A stretch of DNA of 64,000 nucleotides, taken from the NCBI RefSeq assembly GCF_016859125.1, contig NZ_CP069338.1, positions 6,263,501 through 6,327,500 on the forward strand, in the 5' to 3' direction. This document shows, piece by piece, positions 1 to 64,000 of the stretch. Position numbers and translations under genes: made by a program. Under the pieces are notes generated by a model that saw only the letters and a program-made list of their open reading frames with translations, ran no database searches and was not told where the DNA came from. Origin of the DNA: Archangium violaceum (lineage in GTDB: Bacteria; Myxococcota; Myxococcia; Myxococcales; Myxococcaceae). The number at the start of each line of letters is the position of its first letter. The first letter of the stretch is position 1.

Positions 1-1075
1 GGCGCACCTGGGCCGGGTTGCGCTCCAGGATGGCCAGCAGCGCGTCCAGCGACGGGTAGCGGGCCTCCGGTGCGGTGTTGAGCGCGCGCAGCAGGGCGCG
101 GTTCACCCAGGGCGGCACCTTGGAGTAGGGCGGCGGGGGCTTGATGCGCCCGGCCAGCACGTTCTCCCGGCGCTCACTGGGAGAGCCGCCCTCGAAGGGA
201 CGCTCGCCGTAGAGGGCCTCCCACAGCGACACGGCGAAGGAGAACTGGTCCGTGCGCGCATCCGCGATGGCACCGCGGAACTGCTCGGGCGCCATGTAGG
301 CCGGAGTGCCCAGCACCGCGCCCCGCTGTGTCAGCTCCAGCTCCAGCAGGCTGTGGGGCTTGACCGGACCGGTGTCCGGGGAGGGCGCCCCGTCGTCGGA
401 GCCGAGCTCCGCGGGCGCGTTGTGCGGACGCGCCAGGCCGAAGTCCGTCACCCGGACGCGGCCGTCCTTGCCCACCAGGACGTTGGTGGGCTTGAAGTCG
501 CGGTGCACGAGCCCGGCGGCGTGCGCGGCGGCCAGGCCCCGGCCCGCGGCCAGGAAGGCCGTGAGGATCTCCCTCCAGGTGCGTGGCCGCTCCCGCTGCC
601 ACTGCAGCAGCGTCTGCCCCTCCACGAGCTCCATGGCCATGAAGACCTGGGTGCCGTGTTGGTACACGTCGTAGATGGCCACCACGTTGGGGTGGGACAG
701 CCGCGCCATGGCCTGCGCCTCGCGCAGCAGCCGGGCCCGCCCCGACGTCACCTCGGGACCCTCGTCGGAGTCACCGCGCGGCAGCAGCTTCAGCGCCACC
801 TTCCGGTCCAGCACCGAGTCATAGGCGGCGTACACCATGCCCATGCCGCCCTGGCCCAGGGGATCCAACACCACGTACCGGTCCAGCGGCGTTCCCCGGC
901 CGAGCGCGGGTGTCTCATCAGAGCGGGTCTTCGGCTGGGGTCCTGGCGCGTTACCCTCGGGCAGGGCAACCGTGCGGCGCTCGTCTGTCACGACCGTGTG
1001 CCGCTCCTCGGCCACGGCCGTGCGGCGCTCGTCGGTCACGACCGTCCGGCGCTCCTTGTCATCGAAAGACCCCAT
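1..1075 (-). CDS. Hanks-type Ser/Thr protein kinase, 3' part outside window
   Basis: Eukaryote-like serine/threonine kinase; about 358 residues are visible and the C-terminal part lies beyond base 1. The frame runs leftwards from an ATG at 1075. Visible kinase motifs, in order: glycine loop GQGGMGMVY, the VALKLL lysine strand, catalytic loop LVHRDFKPTN, DFGLAR, and the activation segment GTPAYMAPEQ. All catalytic residues are present, so an active kinase is expected. Before the kinase domain sits a charged N-terminus of about 60 residues with four imperfect 8-residue repeats (separate entry). The membrane anchor or sensor domain typical of the family would be in the missing C-terminus. It follows the acetyltransferase gene on the same strand after 125 bp. 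The family is certain; the substrate cannot be told. Confidence 0.93.
   Translation of the reverse strand, partial: MGSFDDKERRTVVTDERRTAVAEERHTVVTDERRTVALPEGNAPGPQPKTRSDETPALGRGTPLDRYVVLDPLGQGGMGMVYAAYDSVLDRKVALKLLPRGDSDEGPEVTSGRARLLREAQAMARLSHPNVVAIYDVYQHGTQVFMAMELVEGQTLLQWQRERPRTWREILTAFLAAGRGLAAAHAAGLVHRDFKPTNVLVGKDGRVRVTDFGLARPHNAPAELGSDDGAPSPDTGPVKPHSLLELELTQRGAVLGTPAYMAPEQFRGAIADARTDQFSFAVSLWEALYGERPFEGGSPSERRENVLAGRIKPPPPYSKVPPWVNRALLRALNTAPEARYPSLDALLAILERNPAQVR
959..1054 (-). repeat. Four tandem 8-residue repeats in the kinase N-terminus
   Basis: Directly visible: residues 8-39 of the kinase read ERRTVVTD, ERRTAVAE, ERHTVVTD, ERRTVALP. This is a 24-bp DNA unit repeated four times with a few substitutions. 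Each unit keeps the ER(R/H)T core with one or two threonines after basic residues, so the tail could be an autophosphorylation or docking segment (inference). Confidence 0.8.
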
Positions 1076-1200
1076 GCAGCCTCGCTGCCCCGCAGGATGT
1101 CATGCCCCCGGGGAAGCGAGAATGCTCGTCGCGCAGATTCTGGAATCAAACACGCGACGATGTTTCACGACAGGCCGCCAGGCGGGCGGCCGGGTTCGGC

Positions 1201-1674
1201 TCACGTGGCCCGAGCGAGCCGCCGCAGCGCGTCCCCGGTGACGCGGAAGACGGTCCAGTCGTTCATCGGCACCGCGCCGAACGATTTGTAGAACTCGATG
1301 GAGGGCGTGTTCCAGTCGAGCACGGACCACTCGAAGCGTCCGCAGCCGCGCTCGAGGGCGAGCTTCGCCAGGTGTGACAGCAGCTTCTTGCCGTGCCCGT
1401 GGCCCCGGTGCTCGGGCAGCACGAAGAGATCCTCCAGGTAGATGCCCGGCCTGGACAGGAAGGTGGAGTAGTTGTGGAAGAAGAGGGCGAAGCCCACCAC
1501 CTGTCCGCCGTCCTCGGCGAGGACGACCTCGGCGTAGGGCCGGGCGCCGAAGAGGTGCTGGTGCAGGTCCTCCTCCCGGAGGACGACCTCATGGGAGAGC
1601 TTCTCGTACTCGGCCAGGGCCCGGATGAGCCGGGCGATGGCGGGGATATCCGCGGGGGTGGCTGATCGAATCAT
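1201..1674 (-). CDS. GNAT-family N-acetyltransferase (diamine acetyltransferase-like)
   Basis: A 157-residue single-domain GNAT enzyme that would transfer acetyl from acetyl-CoA to an amine. The family fold is clear: N-terminal IRSATPADIPAIARLIR, the beta4/alpha3 acetyl-CoA loop LPEHRGHGHGKKLL, and the C-terminal stretch DWNTPSIEFYKSFGA, which is typical of spermidine/thialysine acetyltransferases (SSAT-like). The length fits that subgroup. I start at the ATG at 1674 because the GNAT domain begins immediately; the open frame upstream is low in family similarity. It is divergent from the WGR gene and followed by the kinase gene. The polyamine or amino-acid substrate is inferred only from subgroup resemblance. 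Confidence 0.85.
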   Translation of the reverse strand: MIRSATPADIPAIARLIRALAEYEKLSHEVVLREEDLHQHLFGARPYAEVVLAEDGGQVVGFALFFHNYSTFLSRPGIYLEDLFVLPEHRGHGHGKKLLSHLAKLALERGCGRFEWSVLDWNTPSIEFYKSFGAVPMNDWTVFRVTGDALRRLARAT

Positions 1675-1801
1675 GCGCGCGAGACTAGCGTCCGGGCCGG
1701 GAGCGTGGGGTGTCCCATCCACGCCCCGGGTGGGATCGCCACCGCCGCCCGTAGTAGCGTCCGCCGGACATCCGCACACCCGGTAGGGGAGGGGCCACGT
1801 C

Positions 1802-2674
1802 ATGCGCAGGTTCGAGTTCGTCGAGGGCACCAGCGCCAAGTTCTGGATGGCCGACGTCCAGGGCAACACCTTCATCGTGGTGTACGGGCGACTGGGCACC
1901 GACGGTCAGCGCAAGGAGAAGGCGTTCCCCGACGAGGCGGGCGCCCGGCGCGAGTATGAGCGCAAGGTGGCGGAGAAGCTGCGCGAGGGCTACCACGAGG
2001 TGTCCGCCGAGCCGTCCTCGGCCCCGGCCCCCAAGGGCGCGAAGGGCGCGGCCGCGGCGTCTCCGAAGCTCTCGTTGCCTCCCCGGGTGCGTGGCGGCAA
2101 GCCCTCCGCCGAGCAGGTGACGGCGGCCGTGGAGGCCCTCACCCGGCTCGACTCCCTCGTGGGAGGGCGGAGCTGGAAGGTGGCGCAGCGGGCGCGCGAG
2201 GCCCGGCGCGCGCTCCGGGCGCTGGGGGGAACGGAGCCCTCCAGCCACGCCGCCCTGGGCCCGGTGTTCACGTCATTGATGGCGAAGGTGGTGGCTCCCC
2301 GGGGCGAGCCGCGGCTTCCGCCGTGGGTGGCCATGGAACTGCTGGCCGAGCTGGACGCCTCGGCCTTCCTCCGGACGCTGGAGCAGTGGAAGCGTGCCCC
2401 CGCGGGTGCGCCGGCCCAGGCCGCCACCGGCCTGCTGGCCCGTCAGGCCGAGGCGCTGGGCGAGCCCGAACTGGCGCTGCGCATCGGCGCGTTGTTGGAG
2501 GCTCGGCCCCGGAGTGGCTCCGGTGAGGGGTGGGAGCGACGCTGGAGCGCGCTGCGTCCACACCTCGAGGGACACCTGGTGGCGGGAGGCAGCTCGCTGC
2601 CGGCGTGGCTGCGCTCCCTGGATGCCGGGGGAGACACGCGCCTCGCCGAGCGACTGTCCCGGCTGGGCGCGTGA
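1802..2674 (+). CDS. WGR-domain protein
   Basis: A 290-residue protein. Residues 1-75 form a WGR domain (RFEFVEGTSAKFW, then VYGRLGTDGQ, then KAFPDEAGARREYERKVAEK). In eukaryotic PARPs this domain reads DNA breaks; in bacteria it is found on its own or with other modules. After a Pro/Ala linker, about 190 residues form an alanine-rich helical region with no motif I recognise. There is no PARP catalytic domain. It ends 14 bp from the convergent lipoprotein gene. A DNA- or nucleotide-related function is inference from the WGR domain. Confidence 0.8.
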   Translation: MRRFEFVEGTSAKFWMADVQGNTFIVVYGRLGTDGQRKEKAFPDEAGARREYERKVAEKLREGYHEVSAEPSSAPAPKGAKGAAAASPKLSLPPRVRGGKPSAEQVTAAVEALTRLDSLVGGRSWKVAQRAREARRALRALGGTEPSSHAALGPVFTSLMAKVVAPRGEPRLPPWVAMELLAELDASAFLRTLEQWKRAPAGAPAQAATGLLARQAEALGEPELALRIGALLEARPRSGSGEGWERRWSALRPHLEGHLVAGGSSLPAWLRSLDAGGDTRLAERLSRLGA

Positions 2675-2688
2675 GGTAGCACGCTCCC

Positions 2689-3504
2689 TCAGTTCCCGCC
2701 CGCGCTCGAGCTGTGGGCGGGAGGCGACGGCTCCGCGATGCCCGTGGGCTGCTTGTCCATCTCCTCCACCGGGTAGCCGTTCGCGGCCTCGATGTAACGC
2801 GGCGGCTTCACCTTGCGGCGGTCCCTCGCGCTCAGGCCCTCGGGCGCTACCAGGGTGGGCTCGCCCCCCTGGGTGCCGGACTGGACGATGTGGCCATCAC
2901 AGAAGAGCCACTCGGTCCGGCCATCGGCGAACTTGCGCGCGTAGTACAGGTCCGTGTTGCCCACCTCGGGCTCCTTCGCGCACCACGTCTGGCGCGCCGT
3001 CTTCTCCCGCTGGGGCACCCCCTCCTCCCACTTGCGCTGGGCCTCCCTCAAGGCGGACAGCTGGGCGCCCTCCGTCATCCGCGCCCGCGACTGCTCCAGC
3101 AGCTCCGTCCCCTTCTGCGCCAGCTCCGAGAGTGTCTTGGACTTCGCGAAGTCGCACTTGCGCACCGCGCCGAGGTTGGTCTGGTACACGTCCAGCACCT
3201 TGCCCAGCGAGCCCTCCGCCTCCTTCAGTGTCTCCAGGGCCCGGCCATGGTCCACCGACTGAGGGTTCTTCACCTGCTCCGTGGAGGACAGGAAGTCCGT
3301 CAGCAGCTTGTTCACCGAACCCAGCTCCTTCTCCACGGTGCGGGGTTCCGCATTACAGATGTTGGCCCCGGCCTTCGCATAGTCGCGGTACTCCGCGCGC
3401 GACAGCCCCAGGTTGTACTTCACCGGCACCACCTTCGTGGCACACCCACCCAGCGCCAGACCCAGGCCTCCGATCATCCACAGCTTCCGGCTCTTGAAAT
3501 TCAT
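2689..3504 (-). CDS. Uncharacterised lipoprotein with helical core
   Basis: A 271-residue predicted lipoprotein. The N-terminus has a basic MNFKSRK head, a hydrophobic stretch and the lipobox LALGGC, so residue Cys21 should be lipidated. The middle (about residues 45-170) is rich in Glu, Lys, Leu and Ala and looks alpha-helical. There are four further cysteines (NAEP, KCDF, TWCAKE and FCDGH contexts). The C-terminus is proline and serine rich. I do not recognise the family. It is convergent with the WGR gene and divergent from the VWA operon across an AT-rich spacer. Confidence 0.75.
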   Translation of the reverse strand: MNFKSRKLWMIGGLGLALGGCATKVVPVKYNLGLSRAEYRDYAKAGANICNAEPRTVEKELGSVNKLLTDFLSSTEQVKNPQSVDHGRALETLKEAEGSLGKVLDVYQTNLGAVRKCDFAKSKTLSELAQKGTELLEQSRARMTEGAQLSALREAQRKWEEGVPQREKTARQTWCAKEPEVGNTDLYYARKFADGRTEWLFCDGHIVQSGTQGGEPTLVAPEGLSARDRRKVKPPRYIEAANGYPVEEMDKQPTGIAEPSPPAHSSSAGGN

Positions 3505-3722
3505 GGCGGCGGACTCTATCGAACCTATCTGTCCCGGTCGAATACGTGTGACCTCAAATTATTTAATGGGTGAACATGTATTCCTGGTTAAGCGGTTTTT
3601 GTTTGTGACGAGCCCGTCACGTGCATGCAAGAAGCAGGTGAGTTGAGTCGCGGACGGTTGAGGGGGAGGCGGCGCTGCGTCACACAGTCGTGGCGAAGGT
3701 GCCCGAGGGGAGGACCGTCCGG
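3505..3722. promoter_or_regulatory. AT-rich divergent promoter region with a small palindrome
   Basis: This 218-bp spacer between two divergent genes is clearly richer in A+T than its surroundings at about 3550-3610, as expected for a promoter region. It contains the inverted repeat GTGACG (3605-3610), AGCC, CGTCAC (3615-3620), a possible operator. A leftward pair TTAACC / CATTAA with a 17-base gap is a weak sigma70-like candidate for the lipoprotein gene. No start site can be fixed by eye. Confidence 0.35.
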
Positions 3723-5423
3723 ATGTGGAAGCTGCGGTGGGGAGTGCTCGCGGTGGTGATGTTGCTGGCCGCCTGCAAGGAATCCAACCCGGGGACATCC
3801 AGTGCACCGGGTGCCACGCGCAAGCCCCAGGTGGCGGGCGGTGGACGGCCGGTGGTGCTGACGGTGGCCTACGGCAGCGAGAAGAAGAGCTGGTTCGAGG
3901 AGCAGGCGCGGGCCTTCGAGCGGAGCGGGGCGAAGACGAAGTCGGGGCGGTCCATCCGGGTGGAGGGCCGGGCGATGGGCTCGGGCGAGGCGGTGCAGGA
4001 CATCGTCTCCGGCAAGCTCCGGGCGCACGTCTACAGCCCGGCCTCCAGCGCGTACCTGCCGCTGCTCAACAGCGCGTGGATGACGTCCAAGGGGAAGACG
4101 ACGCCGGTGGTGGGCGAGGGTGAGCCGCTGCTGCTCTCGCCCATCGTCATCGCCATGTGGAAGCCCATGGCGGAGGCGCTGGGCTGGCCGGGCAAGCCCA
4201 TTGGCTGGGCGGACCTGATGAAGGTGGCGGCGGACAAGCGGGGCTGGGGCGCGTACGGGCACCCCGAGTGGGGCCGCTTCAAGCTGGGCCACACCCACCC
4301 GGACTCCTCCAACTCGGGCCTGCTGTCGGTGCTGGCCGAGGCCTACGCGGGCTCGGGCAAGACGCGCGGGCTGACGGTGGCGGACGTGGAGCACAAGAAG
4401 ACGAAGGCGCTGCTGGCGGAGATCGAGGGCACGGTGGTGCACTACGGCAAGTCCACCGGCTTCTTCTCGGACAAGATGCTGCAGCGCGGCCCGGGCTACC
4501 TGTCGGCGGCGGTGCTGTACGAGAACCTGGTCATCGAGTCCTACGGCAAGCAGACGGACGCGCCGTTCCCGCTGGTGTCCATCTACCCGGTGGAGGGCAC
4601 CTTCTGGTCGGATCATCCGTACGCGGTGCTGGACGCGGACTGGGTGGGCGCCGAGGAGCGCGAGGCGGCGCAGGCCTTCATGGCCTTCCTCAAGGCGCGG
4701 CCGGCGCAGGAGCGCGCGCTGGCGCTGGGCTTCCGTCCGGCGGACCCCGCGGTGGCCATCGCGGCGCCGGTGGACGCGGCGCACGGCGCGGATCCCAAGC
4801 AGCCGCAGACGCTGCTGGAGGTGCCCGGCGCGGACGTGCTGGAGAAGCTGCTGGCCGTGTGGCGCGAGACGAAGAAGCCCACGGACATCACCTTCGTCTT
4901 CGACAAGTCCGGCAGCATGTCGGGCCGCCCGCTGGCCGAGGCCAAGGTGGGGGCGAAGCGCTTCCTGGAGTCGCTGTCGGACCGGGACGAGGTGACGCTC
5001 GTCCTCTTCGACAACAACGTGTACCCGCCCCTGGGCCCCATGACGCTCGGCAAGGGCCGCGCGGAGCTGCTCGGCCGCGTCGACAACATCATCGCCGAGG
5101 GGGGCACGGCCCTCTATTCGGCCACCCAGACCGCCTACAAGCTCGCCCGGGAGCGGGCGCAGAAGGAGCCGGGGAAGATCCACGCCGTGGTGGTGATGAC
5201 GGACGGCAAGGACGAGCACAGCACCATCACGCTGGGGGACCTGGAGCAGGGCCTGAACGCCTCGAGCGAGGAGAACCCGGTGCGCATCTTCACCATCGCC
5301 TACGGCAATGGCGCCGAGGGCAAGGTGCTCGAGCGCATCGCCGAGGCGGCGAAGGGCTCCAGCGCGAAGGGCGGCGTGGAGGACATCGTCCAGGTGTACC
5401 GGGACATGGCGTCCTTCTTCTGA
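3723..5423 (+). CDS. Lipoprotein with substrate-binding domain fused to VWA domain
   Basis: A 566-residue lipoprotein. The ATG at 3723 is chosen over one at 3690 because a GAGGGGAGG ribosome site lies just upstream and the protein then begins with a clean signal peptide ending in lipobox MLLAAC. Residues about 35-365 form a periplasmic substrate-binding domain (SBP_bac_11 type): YGSEKKSWFEEQ, WGRFKLGHTHPDSSNSGLL, TFWSDHPYAVLDADW. Residues about 385-566 are a VWA domain with a complete metal site (DKSGSMS, then MTDGKDEHS). Its binding domain is paralogous to the protein at 6260. First gene of a three-gene operon. Ligand and partner are unknown; similar VWA/SBP proteins occur near TelA-like genes, but no telA is seen here. 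Confidence 0.85.
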   Translation: MWKLRWGVLAVVMLLAACKESNPGTSSAPGATRKPQVAGGGRPVVLTVAYGSEKKSWFEEQARAFERSGAKTKSGRSIRVEGRAMGSGEAVQDIVSGKLRAHVYSPASSAYLPLLNSAWMTSKGKTTPVVGEGEPLLLSPIVIAMWKPMAEALGWPGKPIGWADLMKVAADKRGWGAYGHPEWGRFKLGHTHPDSSNSGLLSVLAEAYAGSGKTRGLTVADVEHKKTKALLAEIEGTVVHYGKSTGFFSDKMLQRGPGYLSAAVLYENLVIESYGKQTDAPFPLVSIYPVEGTFWSDHPYAVLDADWVGAEEREAAQAFMAFLKARPAQERALALGFRPADPAVAIAAPVDAAHGADPKQPQTLLEVPGADVLEKLLAVWRETKKPTDITFVFDKSGSMSGRPLAEAKVGAKRFLESLSDRDEVTLVLFDNNVYPPLGPMTLGKGRAELLGRVDNIIAEGGTALYSATQTAYKLARERAQKEPGKIHAVVVMTDGKDEHSTITLGDLEQGLNASSEENPVRIFTIAYGNGAEGKVLERIAEAAKGSSAKGGVEDIVQVYRDMASFF

Positions 5424-5456
5424 GGCGCGGGATGACGGGACAGGGGAGGAGCGGAC

Positions 5457-6263
5457 ATGGCCGAGCGGGGTGAGTCGACGTTGGTGGGCTACCTTCCGAA
5501 GGTGCTGGCGCGCTCGGCGGGGAGCACGCTCAACCTGGTGGTGGCGGGCACGTCGGCGCTGCTCGCGGCGGCCCTGCGCTCCTGGGCCGTGGCCGCGCTG
5601 GGCGCGGTGGCCTACGTCGCGCTGGTGGCCTGGGACGTGGTGTCGCCCGGCTTCTGGAAGGAGACCCTCTCCGGCCGCTCCGAGGAGGAGCGCAAGCTGC
5701 CCGCCCCGGGCCGGCTGGAGGATCAGCGGGTGCGCGACTCGGTGCGGGCCATCCATCAGGCGCGCGAGGAGCTGTCGCGCACGCTGGCGGACGCACCGCG
5801 CGGAGTGCTGTCGCACCTGGAGCTGGCCCTGTCGTCGCTGAGCGAGCTGGAGGGGCGCGCGGTTCGGCTGGTGCGGCGAGGCGAGGAGCTCTCCCGCTAC
5901 CTGCGCACGGTGGACATGGGCGCGGTGCGCGAGCAGCTGCGCCTGTTGGAAGAGCAGACCCGGGCGGCGCGGGACGCGGAGGCCCGGGAGCAGTACCAGA
6001 GCGCGCACAGGGCTCGCGAGGAGCACCTGGCGGCGCTGCTGGACATCCACGCGGCGCACGAGCGGGTGTTGGCCAACCTCTCGCGCATCGCGGCCACCTT
6101 CCAGGGACTCCCCGCCAAGGTGATGCGCCTGCGCGCTCTGGACGCACAGGCCACGGACAGCATGTACGGGGACCTCAACCAGGAGCTCGGCCGCATGAAT
6201 GGTGAGATCCAGGCCTTCGAGGACACCCTGCAATCGCTCAAGGAGGTTCGAGTCTCATCATGA
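5457..6263 (+). CDS. Membrane protein with long coiled-coil tail
   Basis: A 268-residue protein of unknown family. Residues about 20-65 contain two adjacent hydrophobic segments (LNLVVAGTSALLAAAL and AVAALGAVAYVALVAW). The remaining 200 residues are highly charged and helical, with leucine-rich heptads suggesting a long coiled coil. No catalytic motif is visible. It starts 33 bp after the VWA lipoprotein, and its TGA overlaps the ATG of the next gene by the ATGA arrangement, so the three genes are almost certainly co-translated. It probably anchors or scaffolds the two binding lipoprotein-like proteins at the inner membrane (inference). Confidence 0.7.
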   Translation: MAERGESTLVGYLPKVLARSAGSTLNLVVAGTSALLAAALRSWAVAALGAVAYVALVAWDVVSPGFWKETLSGRSEEERKLPAPGRLEDQRVRDSVRAIHQAREELSRTLADAPRGVLSHLELALSSLSELEGRAVRLVRRGEELSRYLRTVDMGAVREQLRLLEEQTRAARDAEAREQYQSAHRAREEHLAALLDIHAAHERVLANLSRIAATFQGLPAKVMRLRALDAQATDSMYGDLNQELGRMNGEIQAFEDTLQSLKEVRVSS

Positions 6264-7456
6264 AGCCCAAGGTCTTCATCATCCTGGGGTTCCTCGTCGC
6301 GGTCGGCGCGGTGCTCTTCATCACGTCCTCGAACGGGGACAAGGCGCGGCAGCAGGGCGGGACGGAGACCGCTCCCTCACAGACCCGGACCTCCGGGCCG
6401 GTGACGGAGATCTCCTTCCTCTACAGCACGGAGAAGAAGGAGTGGGTGGAGGCCGCGGTGGCGGGCTTCCAGCAGGAGAACCCGTCCATCCGCGTGAAGC
6501 TGGTGGGCAAGGGCTCGCTGGAGTCGGCCCAGGCCATGTTGGATGGCAAGGAGAAGCCCACGGTGTGGAGCCCGGCCGACAGCGCCGTGCTGCGCATGCT
6601 GGAGTCGGACTGGTCGACGGACCCGCAGCGTGGGCAGCTCTTCGCCACCAGCGGTGACGACGCGCCGCAGCCGCTGGTGATCACGCCGCTGGTGTTCGTG
6701 GTGTGGGAGGACCGGGCGGAGGTGCTGCAGAAGATCTCCGGCGGCGTGGTGTCGTGGAAGGCCATCCACAAGGCGGTGGCGAGCGATCAGGGCTGGCCGG
6801 CCATTGGAGGAAGGTCGGAGTGGGGCTTCGTGAAGCTGGGCCATACGGACCCCACGCGCTCCAACTCGGGCCTGCAGGCGATGCTGCTGGCCACGCTGGA
6901 GTTCTACGGCAAGCGCTCGGGCCTGACGGTGGGAGACCTGCTCAAGCCCGAGTACCAGACGTGGGTGAAGGAGCTGGAGAAGGGCGTCACCCGCTTCGAG
7001 ACCTCCACGGGCACCTTCATGACGGACATGGTGCGCTTCGGCCCGTCGAAGTACGACGTGGCGGTCGTCTACGAGAACCTGGCGATTTCCCAGCTCGCCA
7101 ACGCACAGGGCCGATGGGGCAATCTGAAGGTGTACTACCCGGCGCTCACCCTGTGGAGCGACCACCCGGCGGCGCTGGTGCAGGCCGACTGGGTGACGCC
7201 GGAGCAGAAGGACGCGGCGCGCAAATTCCTCACGTATCTACGCAGCCGCCCGGTGCAGGAGCGCGCGCTGGCGTTCGGCTTCCGGCCGGCGGATCCCTCG
7301 GTGCCGCTCAAGACGCAGGACGCGGCCAACCCCTTCACGCGGCTCGCGCCACAGGGCATCCAGGTGGACGTGCCGCCCGTGGCCGAGGTGCCCGAGGGGC
7401 CGGTGGTCCGCAATCTGCTGACGATGTGGTCACGCGTGGTGGGCACCGCGCGCTGA
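6260..7456 (+). CDS. Membrane-anchored substrate-binding protein (SBP_bac_11 type)
   Basis: A 398-residue protein with one N-terminal hydrophobic anchor (VFIILGFLVAVGAVLFI) followed by a periplasmic binding domain. It is a clear paralogue of the first domain of the protein at 3723. Matching pairs are YSTEKKEW/YGSEKKSW, KLGHTDPTRSNSGL/KLGHTHPDSSNSGL, LWSDHPAALVQADWV/FWSDHPYAVLDADWV, and QERALAFGFRPADP/QERALALGFRPADP. It lacks the VWA domain. There is no lipobox cysteine, unlike its paralogue. No ABC permease or ATPase lies nearby, so classical uptake is unlikely; a sensory or quality-control role is possible (inference). Its last 27 bp overlap the convergent DUF2809 gene. Confidence 0.82.
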   Translation: MKPKVFIILGFLVAVGAVLFITSSNGDKARQQGGTETAPSQTRTSGPVTEISFLYSTEKKEWVEAAVAGFQQENPSIRVKLVGKGSLESAQAMLDGKEKPTVWSPADSAVLRMLESDWSTDPQRGQLFATSGDDAPQPLVITPLVFVVWEDRAEVLQKISGGVVSWKAIHKAVASDQGWPAIGGRSEWGFVKLGHTDPTRSNSGLQAMLLATLEFYGKRSGLTVGDLLKPEYQTWVKELEKGVTRFETSTGTFMTDMVRFGPSKYDVAVVYENLAISQLANAQGRWGNLKVYYPALTLWSDHPAALVQADWVTPEQKDAARKFLTYLRSRPVQERALAFGFRPADPSVPLKTQDAANPFTRLAPQGIQVDVPPVAEVPEGPVVRNLLTMWSRVVGTAR

Positions 7457-7897
7457 GGCACGCGACAACCCGGCGTCGAGCGCCACCCCGAGCGCCACGC
7501 CCACCGCGTAGCAGAAGAGATCCGACACGAGGAATCCACGGCCCAGCACCAGGGCGACGAGGGGGTGGGCCCGGAGTGCATCGAGCCAGGGAGGGTGGAA
7601 GAGCTGGCTGAGCTCGATGAGCACGGAGAAGCCCAGGGCGCCCGCCGCGGCGCGCCGCACGGAGAGCCGGGGCCAGAGCAGGAGGATTCCCAGGTAGACG
7701 AGGGTGGCCCAGAGCGTGTCGCCCGCGTAGTCGGTGATGAAGTGTGGCAGCACGTGTCGGGCCACCGCGGAACGCGAGCCCAATCCCAGCGCGAGGGTGA
7801 GGAGCACGCACGGCACCAGGAGCGCGCGGGGGCGGGACGGGGCGCTGTGCGGAGACTGGCTCTGCATGCGCCGCAGTGAAGCCGCCGCGGCGGCCAT
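7430..7897 (-). CDS. DUF2809-type small membrane protein
   Basis: A 155-residue membrane protein with about four hydrophobic segments. The conserved pattern of DUF2809/VanZ-like proteins is visible: DYAGDTLWATLVYLG near the middle, then IELSQLFHPPWLDALR and GFLVSDLFCYAVG near the end. The biochemical role of the family is not known to me. The start is uncertain: ATG at 7897 or at 7867 gives nearly the same protein, and neither has a convincing ribosome site. The 3' end overlaps the end of the preceding + strand gene by 27 bp. Confidence 0.75.
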   Translation of the reverse strand: MAAAAASLRRMQSQSPHSAPSRPRALLVPCVLLTLALGLGSRSAVARHVLPHFITDYAGDTLWATLVYLGILLLWPRLSVRRAAAGALGFSVLIELSQLFHPPWLDALRAHPLVALVLGRGFLVSDLFCYAVGVALGVALDAGLSRASARGAHHA

Positions 7898-8197
7898 CAC
7901 GCAACCCGTGATGCGTGTGCCCTGCTCTCTCCGTCGTGGACGGAGACAGTGCGGGTGAAGTTGGAGACGGCCTCCTGCCAGCCTGGCTTCCAGTAGCGGA
8001 GCTACTCCACGACCCTCCAGGCCCCTGGTGGGCTTGCATGGCGGGGGCTTGGACGCTACCACCGGATACAATGGTCACGAAGGGTCGGGAGGCTCAGCGC
8101 GCGGGGGCCGCGGGGCCGGGGTATTCCGCATCCGAGGTGTTCGCGACGGTCTCTTCCCGATCCGCCAGGGCGCGACGCACGGAGCAGTGAGGAACGC

Positions 8198-8602
8198 ATG
8201 AGTATGAAGTGGATGGGACTGGTGCTGTCGGTCGCGGTGACGGGCTCGGCTGTCGGGGCCGAGCCGCCGAAGGCCACACCGGCGATGATCGAGAAGGGCA
8301 AGACCGCGTACACCACCTACTGCCTGTCCTGTCACGGAGAGAAGGGTGAGGGCAACGGTCCGGCGGGCATGTATCTGATGCCCAAGCCGCGCAACTTCCT
8401 GACCGAGCCCTTCAAGAAGGGCAACAAGCCGGAGGACATCTTCCAGACGCTCACCACCGGCATTCCGGGGAGCACGATGATGCCCTTCTTGAACATGCCC
8501 GAGGAGGACCGCTGGGCGGTCAGCCACTACGTCATCGAGCTCCAGAAGCAGGGCAAGCCGGCGGACGCGAAGGGCAAGAAGAAGGCAGCGCCGAAGAAGT
8601 AG
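8198..8602 (+). CDS. Periplasmic monohaem cytochrome c
   Basis: A 134-residue secreted class I c-type cytochrome. Residues 1-21 are a signal peptide ending in AVGA. The haem site CLSCH is at residues 42-46, and Met94 or Met95 (STMMPF) is the likely sixth ligand. The tail is lysine and alanine rich. It would carry single electrons in the periplasm. Start chosen at ATG 8198, preceded by GAGGA at suitable spacing. It stands alone between a divergent DUF2809 gene and a convergent aldo/keto reductase, so its redox partner is not apparent. Confidence 0.92.
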   Translation: MSMKWMGLVLSVAVTGSAVGAEPPKATPAMIEKGKTAYTTYCLSCHGEKGEGNGPAGMYLMPKPRNFLTEPFKKGNKPEDIFQTLTTGIPGSTMMPFLNMPEEDRWAVSHYVIELQKQGKPADAKGKKKAAPKK

Positions 8603-8633
8603 ACGCAGTCCCGGAGGCGGGCTCATCGCCGCG

Positions 8634-9515
8634 TCAGATGAGCCCGTCCCAGCCCTGCTCGTTGCGGCGGAACGCGTCGCGGATGCGGTCCACCAGGGCG
8701 TCGGGCAGCGGGCCCTTCTCCAGGGCGCGCAGGTTGCTCTGGAGGTTCTCCGTGCGCGTGGTGCCCACGATGCAGCTGGCCACGCCCGGCACGAAGGCGG
8801 CGAAGCGCAGGGCCAGCTCGCTCCAGTCCAGGCCCTCGGTGTCCAGCGCCAGGGCGCGCATCCGCTCCCAGTACGTGGCGATGTCCGGGGCACCGGGGCG
8901 CTCGGCGAAGCGCCAGGGCGCGTTGCCCAGGGGCCGCTTGGCGATGACGCCGATGCCCTTCTCCCTCGCGACGGGCAGACCCCAGTCGATGACCTTCTGG
9001 TCGAAGACGTTGACGGACGTCTGCACGGAGCCGAAGGCCCCCGAGTGCAACGCCCACCTCAGGGGCGCGTTGTCCCCCGAGTACGCGGCCACGCGCACCT
9101 TGCCCTGCTCCACGGCGCGCCGGAGCGCGTCCACCACGCCCGGGCGCTCCAGCACGTCCACCGGACACGAGTGGAAGTGCACCAGGTCGATGACGTCGGT
9201 GCGCAGCCGGCCCAGGGCCAGGTCGATGCCCTGGGTGATGCAGGGGCCCGTCCAGTCCTCCACGCCGGGCACGCCGTAGCCGCACTTGGTGGAGAGGACG
9301 AACTCGTGCCGCCGCCCTTGCAGGTAGCGGCCGATGCGCTCCTCGGACAGCCCATAGCTGGGCGCCGTGTCGAGCAGGTTGATGCCCGCGTCCAGCACCC
9401 CGTGGAGCAGGGCCTCGGCGCTGGCCTCGGACAGCTCTGGACTTCCCACCGGCCCCGCTCCGAATCCCAGGACGGACACTTGAAGGCCGGTGTTGCCCAG
9501 AGGTCTGCGAATCAT
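8634..9515 (-). CDS. Aldo/keto reductase
   Basis: A 293-residue NAD(P)H-dependent oxidoreductase with a TIM-barrel fold. It starts at MIRRPLGNTGLQVSVLGFG, the classic first strand of the family. The catalytic tetrad can be read: Asp and Tyr in LDTAPSYGLSEERIG, Lys in LSTKCGYG, His in DLVHFHSC. The C-terminal coenzyme region WSELALRFAAFVPGVASCIVGT is also present. The subgroup resembles sugar (fucose/threo-aldose) dehydrogenase-like members, but the substrate is unknown. Its ATG shares one base with the TGA of the M14-type gene (TGATG), so the two are translationally coupled. Confidence 0.93.
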   Translation of the reverse strand: MIRRPLGNTGLQVSVLGFGAGPVGSPELSEASAEALLHGVLDAGINLLDTAPSYGLSEERIGRYLQGRRHEFVLSTKCGYGVPGVEDWTGPCITQGIDLALGRLRTDVIDLVHFHSCPVDVLERPGVVDALRRAVEQGKVRVAAYSGDNAPLRWALHSGAFGSVQTSVNVFDQKVIDWGLPVAREKGIGVIAKRPLGNAPWRFAERPGAPDIATYWERMRALALDTEGLDWSELALRFAAFVPGVASCIVGTTRTENLQSNLRALEKGPLPDALVDRIRDAFRRNEQGWDGLI

Positions 9516-10384
9516 CACGTGCTCCCGCTTCCACGCGCGGCCAGGTCGATGAAGCCGCGAATCCAGATGAGGTTGATGGCGTGGCTGGCTTCTAGCGGAG
9601 TTCGCGTGGTGGTCTCCAGTGCCGTGGCGTAGGGCACCCCGCAGCGCAGGAAGTAGTCGGTGACGCTCCCATCGTTGTACTCGATGAGGCCGTCCGTGTC
9701 GGTGCGGTTGACGTCGTCCACCTTCTCCTCTCGCATGATGCGGGCATAGGCCGACGCGGCCTCCATGAGCGGCCGGTAGGCGCTCTTGTCCCCGAAGGTA
9801 TAGGCGTAGGTGGCGGAGCCCGGCAGGTAGTTGTCCTGGTGGATGTCGAGCGCCGCGTCGGGAGCGGGGTAGCGCACGATGTCCGAGCGCACCGCGCGCG
9901 TCTCCTTGGGGCCTCCCTCGTAGAGCGCCCAGCGGAGGAAGGGCTCGCCGTGGTTGAGCTCGCCCTTCCACTCCCCGGGCGCGGTCTCGTAGCGCAGGAA
10001 GTCGTTGTTGGGTTTCTCGCCGCTGCGGTTGTAGCGGGTGCCGTCCTCGAAGCCCGAGGGGTTGATGCAGGGGTACACGCGCAGGCCCACGCGACGTTCA
10101 CGGGCGTACGTGACGATGTCCTCGAAGTACTGGCACAACGTGAGCGGACCGGCGGGCTCCTCGCCGTGGAAGCCCGAGGTGATCACCAACCAACGCTCCC
10201 CGGGCACGGTGAGCCGGAAGAGCGGGTACTCGACACCTCCCTCGACGACTCGGGCGTACTCGTTCACCTCGGCGATGTCGGCGTAGGCGCGGATGCGGCG
10301 GGCGTACTCTTGGTAGTTGTGTGGCACCCCTCCAGGGTATCCACGGGAGAGGTGGGCCGGGGACGGAATTGGACCCCGGTCCAT
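9515..10384 (-). CDS. M14 carboxypeptidase / deacylase-like zinc hydrolase
   Basis: A 289-residue enzyme of the zinc carboxypeptidase/succinylglutamate desuccinylase superfamily. Zinc ligands are visible as H and E in TSGFHGEEPAG and as the His of ALDIHQDN. Family landmarks NPSGFEDGTRYNRSG and the late glutamate region ALETTTRTPLE follow. There is no signal peptide, so it should act in the cytoplasm on a small peptide or N-acylated compound (inference). The ATG at 10384 is used; an internal GTG (VPHNYQEY) is a possible shorter start. It lies 32 bp after the Spy/CpxP-like gene and overlaps the aldo/keto reductase gene. Confidence 0.8.
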   Translation of the reverse strand: MDRGPIPSPAHLSRGYPGGVPHNYQEYARRIRAYADIAEVNEYARVVEGGVEYPLFRLTVPGERWLVITSGFHGEEPAGPLTLCQYFEDIVTYARERRVGLRVYPCINPSGFEDGTRYNRSGEKPNNDFLRYETAPGEWKGELNHGEPFLRWALYEGGPKETRAVRSDIVRYPAPDAALDIHQDNYLPGSATYAYTFGDKSAYRPLMEAASAYARIMREEKVDDVNRTDTDGLIEYNDGSVTDYFLRCGVPYATALETTTRTPLEASHAINLIWIRGFIDLAARGSGST

Positions 10385-10416
10385 CCACGATGTGTGCTTC
10401 CGCGTGCACTCGGCTA

Positions 10417-10869
10417 TTAGTGAGCGTTCATGTGCTCACGAACCCCGGCCGTCACCTGCTGGCGCTGCTCGGGGGTGAGGATGCGGTGGGCCTGCAGGGC
10501 GGCGTCGGCCACCTTGTGGGCGAAGGCCCGGAATGCGTCCACGCGCGCGTCCACCAGGGCGTGCACGGCGTTGCTGTCCGGGTTGGGGGACTCCCACTGA
10601 CTCATCATCTGGGCCCGCGCGTCCTTCTGCTGCTCGAAGAGGCGCTTGCCGTCCTCGAAGAGCGAGTCCTTCAGCCCGTGGATGGCCTGCTTCTGGGCGT
10701 CGGTGGCCTTCAGGTCCTCCAGCTTGTCGTCCAGCTTCCAGGTGATCATCTGCTTCACGCGCTCGGGGTCGCGCGGGCCACCGCCGAAGTGTCCGCCGCG
10801 GAAACCCGACAGGAGGACGAAGGCGAGGACGGCGGAGCCGGCGAGGAGGATCTTGTTCTTCGTGGTCAT
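10417..10869 (-). CDS. Spy/CpxP-like periplasmic protein
   Basis: A 150-residue exported protein. After a signal peptide or anchor (ILLAGSAVLAFVLLSGF) come a Gly/His-rich stretch (FRGGHFGGG) and a helical body. The LTPEQRQQ motif near the C-terminus is the LTxxQ hallmark of Spy/CpxP/CnrX proteins, and the spacing of helices fits. In enterobacteria such proteins act as periplasmic chaperones or envelope-stress/metal sensors; the partner here is unknown. I use the ATG at 10869, because that start gives a proper signal peptide. It is probably the first gene of an operon with the M14-type and aldo/keto genes. Confidence 0.78.
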   Translation of the reverse strand: MTTKNKILLAGSAVLAFVLLSGFRGGHFGGGPRDPERVKQMITWKLDDKLEDLKATDAQKQAIHGLKDSLFEDGKRLFEQQKDARAQMMSQWESPNPDSNAVHALVDARVDAFRAFAHKVADAALQAHRILTPEQRQQVTAGVREHMNAH

Positions 10870-11278
10870 GGCGTATGCTCCCAGGGGCCTTCCCGGCCCC
10901 GCGTTCTGCTCGTGGACGCCGTCAATCGGCGACGGTGTACAGAATGCGAGAGGCCCGTTGAGGGGGCTTTGTGGCGGGGTAAAGAAGTGTGAAGGCCACG
11001 CGGCGGGCTCCGGCCGGTGGGCTCCGGCCGCCTGGAGACCCCGGCCGCTCGCCCGCCCGGCGACCTGGCGGGAGAGGGCCCCACGCGGCCATCCCAGGTG
11101 GCAGGGCCTGTGCCCCATTCCCGACCTGATGGCTCCTTCACGGCCCGTGGAGGCCGTGGCACAAGGCGCCGGGGCCGACTTTCTGGCCCCGGACACGCCG
11201 TCCGGCCGGAAACTGGCGAGCGGCGTCTCGCTGAACAAATGTGATGCTGTAGACCCCCTTCCTGACTACCTTCCAGCC
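10870..11278. other. 409-bp divergent intergenic region upstream of dnaE
   Basis: No gene is credible here; the open frame that extends dnaE upstream lacks polymerase similarity. Directly visible is a 12-bp direct repeat, GGGCTCCGGCCG, at 11006-11017 and again at 11020-11031. It could be a binding site, but short GC repeats are common in this genome. Promoters for dnaE (rightward) and the Spy/CpxP-like gene (leftward) must lie here, but I cannot place a convincing -35/-10 pair. Confidence 0.4.
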
Positions 11279-14200
11279 ATGTCTTTTACCCATCTCCACC
11301 TGCACTCCCTGTACTCGCTCCTCGACGGCGCGATCCGGATGAAGGACCTCATCAAGACGGTGAAGGAGAAGGGGATGACGAGCGTGGCCGTGACCGATCA
11401 CGGCAACATGTTCGCCACCATCGACTTCTACAAGAAGGCCAAGGACGCGGGCATCAAGCCGATCATCGGCATGGAGACCTACGTCGCCGGTCCCAAGGGC
11501 CGCAAGGATCGCACCGAGAAGGTGGGCCACCACCTCATCCTGCTGGCCAAGAACAAGGAGGGGTACGACAACCTCAAGTACCTCTCGTCCATGGCCTACC
11601 GTGAGGGCTTCTACTACCACCCGCGCATCGACAAGGAGCTCCTGAAGGACCACAGCAAGGGGCTCTTCGCGCTCACCGCCTGCCTGGGTGGCGAGGTGAC
11701 GGGCGCGGCCTTCCGCGGGGACATGGACCACGCCCGCAAGGCGGCGCTCGAGTACAAGAACATCTTCGAGCCCGAGCACTTCTTCCTCGAGGTGCAGTCC
11801 AACGGGATGCCCGAGCAGGAGAAGGCCAACGAGAACCTCAAGCAGCTCAGCCGGGACCTGGCCATCCCGCTGTGCGCCACCGCGGACGCGCACTACATCA
11901 AGCGCGAGGACGCGCGCGCCCACGAGCTCCTCATGTGCATCGCCAGCGGCAAGACGCTCGCCGACGGCAAGCGCATGAAGCACTCCACGGACAAGCTCTA
12001 CGTCACCAGTCCCCAGGAGATGCTGGAGTACTTCAAGGACACGCCCGAGGCCGTCCACAACACCCAGCGCATCGTCGAGCAGATCAACCTGGAGCTGAAG
12101 CTGGGCAAGCCCATGCTGCCCACCTTCCAGGTGCCCGACAGCCACACGCCGGACAGCTTCATGGCGGAGCTGGCGCGCAAGAACCTGGAGGAGCGCTTCA
12201 AGGAGATCGACCTGGCGCGCTTCCGCGCCGGCCAGCCGCCCGTGGACCGCGAGCCCTACAAGGCCCGTCTGGAGCTGGAGATCGGCGTCATCCAGAAGAT
12301 GGGGTTCAGCGGCTACTTCCTCATCGTCCAGGACTTCATCAACTGGGCCAAGCAGAACGGGATTCCGGTGGGACCGGGCCGTGGCTCGGGCGCCGGTTCG
12401 CTCGTGGCCTACTGCCTGCGCATCACCGACCTGGATCCGCTCCCGTACAACCTCCTCTTCGAGCGCTTCCTCAACCCCGAGCGCGTGTCGATGCCCGACT
12501 TCGACGTCGACTTCTGCCAGGACCGGCGCGACGAGGTCATCAAGTACGTGGGCCGCAAGTACGGGGAGAACAACGTCGGGCAGATCATCACCTTCGGCTC
12601 GCTCAAGGCCAAGAGCGTGCTGCGCGACGTGTGCCGCGTCTTCGCGCTGCCCTTCAGTGAGGGGGACCGCATCGCCAAGCTGGTGCCCGAGGTGCTCGGC
12701 ATCACGCTCAAGGACGCCATCGAGCAGGAGCCGCGCCTCAAGGAGATGATGGAGAAGCCCACCGCCATCGGGCAGGTGGAGGGCAAGGACGTCACCACCA
12801 AGGACGTGCTGGAGATCGCGCTCGCGCTGGAGGGCCTGCACCGCCAGCCCGGCATGCACGCGGCCGGCGTCGTCATCGCCGACAAGCCGCTGTGGGAGTT
12901 CGTGCCCACCTACCAGCCTCCGGGCCAGGACACCCTCATCACCCAGTTCGCCAAGGACGAGGTGGAGGCGGCGGGCCTGGTGAAGTTCGACTTCCTCGGC
13001 CTCAAGACGCTCACCGTCATCCAGAACGCGCTCAACCTCATCAACCGCAACCCACCGGACGGCAAGCCCATCCAGCGCGAGGACATCCCGCTGGATGACC
13101 CGGAGGTGTGGAAGCTGATGGCGGACGGCGACACCGCCGGCGTCTTCCAGATGGAGTCCAGCGGCTTCACCGAAATGGTGATGAAGCTCAAGCCGTCCTG
13201 CTTCGAAGACGTCATCGCCGCCGGCGCGCTCTACCGCCCGGGTCCGCTCGACTCGGGCATGGTGGACGTCTTCATCAACCGCAAGCACGGCCGCGAGCCG
13301 GTGGTGTACCCGCACCCCCTGCTGGAGCCCGTCCTCAAGGACACCTACGGCGTCATCGTCTACCAGGAACAGGTGATGCAGATCTCCCAGGTGCTGGGAG
13401 GCTACACCCTGGGCCGCGCGGACCTGCTGCGCCGCGCCATGGGCAAGAAGAAGGCCGAGGTCATGCAGGCCGAGCGGGCCGGCTTCCTCGAGGGGTGCAA
13501 GAACAACAACGTCGACCTGAAGGTGGCCGGCGAGATCTTCGACCTCATGGAGAAGTTCGCCGAGTACGGCTTCAACAAGAGCCACTCGGCGGCCTACGGC
13601 CTCGTCACGCTCCACACGGCCTGGCTCAAGGCGCACTACCGCGTGGAGTTCATGGCGGCCCTTCTCACGAGCGAGAAGGAAAACACCGACAAGGTGGTGC
13701 TGCACATCGGCGAGGCCCGGCAGTCGGGCGTGCAGGTGCTGCCGCCGGACGTGAACCAGTCGGACATGGCCTTCGGCGCGGTGGAGGGGAAGATCCGCTT
13801 CGGCCTGGGCGCCATCAAGGGCGTGGGCGAGGGGGCCATCGAGGCCATCGTCGAGGCGCGCAAGGAGGGCCCCTTCAAGAGCCTGTTCGACTTCTGCGAG
13901 CGCGTGGACTCGCGGAAGGTGAACCGCAAGGTGTTGGAGCAATTGGTGAAGGCGGGCGCCTTCGACTTCGAGAATCGCCCGCGGCGGCAGCTCTTCGAGA
14001 GCATCGAGCGCGCGATGAGCCGCGGCTCCAGCAGCCAGAAGGACAAGGCCGCGGGGCAGAGTTCGCTCTTCGGGATGCTGGGCGGTGGTTCCTCGGGCGG
14101 CGGCGGCGGGATGAAGGACGACTACGTCCAGGTGGAGGAGTGGTCGGAGAAGGAGCGCCTGGCGCTGGAGAAGGAGGCCATCGGCTTCTACGTGTCGGGC

Positions 14201-14851
14201 CACCCGCTGTACCAGTACGACAAGGAGCTCAAGCGCTACGCGCGGCCCATCACCGCGGTGCAGCGCGCGCGCAAGGACGAGAAGCTCACCATCGCGGGCA
14301 TCGTCGCGGCGCTGCGCGAGCGGCCCACCAAGACGGGCAAGCGCATGGCGTGGGTGACGCTGGAGGACCTGTCCGGCTCCATCGAGCTGGTGTGCTTCCC
14401 GGGCAAGGACGGCACGCGCAACGTGATGGGCAAGGACGGCAAGTGGACGAAGCAGGGGCCCAAGCCCGGCTTCGAGCACTGGGAGCCGCTGCTCAAGAGC
14501 GATGATCCCATCCTCGTGACGGGCACGGTGCAGCTCAACCAGCGCGACGAGGACACGCCGGTGGCGGAGCTCATCGTCGAGGACATCCAGAGCCTCAAGG
14601 CCGTGCGGGAGAAGCGCACCAAGCGGCTGGAGCTGCGGCTGCCGGTGGACCTCGCGACGGAGGAGCGCATGGCGAAGCTGGCGGAGATCGCGAAGCAGTA
14701 CGCGGGCGCGACTCCGGTGGCCGTGAGCCTGCTGTTCGCCAACGAGGCGGAGGCGCTCATCGGCAACACCTCCATCAAGGTGCAGGTGAGCGACGAGCTC
14801 ATCCAATCCGTGGAGCGGCTCTTCGGCATGAAGGTGGTCGAATTCGGCTGA
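11279..14851 (+). CDS. dnaE: DNA polymerase III alpha subunit
   Basis: The replicative polymerase, 1190 residues, normal for DnaE. The start is the ATG at 11279, where the PHP domain begins (FTHLHLHSLYSLLDGAI, then AVTDHGNMFA). The palm has GPGRGSGAGSLVAYCL and the catalytic aspartates of PDFDVDFCQDRRDE at about residues 407-411. The third-strand segment KFDFLGLKTLTVIQ and the fingers region EQVMQISQVLGGYTLGRADL follow. A helix-hairpin-helix-like region is near residue 840. An OB domain (LTIAGIVAALRERPTKTGKR) is near residue 1005. No truncation or frameshift is seen. The organism may carry other polymerase C-family genes elsewhere. Confidence 0.98.
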   Translation: MSFTHLHLHSLYSLLDGAIRMKDLIKTVKEKGMTSVAVTDHGNMFATIDFYKKAKDAGIKPIIGMETYVAGPKGRKDRTEKVGHHLILLAKNKEGYDNLKYLSSMAYREGFYYHPRIDKELLKDHSKGLFALTACLGGEVTGAAFRGDMDHARKAALEYKNIFEPEHFFLEVQSNGMPEQEKANENLKQLSRDLAIPLCATADAHYIKREDARAHELLMCIASGKTLADGKRMKHSTDKLYVTSPQEMLEYFKDTPEAVHNTQRIVEQINLELKLGKPMLPTFQVPDSHTPDSFMAELARKNLEERFKEIDLARFRAGQPPVDREPYKARLELEIGVIQKMGFSGYFLIVQDFINWAKQNGIPVGPGRGSGAGSLVAYCLRITDLDPLPYNLLFERFLNPERVSMPDFDVDFCQDRRDEVIKYVGRKYGENNVGQIITFGSLKAKSVLRDVCRVFALPFSEGDRIAKLVPEVLGITLKDAIEQEPRLKEMMEKPTAIGQVEGKDVTTKDVLEIALALEGLHRQPGMHAAGVVIADKPLWEFVPTYQPPGQDTLITQFAKDEVEAAGLVKFDFLGLKTLTVIQNALNLINRNPPDGKPIQREDIPLDDPEVWKLMADGDTAGVFQMESSGFTEMVMKLKPSCFEDVIAAGALYRPGPLDSGMVDVFINRKHGREPVVYPHPLLEPVLKDTYGVIVYQEQVMQISQVLGGYTLGRADLLRRAMGKKKAEVMQAERAGFLEGCKNNNVDLKVAGEIFDLMEKFAEYGFNKSHSAAYGLVTLHTAWLKAHYRVEFMAALLTSEKENTDKVVLHIGEARQSGVQVLPPDVNQSDMAFGAVEGKIRFGLGAIKGVGEGAIEAIVEARKEGPFKSLFDFCERVDSRKVNRKVLEQLVKAGAFDFENRPRRQLFESIERAMSRGSSSQKDKAAGQSSLFGMLGGGSSGGGGGMKDDYVQVEEWSEKERLALEKEAIGFYVSGHPLYQYDKELKRYARPITAVQRARKDEKLTIAGIVAALRERPTKTGKRMAWVTLEDLSGSIELVCFPGKDGTRNVMGKDGKWTKQGPKPGFEHWEPLLKSDDPILVTGTVQLNQRDEDTPVAELIVEDIQSLKAVREKRTKRLELRLPVDLATEERMAKLAEIAKQYAGATPVAVSLLFANEAEALIGNTSIKVQVSDELIQSVERLFGMKVVEFG

Positions 14852-14889
14852 GCGCGGGCGTGGACGCTGCCCGGGCGTTCTGCTCAAGT

Positions 14890-14913
14890 GGCCCTCCTCC
14901 ACGAGGGAGGGCC
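14890..14913 (+). promoter_or_regulatory. Hairpin that sequesters the ribosome-binding site of the next gene
   Basis: A perfect 8-bp inverted repeat GGCCCTCC (14890-14897) / GGAGGGCC (14906-14913) with an 8-base loop lies between dnaE and the ATG at 14918. Its right arm is the only good Shine-Dalgarno sequence (GAGGGAGG, 14903-14910). There is no T tract, so it could act as a weak dnaE terminator, a translation-blocking hairpin, or both (inference). Confidence 0.5.
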
Positions 14914-14917
14914 TTGA

Positions 14918-15745
14918 ATGACGGCGGCATATCAGTCACTGCGCATCGAACAGGCGGACGGCATCGCCGAGGTGGTGCTCACCGGTCCCGGCAAGGGCAA
15001 CGCGCTCGGGCCGGACTTCTGGCGCGAGATGCCCGAGGCGCTCCGGAAGCTCGACGCGGATGACTCGGTGCGCGTCGTCCTCCTGCGCGGCGACGGCTCC
15101 CACTTCACCTACGGCCTCGACTTGATGGCCATGATGGAGACGCTCGGGCCGCTGCTCACGGGCGAGGGCAACCTCGCGCTCGAGCGCACGAAGCTGCTCC
15201 AACTCATCGACACCATGCAGGCCTCCACCGAGGGGCTCGCCCGCTGCCGCAAGCCGGTGCTGGCGGCGGTGCACGGCTGGTGCATCGGTGGCGGTATCGA
15301 TCTCATCGCCGCGTGCGACTTCCGCTACTGCTCGCGCGAGGCGAAGTTCTCCCTGCGCGAGGTACGCGTGGGCATCACCGCGGACCTCGGCGCGCTGCAG
15401 CGGCTGCCGCGCATCATCGGCGAGGGGCACACGCGCGAGCTCGCCTATACCGGTGGCGACATCGACGCGGACCGCGCCCTCCAGATGGGACTGGTGAACC
15501 AGGTCTTCGCCACCCCCGAGGAGTTGCTGGCCGCGGCGCGCGCCACCGCACGGAAGATCGCCGACAACCCTCCGCTCGTGGTGCAGGGGGCCAAGCAGGT
15601 AATGGAGTATTGCGCGGACAAGTCCGTGGCGGACGGCCTGCGCTACGTGGCGGTGTGGAACTCCGCCTTCCTTCAGTCACATGACCTCGCCGAGGCCTTC
15701 GCGGCATACGCCGAGCGGCGGCCTCCGCGCTTCCAGGGGAGATGA
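14918..15745 (+). CDS. Delta3,5-delta2,4-dienoyl-CoA isomerase (crotonase family)
   Basis: A 275-residue crotonase-fold enzyme. The oxyanion-hole loop is [16 protein letters not shown]. The following segment ([22 protein letters not shown]) carries the acidic residues used by ECH1-type dienoyl-CoA isomerases (Glu of REVRVG and Asp of TADLG), together with the Asp of GGGIDL. That pattern separates it from ordinary enoyl-CoA hydratases. It would move double bonds during beta-oxidation of unsaturated acyl-CoAs. The last codons overlap the start of the dienoyl-CoA reductase gene (ATGA), which independently supports this assignment. Expression may be affected by the hairpin covering its ribosome site. 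Confidence 0.85.
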
Positions 15746-16554
15746 GTCACATGGCACAGGGTGTATTTCGAGATGATCTGCTGGCGGGCAAGGTGGCCTT
15801 CATCACCGGCGGCAGCAGTGGCATCAACCTCGGTATCGCCGAGGCCTTCGTGAAGGCGGGCGCCAAGGTCGTCATCAACGGCCGCAACGTGGAGAAGCTG
15901 GAGGCGGCCGTGAAGGGCCTCCAGGCGCATGGCACCGCCATGGGCGTGCCCGCGGACGTGCGCAACTACGAGTCCGTGGAGAAGGCCATCCAATCGGCGC
16001 GTGATGCCTATGGGGAGCTCGACATCCTCGTGTGCGGCGCGGCGGGCAACTTCCCCGCTCCCGCCCTGGGCATGTCCTCCAATGGATTCAAGTCCGTGCT
16101 GGAGATCGACGTGCTCGGCACCTTCAACGCCTGCCGCGCCGCCTTCGAGCACCTGCGCAAGCCGGGCGCCAGCGTGCTCAACATCTCCGCGCCCCAGGCC
16201 TACCTGCCCATGGCCATGCAGGCCCACGTCTGCGCCGCCAAGGCTGGTGTGGACATGATTACCCGCACCCTCGCCATCGAGTGGGGTGGGGTGGGCGTGC
16301 GCGTCAACTCCATCACCCCCGGCCCCATCGACGACACCGAGGGCATGCGCCGGCTCGCCCCGGGCGACGACACCCGCCAGAAGCTCACCCGGGCCCTGCC
16401 CCTGCAACGCTTCGGTACGAAGCAGGACATCTCGCAACTCGCGCTTTTCCTGGCGTCGGATGCGGCCTCATACATCACCGGCTCCATCATGGTGTGTGAC
16501 GGTGGCCAGTCGCTGCTCGGCTCCGGCCTGATGCTCCAGGCCATGGGCATGTGA
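15742..16554 (+). CDS. 2,4-dienoyl-CoA reductase (SDR family, DECR2-like)
   Basis: A 270-residue short-chain dehydrogenase/reductase that would reduce 2,4-dienoyl-CoA with NADPH. The nucleotide motif is [12 protein letters not shown], followed by [15 protein letters not shown] and [14 protein letters not shown]. The active-site region [17 protein letters not shown] keeps the catalytic lysine but has no tyrosine four residues before it, exactly as in peroxisomal 2,4-dienoyl-CoA reductases. The C-terminal [19 protein letters not shown] and [18 protein letters not shown] also fit that subgroup. The ATG at 15742 overlaps the isomerase TGA. Together the pair handles polyunsaturated or odd-positioned double bonds in fatty-acid degradation. 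Confidence 0.88.
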
Positions 16555-16692
16555 CGCCCTTGCGGCAACAGGGTGACGGGCTCGTCTCCTGGCACTGAGT
16601 TTTTTCAGGGACATGGTGTCTGATAGAAGTCACTCCGTACCCGCCGAGCGTCCCGCTAGCGGGTGCTGTCCTTCCTCAGCCTGGAGATGTCC

Positions 16693-19600
16693 ATGAGTCA
16701 TGGCCCCCCCACGTTCGCGCGACTGGTCGCGTGGAGCGTGTTGTTGCTCGGTCTGTCCGTCGGGTGCGGATCGAGTTGTGGTGGAGATCCCACTCCGCCG
16801 GTCACGCGTGAGATGCCGGATGCGGACCGCTCGTCCGTGGAAGTGAGCAGGGCACAAGGGGTCCAGGCCAACGGCGAGGACTCCGTCGATATCAAGGTGA
16901 CGGTGCGCAAGGAGGACGGCACGCCGCTGCCGGGCCGCACGTTGAAGGTGACGGTCTCCGGTACGGGCAACACGCTGACCCAGCCCTCGGGCTCCACCAA
17001 TGACCAGGGCGTGGCGATCGCGACGCTGCGCTCCACCGTCGCGGAGACGAAGACGGTGACGGTGTCGGTGGAAGCCGAGGGCGGCCCGGTGACGCTGTCG
17101 TCCCGGCCCACCATCGAGTTCGTCGGGTCCGTCGTCTCGCCGGCCTCCAGGCTGGCCTTCTCCTCGGCGCCGTCGTCCGGCACGGCCGGCACGGCGCTGG
17201 GCGTGTTCTCGGTCGCCATCCAGAACGCGGACGGCGAGACGGTGACGAGTGCCAGCAACACCGTGACGGTAGCGCTCGGCTCCGGTCCGGCGTCGGCCAC
17301 CCTGAAGGGGACGGTGACGGTGACGGCGGTGAATGGCGTGGCGAGCTTCTCCGATCTGGTGCTCGAGAAGGCCGGACAGGGCTACACGCTGGTGGCGAGC
17401 GCCGACGGGCTGGCGGGTGCGACGAGCCCGTCCTTCGACGTGGCTCCCGCGGCCGCCGCCACCCTGTCACTGACTGCCCCGGTGGGGCCCGTGGTGGTGG
17501 GCAGCCCGGTGAGTCTCGAGGTCTCCGCGCGGGATGCCTTCGGGAACGATGCGGCCGGCTACTTCGGCACCGTGCACTTCTCGTCGGATGACGCCTCGGC
17601 CACGTTGCCGGCGGACTACACGTTCACCGCGGCCGATCTCGGCCGCCACACCTTCGACGTCACGCTGAACCAGGCGGGCAGCCGCGTGGTGACGGTGAAG
17701 GACACGGCGGATGCGGCCCTCTCCGCCTCGGTGGAGCTCTCCGTGGTGCCGGGTGGGGCCACGCAGCTCTTCTTCTCCAAGCAGCCTGGCGACAGCCGCG
17801 TCCGCGCGCTCTTCGGCGTGCAGGTGGTGCTGAGAGACGCCGCCGGAAACGTGGTGCCCGTGGGTGAGCCCGCGGTGACGCTCTCCGTCGACAAGGGCGG
17901 GACGTTGGAGGGGGGAGTCTCCGTGTTGCCGGTGGACGGCGTGGCCACCTTCTCGGGCCTGTCCATCGCCCAGGAGAACTCGGGCTACGTGCTGACGGCC
18001 TCGGCCCCCGGGTTCGCTCCCGTTTCCAGCGAGCCCTTCACCCTCGTGGACGACGTCGCGCCGGGCGCCGTGACGCTCTCCGTGCTGGGCAAGACGAGCA
18101 TCCAGGTGGAGCTGGGCTGGACCGCCGTGGGTGATGACGACCTGCTCGGGACCGCCTCCCTCTACGACCTGCGCTACTCGACGAGCCCCATCGATGCCGC
18201 GTCGTTCGACTCCGCCGTGCCGGTGGACGTGGGTTCGCCCCAGGCGCCGGGAACGGCCGAGTCGGTCACCGTCATCGATCTCAGCCCCAACACCCTCTAC
18301 TACTTCGCGCTGAGGGTGCATGACAGCGCCAACAACACGCGCTTCGCCACCGTGAGCACGAGCACGAATGTGGACCCGTGCGCCGGCTTCGTCTGCCCGC
18401 CGCGCGCGCCCACGTGTGCGGAAGATGGCGTCTCGCTGATCTCCTTCCAGCAGAGCTGCGTCGACGTGGACAACACCGCCACCTGCGAGGAGTCGCAGAC
18501 GACCACTGTCTGCACGGGCACCGACGCCGTGTGCTTCGACGCGGCTTGCGACACGGCGGCGAAGCCCACGGCCAATCAGCTGAGCATCTCCGAGGTCATG
18601 CACTCGCCGTCGACCGGTACCTCCGAGTACTTCGAGCTGACCAACAACACCAACGATCTGCTCAACCTCAATGGCCTGCTGATCACCTACAAGAGCGGCT
18701 CTGGCGCCACGACCACCTTCCCGGTGGGCTCTGGCAGCACCCCGGTGGTGATCGACCGCAAGGGCACCTTCGTCCTGGCGCAGAACAAGGACATCGCCAC
18801 CAACGGCGGGGTCTCCGCCAACTATCAGTACGACGGCTCCATCGCCCTGGAGGGCTCGGGGCAGTTCAAGATCGCCAACGGGGCCACGTCGGTGGAGGAG
18901 TTCACGTACTCGCCGCTCTTCTGGCAGACGGAGGGCAGGGCGATGAGCCTCTCCTCGCTCGTGGTGGGGACCCGGGCCAACGGCAATCCCTGGTACTGGT
19001 GTGACGCGGACGTGCAGCTTTCGGGTGGGGACTACGGCACGCCCAATGCCGCCAACTCCGCGTGCGGCATGACGGTCACCCCGCCCGTGGATTGGTGCAA
19101 CATCCAGAGCCCGAAGACGCTCCCGGATACCATCGCCGGCACGTCGACGGAGATCTACAGCCAGTTCTACGAGCCGAGCGTGACCGATCGCAACACGGCC
19201 GGCAATGACGGCTACCCGCACGTGTTCGCCGAGCTGGGCTACGGCTCGGGCATGAGCTCCGCGGAGACCTGGACCTGGGCACCGATCTCGTTCAACGGAG
19301 GCTACGCGCCCCCGGTCAGCAACAACGACGAAATGATGGGCCTGCTGAGCATCCCCACCCCTGGCTCGTACCGCTACGGCTTCCGGTACTTCTTCAAGGA
19401 CCCGTTCACCGGGGAGTCCTCGCCCTACGTGTACTGCGATCAGAACGGCATCGCGGATCCGGCCACCGGCGTCTTCGGCACCGTGACGATCATCGATCCT
19501 CCGGTGACCGTGGCCAACCACGTGGTCATCAGCGAGTTCGCCTCGAAGAACCTCACTTCGGATGGGTCCCTCGCCCACGATGACGAGTTCATCGAGCTCT

Positions 19601-20121
19601 ACAACCCGACCAATGCCGAAGTGGACATTTCCGGTTGGAAGCTCCAGTACAAGTCGGCTTCCACTACGTCGACCTTCAGCACCCTGGTTACGCTTCTCTC
19701 GGGTGCATCCATTCCGGCGAAGGGCTACTTCCTGTTTGCGTACAAGAATAGCTCGACGGGACTCGGGTATACCGGTTCGGTGGCACCGGACGCGACGTAC
19801 ACCGCGCAGACGTCTCACTCCGGAGCGACGCTGCAACTCGTCAACTCGCTAGGGAGCACGATCGACCGGCTGGCCTGGGGTACTGCTTCGACGGCGGGTC
19901 TGCAGCCCGAGGGGAGCCCCGCGCCGCTCATCGACAACGCCATCGCGGGCGCCAGCCTCGAGCGCAAGGCGGTCAGTTCTTCCACCTCCGATTCCATGGG
20001 GCCCGGTGGCAGCGATGCCAACCGTGGAAACGGCTACGACAGCGATGACAACGCGACGGATTTCGTGATTCGCGCGGCGCGCAATCCGCAGAACGCCTCG
20101 AGCCCCGCCGAGTCGCCGTAA
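16693..20121 (+). CDS. Large surface lipoprotein with Ig-like, FN3 and lamin-tail domains
   Basis: A 1142-residue exported protein. ATG 16693 is chosen because GGAG lies six bases upstream; ATGs at 16687 and 16663 are alternatives. A hydrophobic signal ends at LSVGC, a fair lipobox, followed by a cysteine/glycine patch. Domains in order: an invasin-like Ig domain (VQANGEDSVDIKVTVRKEDG), three or four more Ig-like repeats, an FN3-like segment near residue 460, a cysteine-rich block of about 60 residues (PCAGFVCPPRAPTCAEDG), a first lamin-tail domain (LSISEVMHSPSTGTSEYFEL), a middle region, and a second lamin-tail domain (HVVISEFASKNLTS, EFIELYNPT). No enzyme domain is visible. An adhesive or structural cell-surface role is inference. 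Confidence 0.82.
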   Translation: MSHGPPTFARLVAWSVLLLGLSVGCGSSCGGDPTPPVTREMPDADRSSVEVSRAQGVQANGEDSVDIKVTVRKEDGTPLPGRTLKVTVSGTGNTLTQPSGSTNDQGVAIATLRSTVAETKTVTVSVEAEGGPVTLSSRPTIEFVGSVVSPASRLAFSSAPSSGTAGTALGVFSVAIQNADGETVTSASNTVTVALGSGPASATLKGTVTVTAVNGVASFSDLVLEKAGQGYTLVASADGLAGATSPSFDVAPAAAATLSLTAPVGPVVVGSPVSLEVSARDAFGNDAAGYFGTVHFSSDDASATLPADYTFTAADLGRHTFDVTLNQAGSRVVTVKDTADAALSASVELSVVPGGATQLFFSKQPGDSRVRALFGVQVVLRDAAGNVVPVGEPAVTLSVDKGGTLEGGVSVLPVDGVATFSGLSIAQENSGYVLTASAPGFAPVSSEPFTLVDDVAPGAVTLSVLGKTSIQVELGWTAVGDDDLLGTASLYDLRYSTSPIDAASFDSAVPVDVGSPQAPGTAESVTVIDLSPNTLYYFALRVHDSANNTRFATVSTSTNVDPCAGFVCPPRAPTCAEDGVSLISFQQSCVDVDNTATCEESQTTTVCTGTDAVCFDAACDTAAKPTANQLSISEVMHSPSTGTSEYFELTNNTNDLLNLNGLLITYKSGSGATTTFPVGSGSTPVVIDRKGTFVLAQNKDIATNGGVSANYQYDGSIALEGSGQFKIANGATSVEEFTYSPLFWQTEGRAMSLSSLVVGTRANGNPWYWCDADVQLSGGDYGTPNAANSACGMTVTPPVDWCNIQSPKTLPDTIAGTSTEIYSQFYEPSVTDRNTAGNDGYPHVFAELGYGSGMSSAETWTWAPISFNGGYAPPVSNNDEMMGLLSIPTPGSYRYGFRYFFKDPFTGESSPYVYCDQNGIADPATGVFGTVTIIDPPVTVANHVVISEFASKNLTSDGSLAHDDEFIELYNPTNAEVDISGWKLQYKSASTTSTFSTLVTLLSGASIPAKGYFLFAYKNSSTGLGYTGSVAPDATYTAQTSHSGATLQLVNSLGSTIDRLAWGTASTAGLQPEGSPAPLIDNAIAGASLERKAVSSSTSDSMGPGGSDANRGNGYDSDDNATDFVIRAARNPQNASSPAESP

Positions 20122-20144
20122 TCACTCGAGGGACTGAGGTTCGA

Positions 20145-20180
20145 GAGAGGCCGCTCCGGGCAACCGGGGCGGCCTCTTCT
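20145..20180 (+). terminator. Rho-independent-type terminator after the lamin-tail lipoprotein
   Basis: A 13-bp stem with one G-T pair (left arm 20147-20159, loop GCAA 20160-20163, right arm 20164-20176) is followed by a short TTCT. It lies 24 bp after the stop codon and is very GC rich with a tetraloop. The T tract is short, as is usual in this kind of genome. Confidence 0.75.
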
Positions 20181-20336
20181 CCTCGGGCGATTCGCCGAAG
20201 GCCCGGCTGTCAGGTGGGTGGGCGTTCGGCCAGGAGAGGGCAGGCACTGCTCCATGGAGCAAGGACGGTATTGGCGCCATATGTTTCTAGAAGAATCATC
20301 CCCAGCGCACCGGGGAGTGCCCGCGCGGGAGGCGGC

Positions 20337-20789
20337 ATGAGCGCGAGCTTCACCTTTGACGATTCGCTCTGGCCGCTGCTCATCTTCCGTCTCACGGGCG
20401 TGCTGCCGGACAAGCAGTTCGCCGAGCTCCTCGCTCGGTCGAGCACCTATGTGGAGCGAGGGGAGCGGTACGCCTTCATCTCCGACATGAGTCATGCAGG
20501 TCTCTTCACGGCCACACAGCGCCAGATGCAGGTGGCGTGGATCCACAAGCACGAGGCCGCCCTGCGTGAGCGGGTGCTTGGCAGCGCCACCATCATCACC
20601 TCGCCGCCCATCCGTCTGTCGCTGAGCCTCATCTTCCACCTCAAGCCCCTGCCCATGCCGAATGCCGTCTTCGCCGACATGGACGCGGCCGTGCGCTACA
20701 TCCTGGGCAAGCTGGAGGAGGGGGGACTCGTCTCCGAGGCCGAGCGCATCCGGCATCACTTCGGCCTTCCTGGCACCCACGTGGATTGA
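20337..20789 (+). CDS. Small conserved protein, possibly STAS/SpoIIAA-like
   Basis: A 150-residue cytoplasmic protein. ATG 20337 is preceded by GGGAGG at good spacing; the open frame further upstream has no ribosome site. The pattern of alternating strands and helices (WPLLIFRLTGVLPDKQFAEL, then YAFISDMSHAG, then ADMDAAVRYILGKLEE at the end) resembles SpoIIAA-like/STAS single-domain proteins that occur in many copies in myxobacteria. I cannot confirm this by search. No catalytic residues are recognised. It is convergent with glycogen phosphorylase. Confidence 0.6.
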   Translation: MSASFTFDDSLWPLLIFRLTGVLPDKQFAELLARSSTYVERGERYAFISDMSHAGLFTATQRQMQVAWIHKHEAALRERVLGSATIITSPPIRLSLSLIFHLKPLPMPNAVFADMDAAVRYILGKLEEGGLVSEAERIRHHFGLPGTHVD

Positions 20790-20906
20790 GTCGCCGGTCC
20801 CCTCCGGAGTCGCGCGCCCTCGTTTTGGAGGCAGGAGGCAGTGAGCGGCGGAAGAGGGGAGGGCGCCCGCGGCGACACGCACCGCGGGCACCCGGACGTC
20901 AGGGGC

Positions 20907-23423
<2,517 letters not shown>

Positions 23424-23726
23424 TCGTGGAACTCTGCGTTCGATGAGTCAGGTGACGTGATGTGCACGGCCCTCTGTTCCGGCCGTGCGCGGGCCCGCAA
23501 GGGTAGACCGAGCTGGGGGCATCTCGCATCGAAAGAAAAGATGCGTGCTCCCACAGCGGGCGGGCGCTCCGGTTTTGCGGTGTGGTCTGGAATTCCTGGA
23601 TGGAGTGAGACCCGTCTTCCGAGGATGGAGCGTGGGTGTAGAGACTTCGCCGATCGGACGAGGAGTCTGGTAGGAAGCGGATGTATCCAGGTTCTGCCCC
23701 CGGCCTGGAACCCGGAAGGTTCTTTC
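23424..23726. other. 303-bp divergent intergenic region
   Basis: This separates glgP (leftward) from the TIGR02265-type gene (rightward). The only structure I see is an inverted repeat CGCATC (23526-23531) / GATGCG (23541-23546) around a purine-rich 9-base loop, which could be an operator. No gene or clear promoter box can be called. Confidence 0.3.
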
Positions 23727-24314
23727 ATGCCTAGTGACAAGAACGATCTGGCTCAGCGGATTGCCATCTGCCGGCCCGAGGACACCGTACGCGGCTTCAT
23801 CTTCAAGTCGGTGTACGGGCTCGTGGAGCAGCGCGTGGGCAGCGCGGGGATGGATCGTATGCTGCAGCAGCTCCGGGTCAGCAAGATGCCCGTGGATTTC
23901 TTCTCCTACCCGGCGGCGGACTTCCTGCGGTTGCTCTACGCGGCCGTGGACGTGCTGGAGCCGCAGTACCCGGACCTCCAGGACGTCTTCCGGGCGTGCG
24001 GGGCCTCCACGGTGACGGGCTTCTTCAAGTCCTACGTGGGCAACACGTTGATGAGGCTCATTGGGGGAGGGGAGCCCAAGCGGGCCCTCTCCACGGTCCA
24101 CACCGTCTACTCCACCCTGGTCAGTTACGGCACGCGCGAGTTCCGGGACCTGGGGGAGAAGCGGGCGCTCATCACCTTCCGCGACGACATGCAGCCCGTG
24201 TTCTTCCACGAGGGGGCCCTCACCGAGGTCCTGGTGGTGCTGTGCGGCAATGGTAGGGCCACGGGCAAGGCGCTCGCGGTGAACCACGCGGAGTACCTGC
24301 TGGAGTGGTCCTGA
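23727..24314 (+). CDS. TIGR02265/DUF2378-type myxobacterial protein
   Basis: A 195-residue protein starting at ATG 23727, with GGAAGG upstream. It has the features I associate with a myxobacterial paralogous family (TIGR02265, DUF2378): an opening RPEDTVRGFIFKSVYGLVE, a central MPVDFFSYPAADFLRLLYAA, and a C-terminal half with strands around RALITFRDDMQPVFFHEGAL. The function of the family is unknown. There is no signal peptide or membrane segment. It ends 18 bp from the convergent methyltransferase gene. Confidence 0.7.
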   Translation: MPSDKNDLAQRIAICRPEDTVRGFIFKSVYGLVEQRVGSAGMDRMLQQLRVSKMPVDFFSYPAADFLRLLYAAVDVLEPQYPDLQDVFRACGASTVTGFFKSYVGNTLMRLIGGGEPKRALSTVHTVYSTLVSYGTREFRDLGEKRALITFRDDMQPVFFHEGALTEVLVVLCGNGRATGKALAVNHAEYLLEWS

Positions 24315-24332
24315 GGCCCGTCCGGGCGCCGT

Positions 24333-25412
24333 TCACCCCTGGCGCTGGCCGGCCCAGAAGAGGTTGGTGCCCGTCGCGTCGGCGGAGAGCTCTCGTGTGA
24401 GCATCCTCCGCTCTCCTGGTCCCTCGCAGAGCGTCTGGAACTGTTGGCGCGTGCGGTGGTGCACGCTCCAGTCCCCCACGTACTCCATGAAGGAGCGCCA
24501 GTCGTTCTGCTGATGGAGGTTCGTCAGCAGCAGCAATCCGCCAGGGGCGAGCAGTGACGCCATCAGGTCCAGCAACCGGGTGACGACGTTGTCCTTGAGG
24601 TAGTCCAGGATGCCCGCCGCCACCACCACGTCCAGGGGGCCGCTCGGCAGGCGGAGCTTGTCCAGGGAGTCCCGGTAGCGGATGAGCTGGTAGGTGGAGA
24701 GCTGGACGAAGTTGAGCTCGGGTGGAGGCACCCCGCCGCGAGGCATGCGCGCGAGCTTCTCGAATTGCCGGCGGCAATAGTCGAGCGGAGCGGGATCGAA
24801 GTCGCACAGCACGAAGCTGCCGGTGCCACCCAGGGCCGTGTACTCACGCAGCACGTGCTCGGGCCCGCATGCGAAGGAGAGCACCCGCAGGGGGCGCCCC
24901 AGCTCCTGCTCATGCCGGCGCAGGTGGCCCATCACCCAGGGCGGACGCGCGCGGTGGGCCTGGGCAGGCCCCACGTGGAGCGCATAATGGGAGAGCAGCC
25001 GGGCCATGGTGGAGACGCCCTGATCCTCGGTGCCGAAGATCATCTCCACCGTCACGTAGTCCCCGGGGTAGCCCAGGGGCTTGTCCACGGCGCGCCGCAC
25101 GAAGGGGCTCTGCAGGAAGAAGGGCTGGACGGCCGAGCGGTGGTGCTCCAGCGCCCGCTCGCGCTCCTCCTCCGTGAGGTGGGAGTCCAGCTCCGTCAGC
25201 CGGGCGAAGTGGCGGTCGAGCCAGGCGGTGAGCTCCGGCAGGCGCCTCTTGAGCAGCGCGGCCTGCTCCTCCTGCATCGCCTGACGCTGCTGCGGGTCTC
25301 TCGGGAAGCGCGCCAGGCGTTCGGGGAGTCCGTGCTGCAATTCCTCAGTGAGCCGGACGAGCCCTTTGCGGAGCTCCTCCGCGACGTCGATGAAGTCAGC
25401 GATGGCGGACAT
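24333..25412 (-). CDS. SAM-dependent methyltransferase with N-terminal helical domain
   Basis: A 359-residue protein. The first about 110 residues are helical and charged. A conserved block DKPLGYPGDYVTVEMIFG precedes a class I methyltransferase domain with the SAM loop RVLSFACGPEH, acidic strand end FVLCDFDP, and VVVAAGILDYL as motif IV. The GYxGDY block recalls the PhcB-like enzymes that make hydroxy-fatty-acid methyl esters, but I would not name the substrate. It starts at ATG 25412, where the helical domain begins. It is followed by 155 bp of non-coding DNA before the M23 gene. Confidence 0.78.
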   Translation of the reverse strand: MSAIADFIDVAEELRKGLVRLTEELQHGLPERLARFPRDPQQRQAMQEEQAALLKRRLPELTAWLDRHFARLTELDSHLTEEERERALEHHRSAVQPFFLQSPFVRRAVDKPLGYPGDYVTVEMIFGTEDQGVSTMARLLSHYALHVGPAQAHRARPPWVMGHLRRHEQELGRPLRVLSFACGPEHVLREYTALGGTGSFVLCDFDPAPLDYCRRQFEKLARMPRGGVPPPELNFVQLSTYQLIRYRDSLDKLRLPSGPLDVVVAAGILDYLKDNVVTRLLDLMASLLAPGGLLLLTNLHQQNDWRSFMEYVGDWSVHHRTRQQFQTLCEGPGERRMLTRELSADATGTNLFWAGQRQG

Positions 25413-25567
25413 GTCGTCTTGGGGGTGGGGGATTGGGGGAATTTCCCATCCTATCAGACAGGTTGGCCAACGCGCAGAGCTTCGCTCCGCCTTCTCCTCA
25501 TTTACATTCGAGGGGAAAGTAAGGAGGGACCCTACATACCAGGTCGGGTGGAGCGCAACGGGAGGAG

Positions 25568-26743
25568 TTACTGCTGGGCCCCCACCCCGGCGGTGGCCAC
25601 GGAGACGGCGTCGAGCTGCTGGGCCAGGGGGGCGATCTTCGCGCGGAAGTCCGCCATCAGGTTCTTGGGCAGCGGCTCCGTGCGAGGGAAGTTCTGGTTG
25701 AGCGGGTTGACGTAGCGGCCACCGCGCTTGAGGGCGTAGTGCAGGTGGGGGCCGGTGCTGCGGCCGGTGTTGCCCGAGTAGGCGATGACCTGCTTCTGGC
25801 TCACCCGCGCGCCCACGCGCACGCCCGCGCCGTACTTCGACAGGTGCAGGTAGCACGTCTCGAAGCCGTTGGTGTGCCGCAGGCAGACGGTGTTGCCGCC
25901 GGCGCCCGTGTTGCCCGCCACGGTGACGGTGCCATCGGCCACGGCCCACACCGGCGTGCCGATGCTCGCCGCGTAGTCCACGCCGTTGTGCGCCTTCACG
26001 TACCGGAGCACCGGGTGGAAGCGGCTGCCGAAGCCGCTGGTGACGTGCGCGTACTTCAGCGGGCTCTTGAGGAAGGCCTTGCGCGCGCTCGCCCCGTCCT
26101 CCTGGAAGAAGCTGGCCTTCCCATCCGGCAGCTCGTAGCGGAAGACGCGCTTGGTGCCCACCGACTCGCCCTCGTACGTGGCCGCCAGCACCTCGCCGTA
26201 GCGCAGGATGCGGCCCTTGGAGACGAACTTCTCCACCAGCGCCCGCGCCCGGTCTCCCTTGCGCACGTCCCGGTAGAAGTCGATGTCCCAGGCGAACACG
26301 TCCGCCAGCACCATGCCGATGAGCGGATCCTCACCCGCGGCCAGCGCCGCCTCGTAGAGCGAGTTGTTGATCTCCAGCGACACCAACGCCACCTTCTTCT
26401 CCACCTCGATGGCGCGCTTGCTGCCGACGAACTTGTCGCCGTCCCGGCGCACCTGCCACTCGTCCACCGCGCTCTGCCGGTAGCCGAAGAAGTCCAGCTC
26501 GCCCTCGCGGATGACCAGGCGGAACTGGTCTCCCACGCGCGACTTGCGGAAGTCGAACACGCCCTCGAGCGCGGAGATGACCGCCGCCGTCTGCTCCGGC
26601 GGCAGCCCCGCCTCCTGCAGCGCCACCGCGAGCGGCTGGTTCGGCTCGATGCGGCGGTTCTTGACGGTGTAACGGATCGAGGCTTCGGCGAAGGGCGCGG
26701 CGAACAGCAGGCCCAGGCACAGGAAGGCGCTGGCGAGTCTCAT
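25568..26743 (-). CDS. M23-family murein endopeptidase
   Basis: A 391-residue secreted peptidoglycan hydrolase (LytM fold). It opens with a signal peptide ending at AEASI. An N-terminal OapA/Csd3-like region (about residues 25-230; SLEINNSLYEAALAAGEDP is a family landmark) precedes the catalytic domain. Zinc ligands are readable: H in SGFGSRFHPV, D in HNGVDYA, H in GPHLHY. The enzyme would cut peptide crosslinks in the cell wall. The active-site set is complete, so it is a true enzyme rather than an EnvC-like activator. A single gene, 214 bp downstream of spoVR on the same strand. Confidence 0.92.
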   Translation of the reverse strand: MRLASAFLCLGLLFAAPFAEASIRYTVKNRRIEPNQPLAVALQEAGLPPEQTAAVISALEGVFDFRKSRVGDQFRLVIREGELDFFGYRQSAVDEWQVRRDGDKFVGSKRAIEVEKKVALVSLEINNSLYEAALAAGEDPLIGMVLADVFAWDIDFYRDVRKGDRARALVEKFVSKGRILRYGEVLAATYEGESVGTKRVFRYELPDGKASFFQEDGASARKAFLKSPLKYAHVTSGFGSRFHPVLRYVKAHNGVDYAASIGTPVWAVADGTVTVAGNTGAGGNTVCLRHTNGFETCYLHLSKYGAGVRVGARVSQKQVIAYSGNTGRSTGPHLHYALKRGGRYVNPLNQNFPRTEPLPKNLMADFRAKIAPLAQQLDAVSVATAGVGAQQ

Positions 26744-26897
26744 GGGGGCCCGCCCAGTCTAGTGGAGCTACAGACCTGTGCCCAACTTCCGGCCAGGGAT
26801 TTCCGCGGGTTGATGGGAGCTCGCCCGGCCGGCTGCTCTGGTCGTTTTATGCGAACTGGGTTTTTGCAACAGGGTGGAAAAGAGAAGGGCTCCACAT

Positions 26898-26935
26898 ACC
26901 CTCACCCCGGCCCTCTCCCAGGGGGAGAGGGAGGG
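26898..26935 (-). terminator. REP-like hairpin downstream of spoVR
   Basis: CCCTCTCCC (26911-26919) and GGGAGAGGG (26923-26931) form a 9-bp stem with a 3-base loop, next to CCCTCACCCCGG. This CCCTCACCCC/CCCTCTCCC arrangement is a familiar interspersed palindrome in high-GC proteobacterial genomes. It lies just past the spoVR stop codon and can act as terminator of the prkA operon. Whether it is a mobile REP element cannot be told from one copy. Confidence 0.5.
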
Positions 26936-26957
26936 GGGCGGGGCGGGCATCCCGGTC

Positions 26958-28451
26958 CTAGAGGTCGATCTTCTTTTCCGTGTGGTTCTGGCCGTCGAAG
27001 CGCAGCAACACGCCCTTGTTGTCGTAGCGCGTGATGATGCACGTCGGACGCCGCCACAGCGACTGCAGGTTGCGCAGGGTTTCGCGCGCGTAGTCCGGCT
27101 TCAGGTCCTGCCCGTCGTGCTTGTGCGCCAGCAGCAGCTCGCCCCGGTTCTCGTGGTTGCCGTCCACCACCTCGATGATCGGCTGCCCGAAGTTGGTGAG
27201 CCCCTGCAACAGCTTGTTCTTCACCTTGCGGAACTCACGGTCGAGGATCTCCCACGAGTTGCGCTTCTCGTTGAAGCCGTAGACGAACAGCTTCTGCTCG
27301 ATGGCGAACTCGGGCGTGAGGAACGTGTCGATGAAGGTGATGTCGTTGTAGTGCTTGCGGACCTCGAAGATCTTCTCGCGGCCCATGCCCAGCCTCTTGT
27401 CCCAGGAGCGGCGCGCGCGCAGGTCGTCGCACTCGTCCCACTCCTTGCCGAAGCGGCCCTTGTTCCAGCGCTCTTCGATGTCCCGCCACAGCTCGATGCC
27501 CAGCTTGTACGGGTTGAGCGCGCCGGGCCGGGTCCCCATGGTGCCCGAGTGCCGGTCCGCGTAGTCGATGACCTCGTCATCCTTCAGCGCCCGCCGCGTC
27601 ATGATGGTGGAGTGCCAGTAGCTGGCCCACCCCTCGTTCATGATCTTCGTCTGGCCCTGGGGCGCGAAGTAATACGCCTCGTCGCGGATGATGGAGAGGA
27701 CGTCCGACTCCCACGGCTCGAGCGGGGCGTTCTCCAACAGGAAGAGCAGCACGTCGCGCTGGGGACGCTCGGGGAACTTCTTGGCCTTCTGCTTCTCGTC
27801 CTCCACCTTCTTGCGCTGGCTGTCGAGGAACTCGGAGGGGTTGATGAAGCCGCGCATGTACTCGCGGTCCACCTTGAAGCCCTCCACCCGCTCGTTGGAC
27901 TTCATCTCGTCCTCGGCCCGCTTGGGGTCCGGGTTGCGGCGGATGTGCGGGGCGTGCTGGTCGATGAGGTTCTCCAGCGACAGCGTCCGGTCGATGAAGT
28001 CCTCCACCTTCTCCACGCCAATCTTGTCGATCCACCGGCGCACGCGCGTGGCGTGGTTCGCCATGTCGTCGATCATCCGGCGGTTGGTGTGGCGGAAGGA
28101 GAAGTTGTTCTTGAAGAAGTCGCAGTGGCCGTACACGTGCGCCATCACGAGCTTCTGATCCACGTCCGAGTTGCTCTCCAGCAGGTACGCGTAGCAGGGG
28201 TCGTTGTTGATGACGAGCTCGTAGATCTTCGAGAGCCCGTACTCGTACCCCTTGGACAGCTGCTCGTACTCCATGCCCCAGCGCCAGTGCGGGTAGCGCG
28301 TGGGGAAGCCTCCATAGGAGGCCACCATGTTGAGCTCGTCGTAGCTGACGACCTCGAAGATGGTCTCGAAGAAGTCGAGACCGAAGGCGCGGGCGTAGCC
28401 CTCGATCTCCTCCTTCAGCCTGCTCAACTGCGGGGTGAGGCTCTTGGGCAT
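26958..28451 (-). CDS. spoVR: SpoVR family protein
   Basis: A 497-residue SpoVR/YcgB protein of normal length. Recognisable segments include FDFFET-like [17 protein letters not shown] near the start, [20 protein letters not shown], the histidine-rich [16 protein letters not shown], and [18 protein letters not shown] in the middle. First described for Bacillus spore cortex formation, the family is widespread in non-sporing bacteria and tied to stationary-phase and stress survival; its biochemistry is unknown. It is the third gene of the prkA-yeaH-spoVR operon, 30 bp after yeaH, with GGAG upstream of its ATG. In a myxobacterium a role in fruiting-body sporulation is plausible but not shown here. 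Confidence 0.95.
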
Positions 28452-28481
28452 CGCGAGCTCCGGGTGGCGTGAGGCCGCTCT

Positions 28482-29591
28482 TCAGCGACCCTTGCCGAGG
28501 AAATCCTTGATGGAGGCGTAGATGGCGTCCTTGTCGGCGATCTCGCTCAGGGCGACGTTGGTGGAATCCCCGATGGCCTCGCGCAGATCCTTGATGAACT
28601 GACCGCTGCCATAGGGGCTCTCCACCTGGCCGTAGGCGAACTGGTTGACGCTCGGGAGGATGTCCTCGCGGAGCATCTCGATGCACTGGCGCGTGTCGTC
28701 CGCGCTCCAGTTGTCGCCGTCCGAGAAGTGGAACGGATAGATGTTCCACGCGCTCTTCGGGTAGTCCGCCTTGATGATGTCGCGGCACAGCTTGTAGGCG
28801 CTGGAGATCATCGTGCCGCCGGACTCGCGGGTGTGGAAGAACGTATCCCGGTCCACCTCGCGCGCCACGGCGTCATGGATGATGTAGCGCGCCTCCAGGC
28901 CCTTGTACTGGTGGCGCAACCACGTATCGAGCCAGAAGCTCTCGATGCGGACGATCTCCTTCTGCTCGTCACCCATCGAGCCCGACACGTCCATCATGTA
29001 GATGATGACGGCGTTGGTCTCCGGCAGCTCCTGCAGCTTGTAGCTGCGGTAGCGACGGTCCTCGCGGGTGGGGATGATGATGGGCCGCGCGGGGTCGTAC
29101 GTCCCCATCGCGATCTGCCGCTTGAGCGCCTGTTTGTAGGTGCGCTTGAAGTGACGCAGGGACTCGGGACCGGTGGTGTTGACGCCGGTGTACTTGATCC
29201 GCTGTGTGACGATCTTCTCGTTGTGCCGGCGCTCGATGTTGGGGAGCTGGAGCTCCTCGCCGAGGATCTGAGCCAGCTCGTCCAGGGTGACATCGACCTC
29301 CAGGGAGTGGTCACCCTCTCCCTGGCCGGCCTGGTGCCCATCCCCGGGCTGTACGGCGCCCGGGGAGAGCTGCTGACCCACCTCTCCATCTCCCTGTCCG
29401 ACTCCGCCCTGCTCCTTGTGGCCGTACTTGAAGTGGGGAATGTCGATGAACGGGATGGGGATGGCGATGGTGTCCTTCCCCTTCTTGCCGATCATCTCCC
29501 CCTTCTGCACGTACTTGCGCAGGTTGGATTTGATCTTCCCGCGGACGATCTGTTTGAAGCGCGAGTGGTCTTGGTGGATCCGCAGTGACAC
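28482..29591 (-). CDS. yeaH: YeaH/YhbH (DUF444) VWA-like protein
   Basis: A 369-residue DUF444 protein. It begins at a GTG (29591) preceded by a purine-rich ribosome site. The N-terminus is [20 protein letters not shown], then a glycine/glutamine-rich linker, and then a VWA-like domain with [17 protein letters not shown] containing the DxSxS metal site and [16 protein letters not shown]. The family works with the PrkA kinase in the conserved three-gene stress operon. It sits 18 bp downstream of prkA and 30 bp upstream of spoVR. The length is slightly below the usual 390-430, within family range. Confidence 0.94.
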
Positions 29592-29609
29592 GTCGTCCCC
29601 CTCTCGGGC

Positions 29610-31676
<2,067 letters not shown>

Positions 31677-31701
31677 GTTTCTCCCTCGGGCTTTTCGAGA
31701 A

Positions 31702-31732
31702 CGCGGAATTCGCGCCCTTGAAGGGCCAAAAA
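31702..31732 (-). promoter_or_regulatory. Possible sigma54-type element close to prkA
   Basis: On the minus strand TTGGCCCTTCAAGGGCGC has GG (31727-31726) and GC (31715-31714) separated by 10 bases, the spacing required for sigma54 promoters. It would start RNA about 26 bases before the ATG. The -12 block (GGGC instead of TTGC) is poor, and the core is also a GGCCCTT/AAGGGC palindrome. In enterobacteria the prkA homologue yeaG has sigma54 and sigmaS control; extending that here is inference. Confidence 0.25.
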
Positions 31733-31904
31733 GTGAACCTGGGGGGGTAAGGGGCCATTCCAAAGCCCACCCACGACGGGTCCCTGAACGACACGACCGA
31801 TCGACCTGCCCTTTTCGGGACCCCGCCGCGGGGTGGGACCGCGTGGCCAGCTCGTGTCGGAAGGGCTCGTCGCCGGTGCGATGGGCCCCGCCTCCACGGG
31901 GTGA

Positions 31905-31946
31905 AAAGGCACACTCCATTATAAGGGTGCCTTTGTTTTCGAGCAG
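31905..31946 (-). promoter_or_regulatory. Palindrome enclosing a consensus -10 box upstream of prkA
   Basis: AAAGGCAC (31905-31912) and GTGCCTTT (31927-31934) form a perfect 8-bp inverted repeat around 14 bases. On the minus strand the enclosed part contains TATAAT (31923-31918), a perfect -10 hexamer; the -35 at 17 bases (CTGCTC) is poor. It could be an activator- or repressor-controlled promoter for prkA with a leader of about 235 bases. Alternatively it is the terminator of the kinase gene ending at 32090. Confidence 0.45.
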
Positions 31947-32089
31947 GGGTGTTCCTACCGCTCGGTTATCAGTGAACGACAGTACGAGGGGATGAGCGGA
32001 AATTGGACGATCAACTGTGGGGTAGCGTACCCGCTTGCTCTACATGTCGGCGCGCTTTGGGCACTTCCCTCGAGGTCCGAAGTGTGCTG

Positions 32090-33340
32090 CTAGCTCCCCG
32101 GCGCGAGCGTCACCAGGTTGGAGAGGACGGTCAGGAGCTCGGAGGGCTCCACGGGCTTGGCCACGTGCATGTTGAAGCCGGCCGTCAGGGCGCGCGCCCG
32201 GTCCTCCACCCGGGCATAGGCCGTGAGCGCCACCGCTGGCACCCCACCTCCCTCCTCGGCCGAGAGCGCGCGCACCTGGGAGATGAGCCGGTACCCGTCC
32301 TCGCCGGGCATGCCGATGTCCGAGATGAGCAACTCGGGCCGGACCTCGCGCACGGCACGCAGGGCCTCGGCGGCGGAGGCGGCGGTGACGACGTGCGCCC
32401 CGTACTCCTCCAGCATCACCTTGAGCACCTCGCGGTTGTCGTCCTCGTCATCCACCACGAGGATGCGCCGCTCGACGAGCGCGGGGGGCTTGGGGGCCGA
32501 GAGGGCGGGGAGGGCCGGGAGCTTCCGGGCAGGGGAGGCCTCCGGCGCGGCCGGGCGGGGCTGGGCGGGCGGCAGGAGGACGCTGAAGGTGGCGCCCCGG
32601 CCGGGTCCCTCGCTAGTGGCCCGCACCGTGCCGCCGTGCTGCTCCACCAGGTGACGGACGATGGCCAGTCCCAGGCCCAGTCCTCCGTGCCGCCGGGTGG
32701 TGCCTCCCTCCAGTTGACGGAAGCGCTCGAAGATGTGTGGCAGGAAGTCCGCGGGAATCCCCGGTCCCTCGTCCTCCACCATCACCTCCACCATCACCTC
32801 CACCGAGGCCTCCACGCGCCGCAGCCGTACCCAGACGCGGCTGCCCCCGGGCGAGAACTTCACCGCGTTGGAGAGCAGGTTCCACACCACCTGCTGCAGC
32901 CGGCCCGGGTCCCCCAGGACCAGGTCCCCCTCGGCGTCCAGCTCCGCCAGCAGGTGGATGCCCTTCGCGTCCGCCGCGGGGCGCACCGACTCCATCGCCT
33001 CCCGGATGACCTCCGTCAGGTGTACCGGCCGCGTCTCCAACCGCAGCTTGCCGGAGATGATGCGGCTCACGTCCAGCAGATCCTCGATGAGCTGGGCCTG
33101 CACCTGGGCATTGCGGTCCACCGTCTCGAGCGCCCGGGCGTGCTTGTCGGGGGCGAGCCGCCCGCTGCGCAGCATCTTCACCCAGCCGATCATCGCGGTG
33201 AGGGGCGTGCGCAGCTCGTGGCTGACGGTGGCCAGGAAGCCGTCCTTGAGCCGGTTGGCCTCCTCGGCGCGCTGGCGCTCCGTCTGGGCCAGGGAGAAGA
33301 GCCGCGCGTTGTCGATGGCCATCGCCGCCCGGCGGGCCAC
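32090..33340 (-). CDS. Hybrid histidine kinase missing its sensor (HisKA-HATPase-receiver)
   Basis: A 416-residue hybrid kinase starting at a GTG. The first residues, VARRAAMAIDNARLF, are the final helix of a GAF domain, so the sensor part is missing and the similarity starts exactly at the open-frame start. Then come the H-box FLATVSHELRTPLTAMIGW, N-box QQVVWNLLSNAVKFSPGG, G-boxes DEGPGIP and HGGLGLGLAIVRHLV, a Pro/Ala linker, and a receiver domain with ILVVDDEDDN and the acceptor Asp in LLISDIGMPGEDG. All catalytic parts are intact. It follows the TPR lipoprotein gene by only 46 bp. It may be a decayed gene or a soluble kinase driven by other sensors (inference). Confidence 0.8.
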   Translation of the reverse strand: MARRAAMAIDNARLFSLAQTERQRAEEANRLKDGFLATVSHELRTPLTAMIGWVKMLRSGRLAPDKHARALETVDRNAQVQAQLIEDLLDVSRIISGKLRLETRPVHLTEVIREAMESVRPAADAKGIHLLAELDAEGDLVLGDPGRLQQVVWNLLSNAVKFSPGGSRVWVRLRRVEASVEVMVEVMVEDEGPGIPADFLPHIFERFRQLEGGTTRRHGGLGLGLAIVRHLVEQHGGTVRATSEGPGRGATFSVLLPPAQPRPAAPEASPARKLPALPALSAPKPPALVERRILVVDDEDDNREVLKVMLEEYGAHVVTAASAAEALRAVREVRPELLISDIGMPGEDGYRLISQVRALSAEEGGGVPAVALTAYARVEDRARALTAGFNMHVAKPVEPSELLTVLSNLVTLAPGS

Positions 33341-33386
33341 TGTGCCCTGGTGACGGCCCGGTCGGAGACTCCGGCGCGGCGGCCGA

Positions 33387-34280
33387 TTACCGCGAGAGCG
33401 CCTGCTGGTCCGCCAGGCGCCTGGCGCACTCGGACTTCATGTCCACGTAGTAGTCCTTGGCGGACAGGGAGATGGCCTTGGTGTACAGCTCCAGCGCCTC
33501 GGGGTACTTGCCCGTGGCGTCCAGCAGCACGGCCAGGTTGTAGAGGGCCGAGGCGTTCTGCGGGTTGCTCTGCACGTAGGACTCCATCTCCGTGATGGCG
33601 CGCGGCACGTTGCCCTCACGCGCCATGTCGATGATGGGCTCCTGCGCCTTGTCGTCCCCGTCCAGGCGGATGCTCTTCGTCACGTACGTGGGCGTGATGT
33701 CGCGCAGGAGCTGGCTCACGAGCGCGCGGGCCGCGTGGGTGATGGCCTCGTCCTTGTCCTCGCCCCGGCCGACCGTCTCGTACTCCTGCTCGGCCAGCAG
33801 CGCCTTGCCCGCGGTGTTGAAGGCCGTGACGCTCGCCACCGTCTTGGCCTCGTAGAACTTCACCTCGCGCTCGGTGACCCTGCCCTTGCTGTCCTTGTCC
33901 TTGATGATCTCCGTCTTCTTCTCGGCGTCCCAGTCATTGACGTCGATGCGGATGCCGATCTCGTCCTGCGTCTGGGCGGGGCCGGTGCCCGCGTTGATGA
34001 TCTGCACGGAGCGGCCGGCCACCTTCACGACGATGCCCTCGTCGGTGCGGTCCGCCACCTGGAAGTAGCCCCCGGTACGGGCCTGGCGCGTCAGCTCGTC
34101 GACGAGGAAGTCGCGGGCTCCCTTGCGGCCCTCCGTCTGGACCACCGTCAGACTCTTGGCGGCGCCCAGGTTCACCCGGGCCGGCTGCAGGACGTTGACC
34201 TTCAGGCTCGGGGCACAGCCCACCGCCAGGGTGGCGGCGAGCGCGAGCACGACGTGACGCAAGGAACGGGAAGCCAGCAT
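33387..34280 (-). CDS. Lipoprotein with C-terminal TPR repeats
   Basis: A 297-residue predicted lipoprotein. A signal peptide ends at lipobox LAVGC. Residues about 25-190 form a strand-rich domain with no family I recognise. Residues about 215-290 hold TPR-like helices (ASALYNLAVLLDATGKYPEA, LELYTKAISLSAKDYYVDMK). The ATG at 34280 is used since it yields the clean signal peptide. It is divergent from the glycosyltransferase gene. Likely faces the periplasm or outer membrane as a protein-interaction platform (inference). Confidence 0.78.
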   Translation of the reverse strand: MLASRSLRHVVLALAATLAVGCAPSLKVNVLQPARVNLGAAKSLTVVQTEGRKGARDFLVDELTRQARTGGYFQVADRTDEGIVVKVAGRSVQIINAGTGPAQTQDEIGIRIDVNDWDAEKKTEIIKDKDSKGRVTEREVKFYEAKTVASVTAFNTAGKALLAEQEYETVGRGEDKDEAITHAARALVSQLLRDITPTYVTKSIRLDGDDKAQEPIIDMAREGNVPRAITEMESYVQSNPQNASALYNLAVLLDATGKYPEALELYTKAISLSAKDYYVDMKSECARRLADQQALSR

Positions 34281-34440
34281 GTTTGGAATTTCCCCCTTTT
34301 TGGGACGGCCCGGAAAATGGGCTACACGAAGGCTAACATGCCTGCCTGTCACCCAGGCAACGGGGGAGGGTAGGGAAAGACCCTCCCATGAGGGATGCTT
34401 GCTTGGCTTTGGGCCGCGCCTGCGTATTCTCCGCGCCCCC

Positions 34441-36024
34441 ATGTCGTCCGCTTCGACCGCTCCCGCCTCTCCTCCGCGCCCGTCCGGTGCGATCCCCGCC
34501 CTCTCCGCCGTGCCAGAAGTGGCCTTGGAGCCCAACCCCCGGTTGTTGTGGATCCTGCTGCTCGCGGCGGCGCTGCTGCCGCGCCTGCTGCTGATGCCCT
34601 TCAACGAGAACTTCTACGGGGACGCGGTGGCGCGCACGGAGCTGGCCGAGCGCTGGGCACGCGCGCCGCACCTCATCACCTCGTATGGGGATGGGGCCTT
34701 CCAGTTCGGGCCGCTGCACCTCTATCTGGTGGGCCTGGCGTTGAAGGTGGTGCCGGACAAGGCGCTCGCGGGCCGGCTGGTGAGCCTGTTGTTCGGTGTG
34801 TTGGCGGTGTTGCCGCTCTACTCGCTCACCCGGCGCCTCTTCGGCTGGCGCGCCGGAGTATGGGCCTGCCTGGGTTTCTCCGTCTGGGGCATGCACCTGC
34901 AGATGTCCACGACGGCGGCCAGCGAGGCGCTCTCGCTCTTCCTCATGCTGTGGGTGTTCGCGCTCGTGGCGGAGGGGTTGGACGAGAACCGCCTGGGGCC
35001 CCTCTTCGGGGCGGGGCTGGTGCTCAACCTGGCGTGCGCCACGCGCTACGACGCGTGGATGTACATGCCGCTGCTGTGCGTGGCGCTGTTGTTCTGGGGC
35101 GAGGACCGGGTGGCCGGCTTCACCCGCGCCGTGAGCTTCGGCCTCTTGTGCCTGCCCTTCCCGCTGTTGTGGATGCAGGGCAACGAGATGGCGCACGGGG
35201 ATCCGTTCTTCCCCGTCACCGCGGTGGAGCAATTCCACGCGGACTGGACGCGCGAGGGCATCGCCCGGGTGGGCGCGTGGCGCTACCGGCTGGAGAGCCT
35301 GGGCTTCTGGCCCGGGGTGGCGCTGCTCACGCTGTCGCCGGGCGTGGCGCTGCTGGGCATGGTGGGCATGTGGCGCTCGTGGCGGCAGCGGCCGGACGTG
35401 CGCTGGCTGGTGCTCGCCGCGGCGGTGCCCACCGCGTACTTCACCTTCCGGGCCTCGGTGCTGTTGAACTTCCAGCCCCTGGGTCGCTTCACGGTGACGC
35501 AGCTGGTGCTGCTGCTGCCCTTCGTGGTGCCGGGCCTCGAGGCGATTCGCGGGGCCGGGGCGCGCAAGGCCGTGGCCGGGCTGTGCTCGGTGCTGGCGGT
35601 GGCCGTGCCGGTGGCCATGGGCCTCTACACCTTCCGCGCCGATGGCGGCATGCGCGACAGCCTCCGTCCGGTGAGCCCCACCTCCACCAACCCGGTGCCG
35701 CTGATGCAGGTGGCCCGCTTCCTCAGGGACGAGGTCGCTCCCAGGGGCGGCGCCGCCGTGCTCGACATGGATCCGGGCTACCTGGATCTCCAGCTCGCCT
35801 TCTTCTCCGGGCTGCCGGACGAGCGGCTCGCCCGCGTGCGCTGGGAGACCTTCCGCAAGCACCTGCGCGAGGCCCGGCCGGAGTACCTCGTGCGCTTCGA
35901 CGGCGGCTCGCTGGTGAAGGACCCGGGGGTGACGCTGGAGGGCCGCACGCTGACGCTCGACGGCGTGGCGTACCAGGAGCTCGACGGCTTCTCCGCGCCG
36001 CTGCACGTCTATCAGCGCCGCTGA
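34441..36024 (+). CDS. Polytopic membrane glycosyltransferase (GT39/ArnT-like)
   Basis: A 527-residue membrane protein with about ten hydrophobic segments. The first luminal/periplasmic loop after helix 1 reads MPFNENFYGDAVARTELAERW, where an acidic residue in this place is the usual catalytic position of GT-C enzymes. The topology and length match the PMT/ArnT superfamily, which uses lipid-phosphate-linked sugars. The C-terminal 150 residues form a soluble domain (VLDMDPGYLDLQLAFFSGLP). The acceptor is unknown. It starts at ATG 34441, 160 bp from the divergent lipoprotein gene. Confidence 0.8.
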   Translation: MSSASTAPASPPRPSGAIPALSAVPEVALEPNPRLLWILLLAAALLPRLLLMPFNENFYGDAVARTELAERWARAPHLITSYGDGAFQFGPLHLYLVGLALKVVPDKALAGRLVSLLFGVLAVLPLYSLTRRLFGWRAGVWACLGFSVWGMHLQMSTTAASEALSLFLMLWVFALVAEGLDENRLGPLFGAGLVLNLACATRYDAWMYMPLLCVALLFWGEDRVAGFTRAVSFGLLCLPFPLLWMQGNEMAHGDPFFPVTAVEQFHADWTREGIARVGAWRYRLESLGFWPGVALLTLSPGVALLGMVGMWRSWRQRPDVRWLVLAAAVPTAYFTFRASVLLNFQPLGRFTVTQLVLLLPFVVPGLEAIRGAGARKAVAGLCSVLAVAVPVAMGLYTFRADGGMRDSLRPVSPTSTNPVPLMQVARFLRDEVAPRGGAAVLDMDPGYLDLQLAFFSGLPDERLARVRWETFRKHLREARPEYLVRFDGGSLVKDPGVTLEGRTLTLDGVAYQELDGFSAPLHVYQRR

Positions 36025-36217
36025 GGCGGGCGGGGCCGCGGGGGGGCCACCCGTCCTCCACCACGGTTGGCCAGGTGACAGACACCTGGCGCCTGGCTGC
36101 CTCCTGGTGGGGCTGCCGTGAGGAAGGCATGGCCGGAGCCCGTGTGTTCGTGCGACAACGCGAGACGCCGGGTTCTGGAATCCTCCAGCACGAGCACCCT
36201 TCACGAACACCCAGGCC

Positions 36218-38695
36218 ATGACGTCCGCCGCACTGCTTCCCGAGCCGGCATCCCCCTCTGCTCAGGCGATCATCCTGGTCGTGGATGACAGCCCCAACCA
36301 GCTCGTCGCCATCCAGGCCCTCCTCGCGCCCCTGGGCCAGCGGGTGGTGACGGCGTCGTCGGGTGGGGATGCCCTGCGGCTGTTGCTCGAGATGGACTGT
36401 GCCGTCGTCCTGCTGGACGTGCACCTGACGGACATCGACGGCTTCGAGGTGGCGCGCTTCATGCGCGAGCGGGAGCGGACGTGCCGCACGCCCATCATCT
36501 TCATCTCCGGGCTGACGGCCGACGCGCACTTCACCACCCGTGGATACTCCATGGGCGCGGTGGACTTCCTCTTCAAGCCGTTCGACCCGCGGGTGCTGCG
36601 CGCCAAGGTGGAGGTGTTCGTCGAGCTGTACCTGCACCGCGAGCGGCTCAAGCTCCAGGCGGAGCGCGAGAAGGCCGAGTCCGAGCGCCTGCGGTTGTTG
36701 AACCTGCTGACGCAGACGCCGGCGGCCATCGCCATCACCCGGGGGATGGACTTCGTCTTCGAGTTCGCCAACCCGCTCTACCAGCGGGTGGTCGGCCGTC
36801 CCGTGCCCCTGGGCAGGCCCCTGCGCGAGGTGTTGCCGGAGGTCGTCTCGCAGCCGGGGGTGATGGAGGCGCTCCGGCAGGCGATGCGCACCGGCGAGCC
36901 CTTCAGCGGTCGCGAGTTCCCGGTGTCGCTCGGCCGGCACGGCAACGGCGTCCTGGAGGAGGCCTTCTTCGACCTCGTCTACCAGCCGCTCCGGGACGAG
37001 CAGGGCCAGGTGGAGTGGCTGCTCACCCACGCGGTGGAGGTGACGGCGCAGGTCCGCGCGCGCCGCAAGCTCGAGGAGCGTGAGCAGGCGCTGCGCGAGA
37101 GCGAGGGCCGCTTCCGGTTGATGGCGGAGGCCGGCGAGCTGCTCTCCACCCTGGAGGATCGCACCGTCCTGCAGCGGCTGGCCGAGCTGGTCGTGCCGCG
37201 CCTGGCGGACTGGGCGGCGGTGGATCTGCTCTCCGAGACGGGCGCGGTGGAGCGGGTGGCCGCGGTGCACAGCGAGCCGGAGAAGGCGGCTCTCGCCTTC
37301 GAGATCGCCCGCCGCTGGCCCATCGACCGGACCTCCCACGAGGGAATCGGCCGGGTGCTGCGCACGGGCGAGCCCCTCCTGCTCGAGCACATGCCGGACG
37401 AGCTGTTGCGCCGTCTGGCGCGCGGCGAGGAGCACCTCCGCCTGGCCCGGACGCTGGGGTTCAAGTCGTCGGTGTGTCTGCCCCTCGTGGCGCGCGGACG
37501 GGTGTTGGGGGCCCTCACCCTGGTCCACGCCGAGAGCGGCCGGCGCTTCAGTGAGAGGGATCTGCTCCTGGCCCAGGAGCTGGCCCGGCGCGCGGGGCTC
37601 GCGGTGGACAACGCGCTGCTGTACCGCGAGGCGCGCGAGGCCCAGGGGCGTGCTTCCCGGCTCCAGGCGGTGGCGGCGGCGCTGTCCCGGGCCGCGACTC
37701 CCGCGGAGGTCGCTCGCGTCATCCTCACCGAGGGGCTCCGGCAGGTGGGCACCCACGCGGGTATCGTCTATCTGCGTGAGCCCGAGGGCTCCCTCCGCGT
37801 GCTCCACGACGTGGGCTACTCCAGGGAGCTCGTCCGCCGCGTGCGCCACCTCTCCGCCGGGGACCGGATGCCCCAGCTCGACGCGGTGCGCACCGGGGAG
37901 GCCCGTTGGTTCTCCTCCACCGAGGAGCTCCTGGCGGACTACCCGCAGATGTCCACCCTGCTGTCCACCTTCGAGGCCCGTGTCGCGCTGCCCCTGCGGG
38001 TCGAGGGGAACAGCCTGGGCTGCTTGTGGTTGTCCTTCCAGGACAGGCGGCCCTTCTCGCCCGAGGAGCGGGACTTCCTCACCGCCCTGGCGCAGCTGTG
38101 CTCCCAGGCACTCGAGCGCGCGCGGTTGCTCGCGGTGGCGCGCGAGCAGACGGAGCACATGCGGCTGCTGGCCGACGCCGTCAAGGCCTTCGCGGAGGCT
38201 GGAGGAGACGTGGAGGCGTCCGCGCGGGCCCTGGTGCGGCGCGTGTCGGAGTCGTTCGGGGACGCCTGTGCCCTGCTGCTGCGCGACGAGGTCTCGGGGA
38301 GCGTGACGTTCTCCGCCATGTACCACCCGGATCCCTGGGCCCGCGCGCTCCTCCAGGAGACGATCCGCGGCACCTACGAGCGGGAGGAGGGGCCGGCCGT
38401 GCGCGTGCTGCACACCGGCCAGCCGCTGCGGGTGTCGCGCGTTCCCCAGGAAGGGCTGCTCGAGTCGCTGGCGCCCCAGGTGCGTCCCTTCGTCGAGTGC
38501 TTCGGCCTGCACGGCATCCTGATCGTCCCCTTGCGCGCGCAGGGGCAGATCCTCGGTACCCTGGGCGTGTTCCGCTCGCGGCCGGATCTGCCCTACACCC
38601 CGGAGGAGCAGGCGTTGCTGCAGGAGCTGGCCGACCGCGCCGGCCTGGTGGTGTCCAACGCGCGGCTGCGCGCGCGGGCGAACGCCACCTGGTAG
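36218..38695 (+). CDS. Receiver-PAS-GAF-GAF-GAF sensor protein lacking a kinase domain
   Basis: An 825-residue signalling protein. Residues about 15-140 are a receiver domain (IILVVDDSPNQLVA, acceptor Asp in AVVLLDVHLTDIDGFEV, Lys in FLFKPFDPRVL). A short coiled coil leads to a PAS domain (about 165-290; FVFEFANPLYQRVVG), followed by three GAF domains (about 300-470, 480-645, 645-820), each ending in a GLAVDNALLY-like helix. The sequence stops at NARLRARANATW, right where a histidine-kinase core normally begins, and only 4 bp from the convergent kinase gene. Either the output module has been lost or the protein works as a response regulator with sensory input (inference). Confidence 0.8.
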   Translation: MTSAALLPEPASPSAQAIILVVDDSPNQLVAIQALLAPLGQRVVTASSGGDALRLLLEMDCAVVLLDVHLTDIDGFEVARFMRERERTCRTPIIFISGLTADAHFTTRGYSMGAVDFLFKPFDPRVLRAKVEVFVELYLHRERLKLQAEREKAESERLRLLNLLTQTPAAIAITRGMDFVFEFANPLYQRVVGRPVPLGRPLREVLPEVVSQPGVMEALRQAMRTGEPFSGREFPVSLGRHGNGVLEEAFFDLVYQPLRDEQGQVEWLLTHAVEVTAQVRARRKLEEREQALRESEGRFRLMAEAGELLSTLEDRTVLQRLAELVVPRLADWAAVDLLSETGAVERVAAVHSEPEKAALAFEIARRWPIDRTSHEGIGRVLRTGEPLLLEHMPDELLRRLARGEEHLRLARTLGFKSSVCLPLVARGRVLGALTLVHAESGRRFSERDLLLAQELARRAGLAVDNALLYREAREAQGRASRLQAVAAALSRAATPAEVARVILTEGLRQVGTHAGIVYLREPEGSLRVLHDVGYSRELVRRVRHLSAGDRMPQLDAVRTGEARWFSSTEELLADYPQMSTLLSTFEARVALPLRVEGNSLGCLWLSFQDRRPFSPEERDFLTALAQLCSQALERARLLAVAREQTEHMRLLADAVKAFAEAGGDVEASARALVRRVSESFGDACALLLRDEVSGSVTFSAMYHPDPWARALLQETIRGTYEREEGPAVRVLHTGQPLRVSRVPQEGLLESLAPQVRPFVECFGLHGILIVPLRAQGQILGTLGVFRSRPDLPYTPEEQALLQELADRAGLVVSNARLRARANATW

Positions 38696-38699
38696 TCGC

Positions 38700-41126
38700 T
38701 CAGGCCTGGTGGCGGGGCAGCCGCACCGTGAAGGTGGTGCCCTCGTCCCCGGTGGAGCGCACGTCGAGGGTGCCCCCATGGCCGAGGACGATCTGCCGGG
38801 TGATGTAGAGGCCCAGGCCCAGGCTGCCCCGGCCCTCCCCGGCCTCCTGTCCCCGCTGGTAGGGCTCGAAGAGCGTCGTCCGCAGCTCGGCGGGGATGGG
38901 GTCACCCTCGTTGTACACCTCGAGGCGGACGTCCGGGCCCTCGCTCCAGGTGGTCACCCGCACGGGCGTGCCCGCGGGGCTGTGCTGCAGGGCATTGCCC
39001 ACCAGGTTGGTGACGACCTGGGCCAGGCGCCCCTCGTCCCATTCGCCCCGGCCATCGCCGTGGGCGTGGAAGAGGATGTGCCGCTCGGGCCAGGCGAGCT
39101 GGACCTCCTCCACCACCCGATGGACGTGCTCATGGAAGTCCAGCGGCGCGGGCTGGACGGGGATGCCGCTCACGCGCGCCTGGGTGAAGTCGAGCAGATC
39201 GCGAATCATCCCGCTGGCCCGCTCCGCCGCGGCGTAGATGCGGCTCACCGCCTTCGTGGAGCGCTCGTCCACGTCCTCGCGCTTGAGCAGGGCGGTGGCC
39301 GACAGGGTGATGGCGTTGAGGGGGTTGCGCAGATCATGGCTGACGATGGCCACCACGTCCTCGCGGACCCTGATGGCCTCCTGGGCCTCCTGGTACAGGC
39401 GCGCGTTGTCGATGGCCACGGCCGCGCGATCCGCCAGCCCCTTGGCCACCTCCAGGTCCGCGGTGAGGTCTCCGGCATGGGGGCTCGTCCAGGCGAGGTT
39501 GATGATGCCGAGCTTGCGGCCCCGGGCCACCAGGGGGACGAGCGCCACGGACTTCGGGCCGAGCGCCTCCAGGTTGGCCCGGTGCTCCGCGTTGCGAGCG
39601 GCGGCATCCAGCCACCCGGGGGTGATCTCCGGTACGGCCACGGCGTTGCCGCTCTCCAGGGCGCGGGCCACGGGGCTGTGGCTCCCCAGCAGGGGAGGGT
39701 AGGGCCGTGAGATTTCCAGGAGGGCCCGCTTCTCCGGCGCGCGGGCCGCCATCTCCAGGCGGTGCAGCCGCCCGTCCTCGCCCAGCAGATCCACCATGCA
39801 GTAGTCGCACAGGTGCGTCACGGCCAGCGAGGCGAGCCGCTTCAGGGTCGTGGGCACGTCGAGCGACTGGGACAGCACCGTCCCCACCTCGATGAAGAAG
39901 GCCTGGGTGCGCTCGGCGCGCTTGCGCGCGGTGATGTCGCGCACCAGTCCCGTGAAGAGGCGGCCCTGGGGCAGGAGCGTCTCGCTGATGGAGAGCTCCA
40001 GCGGGAAGACGCTCCCGTCCTTGCGCAGGCCCTCCACCTCCCGCCCGATGCCGATGACCCTGCGCACGTCCGTGCTCAGGCCGTTGTCCATGTAGCCGTC
40101 GTGCGCGCACCGGTAGGGCTCGGGCATGAGGATTCCGACGTTGCGGCCGATGAGCTCCTCGGGCGCGTAGCCGAAGATGCGCGTCGTGGCCGGGTTGACG
40201 TCCTGGATGCGGCCCCGTTCGTCGATGGTGATGATGCCGTCCACCGCCGTTTCCAGGATGGCCCGCAGCCGCTGGGTCGTCTCGCGCAGGGCCTGCTCGG
40301 CGCGCTTGCGTTTGGAGATGTCGCGGGTGACGTCGGAGAAGCCGCGCAGCACGCCGTGCTCGTCGCGCAGGGCGGTGATGACGGCGTCCGCCCAGAAGCG
40401 GTGGCCGTCCTTGTGGACGCGCAACGCCTCGGTCCGGCAGTGGCCGTGGATGGCCGCGGTCTGGAGGCACTTGTCGGGCACTCCGGCGGCGACATCCTCG
40501 GGCGTGTAGAAGCGGGTGAAGGACTGGCCGAGCACCTCCCGTGCCGCGTAGCCCTTGATGCGCTCGGCGCCCGCGTTCCAGCTCATCACCCGGCCCTCCG
40601 GGTCGAGCATGTAGATGGCGTAGTCCTCCACGCCCTCCACGAGCAGGCGGAAGCGCTCCTCGTCTCCGAGAGGGGCCCGCTCGTCGCACTGACGGGTGTA
40701 CTCGGCCACGCCCTCGGCGATGCCGAGGGAGATGAAGGCCGACATCGCGCGCACCTCCCCGAGGGTGACGCGCACGTTCGTCTCCTCCACCAGGTCGAGG
40801 ATGCACTCGTGCAGCACGTGGTACTCGCGCAGCAGCTCCCGCACGTCGAAGCCCCCGCGCGGGTGCCAGGCCCCGCGCGCCCGGGCCCTGGGGCTCCATT
40901 CCGGCACCGGGAGGTCCCCCGTGGCCTCGTGCTGGCGCAGCACCGCGGCCATCTCCCACAGGTAGTCGCCGATGTGGTTCTCCAGCTCGCACCGGGTGGG
41001 TCGCCCGGTCACGAGCCCTCCGCGCAGCCGCCCGGTCCAACGCTGGATGATGTCCTCGTGCCGCTCCTCCAGCAGCTCCGCCAGGGAGGGGGACGAGGGT
41101 TCCGGCGATCGCGTCTCGAGGTTCAC
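38700..41126 (-). CDS. Sensor histidine kinase (RsbRD_N-like, PAS, PAS, GAF, HisKA, HATPase)
   Basis: An 808-residue soluble sensor kinase starting at GTG 41126. Residues about 10-165 form a helical domain like the N-terminus of RsbR-type proteins (LLEERHEDIIQRWTGRL). Two PAS domains follow (FRLLVEGVEDYAIYMLDPEG with FTRFYTPEDV, and ILETAVDGIITIDERGRIQD), then a GAF domain (about 425-575). The kinase core has the H-box AIVSHDLRNPLNAIT, N-box VVTNLVGNALQHSPAG and G-box SLGLGLYITRQIVLGHGG. All motifs are intact, making this the only complete kinase of the cluster. The GTG overlaps the TGA of the upstream kinase stub (GTGA), so the two may be co-expressed. Cytoplasmic; the signal is unknown. Confidence 0.93.
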   Translation of the reverse strand: MNLETRSPEPSSPSLAELLEERHEDIIQRWTGRLRGGLVTGRPTRCELENHIGDYLWEMAAVLRQHEATGDLPVPEWSPRARARGAWHPRGGFDVRELLREYHVLHECILDLVEETNVRVTLGEVRAMSAFISLGIAEGVAEYTRQCDERAPLGDEERFRLLVEGVEDYAIYMLDPEGRVMSWNAGAERIKGYAAREVLGQSFTRFYTPEDVAAGVPDKCLQTAAIHGHCRTEALRVHKDGHRFWADAVITALRDEHGVLRGFSDVTRDISKRKRAEQALRETTQRLRAILETAVDGIITIDERGRIQDVNPATTRIFGYAPEELIGRNVGILMPEPYRCAHDGYMDNGLSTDVRRVIGIGREVEGLRKDGSVFPLELSISETLLPQGRLFTGLVRDITARKRAERTQAFFIEVGTVLSQSLDVPTTLKRLASLAVTHLCDYCMVDLLGEDGRLHRLEMAARAPEKRALLEISRPYPPLLGSHSPVARALESGNAVAVPEITPGWLDAAARNAEHRANLEALGPKSVALVPLVARGRKLGIINLAWTSPHAGDLTADLEVAKGLADRAAVAIDNARLYQEAQEAIRVREDVVAIVSHDLRNPLNAITLSATALLKREDVDERSTKAVSRIYAAAERASGMIRDLLDFTQARVSGIPVQPAPLDFHEHVHRVVEEVQLAWPERHILFHAHGDGRGEWDEGRLAQVVTNLVGNALQHSPAGTPVRVTTWSEGPDVRLEVYNEGDPIPAELRTTLFEPYQRGQEAGEGRGSLGLGLYITRQIVLGHGGTLDVRSTGDEGTTFTVRLPRHQA

Positions 41127-41605
41127 GGCCGCTCGTCCTCCCCGGGGGGCCGCAGCGGCAGCTCCACGGTGAAGAGGGCTCCCTCTCCAGGCCTGCTCTC
41201 GACGCCCACCGTGCCGCCCAGCGCCTCGATGCTCCGCCGGGTCATGTAGAGGCCCAGCCCCAGGCCCCCGTAGTGCCGCTCCGACACGCCACGCGCGAAG
41301 CGGTCGAAGACGCGCGGCAGGTGCTCCGGCGCGATGCCGATGCCCTCGTCCCGCACCGTCACCCTCGCGCGTTGCCCCTCCTTCGTGACGTGGATGCGCA
41401 CGGGTCTGCCGGCGCCGTGCTTGAGCGCGTTGGACAGATCCTCGGGATGGATGGCCTCGACCCAGCCCGAGCCCTGGCTCTGCCGGTGCGTCTGGCCGGT
41501 GAAGGCCTCCCAGGAGGGGCTCTCCTCCACCAGCGCGTCCCAGAACACCTGCCCATCCCAGGAAGAAGTCTCGAAGGTGCCAGGGTGCATGGGCGGCGGG
41601 CTCAC
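41123..41605 (-). pseudogene. Collapsed histidine kinase: PAS start joined to HATPase
   Basis: A 160-residue open frame. Residues about 10-55 are the beginning of a PAS domain (VEESPSWEAFTGQT, then GWVEAIHPED). Directly after HPED the sequence jumps to LSNALKHGAGRPVRIHV, which is the N-box of a kinase ATPase domain, followed by VRDEGIGIAPEHLP and GGLGLGLYMTRRSIEALGG. The rest of the PAS domain and the whole phosphoacceptor domain are absent, so this looks like an in-frame internal deletion of a longer kinase. There is no histidine box. It could still bind ATP, but phosphorelay is not possible. Its TGA overlaps the GTG of the complete kinase downstream. Confidence 0.75.
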
Positions 41606-41718
41606 GGGGGAGTTCCCCTCATCGGGGCATGCGTGGAGCCGCCCCTGTCGCCAGGCAAGCTCCGGGTCTCGAGGGGTCGTCCGTCATGAGACATCCTCAG
41701 GTGGCTCCCTCCCGTACA

Positions 41719-41735
41719 GGTGGTCATTGACCACC
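41719..41735 (+). promoter_or_regulatory. Palindrome over a possible -35 upstream of the toxin-like gene
   Basis: GGTGGTC (41719-41725), ATT, GACCACC (41729-41735) is a perfect 7-bp inverted repeat in the spacer between the kinase stub and the RelE-like gene. It covers TTGACC (41727-41732), a fair rightward -35. A -10 box at the right distance is weak, so the promoter call is tentative; the palindrome itself is certain. Confidence 0.3.
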
Positions 41736-41869
41736 CGGGAAGCCTGACTCCGTAAATGTTTCCGATTTCCGACCGTAGAAATGCCAGTCAACCGGGGACG
41801 TGCACGGGGTAAGTGTTGAAACCGACAGATGATCGGACTGGCCTGGCACGTGCAGTGGGGCGGTCCGGT

Positions 41870-42151
41870 ATGCGTCGCCCTGAGAGTCTCAACTCCTACA
41901 GCGTGGAAGTCAGTCCCTCTGCCTGGAAGCAGTTGGCGCACCTGCCGTTGGAGAGCTACCAACGCATCCGCCAGGCGTTGGACGGCATCGCGGCCCAGTT
42001 GAGGTCGCCCACACCGGTGCCCCTGCCGAAGAAGGAGGCCGAGCCTCTCGTCTCCCGCTCCCTTTCCCTGGAGGGCCATCTCGTGCTGTACGAGGTGGAC
42101 ACGGTGCGCCGGCGCCTCACGCTGCGGGAGATCGTCCGCACCCGTCCTTGA
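41870..42151 (+). CDS. RelE/ParE-like toxin-type protein
   Basis: A 93-residue protein if started at ATG 41870; an open frame extends to 41813 but is dissimilar. The fold signature of RelE/ParE proteins is visible: YSVEVSPSAWKQLAHLPLES, then RIRQALDGIAAQL, a basic middle (PLPKKEAE), and VLYEVDTVRRRLTLREIV at the end. The family includes ribosome-dependent mRNA interferases and gyrase poisons. No antitoxin-like gene is visible on either side within 250 bp. It may be a solitary member that has lost its partner, or a harmless homologue. Confidence 0.65.
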   Translation: MRRPESLNSYSVEVSPSAWKQLAHLPLESYQRIRQALDGIAAQLRSPTPVPLPKKEAEPLVSRSLSLEGHLVLYEVDTVRRRLTLREIVRTRP

Positions 42152-42226
42152 TGCCCATCCCTCGCTCCCCTGGCCGTCCGGCATGCGGAGGACCGGAGAT
42201 TGGCGGGGGGCCGCTGAATCCACGGC

Positions 42227-43576
42227 GTGGCGAGCGTTGGCACTGAGGCGGCGCTCGGGACGGAGGACCTGGACTCCTTCCTGCCGAAGCTGCTGCGCGT
42301 CATGTTGGAGAGCACGGAGGCGGTGGACTCCGTCTCCCTGCTGATGCGCGAGGGCGACGTGCTGCGGGTTCGCGCCTCGGTGGGGTTGGAGGAGGAGGTG
42401 ACCTCCGGTTTCCGCCTGCGGGTGGGCGAGGGTTTCAGCGGGCGCATCGCGGCTGAGCAGCGGCCATTGGAGCTGCGCTCGGCGGCGACGGATCCTCTGG
42501 TGAGGAGCGAGCTCATCCGGTCTCGGGGGACGCGTGCGCTCTACGGGGTTCCGTTGATGTACGGAGAGGAGGTCATCGGCGTGGCCCACATGGGCAGCCG
42601 CACCGCCTGTAGGCACGTGAACGAGGTGGTCCCGGGGAGTGGGCCGGCGCTGGAGCCCGTCCTGCGACGGGTCTTGGAGACGGGAGAGGCCTCGAGGGGC
42701 CAGGAGTTCAGCGCCGCGCCGGCCAATGACCCGGGCGTCATCCACCACTGGGTGGGGGACTATTTCCCGGTGAGGGGGGGAGACGGGCGGGTGCTCGGGG
42801 TGGGCAGCGTCGTCATGGACATCACCGAGCGCAAGCAGCAGGAGGAGCTCATGCGCCAGACGGCCGAGTTCCGCGAGCGCTTCCTGGGGGTCGTCTCCCA
42901 TGATCTGCGCAACCCGCTCAACGCCATCCTGCTCTCGGCCAACACGCTGCTTCGGCTGGAGGGGATACCCGCGACGCATGCGAAGGTGGTGCGCCGCATC
43001 GTCACCAGTGGGGAGCGCATGGCGCGGATGATTGGCGAGCTGCTCGACTTCACACGCGGGCGGCTGGGCGGCGGTATCCCCAGCCATCCCCGGCCCACCA
43101 ACCTGCGTCACCTCTGCCGCCATGTGTTGGAGGAGCTGGAGACCAGCCATCCCGGGAGGGATCTGCGGCTGGTGGCGGACGGTCGGTTCCTGGGCGAGTG
43201 GGACCCGGACCGGCTCGCCCAGCTATTGGGCAACCTGGGCAAGAACGCGCTCGACTACAGCCCCGCGGAGACACCGGTGGACTTCACGCTCCAGGACGAG
43301 GGCGACACCGTGACCGTGGTGGTGCACAACGAGGGGCGGCCCATCCCGCGGAAGCTGCTGACGGGCATCTTCGAGCCCTTCCGGCGGGCGGTGGAGGGCG
43401 ATGCGCACCCGACCTCGGGCCTGGGGCTGGGTCTCTTCATCGTCCAGCAGATCGCCGAGGCCCACGGCGGGAGCGTCGAGGTGCGCTCCCACGAGGGAGA
43501 TGGGACCACCTTCACCGTGAGGTTGCCCCGGCACTCGGCGGGTTCCACATGGCCACGCTCTCCACGCCCATCGTGA
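42227..43576 (+). CDS. GAF/PAS histidine kinase with a fused, shortened sensor
   Basis: A 449-residue kinase starting at GTG 42227. Residues about 15-118 are a GAF domain (VDSVSLLMREGDVLRVRASV, VPLMYGEEVIGVAHMGSRTA). It breaks off before its last helix and continues as the inner part of a PAS domain (HVNEVVPGSGPALEPVLRRV, then VGSVVMDITERK). Thus two sensor domains seem fused across a deletion. The kinase core is complete: H-box FLGVVSHDLRNPLNAILLSA, N-box LLGNLGKNALDYSPAE, G-box SGLGLGLFIVQQIAEAHGG. The start is uncertain and the N-terminus also looks short. It should phosphorylate, but the sensing part is probably altered. Confidence 0.8.
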   Translation: MASVGTEAALGTEDLDSFLPKLLRVMLESTEAVDSVSLLMREGDVLRVRASVGLEEEVTSGFRLRVGEGFSGRIAAEQRPLELRSAATDPLVRSELIRSRGTRALYGVPLMYGEEVIGVAHMGSRTACRHVNEVVPGSGPALEPVLRRVLETGEASRGQEFSAAPANDPGVIHHWVGDYFPVRGGDGRVLGVGSVVMDITERKQQEELMRQTAEFRERFLGVVSHDLRNPLNAILLSANTLLRLEGIPATHAKVVRRIVTSGERMARMIGELLDFTRGRLGGGIPSHPRPTNLRHLCRHVLEELETSHPGRDLRLVADGRFLGEWDPDRLAQLLGNLGKNALDYSPAETPVDFTLQDEGDTVTVVVHNEGRPIPRKLLTGIFEPFRRAVEGDAHPTSGLGLGLFIVQQIAEAHGGSVEVRSHEGDGTTFTVRLPRHSAGSTWPRSPRPS

Positions 43577-43613
43577 GTGTCGAGGCCCACCGCGGCTGAC
43601 GTCCCGGAGGGAA

Positions 43614-43643
43614 AGGCCACCTCCCGTTTCCGGGAAGTGGCCT
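43614..43643. terminator. Bidirectional terminator hairpin between convergent genes
   Basis: A 13-bp stem with one G-T pair (AGGCCACCTCCCG at 43614-43626 and CGGGAAGTGGCCT at 43631-43643) and a TTTC loop lies in the 80-bp gap between the GAF/PAS kinase and the DUF2382 gene, which converge. No strong T tract is present on either strand. Confidence 0.65.
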
Positions 43644-43656
43644 GGGGCCGCTCCCG

Positions 43657-44460
43657 TCACGAGCGGCGCAAGGTGGGATCATCGGGGTTGAGGTTGAGCG
43701 AGCGCGTGTCCTCTTCTCCGGACGTGCGGACGTCCACCTCCTCGTGGCGCAGCGGCTCCGCCACCCGGCGCTCCTCCTCGATCTCGTCCTTGCGGATGAC
43801 GACCTCCTCCGACACCACGGGACGCTTGTGGAGCTCCACCTCCTCGGCATGCAGGGGCACCACCACCGTCTCGTCCTGGAAGGAGGCGTTCATGGCGGGC
43901 CGGTCCGGGTTGACGTCGCGGCGTTCCACGCTCACGCGCTCGCGGCGTACCGGGACGCTCACCGTCTTCACCTCCTCGACGACCTCCTTGTGGATGCGCA
44001 CCTCACCGGACTGAACGTCCCGCTTGCTGACGTCCAGTTCCTCCTTGTGGACGGGGACGGCCACTTCGTCCGAACGGCGCTCCGTGCTGGCGGCGCTCTG
44101 GCGCGTCTCCGTTCCCACGCCGATGGTCTCCGCGCCCGCGCCCAGGCCCATGGTCGCCGCGCTCGTTCCCAGGCCCATGCCCGCCGCGCTCGTTCCCAGG
44201 CCAGAGCTGGTGGCCATGCTGGCGGCCCCGTACCTGTCCTGGTCGGTTAGACGGAGGAGTCCCTCACGGCCGTGCGTGAGGATGATCTCTCCATCTCGGA
44301 TGTCGGAGATCTCCTCGTACCGGACGAGGTAGTCCTTCGGGAAGAAGATGCCCTTCTCGATGTGGAACGCCTCATCCCCCAGGGCGAACACCTTGCCGAG
44401 CTTCTCGCCGTCGGAGCTCCGGACCGTCATGCCTTCCTTCAACTGACTGCGCTGGATCAT
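43657..44460 (-). CDS. DUF2382 (YsnF/AvaK) domain stress-type protein
   Basis: A 267-residue protein. ATG 44460 is preceded by CAGGAGG at ideal spacing, which decides it over the ATG at 44487. Residues about 1-70 form a PRC-barrel-like domain (MTVRSSDGEKLGKVFALGDE, YEEISDIRDGEIILTHG). A low-complexity linker with repeated GLGTSAA/MGLG units spans about 85-125. The C-terminal DUF2382 domain has the typical repeated strands of alternating charge (VAVPVHKEELDVSKRDV, VSVPVRRERVSVERRDV). The family is often linked to general stress and desiccation; the mechanism is unknown. Probably transcribed alone. Confidence 0.88.
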   Translation of the reverse strand: MIQRSQLKEGMTVRSSDGEKLGKVFALGDEAFHIEKGIFFPKDYLVRYEEISDIRDGEIILTHGREGLLRLTDQDRYGAASMATSSGLGTSAAGMGLGTSAATMGLGAGAETIGVGTETRQSAASTERRSDEVAVPVHKEELDVSKRDVQSGEVRIHKEVVEEVKTVSVPVRRERVSVERRDVNPDRPAMNASFQDETVVVPLHAEEVELHKRPVVSEEVVIRKDEIEEERRVAEPLRHEEVDVRTSGEEDTRSLNLNPDDPTLRRS

Positions 44461-44652
44461 GGCTGCCTCCTGATTCGTGATGTGCATTGGGGTACCGCGG
44501 TTCGTGCCGCCACCCTGACGACGCCGCGCGGCATCCATGCGTCACGATGGGTCGTGTCGTCCCCGCAGGCAGATGACGGTTGACGCATGCCCGGCCGTAT
44601 GACGACCCGGGCCTCGGCCCGGAACGGTGAGAATCCGGGCAACACCCGGTTC

Positions 44653-44698
44653 GGAGTGCGAACGGGCCCGGCTGGATGCTCGGGCCCGTTCGCACTCC
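44653..44698 (-). terminator. Perfect 18-bp hairpin after the membrane protein gene
   Basis: GGAGTGCGAACGGGCCCG (44653-44670) and its exact reverse complement (44681-44698) flank a 10-base loop. It begins 15 bp past the stop codon of the leftward gene at 44713, the expected place for its terminator. It is unusually long and perfect, without a T tract. The + strand gene side has no transcript that would need it. Confidence 0.7.
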
Positions 44699-44712
44699 AG
44701 AGGGCAGGGCGC

Positions 44713-45666
44713 CTACGGGTACACCTCGCGGCGAGGAGGGGGCAGCCCGCCTTCGGGCGGAGTCGGCACCACCGCGCCCTCCGCGTAGACGCGTTGGCGT
44801 TTGCTCACGCCCACGGTGCCGCCGAGGATCGCCGAGATGAGTCCCAGGAAGAGGGCGCCGAAGACACCCCAGAACGCCTTGCCGGTGGCATCCGCCGCCT
44901 GGAGCGCGCCCGTCTGCACCGATTGGACGGCCTGGCCCACCTGGCCCTGGGCATTGTTGAACTGGGCCTCCACGCGGCTGGCGACCTCCTGGGCGTCCGC
45001 GCGCGAGAGGGCCGTGTTCTCGGCGATGGAATTCACCAGGAGCTGCCGGTCGAGCCGGCCCTGCTGCACCGCTGTCTGCACCACGTCCCGGGTCGCGGCC
45101 TCCAGCTGGCTCGCCGTCACCGGAGGAAGGCCTTGTGCTTGCAAGCGCTGGTTGACGGGGCGCAGGGCGTCATTGGCATCGATTCCGAAGCTCTGCGCCA
45201 CCTGCCCCAGGCCTCCTCCCTGAGAGGCGCCCGCCGATATCGCCGACCCGGTGGCCTGGACGGCCGTCCTGCCCATGGAGAACAGTCCACCCGCCAGCGC
45301 GGAGACCAGGTTGCTGAGCAACCAGAAGCCTACGAGCGTGGTGAGCCCCCACATGACGAGCCCATGGATGCCCCCACTCGACTTCGTCTGGACCCCTGAG
45401 CCTCGCCCGGCCACGATGCCGCCCACGAAGAGGGCGATGAGCGGAGAGATGAGGCTCCAGATGCCGGTGAAGATGCCGGAGGTCCTCGCGCTCCCGGTGT
45501 CCTGCGGATTGATGGAGGACAGGCCCAGCGCCAGTCCGAGCGCATAGAGCAATATCCAGAGGCCCAGTGCCGTCACCGTCCCGGCGAAGATGGCACTCCA
45601 GCTCACCTTCACCGGAGGGCCCGCCAGTAATTGCACGCCTGCCTTCTGCTGTGTCGCCGTTGCCAT
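44713..45666 (-). CDS. Multi-pass membrane protein, unknown function
   Basis: A 317-residue membrane protein. ATG 45666 follows GAGGTGG. Hydrophobic segments: VSWSAIFAGTVTALGLWILL, LISPLIALFVGGIVAG, MWGLTTLVGFWLLSNLV, and near the end FWGVFGALFLGLISAILGG. Between the third and last segments is a soluble loop of about 130 residues rich in Gln, Ala and Asn that looks helical. The layout resembles YrzE/PhnA-like annotated membrane proteins, but I cannot assign a function. Neighbours are mltG upstream on the same strand and the DUF2382 gene downstream. Confidence 0.7.
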   Translation of the reverse strand: MATATQQKAGVQLLAGPPVKVSWSAIFAGTVTALGLWILLYALGLALGLSSINPQDTGSARTSGIFTGIWSLISPLIALFVGGIVAGRGSGVQTKSSGGIHGLVMWGLTTLVGFWLLSNLVSALAGGLFSMGRTAVQATGSAISAGASQGGGLGQVAQSFGIDANDALRPVNQRLQAQGLPPVTASQLEAATRDVVQTAVQQGRLDRQLLVNSIAENTALSRADAQEVASRVEAQFNNAQGQVGQAVQSVQTGALQAADATGKAFWGVFGALFLGLISAILGGTVGVSKRQRVYAEGAVVPTPPEGGLPPPRREVYP

Positions 45667-45828
45667 GGTCCACCTCGTGGAAGAAGGGGTTGAATCCCCT
45701 GCCTCCAAAAGTGGACACCCCGGCTCGAACAGGGAGCATGCCTCCACCTCGCGCCCGCTTGAGCGCGGAGAGAACGGCGGCCACCGCGCCTCCTCGGTGC
45801 CTTGGTGGCCGAGGCGTGCGGAGGATGG

Positions 45829-46899
45829 CTAGTTCGCGCCGCCTGCCCGCTGCCGACGTTTGGCGCGGAAGAACTCCACCTGCCACTTCTGCACGGCCGC
45901 GTTGTGGCACTCCAGGGTGGGGCAGAAGATGTGGGTGCCGTCGTTGCGCGACACGAAGAAGAGATCCTCGCAGTCGAGCGGATGAAGGGCCGCCTGGATG
46001 GCCGCTGCACCCGGGTTGGCGATGGGCCCCGGCGGCAACCCGGCCGTGGTGTACGTGTTGTACGGGTGCGGCGTCTCCAGGTCCCTCTTGGTGATGTTCT
46101 TCGAGTACACCCCGCGCAGCAGCTTCATGGCGTAGATGACCGTGGGGTCCGTCTGCAGCTTGATGCCCTGGCGCAGCCGGTTGTGGAAGACACACGCGAT
46201 GCGGGGCCGCTCCTGGGGCTGGCCCGTCTCCTTCTCCACGATGGAGGCCAGGGTGAACGTCTCCAGCAGCGAGAGCTTCACCCCGGCCTTCCTCTTCGCG
46301 TCCGCCTTCCGGTACTCCTCGAGCGAGCGTTCCACCATGCGGGCGAGCACCCGCTCCTCGGTGGCGTTGCGGGTGAAGGTGTACGTGTCCGGGTAGAGGA
46401 AGCCCTCGATGGAGGAAGCGGGCACGCCGGCCTCGCGCAGGAAGCGCGGATCCGCGACGAGCCGCTCCAGCTTCCTCGGGTCCAGCTTCAGCTCCGAGTT
46501 GGCGAGGATGGGGAGGATCTCCTCCACGCGCAGACCCTCGGGGACGGTGAAGCGGTAGACCTTCACCTTGCCCGAGGCGAGCAGCTCCACCACCTGGGCG
46601 GGGGTGAGGGTGCCCTCGAAGAGGTACTCACCGGCCTTGAGTCTGGGGCCCGCCTGCTCGCGGCGGATGAAGAGGTAGAGGAGCTCCGGATCCGTGACGA
46701 CCCCCGCGTCCGCCAGCATCAGGGCGAGCGTCCTCGGGCCGGTGCCATTGGGCACGCTGACGGTGATGCCTTCCTGGGGCAGGGTGACGGGGGTGGCGGC
46801 GAACTCGGTGATCCGCCGCTCGCGGCGCAGGTACCAGCCGCCCGCGGCGGCGGCCGCGAGCACCCCGAGGACGAGCAGGGCGAGGAGGACTTTCTTCAC
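45829..46899 (-). CDS. mltG: Endolytic murein transglycosylase MltG
   Basis: A 356-residue inner-membrane enzyme that cuts nascent peptidoglycan glycan strands and helps end their synthesis. It has one N-terminal membrane helix (VLLALLVLGVLAAAAAGG), a LysM-like region (about 45-110; VSVPNGTGPRTLALML), and the YceG/MltG catalytic domain, with the active-site glutamate in TLASIVEKETG and conserved FHNRLRQGIKLQTDPTVIY, NTYTTAGLPPGPIANPG. It starts with GTG directly after the ruvX stop codon (TAAGTG), so the two are co-translated. Gene pairing of ruvX and mltG is common in bacteria. Confidence 0.96.
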   Translation of the reverse strand: MKKVLLALLVLGVLAAAAAGGWYLRRERRITEFAATPVTLPQEGITVSVPNGTGPRTLALMLADAGVVTDPELLYLFIRREQAGPRLKAGEYLFEGTLTPAQVVELLASGKVKVYRFTVPEGLRVEEILPILANSELKLDPRKLERLVADPRFLREAGVPASSIEGFLYPDTYTFTRNATEERVLARMVERSLEEYRKADAKRKAGVKLSLLETFTLASIVEKETGQPQERPRIACVFHNRLRQGIKLQTDPTVIYAMKLLRGVYSKNITKRDLETPHPYNTYTTAGLPPGPIANPGAAAIQAALHPLDCEDLFFVSRNDGTHIFCPTLECHNAAVQKWQVEFFRAKRRQRAGGAN

Positions 46900-47355
46900 T
46901 TACATCTCCGGGTCGTAATCGTCGTCATCGAACGCCTCCGAGGGCGGGCGCCGGGCGTCGAGCCACCCCTGGAGGATGAACTGGGCGGCCATCTGGTCGA
47001 TGACCTCGCGGCGCTTGGCGCGCGACAGGTCCGCCTCGAGCAGGGTGCGCTGGGCGGCCACGGTGGACAGGCGCTCGTCCCATAGCTCCACGGGCAGGCC
47101 CGTGGCCTGGGTGAGCGTGTCCACGAACTTGCGGGTGGCCTCGGCGCGAGGGCCCTCGGAGCCATCCATGTTGAGCGGCAGCCCGACGACGAAGCGCTCG
47201 GCCTCGTACTCGCGCACGAGCTTCACGAGCGCGGCGAGGTCCGCCTTGAGGCTGGTCCGCCGGATGGTCGTCACGGTCTGGGCGGTGAGGCCCAGGGCGT
47301 CCGAGGCCGCGACGCCGATTGTCTTGGTACCCACGTCGAGGCCCAGGGTGCGCAT
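46900..47355 (-). CDS. ruvX: Putative Holliday junction resolvase RuvX (YqgF)
   Basis: A 151-residue RNase H-fold protein of the YqgF/RuvX family, acting in recombination and/or 16S rRNA 5' maturation. Visible landmarks: LGLDVGTKTIGVAASD at the N-terminus, FVVGLPLNMDGSEGP, LPVELWDERLSTVAAQRTL, and the late acidic helix VIDQMAAQFILQGWLD. The catalytic acidic residues are all present. The C-terminus ends in an acidic DDDDYDPEM tail. It starts at ATG 47355 and is directly followed by mltG. Confidence 0.95.
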   Translation of the reverse strand: MRTLGLDVGTKTIGVAASDALGLTAQTVTTIRRTSLKADLAALVKLVREYEAERFVVGLPLNMDGSEGPRAEATRKFVDTLTQATGLPVELWDERLSTVAAQRTLLEADLSRAKRREVIDQMAAQFILQGWLDARRPPSEAFDDDDYDPEM

Positions 47356-47527
47356 GCGCGGCGGAATCTAACCGCAATCCTCCTCCGTGGACCGCTCCGT
47401 CCGCGAGGCAGGACCGTGCCCGCTCGGTGCTCGGGCTAACTCGCTGAATTCGTTGGCGTCGTGCCCGGCTCCGGGTCGGCACCGCCGCTGCAATCCCTCG
47501 GGCGCGGAACACGACCAAGGAGAAACC

Positions 47528-48628
47528 ATGAGTGACTTTCTGAAGGGGTTGGGCAGTGCCCTGGGGGGGGTGACGAACCTGCTGTCGGGTGGCGCGCTCA
47601 TCGACATGGCGGGCAGTGCACTGGGGCTCCCGCCGGCCATCACCAACGCCGCGAAGGTGGCGGTGGGGGCGATGACGGGCAATGTGATGCTGGCGGCCGA
47701 TGGCGCGATGGGGCTCGCGCAGGAGCTGACCCAGAATCCGCCGGCCACCACCGAGTACAGGGCGCCGAAGGACGAGCAGCGGGCCTGCGAGGGCTACGCG
47801 AAGCCGCGGCACGGCTCCTCGCCGGTGGAGACGGGCGGCTCGCGCGAGCCCTGTGGCGTCGACGGGGGCAGCCACCTGGACCCCAAGATGAACGACTACC
47901 TCCATTCGCTGCGGACGATCGAGCAGAACTTCCGCTACCTCGACGCGACGGACGGGAAGCTGGACGGGTCGCTGTCGAAGGCGGACCTGAAGCGCATCTC
48001 CGAGGACTCGCGCGTGTCGCCCGAGCTGCGCAAGGCGGCCCGCTTCCTGGTGGACAACCCGGGCTACTTCGAGCGGCTCGACACCTCGCTCGGCGGCTTC
48101 AAGGGCGGTGTCGCGGGGATTCTCCAGGACATCCGGAACGACGACCGCATCACCCAGAGCAACGTGCGGGGTGAGATCAACAAGGTGAAGGCGGACTACG
48201 CGCAGTACGGGCAGCCCGGGAGCGTGGAGTCGTCGTCGGGGTCTTCCCGCCCCGGCGGTTCCAGTGGCACGTCGTCGTCCTCGGGCGGTCAGGCCAGCTC
48301 GAGCGTCCGGGGCGTCATCAACGACCCGAGCATGAGCCTGGAGGAGAAGATCGAGGCCATCCTCATGTCGCTCACGGAGAAGCTGGACGACGAGATCCTC
48401 CAGACGATGGATGACCTGGCGGCGGCGCAGGACTCCAGGGCCGGCATCTCGAACGAGAAGGGCAACGAGAAGAAGGCCGCGGACGCGGATCGGAACATCG
48501 AGAAGATCAACCTGCGGCTTCAGAAGCTCATCGAGAAGCGCAAGAACATGTTCGAGATGATGAGCACGCTGTCCATGAAGTTCAACGAGATGGCGAAGAC
48601 GGCCCTCTCCAACATGCGGAGCGCGTAG
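47528..48628 (+). CDS. Probable type III secretion translocator-like protein (HrpF/NolX-type repeats)
   Basis: A 366-residue protein; AAGGAGAAA precedes ATG 47528. Residues about 1-75 are glycine/alanine rich and amphipathic. About residues 125-215 contain paired acidic units (YLDATDGKLDGSLSKADLK and YFERLDTSLGGFKGGVAGIL) separated by RKAARFLVDNP. This layout matches the repeats of HrpF/NolX translocon proteins and looks EF-hand-like. A Ser/Gly linker (about 230-260) leads to a long charged coiled coil (MSLEEKIEAILMSLTEKL to the end), as in translocators. There is no signal peptide, consistent with type III export. A SycD/LcrH-like chaperone gene follows 39 bp downstream. No secretion-apparatus gene is in the window. 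Confidence 0.6.
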   Translation: MSDFLKGLGSALGGVTNLLSGGALIDMAGSALGLPPAITNAAKVAVGAMTGNVMLAADGAMGLAQELTQNPPATTEYRAPKDEQRACEGYAKPRHGSSPVETGGSREPCGVDGGSHLDPKMNDYLHSLRTIEQNFRYLDATDGKLDGSLSKADLKRISEDSRVSPELRKAARFLVDNPGYFERLDTSLGGFKGGVAGILQDIRNDDRITQSNVRGEINKVKADYAQYGQPGSVESSSGSSRPGGSSGTSSSSGGQASSSVRGVINDPSMSLEEKIEAILMSLTEKLDDEILQTMDDLAAAQDSRAGISNEKGNEKKAADADRNIEKINLRLQKLIEKRKNMFEMMSTLSMKFNEMAKTALSNMRSA

Positions 48629-48667
48629 GCGGAGATGGGACGGGTCATCAAGTACGAGGGAGGAGCC

Positions 48668-49156
48668 ATGGACACGGCAACGACGGAGAAGCTGAAGGCG
48701 TTCGTGCGCGGGGAGATGACGTGGTCGGAGGTGGAGGGGATGACCTTCGAGGAGGCGAAGGCGATCGCGCAGGTGGGGTGTGACCTGGCGGCGGCGGGGC
48801 GCTACGAGGAGGCGCGCATCCTCTTCGAGGGGCTGGTGGAGGGGAACCCGAAGGACTCGGCGAGCCGGGCGGCGCTGGGCACGGTGTACCAGAAGCTGGG
48901 GCGGCTGGAGGAGGCCATCTCCGAGTACAGCGCGGCGCTGGAGCGAGACCCGAGCAACCCGGTGGCGCTGGTGAACCGCGGCGAGCTGTACCTGCGGCAG
49001 GGCAACCGGCAGGGCTTCACGGACATCGCCAACGCGTCGGAGGCGGATCCGAACGGGGAGACGTCGGCGGGCCGGAGGGCGAAGGCGCTGGTGAAGGCGA
49101 TCGCGCTGGCGGCCGCGGAGAAGATGAAGGCGGATCAGGCCCAGGCGCGGGCGTAG
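48668..49156 (+). CDS. SycD/LcrH-like TPR chaperone
   Basis: A 162-residue TPR protein with GAGGAGCC before ATG 48668. The N-terminal segment MTWSEVEGMTFEEAKAIAQ resembles the opening helix of class II type III secretion chaperones. Three TPR units follow (GRYEEARILFEGLVEGNPKD, GRLEEAISEYSAALERDPSN, ALVNRGELYLRQGNRQGF). The length is the usual one for SycD/LcrH/IpgC proteins, which hold translocators before export. Its position just after the translocator-like gene supports this reading. A generic TPR protein is the alternative. Confidence 0.65.
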   Translation: MDTATTEKLKAFVRGEMTWSEVEGMTFEEAKAIAQVGCDLAAAGRYEEARILFEGLVEGNPKDSASRAALGTVYQKLGRLEEAISEYSAALERDPSNPVALVNRGELYLRQGNRQGFTDIANASEADPNGETSAGRRAKALVKAIALAAAEKMKADQAQARA

Positions 49157-49228
49157 TCCGCTGTCACGAGTGGGAGCCGCCGGGCCGCGGAGGGGAGGAG
49201 GGGACGACGGCGGTCCGGTGGGAGAGCG

Positions 49229-50476
49229 TCAGTGGGAGGGCTCCGTGACGAACGGAGTTCCGCCCGCTGGCGCTCTTTTTCGTGGGGAGGGGGGAACGGC
49301 GGCCAGACGCTCGGAGATGGGCGGGTGGCTGTGGCCCTTGAGGACGACCCAGCGAGGCGGGTCCGGGTCCATCTTGTTCACCCGGGCGGCCTTCACCAGC
49401 ATGCGGCGGAAGGCGTCGGAGTCCTGGGTGAGTTGGAGGGCGTAGCGGTCGGCCTCGCGCTCGCGCTCACGGGAGAAGGCGGCGGAGAGGGGGTTGCTCA
49501 GGAAGAAGATGAAGAAGGAGAGCAACCACAGCAGGGGGAGGGTGCGGATGTCGGCGAAGTGCGTGGTGCCGAACCACCCTCGTGAGGCGGACAGCCTCAG
49601 CAGCCGGTCGATGACGAAGAGGAGCGCGAGCATCGCCACGGAGGAGGCGATGCGCCCCGGCCATTTCGACTCGTGGACGTGGCCCGCCTCGTGCGCGACC
49701 GCGGCGAGGATCTCCTCGGGTGCGAGCTCCTGGAGGATGACGTCGTTGAGCACGATGGTGCGCGTGGGGCCCTGGCCCGCGAAGTAGGCCTGGAGGCGCT
49801 TGCTGGCCACGGAGGTCTTCTCCACCCGCACGTCCTGGAAGGGGATGTTCGCCTGGGCCATCAACGCGGTGATGCGCTCGCGCACGGGCCCCTGCTCGAG
49901 GGGGGTCTGCTCGAAGTAGACCTGGTTGCGGTACGGGTCGAGGGCCGAGGACACCAGCAGCAGCAGCGCCGAGGGGATGCCCAGCACCAGCCACCAGCGC
50001 TTCACCCGGCGGGCCAGCCCATACAGCCCCAGGACCAGCGCGAGGGTGGCGAACCCCTGCAGGGTGACACCCTTGAGCTCGTCCAACGCGAACCGCAGGG
50101 GCGTATAGGCGGACATGCCGTAGCGGTGCTCCAGCACGTAGTCGAAGTAGATGGTCGCCGGGACGTGGACGAGCTCGATGAAGAGGTTCACGAGCAGCGC
50201 GAAGAAGATCGCCGCGCCCCATCCCGGCTCACCCCAGAGCCGGTCCATGGCCTTGACGAAGGCCCGGCTGACGGGCGCCGTGCGAAGGAACGCGAGCCGC
50301 TGGGACAGCCAGGCCGCACAGGACTCGGACCACCGGTAGAAGGGCCGCACGAGCACGCCCAGGATGAGGGCCAGCACGCCCAGGTAGATGAAGGGGCTCA
50401 CCGCGCTGCGGATGTAGAGCGGCAGGTGGTAGGCCTTGATCTCGGCCAGCTGCTCGGGCGTGAAGATGGGCTCCAT
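49229..50476 (-). CDS. M48-family membrane metalloprotease (Ste24-like)
   Basis: A 415-residue integral membrane protease. About six hydrophobic segments surround the zinc motif HEAGH (in AAVAHEAGHVHESKW), and the third-ligand region EREREADRYALQLT follows. The length and topology fit CAAX prenyl protease 1/Ste24-like enzymes, which in bacteria clear misfolded membrane proteins. It starts at ATG 50476. The left end of an IS3-family element lies only 19 bp upstream of that ATG, so the native promoter has probably been separated from the gene. It is convergent with the chaperone gene. Confidence 0.92.
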   Translation of the reverse strand: MEPIFTPEQLAEIKAYHLPLYIRSAVSPFIYLGVLALILGVLVRPFYRWSESCAAWLSQRLAFLRTAPVSRAFVKAMDRLWGEPGWGAAIFFALLVNLFIELVHVPATIYFDYVLEHRYGMSAYTPLRFALDELKGVTLQGFATLALVLGLYGLARRVKRWWLVLGIPSALLLLVSSALDPYRNQVYFEQTPLEQGPVRERITALMAQANIPFQDVRVEKTSVASKRLQAYFAGQGPTRTIVLNDVILQELAPEEILAAVAHEAGHVHESKWPGRIASSVAMLALLFVIDRLLRLSASRGWFGTTHFADIRTLPLLWLLSFFIFFLSNPLSAAFSREREREADRYALQLTQDSDAFRRMLVKAARVNKMDPDPPRWVVLKGHSHPPISERLAAVPPSPRKRAPAGGTPFVTEPSH

Positions 50477-50495
50477 GGGCCGGAGAATCGTAGAC

Positions 50496-50519
50496 TGAGC
50501 CTGCCCCGGTTTTGTGGAC
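50496..50519 (+). repeat. Left inverted repeat of IS copy 1
   Basis: Starts TGAGCCTGCCCCGGTTTTG. It pairs with the right end with four mismatches over 24 bp. Confidence 0.88.
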
Positions 50520-50555
50520 ACACCTCATAAGTCGGCTACACAGGAGGTAGTGTTC

Positions 50556-50855
50556 ATGGAGCGAAGGAAGAGGCGGAGTTTCACCCCGGAGTTCAGGGCC
50601 GAGGCGGTCCGACTGGTGCGCGAGGGCAGCAAGAGCCTGCCCCAGGTGGCCAAGGACTTGGACCTGACCGAGTCAGCCCTGCGCAACTGGGTGCGCGAGG
50701 CCGACGGAGGCGATGGCAAGGAGTCGGCAGGTGCACTCTCCACGGCCGAGCGGGAGGAGTTGGTGCGGCTGAGCAAGGAGGTGCGTCATCTGGAGATGGA
50801 GCGCGACTTCCTAAAAAAAGCGGCGGCCTTCTTCGCGAAGGAGACCTCGAGGTGA
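50556..50855 (+). CDS. IS3-family OrfA (HTH protein), copy 1
   Basis: A 99-residue transposase subunit with an N-terminal helix-turn-helix (RRSFTPEFRAEAVRLVREG, then LTESALRNWVREAD) and a leucine-rich C-terminus. AGGAGG lies upstream of ATG 50556. A run of seven A at 50813-50819 allows a -1 shift into the orfB frame, which would give the OrfAB transposase typical of this family. Its TGA overlaps the orfB GTG. It is identical to copy 2. Confidence 0.93.
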   Translation: MERRKRRSFTPEFRAEAVRLVREGSKSLPQVAKDLDLTESALRNWVREADGGDGKESAGALSTAEREELVRLSKEVRHLEMERDFLKKAAAFFAKETSR

Positions 50856-51726
50856 AGTTCGAGCTCATCGACGCGGAGAAGGCCCACTTCCCTGTGGACT
50901 TCATGTGCGAGCAGCTGGGTGTGTCGCGCTCGGGCTACTACGCCTGGAAGGAGCGCCCGGAGTCCGCGCGGGACAAGGCGGACCGGGCCCTGGCCGAGGA
51001 GGTGACGCGGATACATCGCGACAGCCGCGGCACGTACGGCAGTCCTCGCGTCCACGCGGAGCTGCGTGCCCGGGGGCAGCGCGTGAGTCGAAAGCGTGTG
51101 GCCCGGCTCATGAACGAGCACGACATCGCTGCTCGCAAGAGACGGCGCTTCGTGCGCACGACGGACTCCCGCCACAACCAGCCCGTTGCCCCCAACATCC
51201 TCGAGCGCAACTTCTCCCCGGCCAGCCCAATAGCACCTGGGCCACGGACATTACCTACGTGGGGACGGGGCAGGGCTGGCTCTACCTGGCCGTCGTCATG
51301 GACCTCTTCTCTCGCAAGGTGGTGGGCTGGTCCATGAGCGAGAACATCGACCGGCACCTGGTGCTCAACGCCCTGGACATGGCCCTCGAGGGACGCCAGC
51401 CACCGCAGGGGTTGTTGCACCACTCGGACCGGGGCAGCCAGTACGCCAGCACCGACTACCAGCAGGCACTGGCTGCTCGGGGCATCCAATGCAGCATGTC
51501 GCGCAAGGGCAACTGCTGGGACAACGCCGTGGTGGAGAGCTTCTTCAGCAGCTTGAAGCAGGAGCTCGTCTACACCACCGCCTTCGCCACGCACGAGCAG
51601 GCCCGGCTGGCCCTCTTCGAATACATCGAGGTCTTCTACAACCGCCAGCGGCGGCACTCCTCGCTGGGCTACGTCAGTCCAGTGGATTTTGAGCTTGCGC
51701 CCTTACCGCAGAAGTTGGCATCTTAA
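50852..51726 (+). pseudogene. IS3-family OrfB, frameshifted, copy 1
   Basis: The integrase-type subunit. Up to NILERNFSP it matches copy 2; then a run of C (51216-51219) has four bases where copy 2 has five, and the frame breaks just before the first catalytic aspartate. The rest of the DDE domain (TWATDITYVG, HHSDRGSQYAS, NAVVESFFSSLKQEL) is still present in another frame up to 51726. So copy 1 cannot make a full transposase by itself. Two other substitutions (Leu/Phe near the start, Pro/Ala near the end) separate the copies. Confidence 0.93.
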
Positions 51727-51733
51727 CCCTACT

Positions 51734-51757
51734 GTCCACGTAACCGGGGCAAGCCCA
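51734..51757 (+). repeat. Right inverted repeat of IS copy 1
   Basis: Ends GTAACCGGGGCAAGCCCA, the reverse complement of the left end with four mismatches. Confidence 0.88.
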
Positions 51758-51901
51758 ACCAGCACGGACGGGAAGAAGAAGAGCCCGGTGTGCATGTGCG
51801 CCATCGCTCCCCTGGATAGCAGCGGGAAGGTGTATCCGCTCCTCAATGTCCGGCCCGTGACGCGGTACTACGAGCGCTGCGGCATCGCCCCGGGTTTCTA
51901 G
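51758..51901 (+). other. Probable gene remnant cut by IS copy 1
   Basis: Directly after the IS right end an open frame continues to a stop at 51901 and would encode about 47 residues (containing SPVCMCAIAPLDSSGKVYPL and VTRYYERCGIAPGF). It has no start of its own outside the IS and reads like the C-terminal end of a disrupted protein. I do not recognise the family. Confidence 0.4.
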
Positions 51902-51980
51902 GAGGCCCGGCGAGAGTCAGAGCGGGTAAGCTTGCAGCAGAATTGCCTGCCTCCCGCTCGTGTGGCTCGGAGTCGTTGCC

Positions 51981-52886
51981 GTGCTCAAGCTTCCCCTGCC
52001 TGTCCTGCTGCTGGTGGCCCTTCCCGGGAAGGCTGCCCAGGTTCCCGCTGCCCCCCTCATCGAATGCGGCGCCGAGCTGCAAAACGTGGAGTTGGAGGTG
52101 GGCTCACTGCCCATGCTGGTGTGCGTCGCGCCGGAAGTCGCCACCACGCTGCGCTTCGACACTCCGCTTCTCTTGGAGAGGACGGTGTTGGAGGGAAGCG
52201 AGGTGTCCTTCTCACCGACTCCCATGGGCATGTCCCTTGAGGCCACTCGAGACCTAGCGGAAGGAGAGCGTCGCAAGCTCACCGTCTACTTCGCGGATGA
52301 GAAGGAGCCATCGAGCGCCACCTTCATTCTCGTCGGCCAGGGCTCCGGGAAGCCACGACAGGTGAACGTCTTCCGTCAGACCCGCACGGTCGCTTCGCTC
52401 CGCCAAGAGGCGCAGCAACAGCGGCAGCGTGCGGAAGTTTGTGAGCAGCAGCTCGCGCAGTGCAGCAAGCAGGCAGCTCCCACAACGCTGCTGGAGCGAT
52501 TGTTGCGGCTGGGCAGGGGCAGCCGAATCTCTCTGCACTGGCGGGATGTGAAGCCGCAAGGAGGCCAGCGCGGAGACATCGATGTCAGCGAGATCTCAAC
52601 CACCACCGTGGAACTGGAACATGGAGAGCGCGAAGCAGCAGTGCGCGTCCGGCTCGCCAACAACCGGCAGGAAGACTGGCGAGTCGAGGGCGCGTCGCTC
52701 ACAGCAGGAGGCGGCCAGCCACTCACTGCAGTGCGGGTGTTGCCGGAGGCAGCTCTTCCGGCCGGAGCCGTAAGGCGGATCGACGTAGTGCTGGGGCCCA
52801 CGCAGCAGGAGTTGACGGGAAGGTACACACTCAGGCTGTGGGGTGGGGGGCTCGAAATCGCCCTGGAAAACATCGAGTTCCCGTGA
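51981..52886 (+). CDS. DUF2381 (TIGR02268) myxobacterial secreted protein
   Basis: A 301-residue exported protein of a paralogous family that I know from myxobacteria. GTG 51981 is preferred because GGAG lies about nine bases upstream and the protein then opens with a normal signal peptide (LKLPLPVLLLVALPGKAAQ); an earlier GTG at 51960 is possible. The body has an N-terminal strand-rich part (LRFDTPLLLERTVLEGSEV), a coiled-coil middle (LRQEAQQQRQRAEVCEQQLAQC) and a C-terminal strand-rich part (EAAVRVRLANNRQEDWRVEG). The role is unknown; relatives often sit next to Ser/Thr kinase genes, but none is adjacent here. It lies inside the IS-bracketed region. Confidence 0.8.
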   Translation: MLKLPLPVLLLVALPGKAAQVPAAPLIECGAELQNVELEVGSLPMLVCVAPEVATTLRFDTPLLLERTVLEGSEVSFSPTPMGMSLEATRDLAEGERRKLTVYFADEKEPSSATFILVGQGSGKPRQVNVFRQTRTVASLRQEAQQQRQRAEVCEQQLAQCSKQAAPTTLLERLLRLGRGSRISLHWRDVKPQGGQRGDIDVSEISTTTVELEHGEREAAVRVRLANNRQEDWRVEGASLTAGGGQPLTAVRVLPEAALPAGAVRRIDVVLGPTQQELTGRYTLRLWGGGLEIALENIEFP

Positions 52887-53168
52887 GGCAGTGGCGTCCT
52901 CTGCGCAGCACGCGCAATGAGCCAGCCCTGTCTAACGGCGTTCGAGCCGGGAGAGCGTAGAACAGGGGAGGGCAACTCGGACACACGCCGCTCGAAGCAA
53001 GGGCCACAGGGGTGTACCACCTGGAGCTGCGCGAGAAGTTCGCCCCTAAGCGGTGGGTTCACCTTCCCGCGGTGAAGTCCAACCGGTCAGAGGTCCTCAG
53101 TCAGGTGATCGCCTGTTTGGACCACGGACAACCCGAGCAGGGACATCTCCAGAGTTCCCCGCTGGTGG
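52887..53168. other. 282-bp convergent spacer
   Basis: Between the end of the DUF2381 gene and the end of the leftward immunity-type gene. A small rightward frame from a GTG at 53012 (begins YHLELREKFAPKRW) is open but matches nothing I know, and it runs into the opposite gene. I see no clear terminator. Confidence 0.3.
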
Positions 53169-54509
53169 TCAGCTCCTGTGCCGCTCGGCCACGCAGTAGA
53201 GGTAGGTGAGGGAGTAGTCCAGGAGCGACTGTCGCGAGCGCATGTAGTTGCGGGCCCGGGCGAAGGGAAGCCACACGCGGTTGCCCACGAGTACCTGGGC
53301 CTCCTCGAGCTTCTGGCGCGGAATCCACTTGCCGCCCAAGTTGCGCACCAGCACCTCACCCAGGTACGCGCCAATGGCTGGCACCGCGTGCTCGTCGATG
53401 GCTTCGCGCAGGCGGCTCTTCGGAAACTCCTCGCGCCAGAAGTAGAAGTCGGCATCCGTAAGGGACTCGGGCGTGGCCTCGAAGACGGAGGGCACCTGCG
53501 AATGCAGCAGCGCCACAAGGTGCTCGGCGTACAAGCTGTACTGCTGGAGAGCGCGCTCCACATTCTCCACGTCTGGTGGCAGGGCGGAGTCAGCAGGGCG
53601 CCACTCCTCGGGCTCAGGAGGGCACCACGCGTTGAGTTCGGCGATCCTGCGCTGACGCTCGTAACTCGCGGCGCCGTCCACCACCCGGGAGAGAAGCGAG
53701 GCCATCTCCGGGTGGAAACGGGGCTCCACAGGGGCGAGCATGGCACTGCGCTCATGCAAGGTACGCAGCACGGTGTCAAAGTCGAGATCCGGCCGGAGGT
53801 GGGCGTGAGCGCGGGCCTGTGCGAGCCGCGCCTCCTTGCTGGCGAAGTCCGCCGCAGTGGGCCACGTCACCAGCAGGACGGAGCCGTTGGGCAATTCCTC
53901 CACTCGGTGAGCCGGCGTGGACAGCATGCGCTCGCGGCCGACCGTTTCCACCAGCTTGGCGCCGAAGACGTTGAGCCAGAACACCTCGTAGATTTTGTCG
54001 AAGCCGTCTCTACGCCGGGTCTCGTCGTCGCGGCCGAAATTGGGCGAGTCCGTAAAATGCGTGTCATCAGTGCTGTGGGCCTTCGCATACGTAACGGGAT
54101 AATGGGAGGCCCAGGCGCGCACCATTTCCACGAAGCGGTGGCAGCGATCCGCCTCCGCAAAGACGGAGAGCGGCTTCACGTTGACGAAGAATCCCAGATT
54201 GGGAGGTAGCGGCGGAAACCAGAGACTGATGGACATGTCCAATGCGGGCCACTTGGTCCGATAAAGTTCGAGCCCCGATGTTCTTTGGCCGCGTTTTTCT
54301 TCCAGGGACTTCCAGACGGCGGCGCGGGAGTATTTGCGGCGCCGCTTGCCTTCAACGACGTCCGGCATCCACCCGTCGGCGTACTCCTCAAGTGCCTGGA
54401 GAAAGGGCTCCAACTGTCCCTCCAGCGCCGCCTGCTGGTCGAAGACAGTGTCGAAAGCAAGTCGGAGATAATCCTCGTCCTTCATGCCGTGAAACTTCAG
54501 CACCTTCAT
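53169..54509 (-). CDS. Probable immunity protein of the lipoprotein-toxin operon
   Basis: A 446-residue protein without signal peptide or membrane helix, so cytoplasmic. Its ATG (54509) overlaps the TGA of the large lipoprotein gene (ATGA), the usual arrangement for immunity genes. The middle part contains FDKIYEVFWLNVFGAKLVET, LSTPAHRVEELPNGSVLLVT and an Ala/Arg-rich helix; these remind me of the large immunity-type proteins found behind nuclease toxins in myxobacteria. The C-terminal 120 residues form a second domain (AIGAYLGEVLVRNLGGKWIP, then RVWLPFARARNYM). I cannot name a Pfam family with certainty. The role as immunity is inferred from position and coupling. Confidence 0.6.
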   Translation of the reverse strand: MKVLKFHGMKDEDYLRLAFDTVFDQQAALEGQLEPFLQALEEYADGWMPDVVEGKRRRKYSRAAVWKSLEEKRGQRTSGLELYRTKWPALDMSISLWFPPLPPNLGFFVNVKPLSVFAEADRCHRFVEMVRAWASHYPVTYAKAHSTDDTHFTDSPNFGRDDETRRRDGFDKIYEVFWLNVFGAKLVETVGRERMLSTPAHRVEELPNGSVLLVTWPTAADFASKEARLAQARAHAHLRPDLDFDTVLRTLHERSAMLAPVEPRFHPEMASLLSRVVDGAASYERQRRIAELNAWCPPEPEEWRPADSALPPDVENVERALQQYSLYAEHLVALLHSQVPSVFEATPESLTDADFYFWREEFPKSRLREAIDEHAVPAIGAYLGEVLVRNLGGKWIPRQKLEEAQVLVGNRVWLPFARARNYMRSRQSLLDYSLTYLYCVAERHRS

Positions 54510-56848
54510 TGAAACACCACCTCGACTCCCGGAACCGCTGCCCTGGTTTCGTCCACGGCTCCCCTTAACAACTCCACATCCTTGGGCATGAGTTTGCCCC
54601 CCTCGTAGATGAGGCGGACTCTCGTGACCTGCACCTCGCCGCTCCCTGGAAAGAGGGACTGGAGGGAGTCACGGCGGATATCCAGCCTCTCGCCATATTT
54701 CTGTAGGGCCTCGCTCGCATCCTCAATCATTTGAGCTTTCAAAGCTCCTTCCCCCAGCCCCGAGAGGTCGCGGCTCTTGAAGCTGAACGACTCCACGCGC
54801 CGTGGCCCTCCGCCAACTCCTCCCTCTTCGATGACGAGCACATCCGCGAAGCGCAGGCCGGTGCCCGGCTTCCTCACGCCCACCTGGATTTCGATACGCG
54901 GCCTGTCGAAGTCCCCGAGGAAGCTGCGCTGAGCCCGAGGCTTCTTCGCGTCCGCTTGCAGCAGCCTCACCATGTCGCGCTCGAAGGCCAGCCCCCGGGC
55001 AAACCATCCGCGCAACTGCTCGTAAGGCGCCCACTTGAGGGGGCCCTCGGCGGCCGTGCCACTCTCCACCTCTTTGAAGCGCTTGTTGTAGTACTCCACG
55101 TACTCGCGCCAGCGCGGGCTGCCCTGGGCCTCGGGCGGTGGGGCTTCGAGGGCGGGGCGGTGCTGCTCCAGCACCTTCACGTCCTTGGGCAGGCGCGGGC
55201 CCGTAGCCTCGAGCTCCGCCGCCGCCAGCTTCGCCTCCACCACCTCCCGCGTGTGGCCCACCCCGTCATCCACCAGCGCGGCCAGGGTGCCCTGGCCCTG
55301 CGCAACGGGGGCTTTCTTGGGAGGAGAGCGCGCGGCGTCATCCGCCGCGGTGGCGGCTTCTCCAGCGCCTGCCCCACTCTTCGCGGGAGGGGAGCCCGTG
55401 GCCCCAGGCCTGGCCTTGGACATGAGCGGCCTGGCCTTGGCCACATTTCCCCGAGCCTCGTATAGCGCCAGCGCCGCGTCCGCCCCGCCCACGGCCACGA
55501 AGCGCCCTGCCTCACGGCTCTCCCGGATGTAGCCTGCCAGGTCGCGCAGGCCTTGGAGGTTCATCACCCCTTGGAGCTGCCGCGCCGTCTCGGTCAGGGC
55601 CCGAAGCCGTGCTTCCGCGGCTTCCGCCCCGGTGCGCAGGCGCAAGCGCACGCCCGCGGCGCCTTCCCCCTTGGCGAGGTAGCGCACGCCCTTGTAGCCC
55701 CCGACGAGGGCCAGCACCAGCGCCGGCGCCGCCTCACGCGTGCCCTCCTCAATCTCGCCGTTCCAGAGCAACCACACGCCATGACCGGAGGTGGCGATAA
55801 AGTGGTAGCTGCCCAGCGGCACACCAAAGGTGACGTGGTCAAACGCACTCACCGCCATGTCGTCCGCCGAGGCGTTGAGCACCAGCTCCTTCTCGGCCTT
55901 TTGGAGGGCCTCCTGGTACTCCGGCGGCAGCTGGCCTCGTATGGGGAAGAACGCGAAATCCTGCCCGTCTATGGCCGCAGGTGAGCTGGAGAGCGTGTCC
56001 TCGCTAAGCCCGCGAATACCTCGGCCCCATTGTTCAAGTTTGGAGCCGCGCTCCACACGGGCCGTGGGCTTCAGTCCCCGCTTCTCCAGTGCGGCCTGGA
56101 AAGCGGGCAGCCGCTTGAGGACTTCCTCCAGCCGCCTCTCCTGGGCCAGCAGGAAGAGAATCTCCCTCAAGTCATTGTCGTAGGCCGAGTCGACGACGTA
56201 GACGGAGAGGACCTGCGCGTTGAGGCGTCCATAGGCTCCGGGGGCCTTCTGGAGAAGAGAGGCGCGCTTCTGGTTGAGCAGGTGGGCAACGTCCTCGCGC
56301 GGTGGGCCCAGGGCGCCGAGTCGTACGGCGCGCCAGTCATCCAAGGCCTCCAGCAGCCGGGGCATGTCCACGCGCTCCTGCAGGGCGAGGACTTCCCCAG
56401 GAGAAGAGCACGAAAGGAAGGGGGCGAGCAGTGCCTCCTTGTCCCAGGAGGAAAAATCGGGCCAGCCCGGGGGCACGGCCTGCCCTCCGCACGAGGGCGG
56501 CTCCTGCGGGGAAGGCCCCGCGCTGGGCTCCTCGGACGCAGGCGCCTCGCCCGAGCTCGCCAGGGCAGCCTCCGGGCCCAGTCCACGGGCGCTTCGGCGG
56601 CGGTGCAGCCGCTCCTGCGCGCCCATTTCGGCGGAGAGGGCGTGCTCGCCCAGCTCGGTAGACGCAAGAGGGGAGGGTGCCTCGAGCGCGGGCGTACTGG
56701 CCCCCACTTCTCGCGACATGGAGAGCGCGCGGGGGCCCTCCGAGGTGCTGCCGCCCTGTCGCGGCGCCAGCGTTACGCAGCCGGTGGAGAGCAGCACGGC
56801 GCCCAGCAGCAGCGCCGCCCTCCTGAGCGCCAGGGCCTCAGCGCGCAT
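54506..56848 (-). CDS. Large lipoprotein with nuclease-like C-terminus (SitA-like toxin candidate)
   Basis: A 780-residue lipoprotein: signal peptide LRRAALLLGAVLLSTGC with the lipid cysteine at about residue 24, then an Ala/Ser/Pro-rich stretch to about 130. Next is a helical region with DYDN-like VVDSAYDNDLREILFLLAQE, and a middle domain (DHVTFGVPLGSYHFIATSGHG, LLWNGEIEEGTREA). A Pro/Ala linker near 500-540 follows. The last about 160 residues have the layout of PD-(D/E)xK nucleases: helix AFERDMVRLL, Asp in LRFADVLVIEE (about 669), and VESFSFKSRD (about 686-691). Its ATG overlaps the upstream beta-barrel gene by 11 bp and its stop overlaps the downstream gene. Lipoprotein plus variable toxic tail plus immunity gene is the plan of Myxococcus SitA toxins. 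Toxicity is inference. Confidence 0.6.
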   Translation of the reverse strand: MRAEALALRRAALLLGAVLLSTGCVTLAPRQGGSTSEGPRALSMSREVGASTPALEAPSPLASTELGEHALSAEMGAQERLHRRRSARGLGPEAALASSGEAPASEEPSAGPSPQEPPSCGGQAVPPGWPDFSSWDKEALLAPFLSCSSPGEVLALQERVDMPRLLEALDDWRAVRLGALGPPREDVAHLLNQKRASLLQKAPGAYGRLNAQVLSVYVVDSAYDNDLREILFLLAQERRLEEVLKRLPAFQAALEKRGLKPTARVERGSKLEQWGRGIRGLSEDTLSSSPAAIDGQDFAFFPIRGQLPPEYQEALQKAEKELVLNASADDMAVSAFDHVTFGVPLGSYHFIATSGHGVWLLWNGEIEEGTREAAPALVLALVGGYKGVRYLAKGEGAAGVRLRLRTGAEAAEARLRALTETARQLQGVMNLQGLRDLAGYIRESREAGRFVAVGGADAALALYEARGNVAKARPLMSKARPGATGSPPAKSGAGAGEAATAADDAARSPPKKAPVAQGQGTLAALVDDGVGHTREVVEAKLAAAELEATGPRLPKDVKVLEQHRPALEAPPPEAQGSPRWREYVEYYNKRFKEVESGTAAEGPLKWAPYEQLRGWFARGLAFERDMVRLLQADAKKPRAQRSFLGDFDRPRIEIQVGVRKPGTGLRFADVLVIEEGGVGGGPRRVESFSFKSRDLSGLGEGALKAQMIEDASEALQKYGERLDIRRDSLQSLFPGSGEVQVTRVRLIYEGGKLMPKDVELLRGAVDETRAAVPGVEVVFQ

Positions 56849-58172
56849 TGTCCATCCCCAGGCCCAGCGAGGCGAAGGCACCCGGGCGCAATGCCCCGTC
56901 CGCCTCCGCAAACAGCAGCGTTCCGCCCTCGGCCAGCACGTACAGCTTGTGGCCGAAGCGCCAGCGCACCTGGCCCGAGTACAGGTGGCGTGCCCCTGGC
57001 TGGCCCATGCCCAATGCCAGCCCATTTAGGGCCACTTCCAGGTTACGGTTGGCCAGCTGCGCCGTGAGGCGCCCGTCCACGTCCACCCGGCCCCAGCCAA
57101 ACACCTCCGCGCCCAGGGAGAGGGACAGGTGACGTTGCAGCAGCCCGCCCAACCGTACCCCATCCCAGGCCACCACGGCCTCGGCGTAGGTGGAAAACCC
57201 GTTGGGGAAGGGAGCCTGCGCCTGCGGCAGCCCGGGTGTGCCCACCGCGCTCAGGCGCCCCAGCTCGTAGTCCGGGCCGAAGTACCCCTGACGAAAGCCA
57301 CCCTGCTGTCGCCGCACCTCCAGCCGCAGCTTCATGTCCAGGGTGGGGGAGAGGGCATCCGCCCCCACGCCGACAACCGCCCCCCAGGCGCCGCCCACAC
57401 CCGGGCGGCCTCCCCAGCCGCCCAGCACGTGCAGCTCGAAGCCCGGGCGCACCACCACCACCGCTGTCCCGTCCAGGTGGGCCAGCGTCACCGGAGGAGA
57501 AGCGCCTCCGGCCCTGCCCCAGTCATGCACTGCTGACAGCCCCAGGGTGTAACGGCCCCGCTGCCGTGGCGGGCCGGTGAAGAGGTGCTGCAAGTCCACC
57601 TCGGCCTGGGCGCCCATGAGGCGCGCCCCCAGCACGTCCGAGGCGAAGGCCTCCACGTAGAGTGGGCCCACGGTGCCAGTGAGGGAGGCACCCGCCGGGT
57701 GGTAGTCCGGGTTGGCCCGGTTGGAGTAGCGGCGCACCAGGTGCCCGGACAGGAGGCTGTAGCCCTCCAGGGCTCCCACCCACAGTCCCACCGGGGCCGT
57801 GTCCGAGCCCAGCTTGAGGGCATGCACCAACTGGCCCCAATCCGAGAGGCTGTCCCAGTCCTCCCGGCGCACCAGCCCGGCCCCCACCTCGCCGCCCGCC
57901 AGCCGTAGCCGCACCGGGGCGCCCATGTTGAGGCCGAACGCCTCACCCTCGGCCACCACCAGCATGGGTGTCACCTGGGCGTAGCTCACCACTCCGCCCA
58001 CGCCGTCGCCTGGCAGCAGCGCCAGCCCGGTGGCCTCCAGGCGCGTCAGGTAGCGCCACGTGGCGTAGGAAGCTGGCAGTGAAGCCTCGCTGTCGGGCGA
58101 GGGAGAATCCATTGCCCCGCCCAGTGCTGGACAGAGGCACAGCAGCATCACGGCCCACGGGTGAGTCCTCAT
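56838..58172 (-). CDS. Outer-membrane beta-barrel protein of the toxin operon
   Basis: A 444-residue secreted protein. ATG 58172 is chosen because GGAGG precedes it and a signal peptide follows (MRTHPWAVMLLCLCPALGGA). The mature part is rich in Gly, Leu, Val and aromatic residues with alternating polarity over its whole length (TAVVVVRPGFELHVLGGWGG, KLYVLAEGGTLLFAEADG), as in transmembrane beta-barrels, and closes with AFASLGLGM. No family is recognised. It is the first gene of the three-gene operon and overlaps the lipoprotein gene by 11 bp, so a role in exporting, displaying or receiving that lipoprotein is likely (inference). Confidence 0.68.
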   Translation of the reverse strand: MRTHPWAVMLLCLCPALGGAMDSPSPDSEASLPASYATWRYLTRLEATGLALLPGDGVGGVVSYAQVTPMLVVAEGEAFGLNMGAPVRLRLAGGEVGAGLVRREDWDSLSDWGQLVHALKLGSDTAPVGLWVGALEGYSLLSGHLVRRYSNRANPDYHPAGASLTGTVGPLYVEAFASDVLGARLMGAQAEVDLQHLFTGPPRQRGRYTLGLSAVHDWGRAGGASPPVTLAHLDGTAVVVVRPGFELHVLGGWGGRPGVGGAWGAVVGVGADALSPTLDMKLRLEVRRQQGGFRQGYFGPDYELGRLSAVGTPGLPQAQAPFPNGFSTYAEAVVAWDGVRLGGLLQRHLSLSLGAEVFGWGRVDVDGRLTAQLANRNLEVALNGLALGMGQPGARHLYSGQVRWRFGHKLYVLAEGGTLLFAEADGALRPGAFASLGLGMDNAR

Positions 58173-58579
58173 CGTGCGCGCCCTCCGGAAGCCCCCAAGC
58201 GGCGGCGCCCAAGCAAGCAATACCCGCTCACTCCGACAGGACCACTATCACACATGGCAATCCCCTGCCTTCTTTCCGGGTAGGCCGGGCACGCGCTATC
58301 TTCTTGGGCGGTTGTTCTTCCAAGGGGCCCCGGAAGGGACTGAGGCCACGCGCTCGTCACCGGGAGACGCCCCGCCCGGGACAGTGGCGGTTCGCGCCGC
58401 CATGTCGTGTGCCAGCGGACTGGAGGAGTTGGCGCCAGGCGGACACGGCGCTCTACCAGCAGCAGGCGCGCCAGCTCTTGAGCACGGCTCACGGGCGGGG
58501 ACTCGCTTGCCGTGGCGAAGCCCCTTCCGTCGCCTACGCCGTTCTCCCCATCTTTGAGGGCCACGCGTACCATCACGAG
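58173..58579. other. 407-bp divergent region ahead of the toxin operon
   Basis: Separates the leftward beta-barrel operon from the rightward HExxH gene. Both promoters should be here. Open frames across it have no family resemblance and no ribosome sites. I cannot place convincing promoter boxes. Confidence 0.3.
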
Positions 58580-59446
58580 GTGACTGACACCCAGCCCACC
58601 ATCGCGCAGGAGGTTGAGCGCTACCTCCGCACCGGCAACACCGACCCGCATCACACGGCATGGCCGGGAGGTTTCCTCGAGAGCGCCCAGCGAGCGCACA
58701 ACGACCTGCGAAACGCGCTCGTCAGCGAGGTGAAGCGCCTCGCTGCAGGCCGCACGCCTCGCCCGGTGCCGGAGGTCGGCACCGTCGCACTCACTCGCCA
58801 GAAGGTCGAGCCGATGGTCCGAGGCCTTTTCCCAAGAGTGGAGCAGGACGCCGTTCTGGCCATGCTCGAGAAATCCGTCGTGTTCCTCACGAGCGACAAC
58901 ATCGAGCGACTGCTGCGCGAGCACGCCTACGACAGCTCGGCCTGGGACCTGGCGAATCTCTACCTCGCGAGCCTCGGCGCGGAACTCCTCGGGGAGGAGG
59001 CGCCGCTCATAGTCGGGCTCAGCGAGGCGACGACGTGCTACGTGTCCCCAGAATACTTCGCCGGGAACGAGCCCTTCGCGGACTTCATCGTCCACGAGGC
59101 CGCGCACATCTTCCACAACTGCAAGCGCCGTACGGTGGGCCTCCCCGAGACCCGCTGGCGGGAGTGGCTGCTCGACATCGAGTTCCGCAAGCGCGAGACG
59201 TTCGCGTACTCGTGCGAGGCGTACTCGCGCGTGCTCGAGCAAGCGTCAACCGCGTCCGAGCGGCGCCAGCTCGCCGCCGACTTCGGCGCGACGGTGCGAA
59301 TCTCCGACGAGCGCGTGGATGCGGCCGAGGTGGCGGAGATCATCCGCGAGGCGGCGGCAGCCCGGAACGGCTGGAAGGTCATCCTCGGGCGATGCGCTCC
59401 CATCCGCCGTCCGCTCTCGAGCCTCTCGATTTCTAGAGCGACGTGA
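58580..59446 (+). CDS. Putative HExxH zinc metalloprotein
   Basis: A 288-residue protein if begun at GTG 58580 (TDTQPTIAQEVERYLRTG); no better start is visible. The protease-type zinc motif is HEAAH in FADFIVHEAAHIFHNCKRR, about residue 175, with downstream acidic residues EWLLDIEFRKRE as possible third ligand. Upstream helices include PMVRGLFPRVEQDAVLAMLE. There is no signal peptide. The family is not known to me. It lies inside the IS-bracketed region, divergent from the toxin operon. It could be an independent metallopeptidase or an accessory or effector of the neighbouring cassette (inference). Confidence 0.65.
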   Translation: MTDTQPTIAQEVERYLRTGNTDPHHTAWPGGFLESAQRAHNDLRNALVSEVKRLAAGRTPRPVPEVGTVALTRQKVEPMVRGLFPRVEQDAVLAMLEKSVVFLTSDNIERLLREHAYDSSAWDLANLYLASLGAELLGEEAPLIVGLSEATTCYVSPEYFAGNEPFADFIVHEAAHIFHNCKRRTVGLPETRWREWLLDIEFRKRETFAYSCEAYSRVLEQASTASERRQLAADFGATVRISDERVDAAEVAEIIREAAAARNGWKVILGRCAPIRRPLSSLSISRAT

Positions 59447-59862
59447 CGACGCTGGTGCGCGTGTCGCGCTGAGGGCCTTATGGGGCTCTACGCACCTGCC
59501 ATGGGTCTCCTCGGTGGACTGGGAGTCCAAGGGCGTGCGGTTCGCACCGGTGCGCCTGGTCCCTCGAACGCGCGCCGAGGCGGTGACGCGGGAGCAGTAG
59601 AGCCCCGCCGCCTTGGGCGGAGGACTGGATCAGGCCGGCGCAAGCACTGGGAGCCTCCCCTCGACGGAGCTATCAGCTCCCGTCGTGACATGACGTGAGT
59701 TGTCACAGGACACAGCGGGTCCTGGAAGGGGGGCGCGCGGCAGGTGTACTACCTGACGCGCATGAAGATATAAGACGAGGATCCCGACGCGCTGGGAGCC
59801 TGGCTCGACGGTTGGCGACCGAACGGCTTCCACATGGTCCGAGCCACGACGGCGTTCGACCG
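59447..59862. other. 416-bp region without a clear gene
   Basis: Several short open frames are present. One ending at 59600 encodes WVSSVDWESKGVRFAPVRLV near its end and looks like a gene remnant. An inverted repeat GTGACA...TGTCAC lies near 59684-59705. None of this is strong enough to call a gene. Confidence 0.3.
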
Positions 59863-60552
59863 ATGAGCCAGCGCGAGAAGATGCCCCGGATCGACCGCGC
59901 GAAGGTGCGCGCCCATGCCCACAAGCTCGATGGCACCGGGCTCCGTGTCTGGCTGGACCGCGCCATCGGCCTGCTGCCGGATGAGGCCTTCCCCGAGCTC
60001 GTCGCCAACTACGTCCGCCTGGAGGATGTCGTTGCGGACGGCCGGGCAGAGCCCGGCCTGCTTCACAGCATCCGTCGCTTCCATCGCGAGAGCCTCGCCG
60101 GCCGCTACTACCAGGACTTCATGGTGAGCTCGCGCAACTTCATGGAGAAGTCGCGTGGCACCGAAACCTTCATCGCGGAGCACTCGCGACTGCTCGATGC
60201 CTGCATGAGGGCAGAGCGAGCAGGCGACGTCGACACGGCCCGCGAGGGGCTTGGTCTTCTCATCGACCTGATGCGCCAGATCGACCGCTGCGAGGTCAAC
60301 ATCGTCTTCTTCGCTGACGAGGCCGGCTCATGGCAGGTCGGCGTGGACTGGGCAGAAGTGCTCCCGGCCTGGTTCCGCAGCCTCTCACCTGCCACCGACT
60401 CCTACGACTGGGCTGAGGCGGTGGTCGAGGCGCTCAACGACTTCGCGGGATACCAGATGGAACCCCTCCTCGCGGCCACCCGCAACATCGCTACACCGGA
60501 ACAACGAGAGGCCCTGGCGGAGTACGACGGCAACCTGCGCCGGAGAAGGTGA
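59863..60552 (+). CDS. Hypothetical helical protein
   Basis: A 229-residue protein starting at ATG 59863 (a second ATG at 59881 is possible). It has normal high-GC codon use, which supports a real gene. It looks mostly alpha-helical (RAKVRAHAHKLDGTGLRVWL, FMVSSRNFMEKSRGTETFIA) with many acidic and basic residues and a C-terminal RRR. There is no signal peptide, membrane segment or motif that I recognise. It lies inside the IS-bracketed region, downstream of the HExxH gene after a 416-bp gap. Confidence 0.6.
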   Translation: MSQREKMPRIDRAKVRAHAHKLDGTGLRVWLDRAIGLLPDEAFPELVANYVRLEDVVADGRAEPGLLHSIRRFHRESLAGRYYQDFMVSSRNFMEKSRGTETFIAEHSRLLDACMRAERAGDVDTAREGLGLLIDLMRQIDRCEVNIVFFADEAGSWQVGVDWAEVLPAWFRSLSPATDSYDWAEAVVEALNDFAGYQMEPLLAATRNIATPEQREALAEYDGNLRRRR

Positions 60553-60683
60553 GTGCGCCCAGACGCGACCGGTTCCTCACCTGACTTGCGCCCCAAGCTT
60601 CTTCCACTCTCCGGTCTGTTGACGCCAGACTCCTGGTCCCTGGCCCGGCGGGTGAGGCGGCCGGGGAAAGCCGAGGTATCCCA

Positions 60684-61409
60684 ATGGGAAAATGGATGAA
60701 CGTCGCCTTCGTGCAGACGGCGGATCTCGGGCGGCTCGAAGCGGCGGTGGAGCGGCTGCTCGAGGAGGCCGGGCGCCACCAGGTGCGTCCCCCGCCGCGC
60801 ACGCCCGAGCCCTACGATCCGATGCAGTACGGGCATGGCGAGGACGTGCCCCGCTGGGGCCTCGCGGGCTTTCTCGCCTCGCCGGGCTGGTGCGCCCTGC
60901 GGAGCGCGCCCTACGAACTGCTCATGGAAGGGGAGGCACCGCTCCTGGCGCGCCTCACCGAGCACCTCGGCACGGTGGGTTTCCAGTACAACATCTATGA
61001 TAGCACCGGGGAGTTCCTGTTCGAGGCGGATGCGAAGGGGGGCTTCGAGCAGTCGGGCCTCGGCGGCAGCCACAACTGGCAGCGCCTGTGGCGAGGAGCG
61101 GAGCCGCCCATGGAGCGGCTGGAGGTGTGCTTCCGACGCGTCGACCCGGGCCCCGCAGCCCGGTTCGCTCGCGAGCGCTGGCCGGATCTGTGGGTGTCAG
61201 AGATAGCCTCTTCGGGGCCAGAGGAAGAGGAGCTCCGAGCATGGCTCGCAGCCGTGGGCGGAGAGACATTCACGCGCCAGTACCCCCGAGGGAGCCTCAC
61301 CCGGTGGCGCGCCCACCCGGCCCACGTGGTGCTCGCGATGGTGGCTGGCCAGGATGAGCCTGCCCCGGTTTTGTGGACACACCTCATAAGTCGGCTACAC
61401 AGGAGGTAG
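60684..61409 (+). pseudogene. Hypothetical gene interrupted at its 3' end by IS copy 2
   Basis: An open frame of 241 codons starting at ATG 60684. The native part runs to about 61354 (224 residues) and contains WGLAGFLASPGWCALRSAPY and VGFQYNIYDSTGEFLFEAD. The last 17 residues are encoded by the left end of IS copy 2, so the original C-terminus is lost. The missing piece may be short, as the protein reads like a nearly complete globular domain. The family is not recognised. It may still be made as a slightly altered protein. Confidence 0.6.
61355..61378 (+). repeat. Left inverted repeat of IS copy 2
   Basis: Identical to the left repeat of copy 1. Confidence 0.88.
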
Positions 61410-61414
61410 TGTTC

Positions 61415-61714
61415 ATGGAGCGAAGGAAGAGGCGGAGTTTCACCCCGGAGTTCAGGGCCGAGGCGGTCCGACTGGTGCGCGAGGGCAGCAAGAGCCTGCC
61501 CCAGGTGGCCAAGGACTTGGACCTGACCGAGTCAGCCCTGCGCAACTGGGTGCGCGAGGCCGACGGAGGCGATGGCAAGGAGTCGGCAGGTGCACTCTCC
61601 ACGGCCGAGCGGGAGGAGTTGGTGCGGCTGAGCAAGGAGGTGCGTCATCTGGAGATGGAGCGCGACTTCCTAAAAAAAGCGGCGGCCTTCTTCGCGAAGG
61701 AGACCTCGAGGTGA
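61415..61714 (+). CDS. IS3-family OrfA (HTH protein), copy 2
   Basis: A 99-residue helix-turn-helix subunit identical to that of copy 1. The A7 slippage site is at 61672-61678. A -1 shift there leads directly into orfB and would yield the full OrfAB transposase. AGGAGG precedes ATG 61415. Confidence 0.94.
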   Translation: MERRKRRSFTPEFRAEAVRLVREGSKSLPQVAKDLDLTESALRNWVREADGGDGKESAGALSTAEREELVRLSKEVRHLEMERDFLKKAAAFFAKETSR

Positions 61715-62586
61715 AGTTCGAGTTCATCGACGCGGAGAAGGCCCACTTCCCTGTGGACTTCATGTGCGAGCAGCTGGGTGTGTCGCGCTCGGGCTACTAC
61801 GCCTGGAAGGAGCGCCCGGAGTCCGCGCGGGACAAGGCGGACCGGGCCCTGGCCGAGGAGGTGACGCGGATACATCGCGACAGCCGCGGCACGTACGGCA
61901 GTCCTCGCGTCCACGCGGAGCTGCGTGCCCGGGGGCAGCGCGTGAGTCGAAAGCGTGTGGCCCGGCTCATGAACGAGCACGACATCGCTGCTCGCAAGAG
62001 ACGGCGCTTCGTGCGCACGACGGACTCCCGCCACAACCAGCCCGTTGCCCCCAACATCCTCGAGCGCAACTTCTCCCCCGGCCAGCCCAATAGCACCTGG
62101 GCCACGGACATTACCTACGTGGGGACGGGGCAGGGCTGGCTCTACCTGGCCGTCGTCATGGACCTCTTCTCTCGCAAGGTGGTGGGCTGGTCCATGAGCG
62201 AGAACATCGACCGGCACCTGGTGCTCAACGCCCTGGACATGGCCCTCGAGGGACGCCAGCCACCGCAGGGGTTGTTGCACCACTCGGACCGGGGCAGCCA
62301 GTACGCCAGCACCGACTACCAGCAGGCACTGGCTGCTCGGGGCATCCAATGCAGCATGTCGCGCAAGGGCAACTGCTGGGACAACGCCGTGGTGGAGAGC
62401 TTCTTCAGCAGCTTGAAGCAGGAGCTCGTCTACACCACCGCCTTCGCCACGCACGAGCAGGCCCGGCTGGCCCTCTTCGAATACATCGAGGTCTTCTACA
62501 ACCGCCAGCGGCGGCACTCCTCGCTGGGCTACGTCAGTCCAGTGGATTTTGAGCTTGCGGCCTTACCGCAGAAGTTGGCATCTTAA
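61711..62586 (+). CDS. IS3-family OrfB transposase, copy 2
   Basis: A 291-residue DDE integrase-type protein. Visible: N-terminal HTH_21-like region (RGTYGSPRVHAELRARG), first Asp in TWATDITYVG, second Asp in HHSDRGSQYAS, Glu in NAVVESFFSSLKQEL, and the C-terminal YNRQRRHSSLGYVSP signature of the IS3 family. It starts with a GTG overlapping the orfA stop, or by frameshifting from orfA. Unlike copy 1 it is intact (five C at 62075-62079), so this copy may mobilise both. Confidence 0.96.
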   Translation: MKFEFIDAEKAHFPVDFMCEQLGVSRSGYYAWKERPESARDKADRALAEEVTRIHRDSRGTYGSPRVHAELRARGQRVSRKRVARLMNEHDIAARKRRRFVRTTDSRHNQPVAPNILERNFSPGQPNSTWATDITYVGTGQGWLYLAVVMDLFSRKVVGWSMSENIDRHLVLNALDMALEGRQPPQGLLHHSDRGSQYASTDYQQALAARGIQCSMSRKGNCWDNAVVESFFSSLKQELVYTTAFATHEQARLALFEYIEVFYNRQRRHSSLGYVSPVDFELAALPQKLAS

Positions 62587-62593
62587 CCCTACT

Positions 62594-62617
62594 GTCCACG
62601 TAACCGGGGCAAGCCCA
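62594..62617 (+). repeat. Right inverted repeat of IS copy 2
   Basis: Identical to the right repeat of copy 1. Confidence 0.88.
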
Positions 62618-62631
62618 CAAGGACTGAGGCA

Positions 62632-63109
62632 ATGACGTCAGTTTCCCTGTCGAAATTGATGATTCTGCTGACGGCTGTGTCGATGGCCAGCGTCGGATGT
62701 GCTCACTCGCAGCAACCGGAGCGAAAGGTCTACGTCATTTCCGAAGACGCGAGCGGAGTTGGCCCCAACGTCGAGAGCGGAACGGGTGGTGCTGGCGCAG
62801 AGGCCTACTGCAACGAACTTCAAGCCGGAGCTTCCGAGTATCGAGAAGCACTCAGAAAAGCATTACAAGCACTGCACGAGTGAATGTCTCAAGGTGTTCA
62901 TGAGCTGCATCAAGGAACAAGAGGAACTGGAGCGGCAGGAGTCACAGAAGAAGGCGCTTCATTTCCCAACCATGGACGCTGCGATCAACTGGCTCGGGGA
63001 TCACAAGACTGAAGTGGCACTTGGAACCGTCGTTATCGTGGGAGGCGTGGCTGCCGCCCCGTACGTCGTTGCCATACTTGGCGGTGCACTGGTTCTGGCT
63101 CCCCTGTAA
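62632..63109 (+). pseudogene. Frameshifted lipoprotein stub (SitA-like N-terminus)
   Basis: Two overlapping frames together read as one lipoprotein of about 160 residues. The first (62632-62883) gives a signal peptide with lipobox SVGC and AEAYCNEL. The second, shifted by one base, gives PSIEKHSEKHYKHCTSECLK, a cysteine-spaced helix, WLGDHKTEVALGTVVIVGG and a hydrophobic end GGALVLAPL before the stop at 63109. The likely shift lies near 62800-62830. A Cys-rich helix followed by a WLxDHxTEVxxGTVVxxxGV membrane-like segment recalls the N-terminal part of myxobacterial lipoprotein toxins (memory, unverified). The toxic tail is absent. Confidence 0.55.
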
Positions 63110-63133
63110 GCAGGCGGCGAGCTTGGTGACAAC

Positions 63134-63337
63134 ATGGCACACACTCCAGAGTTCGATTTGGATGAGATGATCGGCGTTCTCTCTTCCGTCATCGAGAAGT
63201 ATGCAGAGGACTCCAAAGAGAGGGCTGCAACCAAGATGGCTCAAGCCGCGTTGCTCTACACTCGCGACAGCAGGCAGGAGGAGGACTTCATTCGGTATTA
63301 TAAACCCGCCTTATTCACGAGAGGTGCAGGAGGATGA
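63134..63337 (+). pseudogene. Small gene truncated by an IS1380-type element
   Basis: ATG 63134 opens a frame of 67 codons. About the first 57 residues (MAHTPEFDLDEMIGVLSSVI, then helical KERAATKMAQAALLYTRD) look native; the end after IRYYK is encoded by the next element. It lies 24 bp after the lipoprotein stub, where an immunity gene would be expected. The family is unknown. Confidence 0.45.
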
Positions 63338-64000
63338 CCGGAAAAGGAGGGTGACGCGCCTGACCTCCCGAGTGGTAGAGGGGTGTTGTTCAGACATCCA
63401 CCACCACAAGGCAGGAGGCGCGTCATGGGTGAAATCCTCAACGACTTCGGGCTGGAGTTCAACGGCTCCGTGAAGCTGGAGGCGAGGGCGGAGCGGTTGA
63501 CGTCGGAGGCAGGTGCGGTGCTGCTGAGGGAGGTGGACGAGCGGTTGGGGCTGACGCGCTGGCTGGGGGAGATGTTGACGGACACGCGAGACGAGAAGCG
63601 GATAACCCACTCGCTGAGGGAGTTGGTGCGCACGGACCTTCTGCTGTTGGGGCAAGGGTGGAGAGACCACGACGACGCGGACGCGCTCAGGAGGGACGCG
63701 GCGTTGAGGTTGGCGGTGTCGGACAGCAAGAGCAGCGTGCCGCTGAGGGGGAAAGAGGGGGGAGCGGAGGGGTTGGCCTCACAGCCCACCTTGTCGCGGC
63801 TGACGGCCATGTTGGCGCGAGAGGAAAACCGGAAGGTGCTGCACGAGGCGCTGGTGTGGCAGACGGGGCGGAGGCTGAGGGCGCAGCAGCCCAAGGGCCA
63901 GAAGCTCAAGCAGGTGACGGTGGACGTGGACGGGTTGCCGGTGGAGGTGCATGGGCACCAGGAGGGCAGCGCGTACAACGGGCACTACGGAGTACGCATG
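63305..64000 (+). mobile_element. IS1380-family element, left part
   Basis: The transposase at 63425 defines the element; it continues past the window. The left end is estimated at about 63305-63310 (near CCTTATTCACGAG), because there the upstream gene stops making sense and an AT-rich target-like TATTATAA lies just before. The right end is not visible, so the inverted repeat cannot be confirmed. Confidence 0.6.
63425..64000 (+). CDS. IS1380-family transposase, 3' part outside window
   Basis: The first 192 residues of a DDE transposase, still open at base 64000. The family pattern is clear: FNGSVKLEARAERLTSEAGA near the start, VDERLGLTRWLGEMLTDTRD, then RITHSLRELVRTDLLLLGQG, the LRRDAALRLAVSDS segment, ASQPTLSRLTAML, and the first catalytic Asp region KQVTVDVDGLPVEVHGHQEG. 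ATG 63425 is used. The reading frame is intact as far as it can be seen. Confidence 0.88.
   Translation, partial: MGEILNDFGLEFNGSVKLEARAERLTSEAGAVLLREVDERLGLTRWLGEMLTDTRDEKRITHSLRELVRTDLLLLGQGWRDHDDADALRRDAALRLAVSDSKSSVPLRGKEGGAEGLASQPTLSRLTAMLAREENRKVLHEALVWQTGRRLRAQQPKGQKLKQVTVDVDGLPVEVHGHQEGSAYNGHYGVRM

What the first reader, a model, noticed from the sequence alone, without database searches (positions are those of the whole stretch)
3723..7456. VWA/substrate-binding operon without a transporter
Two paralogous binding domains, one fused to an intact VWA metal site and lipid-anchored, the other membrane-anchored, enclose a coiled-coil membrane protein. There is no permease or ATPase. This suggests a periplasmic complex or sensor rather than uptake.
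Basis: partly seen in the sequence, partly recalled or inferred. Interest (0 to 1): 0.55.

Follow-up and report, generated by a model that had tools for sequence, protein, structure and literature searches.

The report
Envelope sensor cassette without transporter
Three neighbouring bacterial genes look like parts of a nutrient importer but probably form a cell-envelope sensing complex, because relatives in several phyla keep the same gene set, almost never with transporter genes, and sometimes beside known membrane-stress genes.

Summary
Window 3723-7456 holds three tightly packed genes: a lipoprotein with a sulfate-type binding domain fused to a VWA domain with an intact metal site (VS), a two-helix membrane anchor with a long coiled coil (CC), and a membrane-anchored paralogue of the binding domain (SB). 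No permease or transporter ATPase was found in the 64-kb window. A genome scan gave 80 loci in Myxococcota, Chloroflexota, Verrucomicrobia, Acidobacteria and Planctomycetota. VS and SB stand together in 57 of 80, and 48 of those 57 also carry a CC-type gene. Of 90 loci examined, one has an ABC importer next to the cassette, with its own binding protein.

In other lineages a cytoplasmic envelope-stress gene sits inside the operon: TelA in Variovorax, Sphaerotilus and Nonomuraea; PspA plus an AAA ATPase in five Verrucomicrobia/Acidobacteria-type loci. Charge distribution puts the CC coil in the cytoplasm. I read the cassette as a trans-envelope ligand sensor coupled to membrane-stress scaffolds (confidence about 0.5). 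Against an obligate complex, most Myxococcus and Corallococcus genomes keep SB alone; Myxococcota have no TelA, and the host's PspA lies about 200 kb away. Function is inferred only from gene neighbourhood, conservation and predicted fold.

The parts
3723..5423 (+). VS: lipoprotein with a sulfate-type substrate-binding domain fused to a VWA domain (GTG 3690 is an alternative start)
   Evidence: Pfam SBP_bac_11 68 bits and VWA 67.5 bits; AF2 pLDDT 90, SBP part Z 27.9 to 5um2, VWA part Z 23.9 to 4fx5
3774..3776 (+). lipobox cysteine codon (C29, counted from GTG 3690; LAAC)
   Evidence: column at least 90% conserved in 45 VS; stricter pattern 41 of 60
3858..4736 (+). substrate-binding domain of VS
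   Evidence: SBP_bac_11 residues 57-349
4884..5351 (+). VWA domain with intact MIDAS (D405, S407, S409, T473, D505)
   Evidence: invariant in 45 of 45 aligned VS
5457..6263 (+). CC: N-terminal membrane hairpin followed by a long coiled coil, predicted cytoplasmic
   Evidence: AF2 pLDDT 89, all-helical; hydropathy and flank charges in homologues
5526..5642 (+). two membrane helices of CC (model helices 24-40 and 43-62)
6260..7456 (+). SB: signal-anchor plus stand-alone substrate-binding domain, paralogue of the VS domain
   Evidence: Pfam SBP_bac_11 72 bits; 39% identity to the VS domain
2689..3504 (-). LP: divergent lipoprotein gene, candidate fourth component in Myxococcaceae
   Evidence: lies next to and divergent from the first cassette gene in all 18 loci where it was found, whether that gene is VS or SB

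Best explanation
VS, CC and SB form a trans-envelope sensing complex rather than an importer. Shown: two sulfate-type binding domains (one lipid-anchored and fused to a VWA domain with an intact metal site, the other membrane-anchored) plus a membrane-hairpin coiled-coil protein; this gene set recurs across phyla, almost always without a transporter. Inferred: the binding domains bind a small, possibly anionic, envelope ligand; the VWA domain makes metal-dependent contacts that change on binding; the state passes through the membrane anchors of SB and CC to the coil in the cytoplasm; the coil recruits or regulates a peripheral membrane scaffold. In other lineages that scaffold is TelA, or PspA with an AAA ATPase, encoded in the same operon. 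In this host no scaffold is encoded nearby; its single PspA, about 206 kb away, is a guess.
For: Gene set across 80 genome-scan loci: 57 have VS and SB, and 48 of those 57 also have CC or its Verrucomicrobial counterpart; 69 of 70 loci with two or more core genes have them all on one strand. Importer next to the cassette: 1 of 90 loci (L075), with its own SBP. TelA inside the operon in three independent lineages: Variovorax L117, Sphaerotilus L121, Nonomuraea L119; 5 of 8 plasmid records with a VS relative of that type have TelA within 2 kb, three of them near-identical Variovorax records. PspA, coiled coil and AAA inside the operon in 5 of 80 loci (L089, L103, L107, L109, L113). CC and the Verrucomicrobial protein: profile match probability 92.5% over 179 columns spanning the hairpin and coil. 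Charge distribution places the coil inside. Sulfate-type fold with contact motifs retained; the S. aureus signalling SBP 6lkg is also close (Z 25.3). TelA and PSP genes are tied to cell-wall or membrane stress in Listeria (PMC11765107 and PMC12791056, passages read).
Against: The parts come apart. In 195 Myxococcota genomes, 60 have VS and/or SB matches; 42 of these have SB only, mostly in two genera, and three relatives have VS only. SB alone stays intact under purifying selection (dN/dS 0.15-0.35 in four SB-only pairs), so SB does something without VS and CC. Three of six genomes of the host genus lack the cassette. No TelA or XpaC match exceeds the cut-off in 195 Myxococcota, and no PspA is in the operon here, so the cytoplasmic effector in this host is unidentified. 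CC shows no profile similarity to PspA (0.8%) or TelA (3.4%), and its fold search is uninformative. No interaction, ligand or phenotype has been measured.
Confidence: 0.5

Rival explanations
1. Orphan uptake: VS and SB are binding proteins that deliver an oxyanion or phosphorylated solute to an ABC permease encoded elsewhere, and the VWA and coil parts are accessory.
For: The fold is closest to sulfate, hexose-phosphate and ferric binding proteins. Orphan binding proteins exist (recalled). A Pst-type importer follows the cassette in L075 and lies about 6.5 kb away in Thiodictyon L115.
Against: 89 of 90 loci have no importer next to the cassette. In the host genome two other SBP_bac_11 proteins do sit beside permease genes, by my reading of the translations. 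Covalent fusion to VWA and linkage to TelA or PspA fit uptake poorly.
Confidence: 0.2
2. Independent modules: SB is a stand-alone envelope protein, and VS-CC is a separate adhesion or assembly unit that merely sits beside it.
For: SB-only, VS-only and VS-CC-without-adjacent-SB genomes exist; SB-only copies are under purifying selection.
Against: VS and SB stand together in 57 of 80 loci across several phyla, in more than one gene order; CC and SB overlap by 4 bp here.
Confidence: 0.2
3. Metal-handling or chelatase-like unit: the VWA domain acts as in cobalt or magnesium chelatase, and the binding domains supply a metal or its oxyanion.
For: VWA hits include chelatase subunits, all far below cut-off. 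TelA is named for toxic-anion resistance.
Against: No chelatase AAA or cobalamin genes were seen among the Pfam-annotated neighbours in the window; the VWA fold is nearest to secreted and inter-alpha-inhibitor VWA domains.
Confidence: 0.07

Closest known systems
PspA / Snf7-TM / AAA+ operons with PBPB-OmpA and ABC genes (Ravi et al. 2024, mSystems, PMC11237479; section 18 and passages read)
   Same: Binding proteins, a membrane coiled-coil protein, PspA and an AAA ATPase in one operon, as in relatives L089, L103, L107, L109, L113
   Different: Their longer operons include an ABC ATPase, a permease and OmpA; vWA and TelA are not mentioned in the main text. The window has neither PspA nor AAA
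TelA/XpaC (toxic anion resistance) operons
   Same: TelA sits between SB and VS in Variovorax, Sphaerotilus and Nonomuraea, with a 2TM helical protein downstream
   Different: No TelA or XpaC in the window's genome or above cut-off in 195 Myxococcota
NCBI-named 'substrate-binding and VWA domain-containing protein'
   Same: Same VS domain order; the name is already used in public annotation
   Different: The name covers one protein, not the three-gene cassette
Vibrio pAM7 TelA operon (L136)
   Same: vWA lipoprotein, binding proteins, 2TM coil protein and TelA in one run of genes
   Different: Binding proteins are of other families, VWA is a separate protein, and ABC ATPase and permease are present
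S. aureus signalling SBP of PDB 6lkg ('two-component system protein mediate signal transduction'; organism and the name HptA are recalled)
   Same: A binding protein of similar fold used for sensing (Z 25.3)
   Different: Works with a histidine kinase (recalled); none was seen next to the cassette here

Membership tests
ABC importer with substrate-binding protein | Type II SBP fold | tested here: met
   Z 27.9 to 5um2 and 27.0 to 1sbp; SBP_bac_11 above cut-off
ABC importer with substrate-binding protein | Co-encoded permease and ATPase | tested here: not met
   None in the window; next to the cassette in 1 of 90 loci
TelA/Ter-type system | TelA in the operon | tested here: not met
   Absent from window and genome, though present in three other lineages
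TelA/Ter-type system | XpaC partner | tested here: not met
   PF10112 absent from the host genome and not above cut-off in 195 Myxococcota; CC gave no PF10112 match
PSP / ESCRT-III-like AAA operon | PspA co-encoded | tested here: not met
   None in the window; the only PspA is about 206 kb away; met in 5 of 80 relatives
PSP / ESCRT-III-like AAA operon | Coiled-coil member belongs to the PspA/Snf7 superfamily | tested here: inconclusive
   Profile probability to PspA 0.8%; fold search uninformative; Snf7 not tested by profile
VWA domain with functional MIDAS | DxSxS, T and D metal ligands | tested here: met
   Invariant in 45 of 45 aligned VS; metal binding itself not testable here
SBP-type sensor with two-component system | Adjacent histidine kinase | tested here: inconclusive
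   None among the Pfam-annotated neighbours; no dedicated kinase search was run

The most novel reading that the evidence does not exclude
An ancient cross-phylum envelope-sensing cassette of two paralogous binding domains, a metal-site VWA and a membrane-hairpin coil, whose cytoplasmic effector is exchangeable: TelA in some lineages, PspA plus an AAA ATPase in others. That would make TelA and the bacterial ESCRT-III relative PspA functional equivalents downstream of one ligand sensor.
Probability: 0.3. Interest if true: 0.7.

Novelty: new variant of a known kind. Interest (0 to 1): 0.5.

Why it matters
How PspA and TelA learn of damage outside the cytoplasm is not settled (my reading). A conserved receptor-like cassette in the same operons would give both a candidate input, and makes it testable in genetically tractable myxobacteria. 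It also warns that many proteins annotated as extracellular solute-binding may not serve transport.

Tried and rejected
ABC transporter lost by rearrangement: rejected as the general case, because 89 of 90 loci have no importer next to the cassette. Lone ATPase matches (L080 next to VS, and L039, L056, L059, L105, L110), a lone permease (L078) and a distant importer on the opposite strand (L098) were judged unrelated by position.

CC as a PspA or TelA homologue: no support. CC as XpaC: no Pfam match, and no XpaC set could be gathered for a profile test because only one weak match existed in 195 genomes. CC by fold: Foldseek gave no match below E 0.1, and gamma-tubulin-complex and BAR-type rows at Z 12 or less are within the helical-bundle noise the tool warns of. 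PspA and ESCRT-III chains were not among the 50 rows shown, which excludes nothing.

The TelA-type 2TM protein (A9) is not shown to be homologous to CC (probability 7.7%); one member, from Deinococcus, scored E 3e-4 against the CC profile in a 20-sequence set, in which Miltoncostaea (1e-25) and Streptomyces (6e-9) scored better and the Variovorax and Sphaerotilus proteins did not score.

Promoter and terminator scan: nothing above chance. PADLOC: no meaningful match. Literature: searches listed no paper that I could see describing this cassette; the 2012 Ter comparative-genomics paper, which may mention related operons, is not held.

Rows dropped: the genome scan kept the best 80 of 111 loci. 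Loci cut by contig ends (for example L072, L077, L102, L105, L106, L108, L110) were counted as found. L028 and L036 are two copies of one region.
Full report
What is there. The window lies in a 12.68-Mb single-contig myxobacterial genome (G000:C1:6263501-6327500; Myxococcota inferred from the named relatives). Three genes run in one direction: VS 3723-5423, CC 5457-6263 and SB 6260-7456, with a 33-bp gap and then a 4-bp overlap. Pfam gives SBP_bac_11 plus VWA for VS, SBP_bac_11 for SB, and nothing above cut-off for CC. The two binding domains are 39% identical. MIDAS residues D405, S407, S409, T473 and D505 are invariant in 45 VS proteins and the lipobox cysteine is at least 90% conserved, although a stricter lipobox pattern matched only 41 of 60 VS. 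SB carries an N-terminal hydrophobic segment without a lipobox in most of the set; 12 of 79 SB, from loci whose titles lie outside the Myxococcota, look like lipoproteins.

Surroundings. Annotated neighbours are a GNAT acetyltransferase, a WGR protein, a divergent lipoprotein (LP), a DUF2809/VanZ-like gene, a cytochrome c, an aldo/keto reductase and a weak zinc-carboxypeptidase match. Permease and ATPase profiles that I built from four permeases and three ATPases found nothing in the six-frame ORFs of the whole window. As an internal contrast, two of the other SBP_bac_11 proteins of this genome lie beside permease genes by my reading of the translations; a third was not resolved.

Relatives. 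One scan of genome contigs with the binding-domain alignment kept the best 80 of 111 loci. Six-frame profile searches gave these gene sets: VS and SB together in 57 of 80, and of those 48 also with CC or its Verrucomicrobial counterpart c9. The usual order is VS-CC-SB in Myxococcota, SB-VS-CC in Chloroflexota, and VS-SB-c9 in Verrucomicrobia and Acidobacteria. In 69 of 70 loci with at least two core genes, all are on one strand. Of the 23 loci without VS, 17 have SB alone. CC and c9 match by profile comparison with 92.5% probability over 179 columns.

Effector genes in the operon. In five loci (L089, L103, L107, L109, L113) the order is VS, SB, PspA, c9, AAA ATPase. For L113 the PspA scores 37.1 bits against a cut-off of 33.9, and the ATPase 85.9 bits. 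A search of plasmid records led to Variovorax (SB-TelA-VS-2TM protein), Sphaerotilus (same) and Nonomuraea (same by six-frame search), with TelA confirmed by Pfam in L117 and L119 and annotated in L121. The SB of these three is recognised only weakly by the SB profile (E 5e-4, 1.7e-5 and 1.5e-5). Deinococcus has VS and a 2TM protein without TelA; the gene before its VS resembles those SB proteins by eye but did not reach the profile threshold. Miltoncostaea and Streptomyces have VS followed by a protein that the CC profile recognises. By co-ordinates, TelA lies within 2 kb of VS in 5 of 17 TelA records and 5 of 8 VS records; three of the five are near-identical Variovorax records. Other TelA records have other neighbours: Arthrobacter none of these parts, and two Curtobacterium records TerD genes.

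Transporters. Thiodictyon has a pst operon about 6.5 kb upstream and L098 an importer further off on the other strand. Vibrio pAM7 (L136) has a parallel run of non-orthologous parts: ABC ATPase, OmpA/NMT1-like, vWA lipoprotein, SBP/OmpA, 2TM coil protein, TelA, SBP, permease. This resembles the PBPB-OmpA/ABC operons with PspA, Snf7-TM and AAA described in PMC11237479 (section 18).

Structure. The VS model (pLDDT 90) matches sulfate-binding proteins (5um2, Z 27.9; 1sbp, Z 27.0), a thiamin-binding protein, the hexose-phosphate protein AfuA, and the signalling SBP 6lkg (Z 25.3); its VWA part matches 4fx5 (Z 23.9). In the HMMER alignment to 1sbp, the conserved STG and YEN motifs fall on the segments that I recall as carrying sulfate contacts (A173, W192); this contact list is recalled, not computed. 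The CC model (pLDDT 89) is all-helical and its fold search is uninformative. In CC homologues the N-terminal flank and the 25 residues after the second membrane helix are generally rich in Lys and Arg, while the loop between the helices is short and almost uncharged, which suggests that both ends lie inside. The simple hydropathy rule found two helices in only part of the set, so the topology is a prediction.

Loss pattern. Of 195 Myxococcota genomes, 60 match the VS profile at E 1e-60 or better. By my count of its rows, 17 have full-length VS and one a VS cut before the VWA domain; 42 have SB only, mostly in two genera. In three genomes of another genus only VS was found at the locus, and one more genome has VS and CC with SB on another contig. 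Three of the six genomes of the host genus lack the cassette. The genera are unnamed in that search; Myxococcus and Corallococcus are named among the SB-only loci. SB-only copies show dN/dS 0.15-0.35 in four pairs, and VS, CC and SB of the host genus 0.14-0.45. In all 18 loci where LP was found it lies next to, and divergent from, the first cassette gene, whether VS or SB; two of the 18 are the same region.

Interpretation. The best reading is a trans-envelope sensing complex coupled to membrane-stress scaffolds, by analogy with the operons that contain TelA or PspA plus AAA. The shown steps are the gene set, the domains, the metal site and the linkage. The inferred steps are ligand, signalling, coil position and effector. 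TelA and PSP genes are linked to envelope-stress tolerance in Listeria (PMC11765107, PMC12791056; passages read). The strongest contrary results are the separability of the parts in myxobacteria and the absence of TelA or a linked PspA in this host. VS is already named in public annotation, and the PspA/AAA operon type is published; I saw no description of the cassette or of the TelA/PspA exchange in the open-access search listings, while the 2012 Ter paper could not be read.

Noticed in passing
window 2689-3504 (-): A Myxococcaceae lipoprotein gene keeps its divergent position next to the cassette even where VS and CC are lost and SB becomes the first gene (18 of 18 loci where it was found).
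   Followed up: partly
L117 818-3213 and 12571-17416: The Variovorax SB-TelA-VS locus lies near a flotillin-domain gene and a Wadjet-type (JetA) defence gene cluster.
   Followed up: no
L140 8952-9830 and 2749-6440: A Pseudanabaena plasmid carries two tandem SBP-VWA relatives with a prohibitin-family gene about 2.5 kb downstream.
   Followed up: no
L127 5980-8485 and L038 6692-9197: A Myxococcus-type VS has lost its VWA domain and CC, and the remaining VS part now lies directly before SB.
   Followed up: no
L094 3468-5620 and L100 9073-11732: VS-SB pairs in Acidobacteria-type contigs are followed by a histidine-specific methyltransferase and, in L094, an FGE-sulfatase-like gene (same cluster c76 in L100), a pairing that recalls ergothioneine synthesis (recalled).
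   Followed up: no
L075 11813-16410: A Pst-type importer with its own binding protein follows SB-VS-CC in a Chloroflexota contig; with Thiodictyon L115 this is the second phosphate-type importer near the cassette.
   Followed up: partly
L083 2191-9053; L076; L095: Some Chloroflexota carry duplicated VS or SB genes in the same cluster.
   Followed up: no

What the first reader, a model, noticed from the sequence alone, without database searches (positions are those of the whole stretch)
47528..49156. Orphan type III secretion translocator-like protein with its chaperone
A HrpF/NolX-like protein with acidic D-x-x-D-G-type repeats and a coiled-coil end is followed by a SycD/LcrH-sized TPR protein. 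No secretion apparatus is nearby. A predatory bacterium with a remote translocon module could use it against prey cells.
Basis: partly seen in the sequence, partly recalled or inferred. Interest (0 to 1): 0.7.

Follow-up and report, generated by a model that had tools for sequence, protein, structure and literature searches.

The report
Remote secretion tip-like protein with chaperone
This predatory soil bacterium carries, far from its protein-injection machines, a conserved two-gene unit for an injection-type surface protein and its helper; such machines in these bacteria are thought to lack a needle and a tip, so the unit may supply a missing part.

Summary
Window 47528-48628 encodes a 366-aa protein (P0001) and 48635-49156, 6 bp downstream, a 173-aa TPR protein (P0002). 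P0001 carries one HrpF/NolX-type D-x-x-D-G unit; the Pfam match is sub-threshold in P0001 itself but recurs across relatives. P0002 is closest to SycD/LcrH chaperones in sequence and predicted fold. The genome does have type III secretion: a 'long' cluster (T3SS-A, by inference the Myxococcus T3SS*, 0.8 Mb away) and a 'short' one (T3SS-B, 217 kb away). P0002's four best paralogues in 12.7 Mb are the four TPR genes of the T3SS-A cluster. The pair sits in one syntenic slot (mltG-ruvX / pair / M48 protease) across Myxococcia, persists in genomes having only T3SS-B, and was not found in T3SS-A-only genomes nor in genomes without sctV, except one fragmentary assembly. New here: P0001 relatives end in a C-terminus shared with small needle-subunit-like proteins encoded in both T3SS clusters, which the literature calls needle-less and translocon-less. 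Most likely P0001 is a chaperoned T3SS substrate acting as a needle-attached tip or translocator. T3SS-linked pair: about 0.85; tip/translocator rather than effector or filament: about 0.55. Nothing is shown experimentally.

The parts
47528..48628 (+). P0001, 366 aa: HrpF/NolX-like putative T3SS substrate (tip/translocator-type)
   Evidence: present in 90/145 genomes of the order
47528..47737 (+). P0001 residues 1-70: conserved, Gly/Ala-rich, mildly hydrophobic N-terminus (G33-L-P-P, K43, G47, T50-G-N-V invariant); no membrane segment (best 19-residue Kyte-Doolittle mean 1.2); candidate secretion signal and chaperone-binding region (inferred)
47876..48208 (+). P0001 residues 117-227: one HrpF/NolX-type unit, two EF-hand-like helix-loop-helix halves (loop 139-DATDGKLDG-147 canonical, second half degenerate); doubled in many Myxococcus/Corallococcus relatives
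   Evidence: Pfam NolX residues 146-194; model pLDDT about 75-90 over most of it with a low-confidence stretch 189-203
48338..48625 (+). P0001 residues 271-366: conserved C-terminal helical hairpin
48512..48619 (+). P0001 residues 329-364: needle-subunit-like C-terminal motif (LQ...MS...K.NEMAK.A..N.R) shared with small proteins of both T3SS clusters
48635..49156 (+). P0002, 173 aa TPR protein: SycD/LcrH-type (class II) T3SS chaperone
   Evidence: LcrH_SycD 55 bits, best family in NCBIfam; four best paralogues lie in the T3SS-A cluster; model matches SycD, PcrH, IpgC, AcrH
45829..46899 (-). mltG (YceG): conserved flank of the slot, not itself part of the system
46900..47355 (-). ruvX: conserved flank of the slot, not itself part of the system
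49229..50521 (-). M48 peptidase gene: conserved flank of the slot, not itself part of the system

Best explanation
P0001-P0002 is a remotely encoded, vertically inherited substrate-chaperone module of the myxobacterial type III secretion systems, most likely of the 'short' system (T3SS-B). P0002 binds P0001 in the cytoplasm, probably at its conserved N-terminus (inferred by analogy with SycD/PcrH). P0001 is exported through the SctRSTUV gate (inferred). Its needle-subunit-like C-terminal hairpin packs onto or caps the filament built by the small SctF-like proteins of the clusters, while one or two HrpF/NolX units project towards the target envelope, acting as a tip or translocator at contact (inferred). 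Shown by sequence: the gene pair, the HrpF/NolX unit, the SycD-type chaperone and its closest paralogues inside the T3SS-A cluster, the C-terminus shared with the small T3SS-cluster proteins, co-occurrence with T3SS, and conserved synteny. Not shown: secretion, binding, filament formation, target, and which of the two T3SS is served.
For: HrpF/NolX unit across relatives, with one or two copies, as NolX has one and HrpF two to three (PMC5483457). P0002: LcrH_SycD is its best NCBIfam match; the four best paralogues in the genome are the four TPR genes at 7.114-7.136 Mb in the T3SS-A cluster; among natural proteins, T3SS translocator chaperones lead the fold matches (3wxx, SycD 4am9/2vgx, IpgC 3gz1, PcrH 4jl0/2xcc). 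C-terminus: hhalign of the broad P0001 family against the 76-aa proteins E=1e-11, against the 151-aa type E=1.4e-8; 0 of 100 column permutations reach the observed score and a TPR control is negative; of 2210 ORFs in P0001 neighbourhoods, the 20 matches of the 76-aa profile all fall in P0001 homologues; the 76-aa profile finds a chain of a T3SS needle-protein chaperone complex, 7y6c_F, at E=2.2e-4. Co-occurrence: 90 of 120 sctV-bearing versus 0 of 25 sctV-lacking genomes. The pair is kept in T3SS-B-only genomes (G042, G122, G123) and in T3SS-B plus flagellar genomes (G013, G138). Same slot next to ruvX, mltG or M48 in genera where P0001 is barely recognisable.
Against: P0001 itself is below Pfam's NolX cut-off (20.8 vs 26.1 bits, 49 residues) and P0002 below the LcrH_SycD cut-off (55.1 vs 104.8). 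No predicted membrane segment, unlike pore-forming translocators. No type III secretin was identified: three secretin genes in the genome, none inside either cluster, so the route across the outer membrane is unknown. The chaperone paralogy points to T3SS-A while the phyletic pattern points to T3SS-B. The direct link of the small proteins to canonical SctF rests on one E=2.2e-4 match and several sub-threshold ones.
Confidence: 0.55

Rival explanations
1. P0001 is a structural filament subunit (a long needle-type or cap protein), not a tip or translocator; the NolX units decorate the filament or bind calcium.
For: Needle-like C-terminus anchored at the extreme end, as in the small SctF-like proteins; G047's T3SS-A cluster holds four 197-264-aa proteins with the same type of C-terminus and an 'LGLPAP' N-terminus recalling P0001.
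Against: A SycD-type chaperone as partner; HrpF/NolX resemblance; one copy per genome at a remote site.
Confidence: 0.17
2. P0001 is an effector delivered into or onto prey.
For: Translocator-type chaperones also serve some effectors (general knowledge); a DUF1521 (NopE-type) protein with its own SycD-type gene lies in the T3SS-A cluster, so these clusters appear to have substrates.
Against: No catalytic domain recognised; most conserved parts are the N-terminus and the needle-like end; one conserved gene per genome instead of a varied repertoire.
Confidence: 0.15
3. The pair serves T3SS-A (T3SS*) rather than T3SS-B, with the same mechanism (a sub-question of the best explanation, not exclusive of it).
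For: P0002's closest paralogues are the T3SS-A chaperones; the T3SS-A cluster has several LcrH-type chaperones.
Against: Pair kept where T3SS-A was not found (G042, G122, G123, G013, G138) and not found where only T3SS-A was found (G125-G127).
Confidence: 0.3
4. Unrelated to type III secretion: a surface or periplasmic protein with a generic TPR partner.
For: Locus far from both clusters; sub-threshold family scores for the window proteins; G124 has a P0002 relative without a detected sctV, though that assembly is 87% complete in 900 contigs.
Against: Chaperone paralogy, shared C-terminus and the co-occurrence pattern.
Confidence: 0.07

Closest known systems
HrpF (Xanthomonas) / PopF (Ralstonia) / NolX (rhizobia) putative T3SS translocators, PF05819 and PF16937
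   Same: ~110-aa repeat unit in one or two copies; fast divergence; may be encoded away from the apparatus (PopF; PMC5483457)
   Different: P0001 matches only within the unit and below Pfam's cut-off; no predicted membrane segment; adjacent SycD-type chaperone; needle-like C-terminus; host is a predatory myxobacterium with secretin-less T3SS loci
SycD/LcrH/PcrH/IpgC class II translocator chaperones (TIGR02552)
   Same: Size, TPR architecture, best family match, fold match, gene directly after its presumed substrate
   Different: Well below the equivalog cut-off (55 vs 104.8 bits); remote from any apparatus
Myxo NF-T3SS 'long' and 'short' loci (Abby and Rocha 2012, PMC3459982); needle-less T3SS* of Myxococcus xanthus MXAN_2434-2464 (PMC12075869, PMC10433427)
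   Same: Same lineage; the sctV tree gives two clades that fit long (A) and short (B); LcrH-type chaperones in A
   Different: Those papers report no needle, tip or translocon; this pair and the SctF-like small proteins were not described in the passages read
T3SS needle subunit SctF (YscF/MxiH/PrgI, PF09392)
   Same: C-terminal ~36 residues of the P0001 family resemble the cluster-encoded small proteins, which resemble SctF
   Different: P0001 is far longer; no match over Pfam's cut-off

Membership tests
HrpF/NolX/PopF translocators | Whole-protein match over Pfam gathering score (PF05819, 26.1 bits) | tested here: not met
   20.8 bits, residues 146-194 only; 14 of 17 and 11 of 11 relatives also match, best 1.4e-6; HrpK1/HrpF PF16937 best 4.3e-8
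HrpF/NolX/PopF translocators | ~110-aa imperfect repeat unit, 1-3 copies | tested here: met
   One unit in P0001, two in many relatives
HrpF/NolX/PopF translocators | Hydrophobic segments able to insert in membranes (feature recalled, not taken from a paper read here) | tested here: not met
   Best 19-residue Kyte-Doolittle mean 1.2
HrpF/NolX/PopF translocators | Required for effector translocation into target cells | not testable with these tools
   Needs mutants
SycD/LcrH class II chaperones | TIGR02552 over equivalog cut-off (104.8 bits) | tested here: not met
   55.1 bits; yet by far the best of all NCBIfam families
SycD/LcrH class II chaperones | All-helical TPR fold of SycD/PcrH/IpgC | tested here: met
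   Model pLDDT 83.7; target-normalised TM-score about 0.70-0.80 to SycD, PcrH, IpgC, AcrH; designed TPR proteins score similarly, so the fold alone is not specific
SycD/LcrH class II chaperones | Binds the adjacent translocator | not testable with these tools
   No complex prediction on hand; adjacency conserved
T3SS needle subunit SctF | ~80-aa helical hairpin protein over Pfam cut-off | tested here: not met
   P0001 is 366 aa; PF09392 at best 14.5 bits in the first (divergent) member listed
T3SS needle subunit SctF | Needle-type C-terminal segment | tested here: inconclusive
   Clear to the myxobacterial small proteins; these to PDB 7y6c_F at E=2.2e-4; direct search of P0001 C-termini against solved needles negative
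Myxo T3SS* / short T3SS component | Encoded in the T3SS gene cluster | tested here: not met
   217 kb from T3SS-B, 0.8 Mb from T3SS-A
Myxo T3SS* / short T3SS component | Co-occurs with the apparatus | tested here: met
   90/120 vs 0/25 genomes, Fisher p=4e-13 without correction for kinship; pair kept in T3SS-B-only genomes; one ambiguous exception, G124

The most novel reading that the evidence does not exclude
The 'needle-less, translocon-less' T3SSs of myxobacteria are neither: they build a divergent filament from SctF-like proteins encoded in the clusters and cap it with a remotely encoded HrpF/NolX-type tip or translocator carrying a needle-type end, giving a type III injection device aimed at bacterial prey.
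Probability: 0.35. Interest if true: 0.9.

Novelty: new variant of a known kind. Interest (0 to 1): 0.68.

Why it matters
Reviews and recent experimental work state that the myxobacterial T3SS lacks secretin, needle and translocon and that its substrates are unknown, and ask how it could deliver anything (PMC12075869, PMC10433427, PMC10849154, PMC3459982). A conserved substrate-chaperone pair tied to the short T3SS, plus needle-like proteins in both clusters, gives concrete genes to delete and tag, and makes the question of how a T3SS works against bacterial prey directly testable in Myxococcus xanthus. It also bears on the claim that the Myxo systems lost their needle.

Tried and rejected
Solved-structure searches with the P0001 profile and with its C-terminal profile gave only coiled-coil chance matches (influenza HA2 and the like). 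Foldseek and VIA-align with the P0001 model (pLDDT 61.7) gave only generic helical matches; no T3SS protein stood out, which excludes nothing. tblastn of a NolX-like relative against plasmids found nothing, so no rhizobial NolX was available for a direct comparison. The 76-aa and SctF-like profiles do not match P0001 itself by HMMER in the window; the link to P0001 rests on its relatives and on profile-profile comparison. First attempts with a wrong frame are void; a region request over the size limit was repeated. dN/dS by NG86 is not used because of the extreme GC bias. In one search the query named P1 was P0001 joined to P0002 by mistake; hits were read by query position.

Full report
OBSERVATION. 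The two ORFs are present as described: P0001, 47528-48628, 366 aa, and P0002, 48635-49156, 173 aa, 6 bp apart on the plus strand. Orthologues share the N-terminus MGRVIKYEG of P0002, so translation probably starts at 48635 rather than 48668. The flanks are ruvX and mltG on the minus strand upstream and an M48 peptidase gene on the minus strand downstream. No sctV, secretin or further LcrH-type gene lies in the window.

THE GENOME. The window lies in a 12.68-Mb single-contig genome. The nearest named relatives of P0001 are in Archangium lansinium and A. violaceum (72-73% identity), so an Archangium-like myxobacterium is inferred. It has two sctV genes. The cluster at about 7.113-7.139 Mb (T3SS-A) reads as a SctF-like gene, TPR genes, SctI, SctJ, the SctL/N/O/P/Q region, SctR/S/T/U, SctV, and downstream an FHA protein matching the SctD cytoplasmic domain (gene names beyond the Pfam-tested ones are from reading the sequence). 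The cluster at about 6.530-6.538 Mb (T3SS-B) has SctF-like, SctI-like, SctJ, SctQ, SctR-V and no LcrH-type chaperone gene seen. The pair is 217 kb from T3SS-B and 0.8 Mb from T3SS-A. A tree of 27 SctV proteins has a flagellar clade, an A clade and a B clade (two rows are fragments, and long-branch joins are flagged there). By gene content and distribution A and B fit the 'long' and 'short' Myxo loci of Abby and Rocha (PMC3459982), the long one being, by inference, the T3SS* MXAN_2434-2464.

P0002. LcrH_SycD is the best NCBIfam family by a wide margin, though under the equivalog cut-off (55.1 vs 104.8 bits). When the profile of the P0002 family is run over the whole genome, the four best matches after P0002 itself are the four TPR genes of the T3SS-A cluster, at 76, 70, 59 and 34 bits; the fourth barely exceeds the next TPR protein at 33 bits. 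The predicted structure (pLDDT 83.7) matches SycD, PcrH, IpgC and AcrH, alongside designed TPR proteins.

P0001. Architecture: mildly hydrophobic conserved N-terminus without a membrane segment; one HrpF/NolX unit with a clean and a degenerate D-x-x-D-G loop, modelled as two EF-hand-like halves; a Ser/Gly/Pro-rich linker; a conserved C-terminal helical hairpin. Pfam NolX hits 14 of 17 close and 11 of 11 longer relatives (best 1.4e-6), and HrpK1/HrpF 8 of 11 longer relatives (best 4.3e-8). The longer Myxococcus and Corallococcus relatives carry the unit twice, as NolX has one copy and HrpF two or three (PMC5483457).

NEEDLE-LIKE END. Both T3SS clusters encode small proteins with a common C-terminus: a longer type upstream of the SctI-like gene (L067:13451-13990 in A, L005:9658-10113 in B) and, in A, several 76-aa ORFs. 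The 76-aa profile finds one PDB chain, 7y6c_F, at E=2.2e-4 with the next hit at 0.095; the chain label names a needle-protein co-chaperone, but the 43-residue sequence reads as the needle subunit bound to its chaperones, which is an inference. PF09392 and PF06266 align to the same C-termini below threshold. The C-terminus of P0001 aligns with these, end to end: hhalign E=8e-6 and 7e-4 for the close family, none of 100 column permutations reaching the observed score in either case, and a TPR control negative; E=1e-11 and 1.4e-8 for a broader family. In 2210 ORFs around P0001 homologues all 20 matches of the 76-aa profile (E up to 0.1) are P0001 homologues.

DISTRIBUTION. P0001 was found in 90 of 145 genomes of the order; all 90 have an sctV/flhA match, and none of the 25 genomes without one has P0001 (Fisher p=4e-13, not corrected for kinship). 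The pair lies next to ruvX, mltG or the M48 gene in named Archangium, Hyalangium, Citreicoccus, Corallococcus and Myxococcus genomes, in genomes of the other families of the order that were inspected, and in divergent form in genera where the first search had missed it. It is retained where only T3SS-B, or T3SS-B plus flagellar genes, was found (G042, G122, G123, G013, G138) and was not found in the T3SS-A-only genomes G125-G127. One fragmentary genome, G124 (87% complete), has a P0002 relative beside the M48 gene and no detected sctV.

INTERPRETATION. A T3SS-linked substrate-chaperone pair is well supported (about 0.85). The specific role of needle-attached tip or translocator is the best reading (0.55), T3SS-B being the likelier partner by distribution and T3SS-A by chaperone kinship. 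The literature states that these systems lack secretin, needle and translocon and that substrates are unknown (PMC12075869, PMC10433427, PMC10849154, PMC3459982); Abby and Rocha note that tip and translocon could have been missed through rapid evolution. A library search for NolX together with Myxococc- found no paper. The finding is therefore a new variant of a known kind. Secretion, binding and function remain untested.

Noticed in passing
L003:13791-14843 (-) with L003:13236-13742 (-); also L068:14740-15912 (+): T3SS-A cluster encodes a DUF1521 protein (type of the T3SS-secreted, metal-induced self-cleaving NopE; GDPHVEESDG motif) beside its own SycD-type TPR gene: a candidate T3SS* substrate.
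   Followed up: partly
L003:10572-10838, 11680-11910, 12812-13042, 15094-15324, 15589-15819 (all -): Five near-identical copies of a ~76-aa needle-subunit-like ORF within about 5 kb in the T3SS-A cluster; multiple copies also in L072, L076, L080.
   Followed up: partly
L067:13451-13990 and L005:9658-10113: Longer SctF-like proteins upstream of SctI-like genes in both T3SS clusters, contrary to the 'needle-less' description.
   Followed up: partly
L074:14819-17808: Four 197-264-aa proteins in tandem in the T3SS-A cluster of G047 with a needle-like C-terminus and an N-terminus recalling P0001.
   Followed up: partly
G125-G127 (e.g. L148:7649-9331): Small genomes (2.1-2.7 Mb) placed in the same family, with one T3SS-A-type sctV and up to 11 matches to NolX-type repeats in several proteins.
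   Followed up: no
window 50514-51726 (+): IS3-type transposase pair (HTH_Tnp_1 plus rve) directly beside the M48 gene.
   Followed up: no
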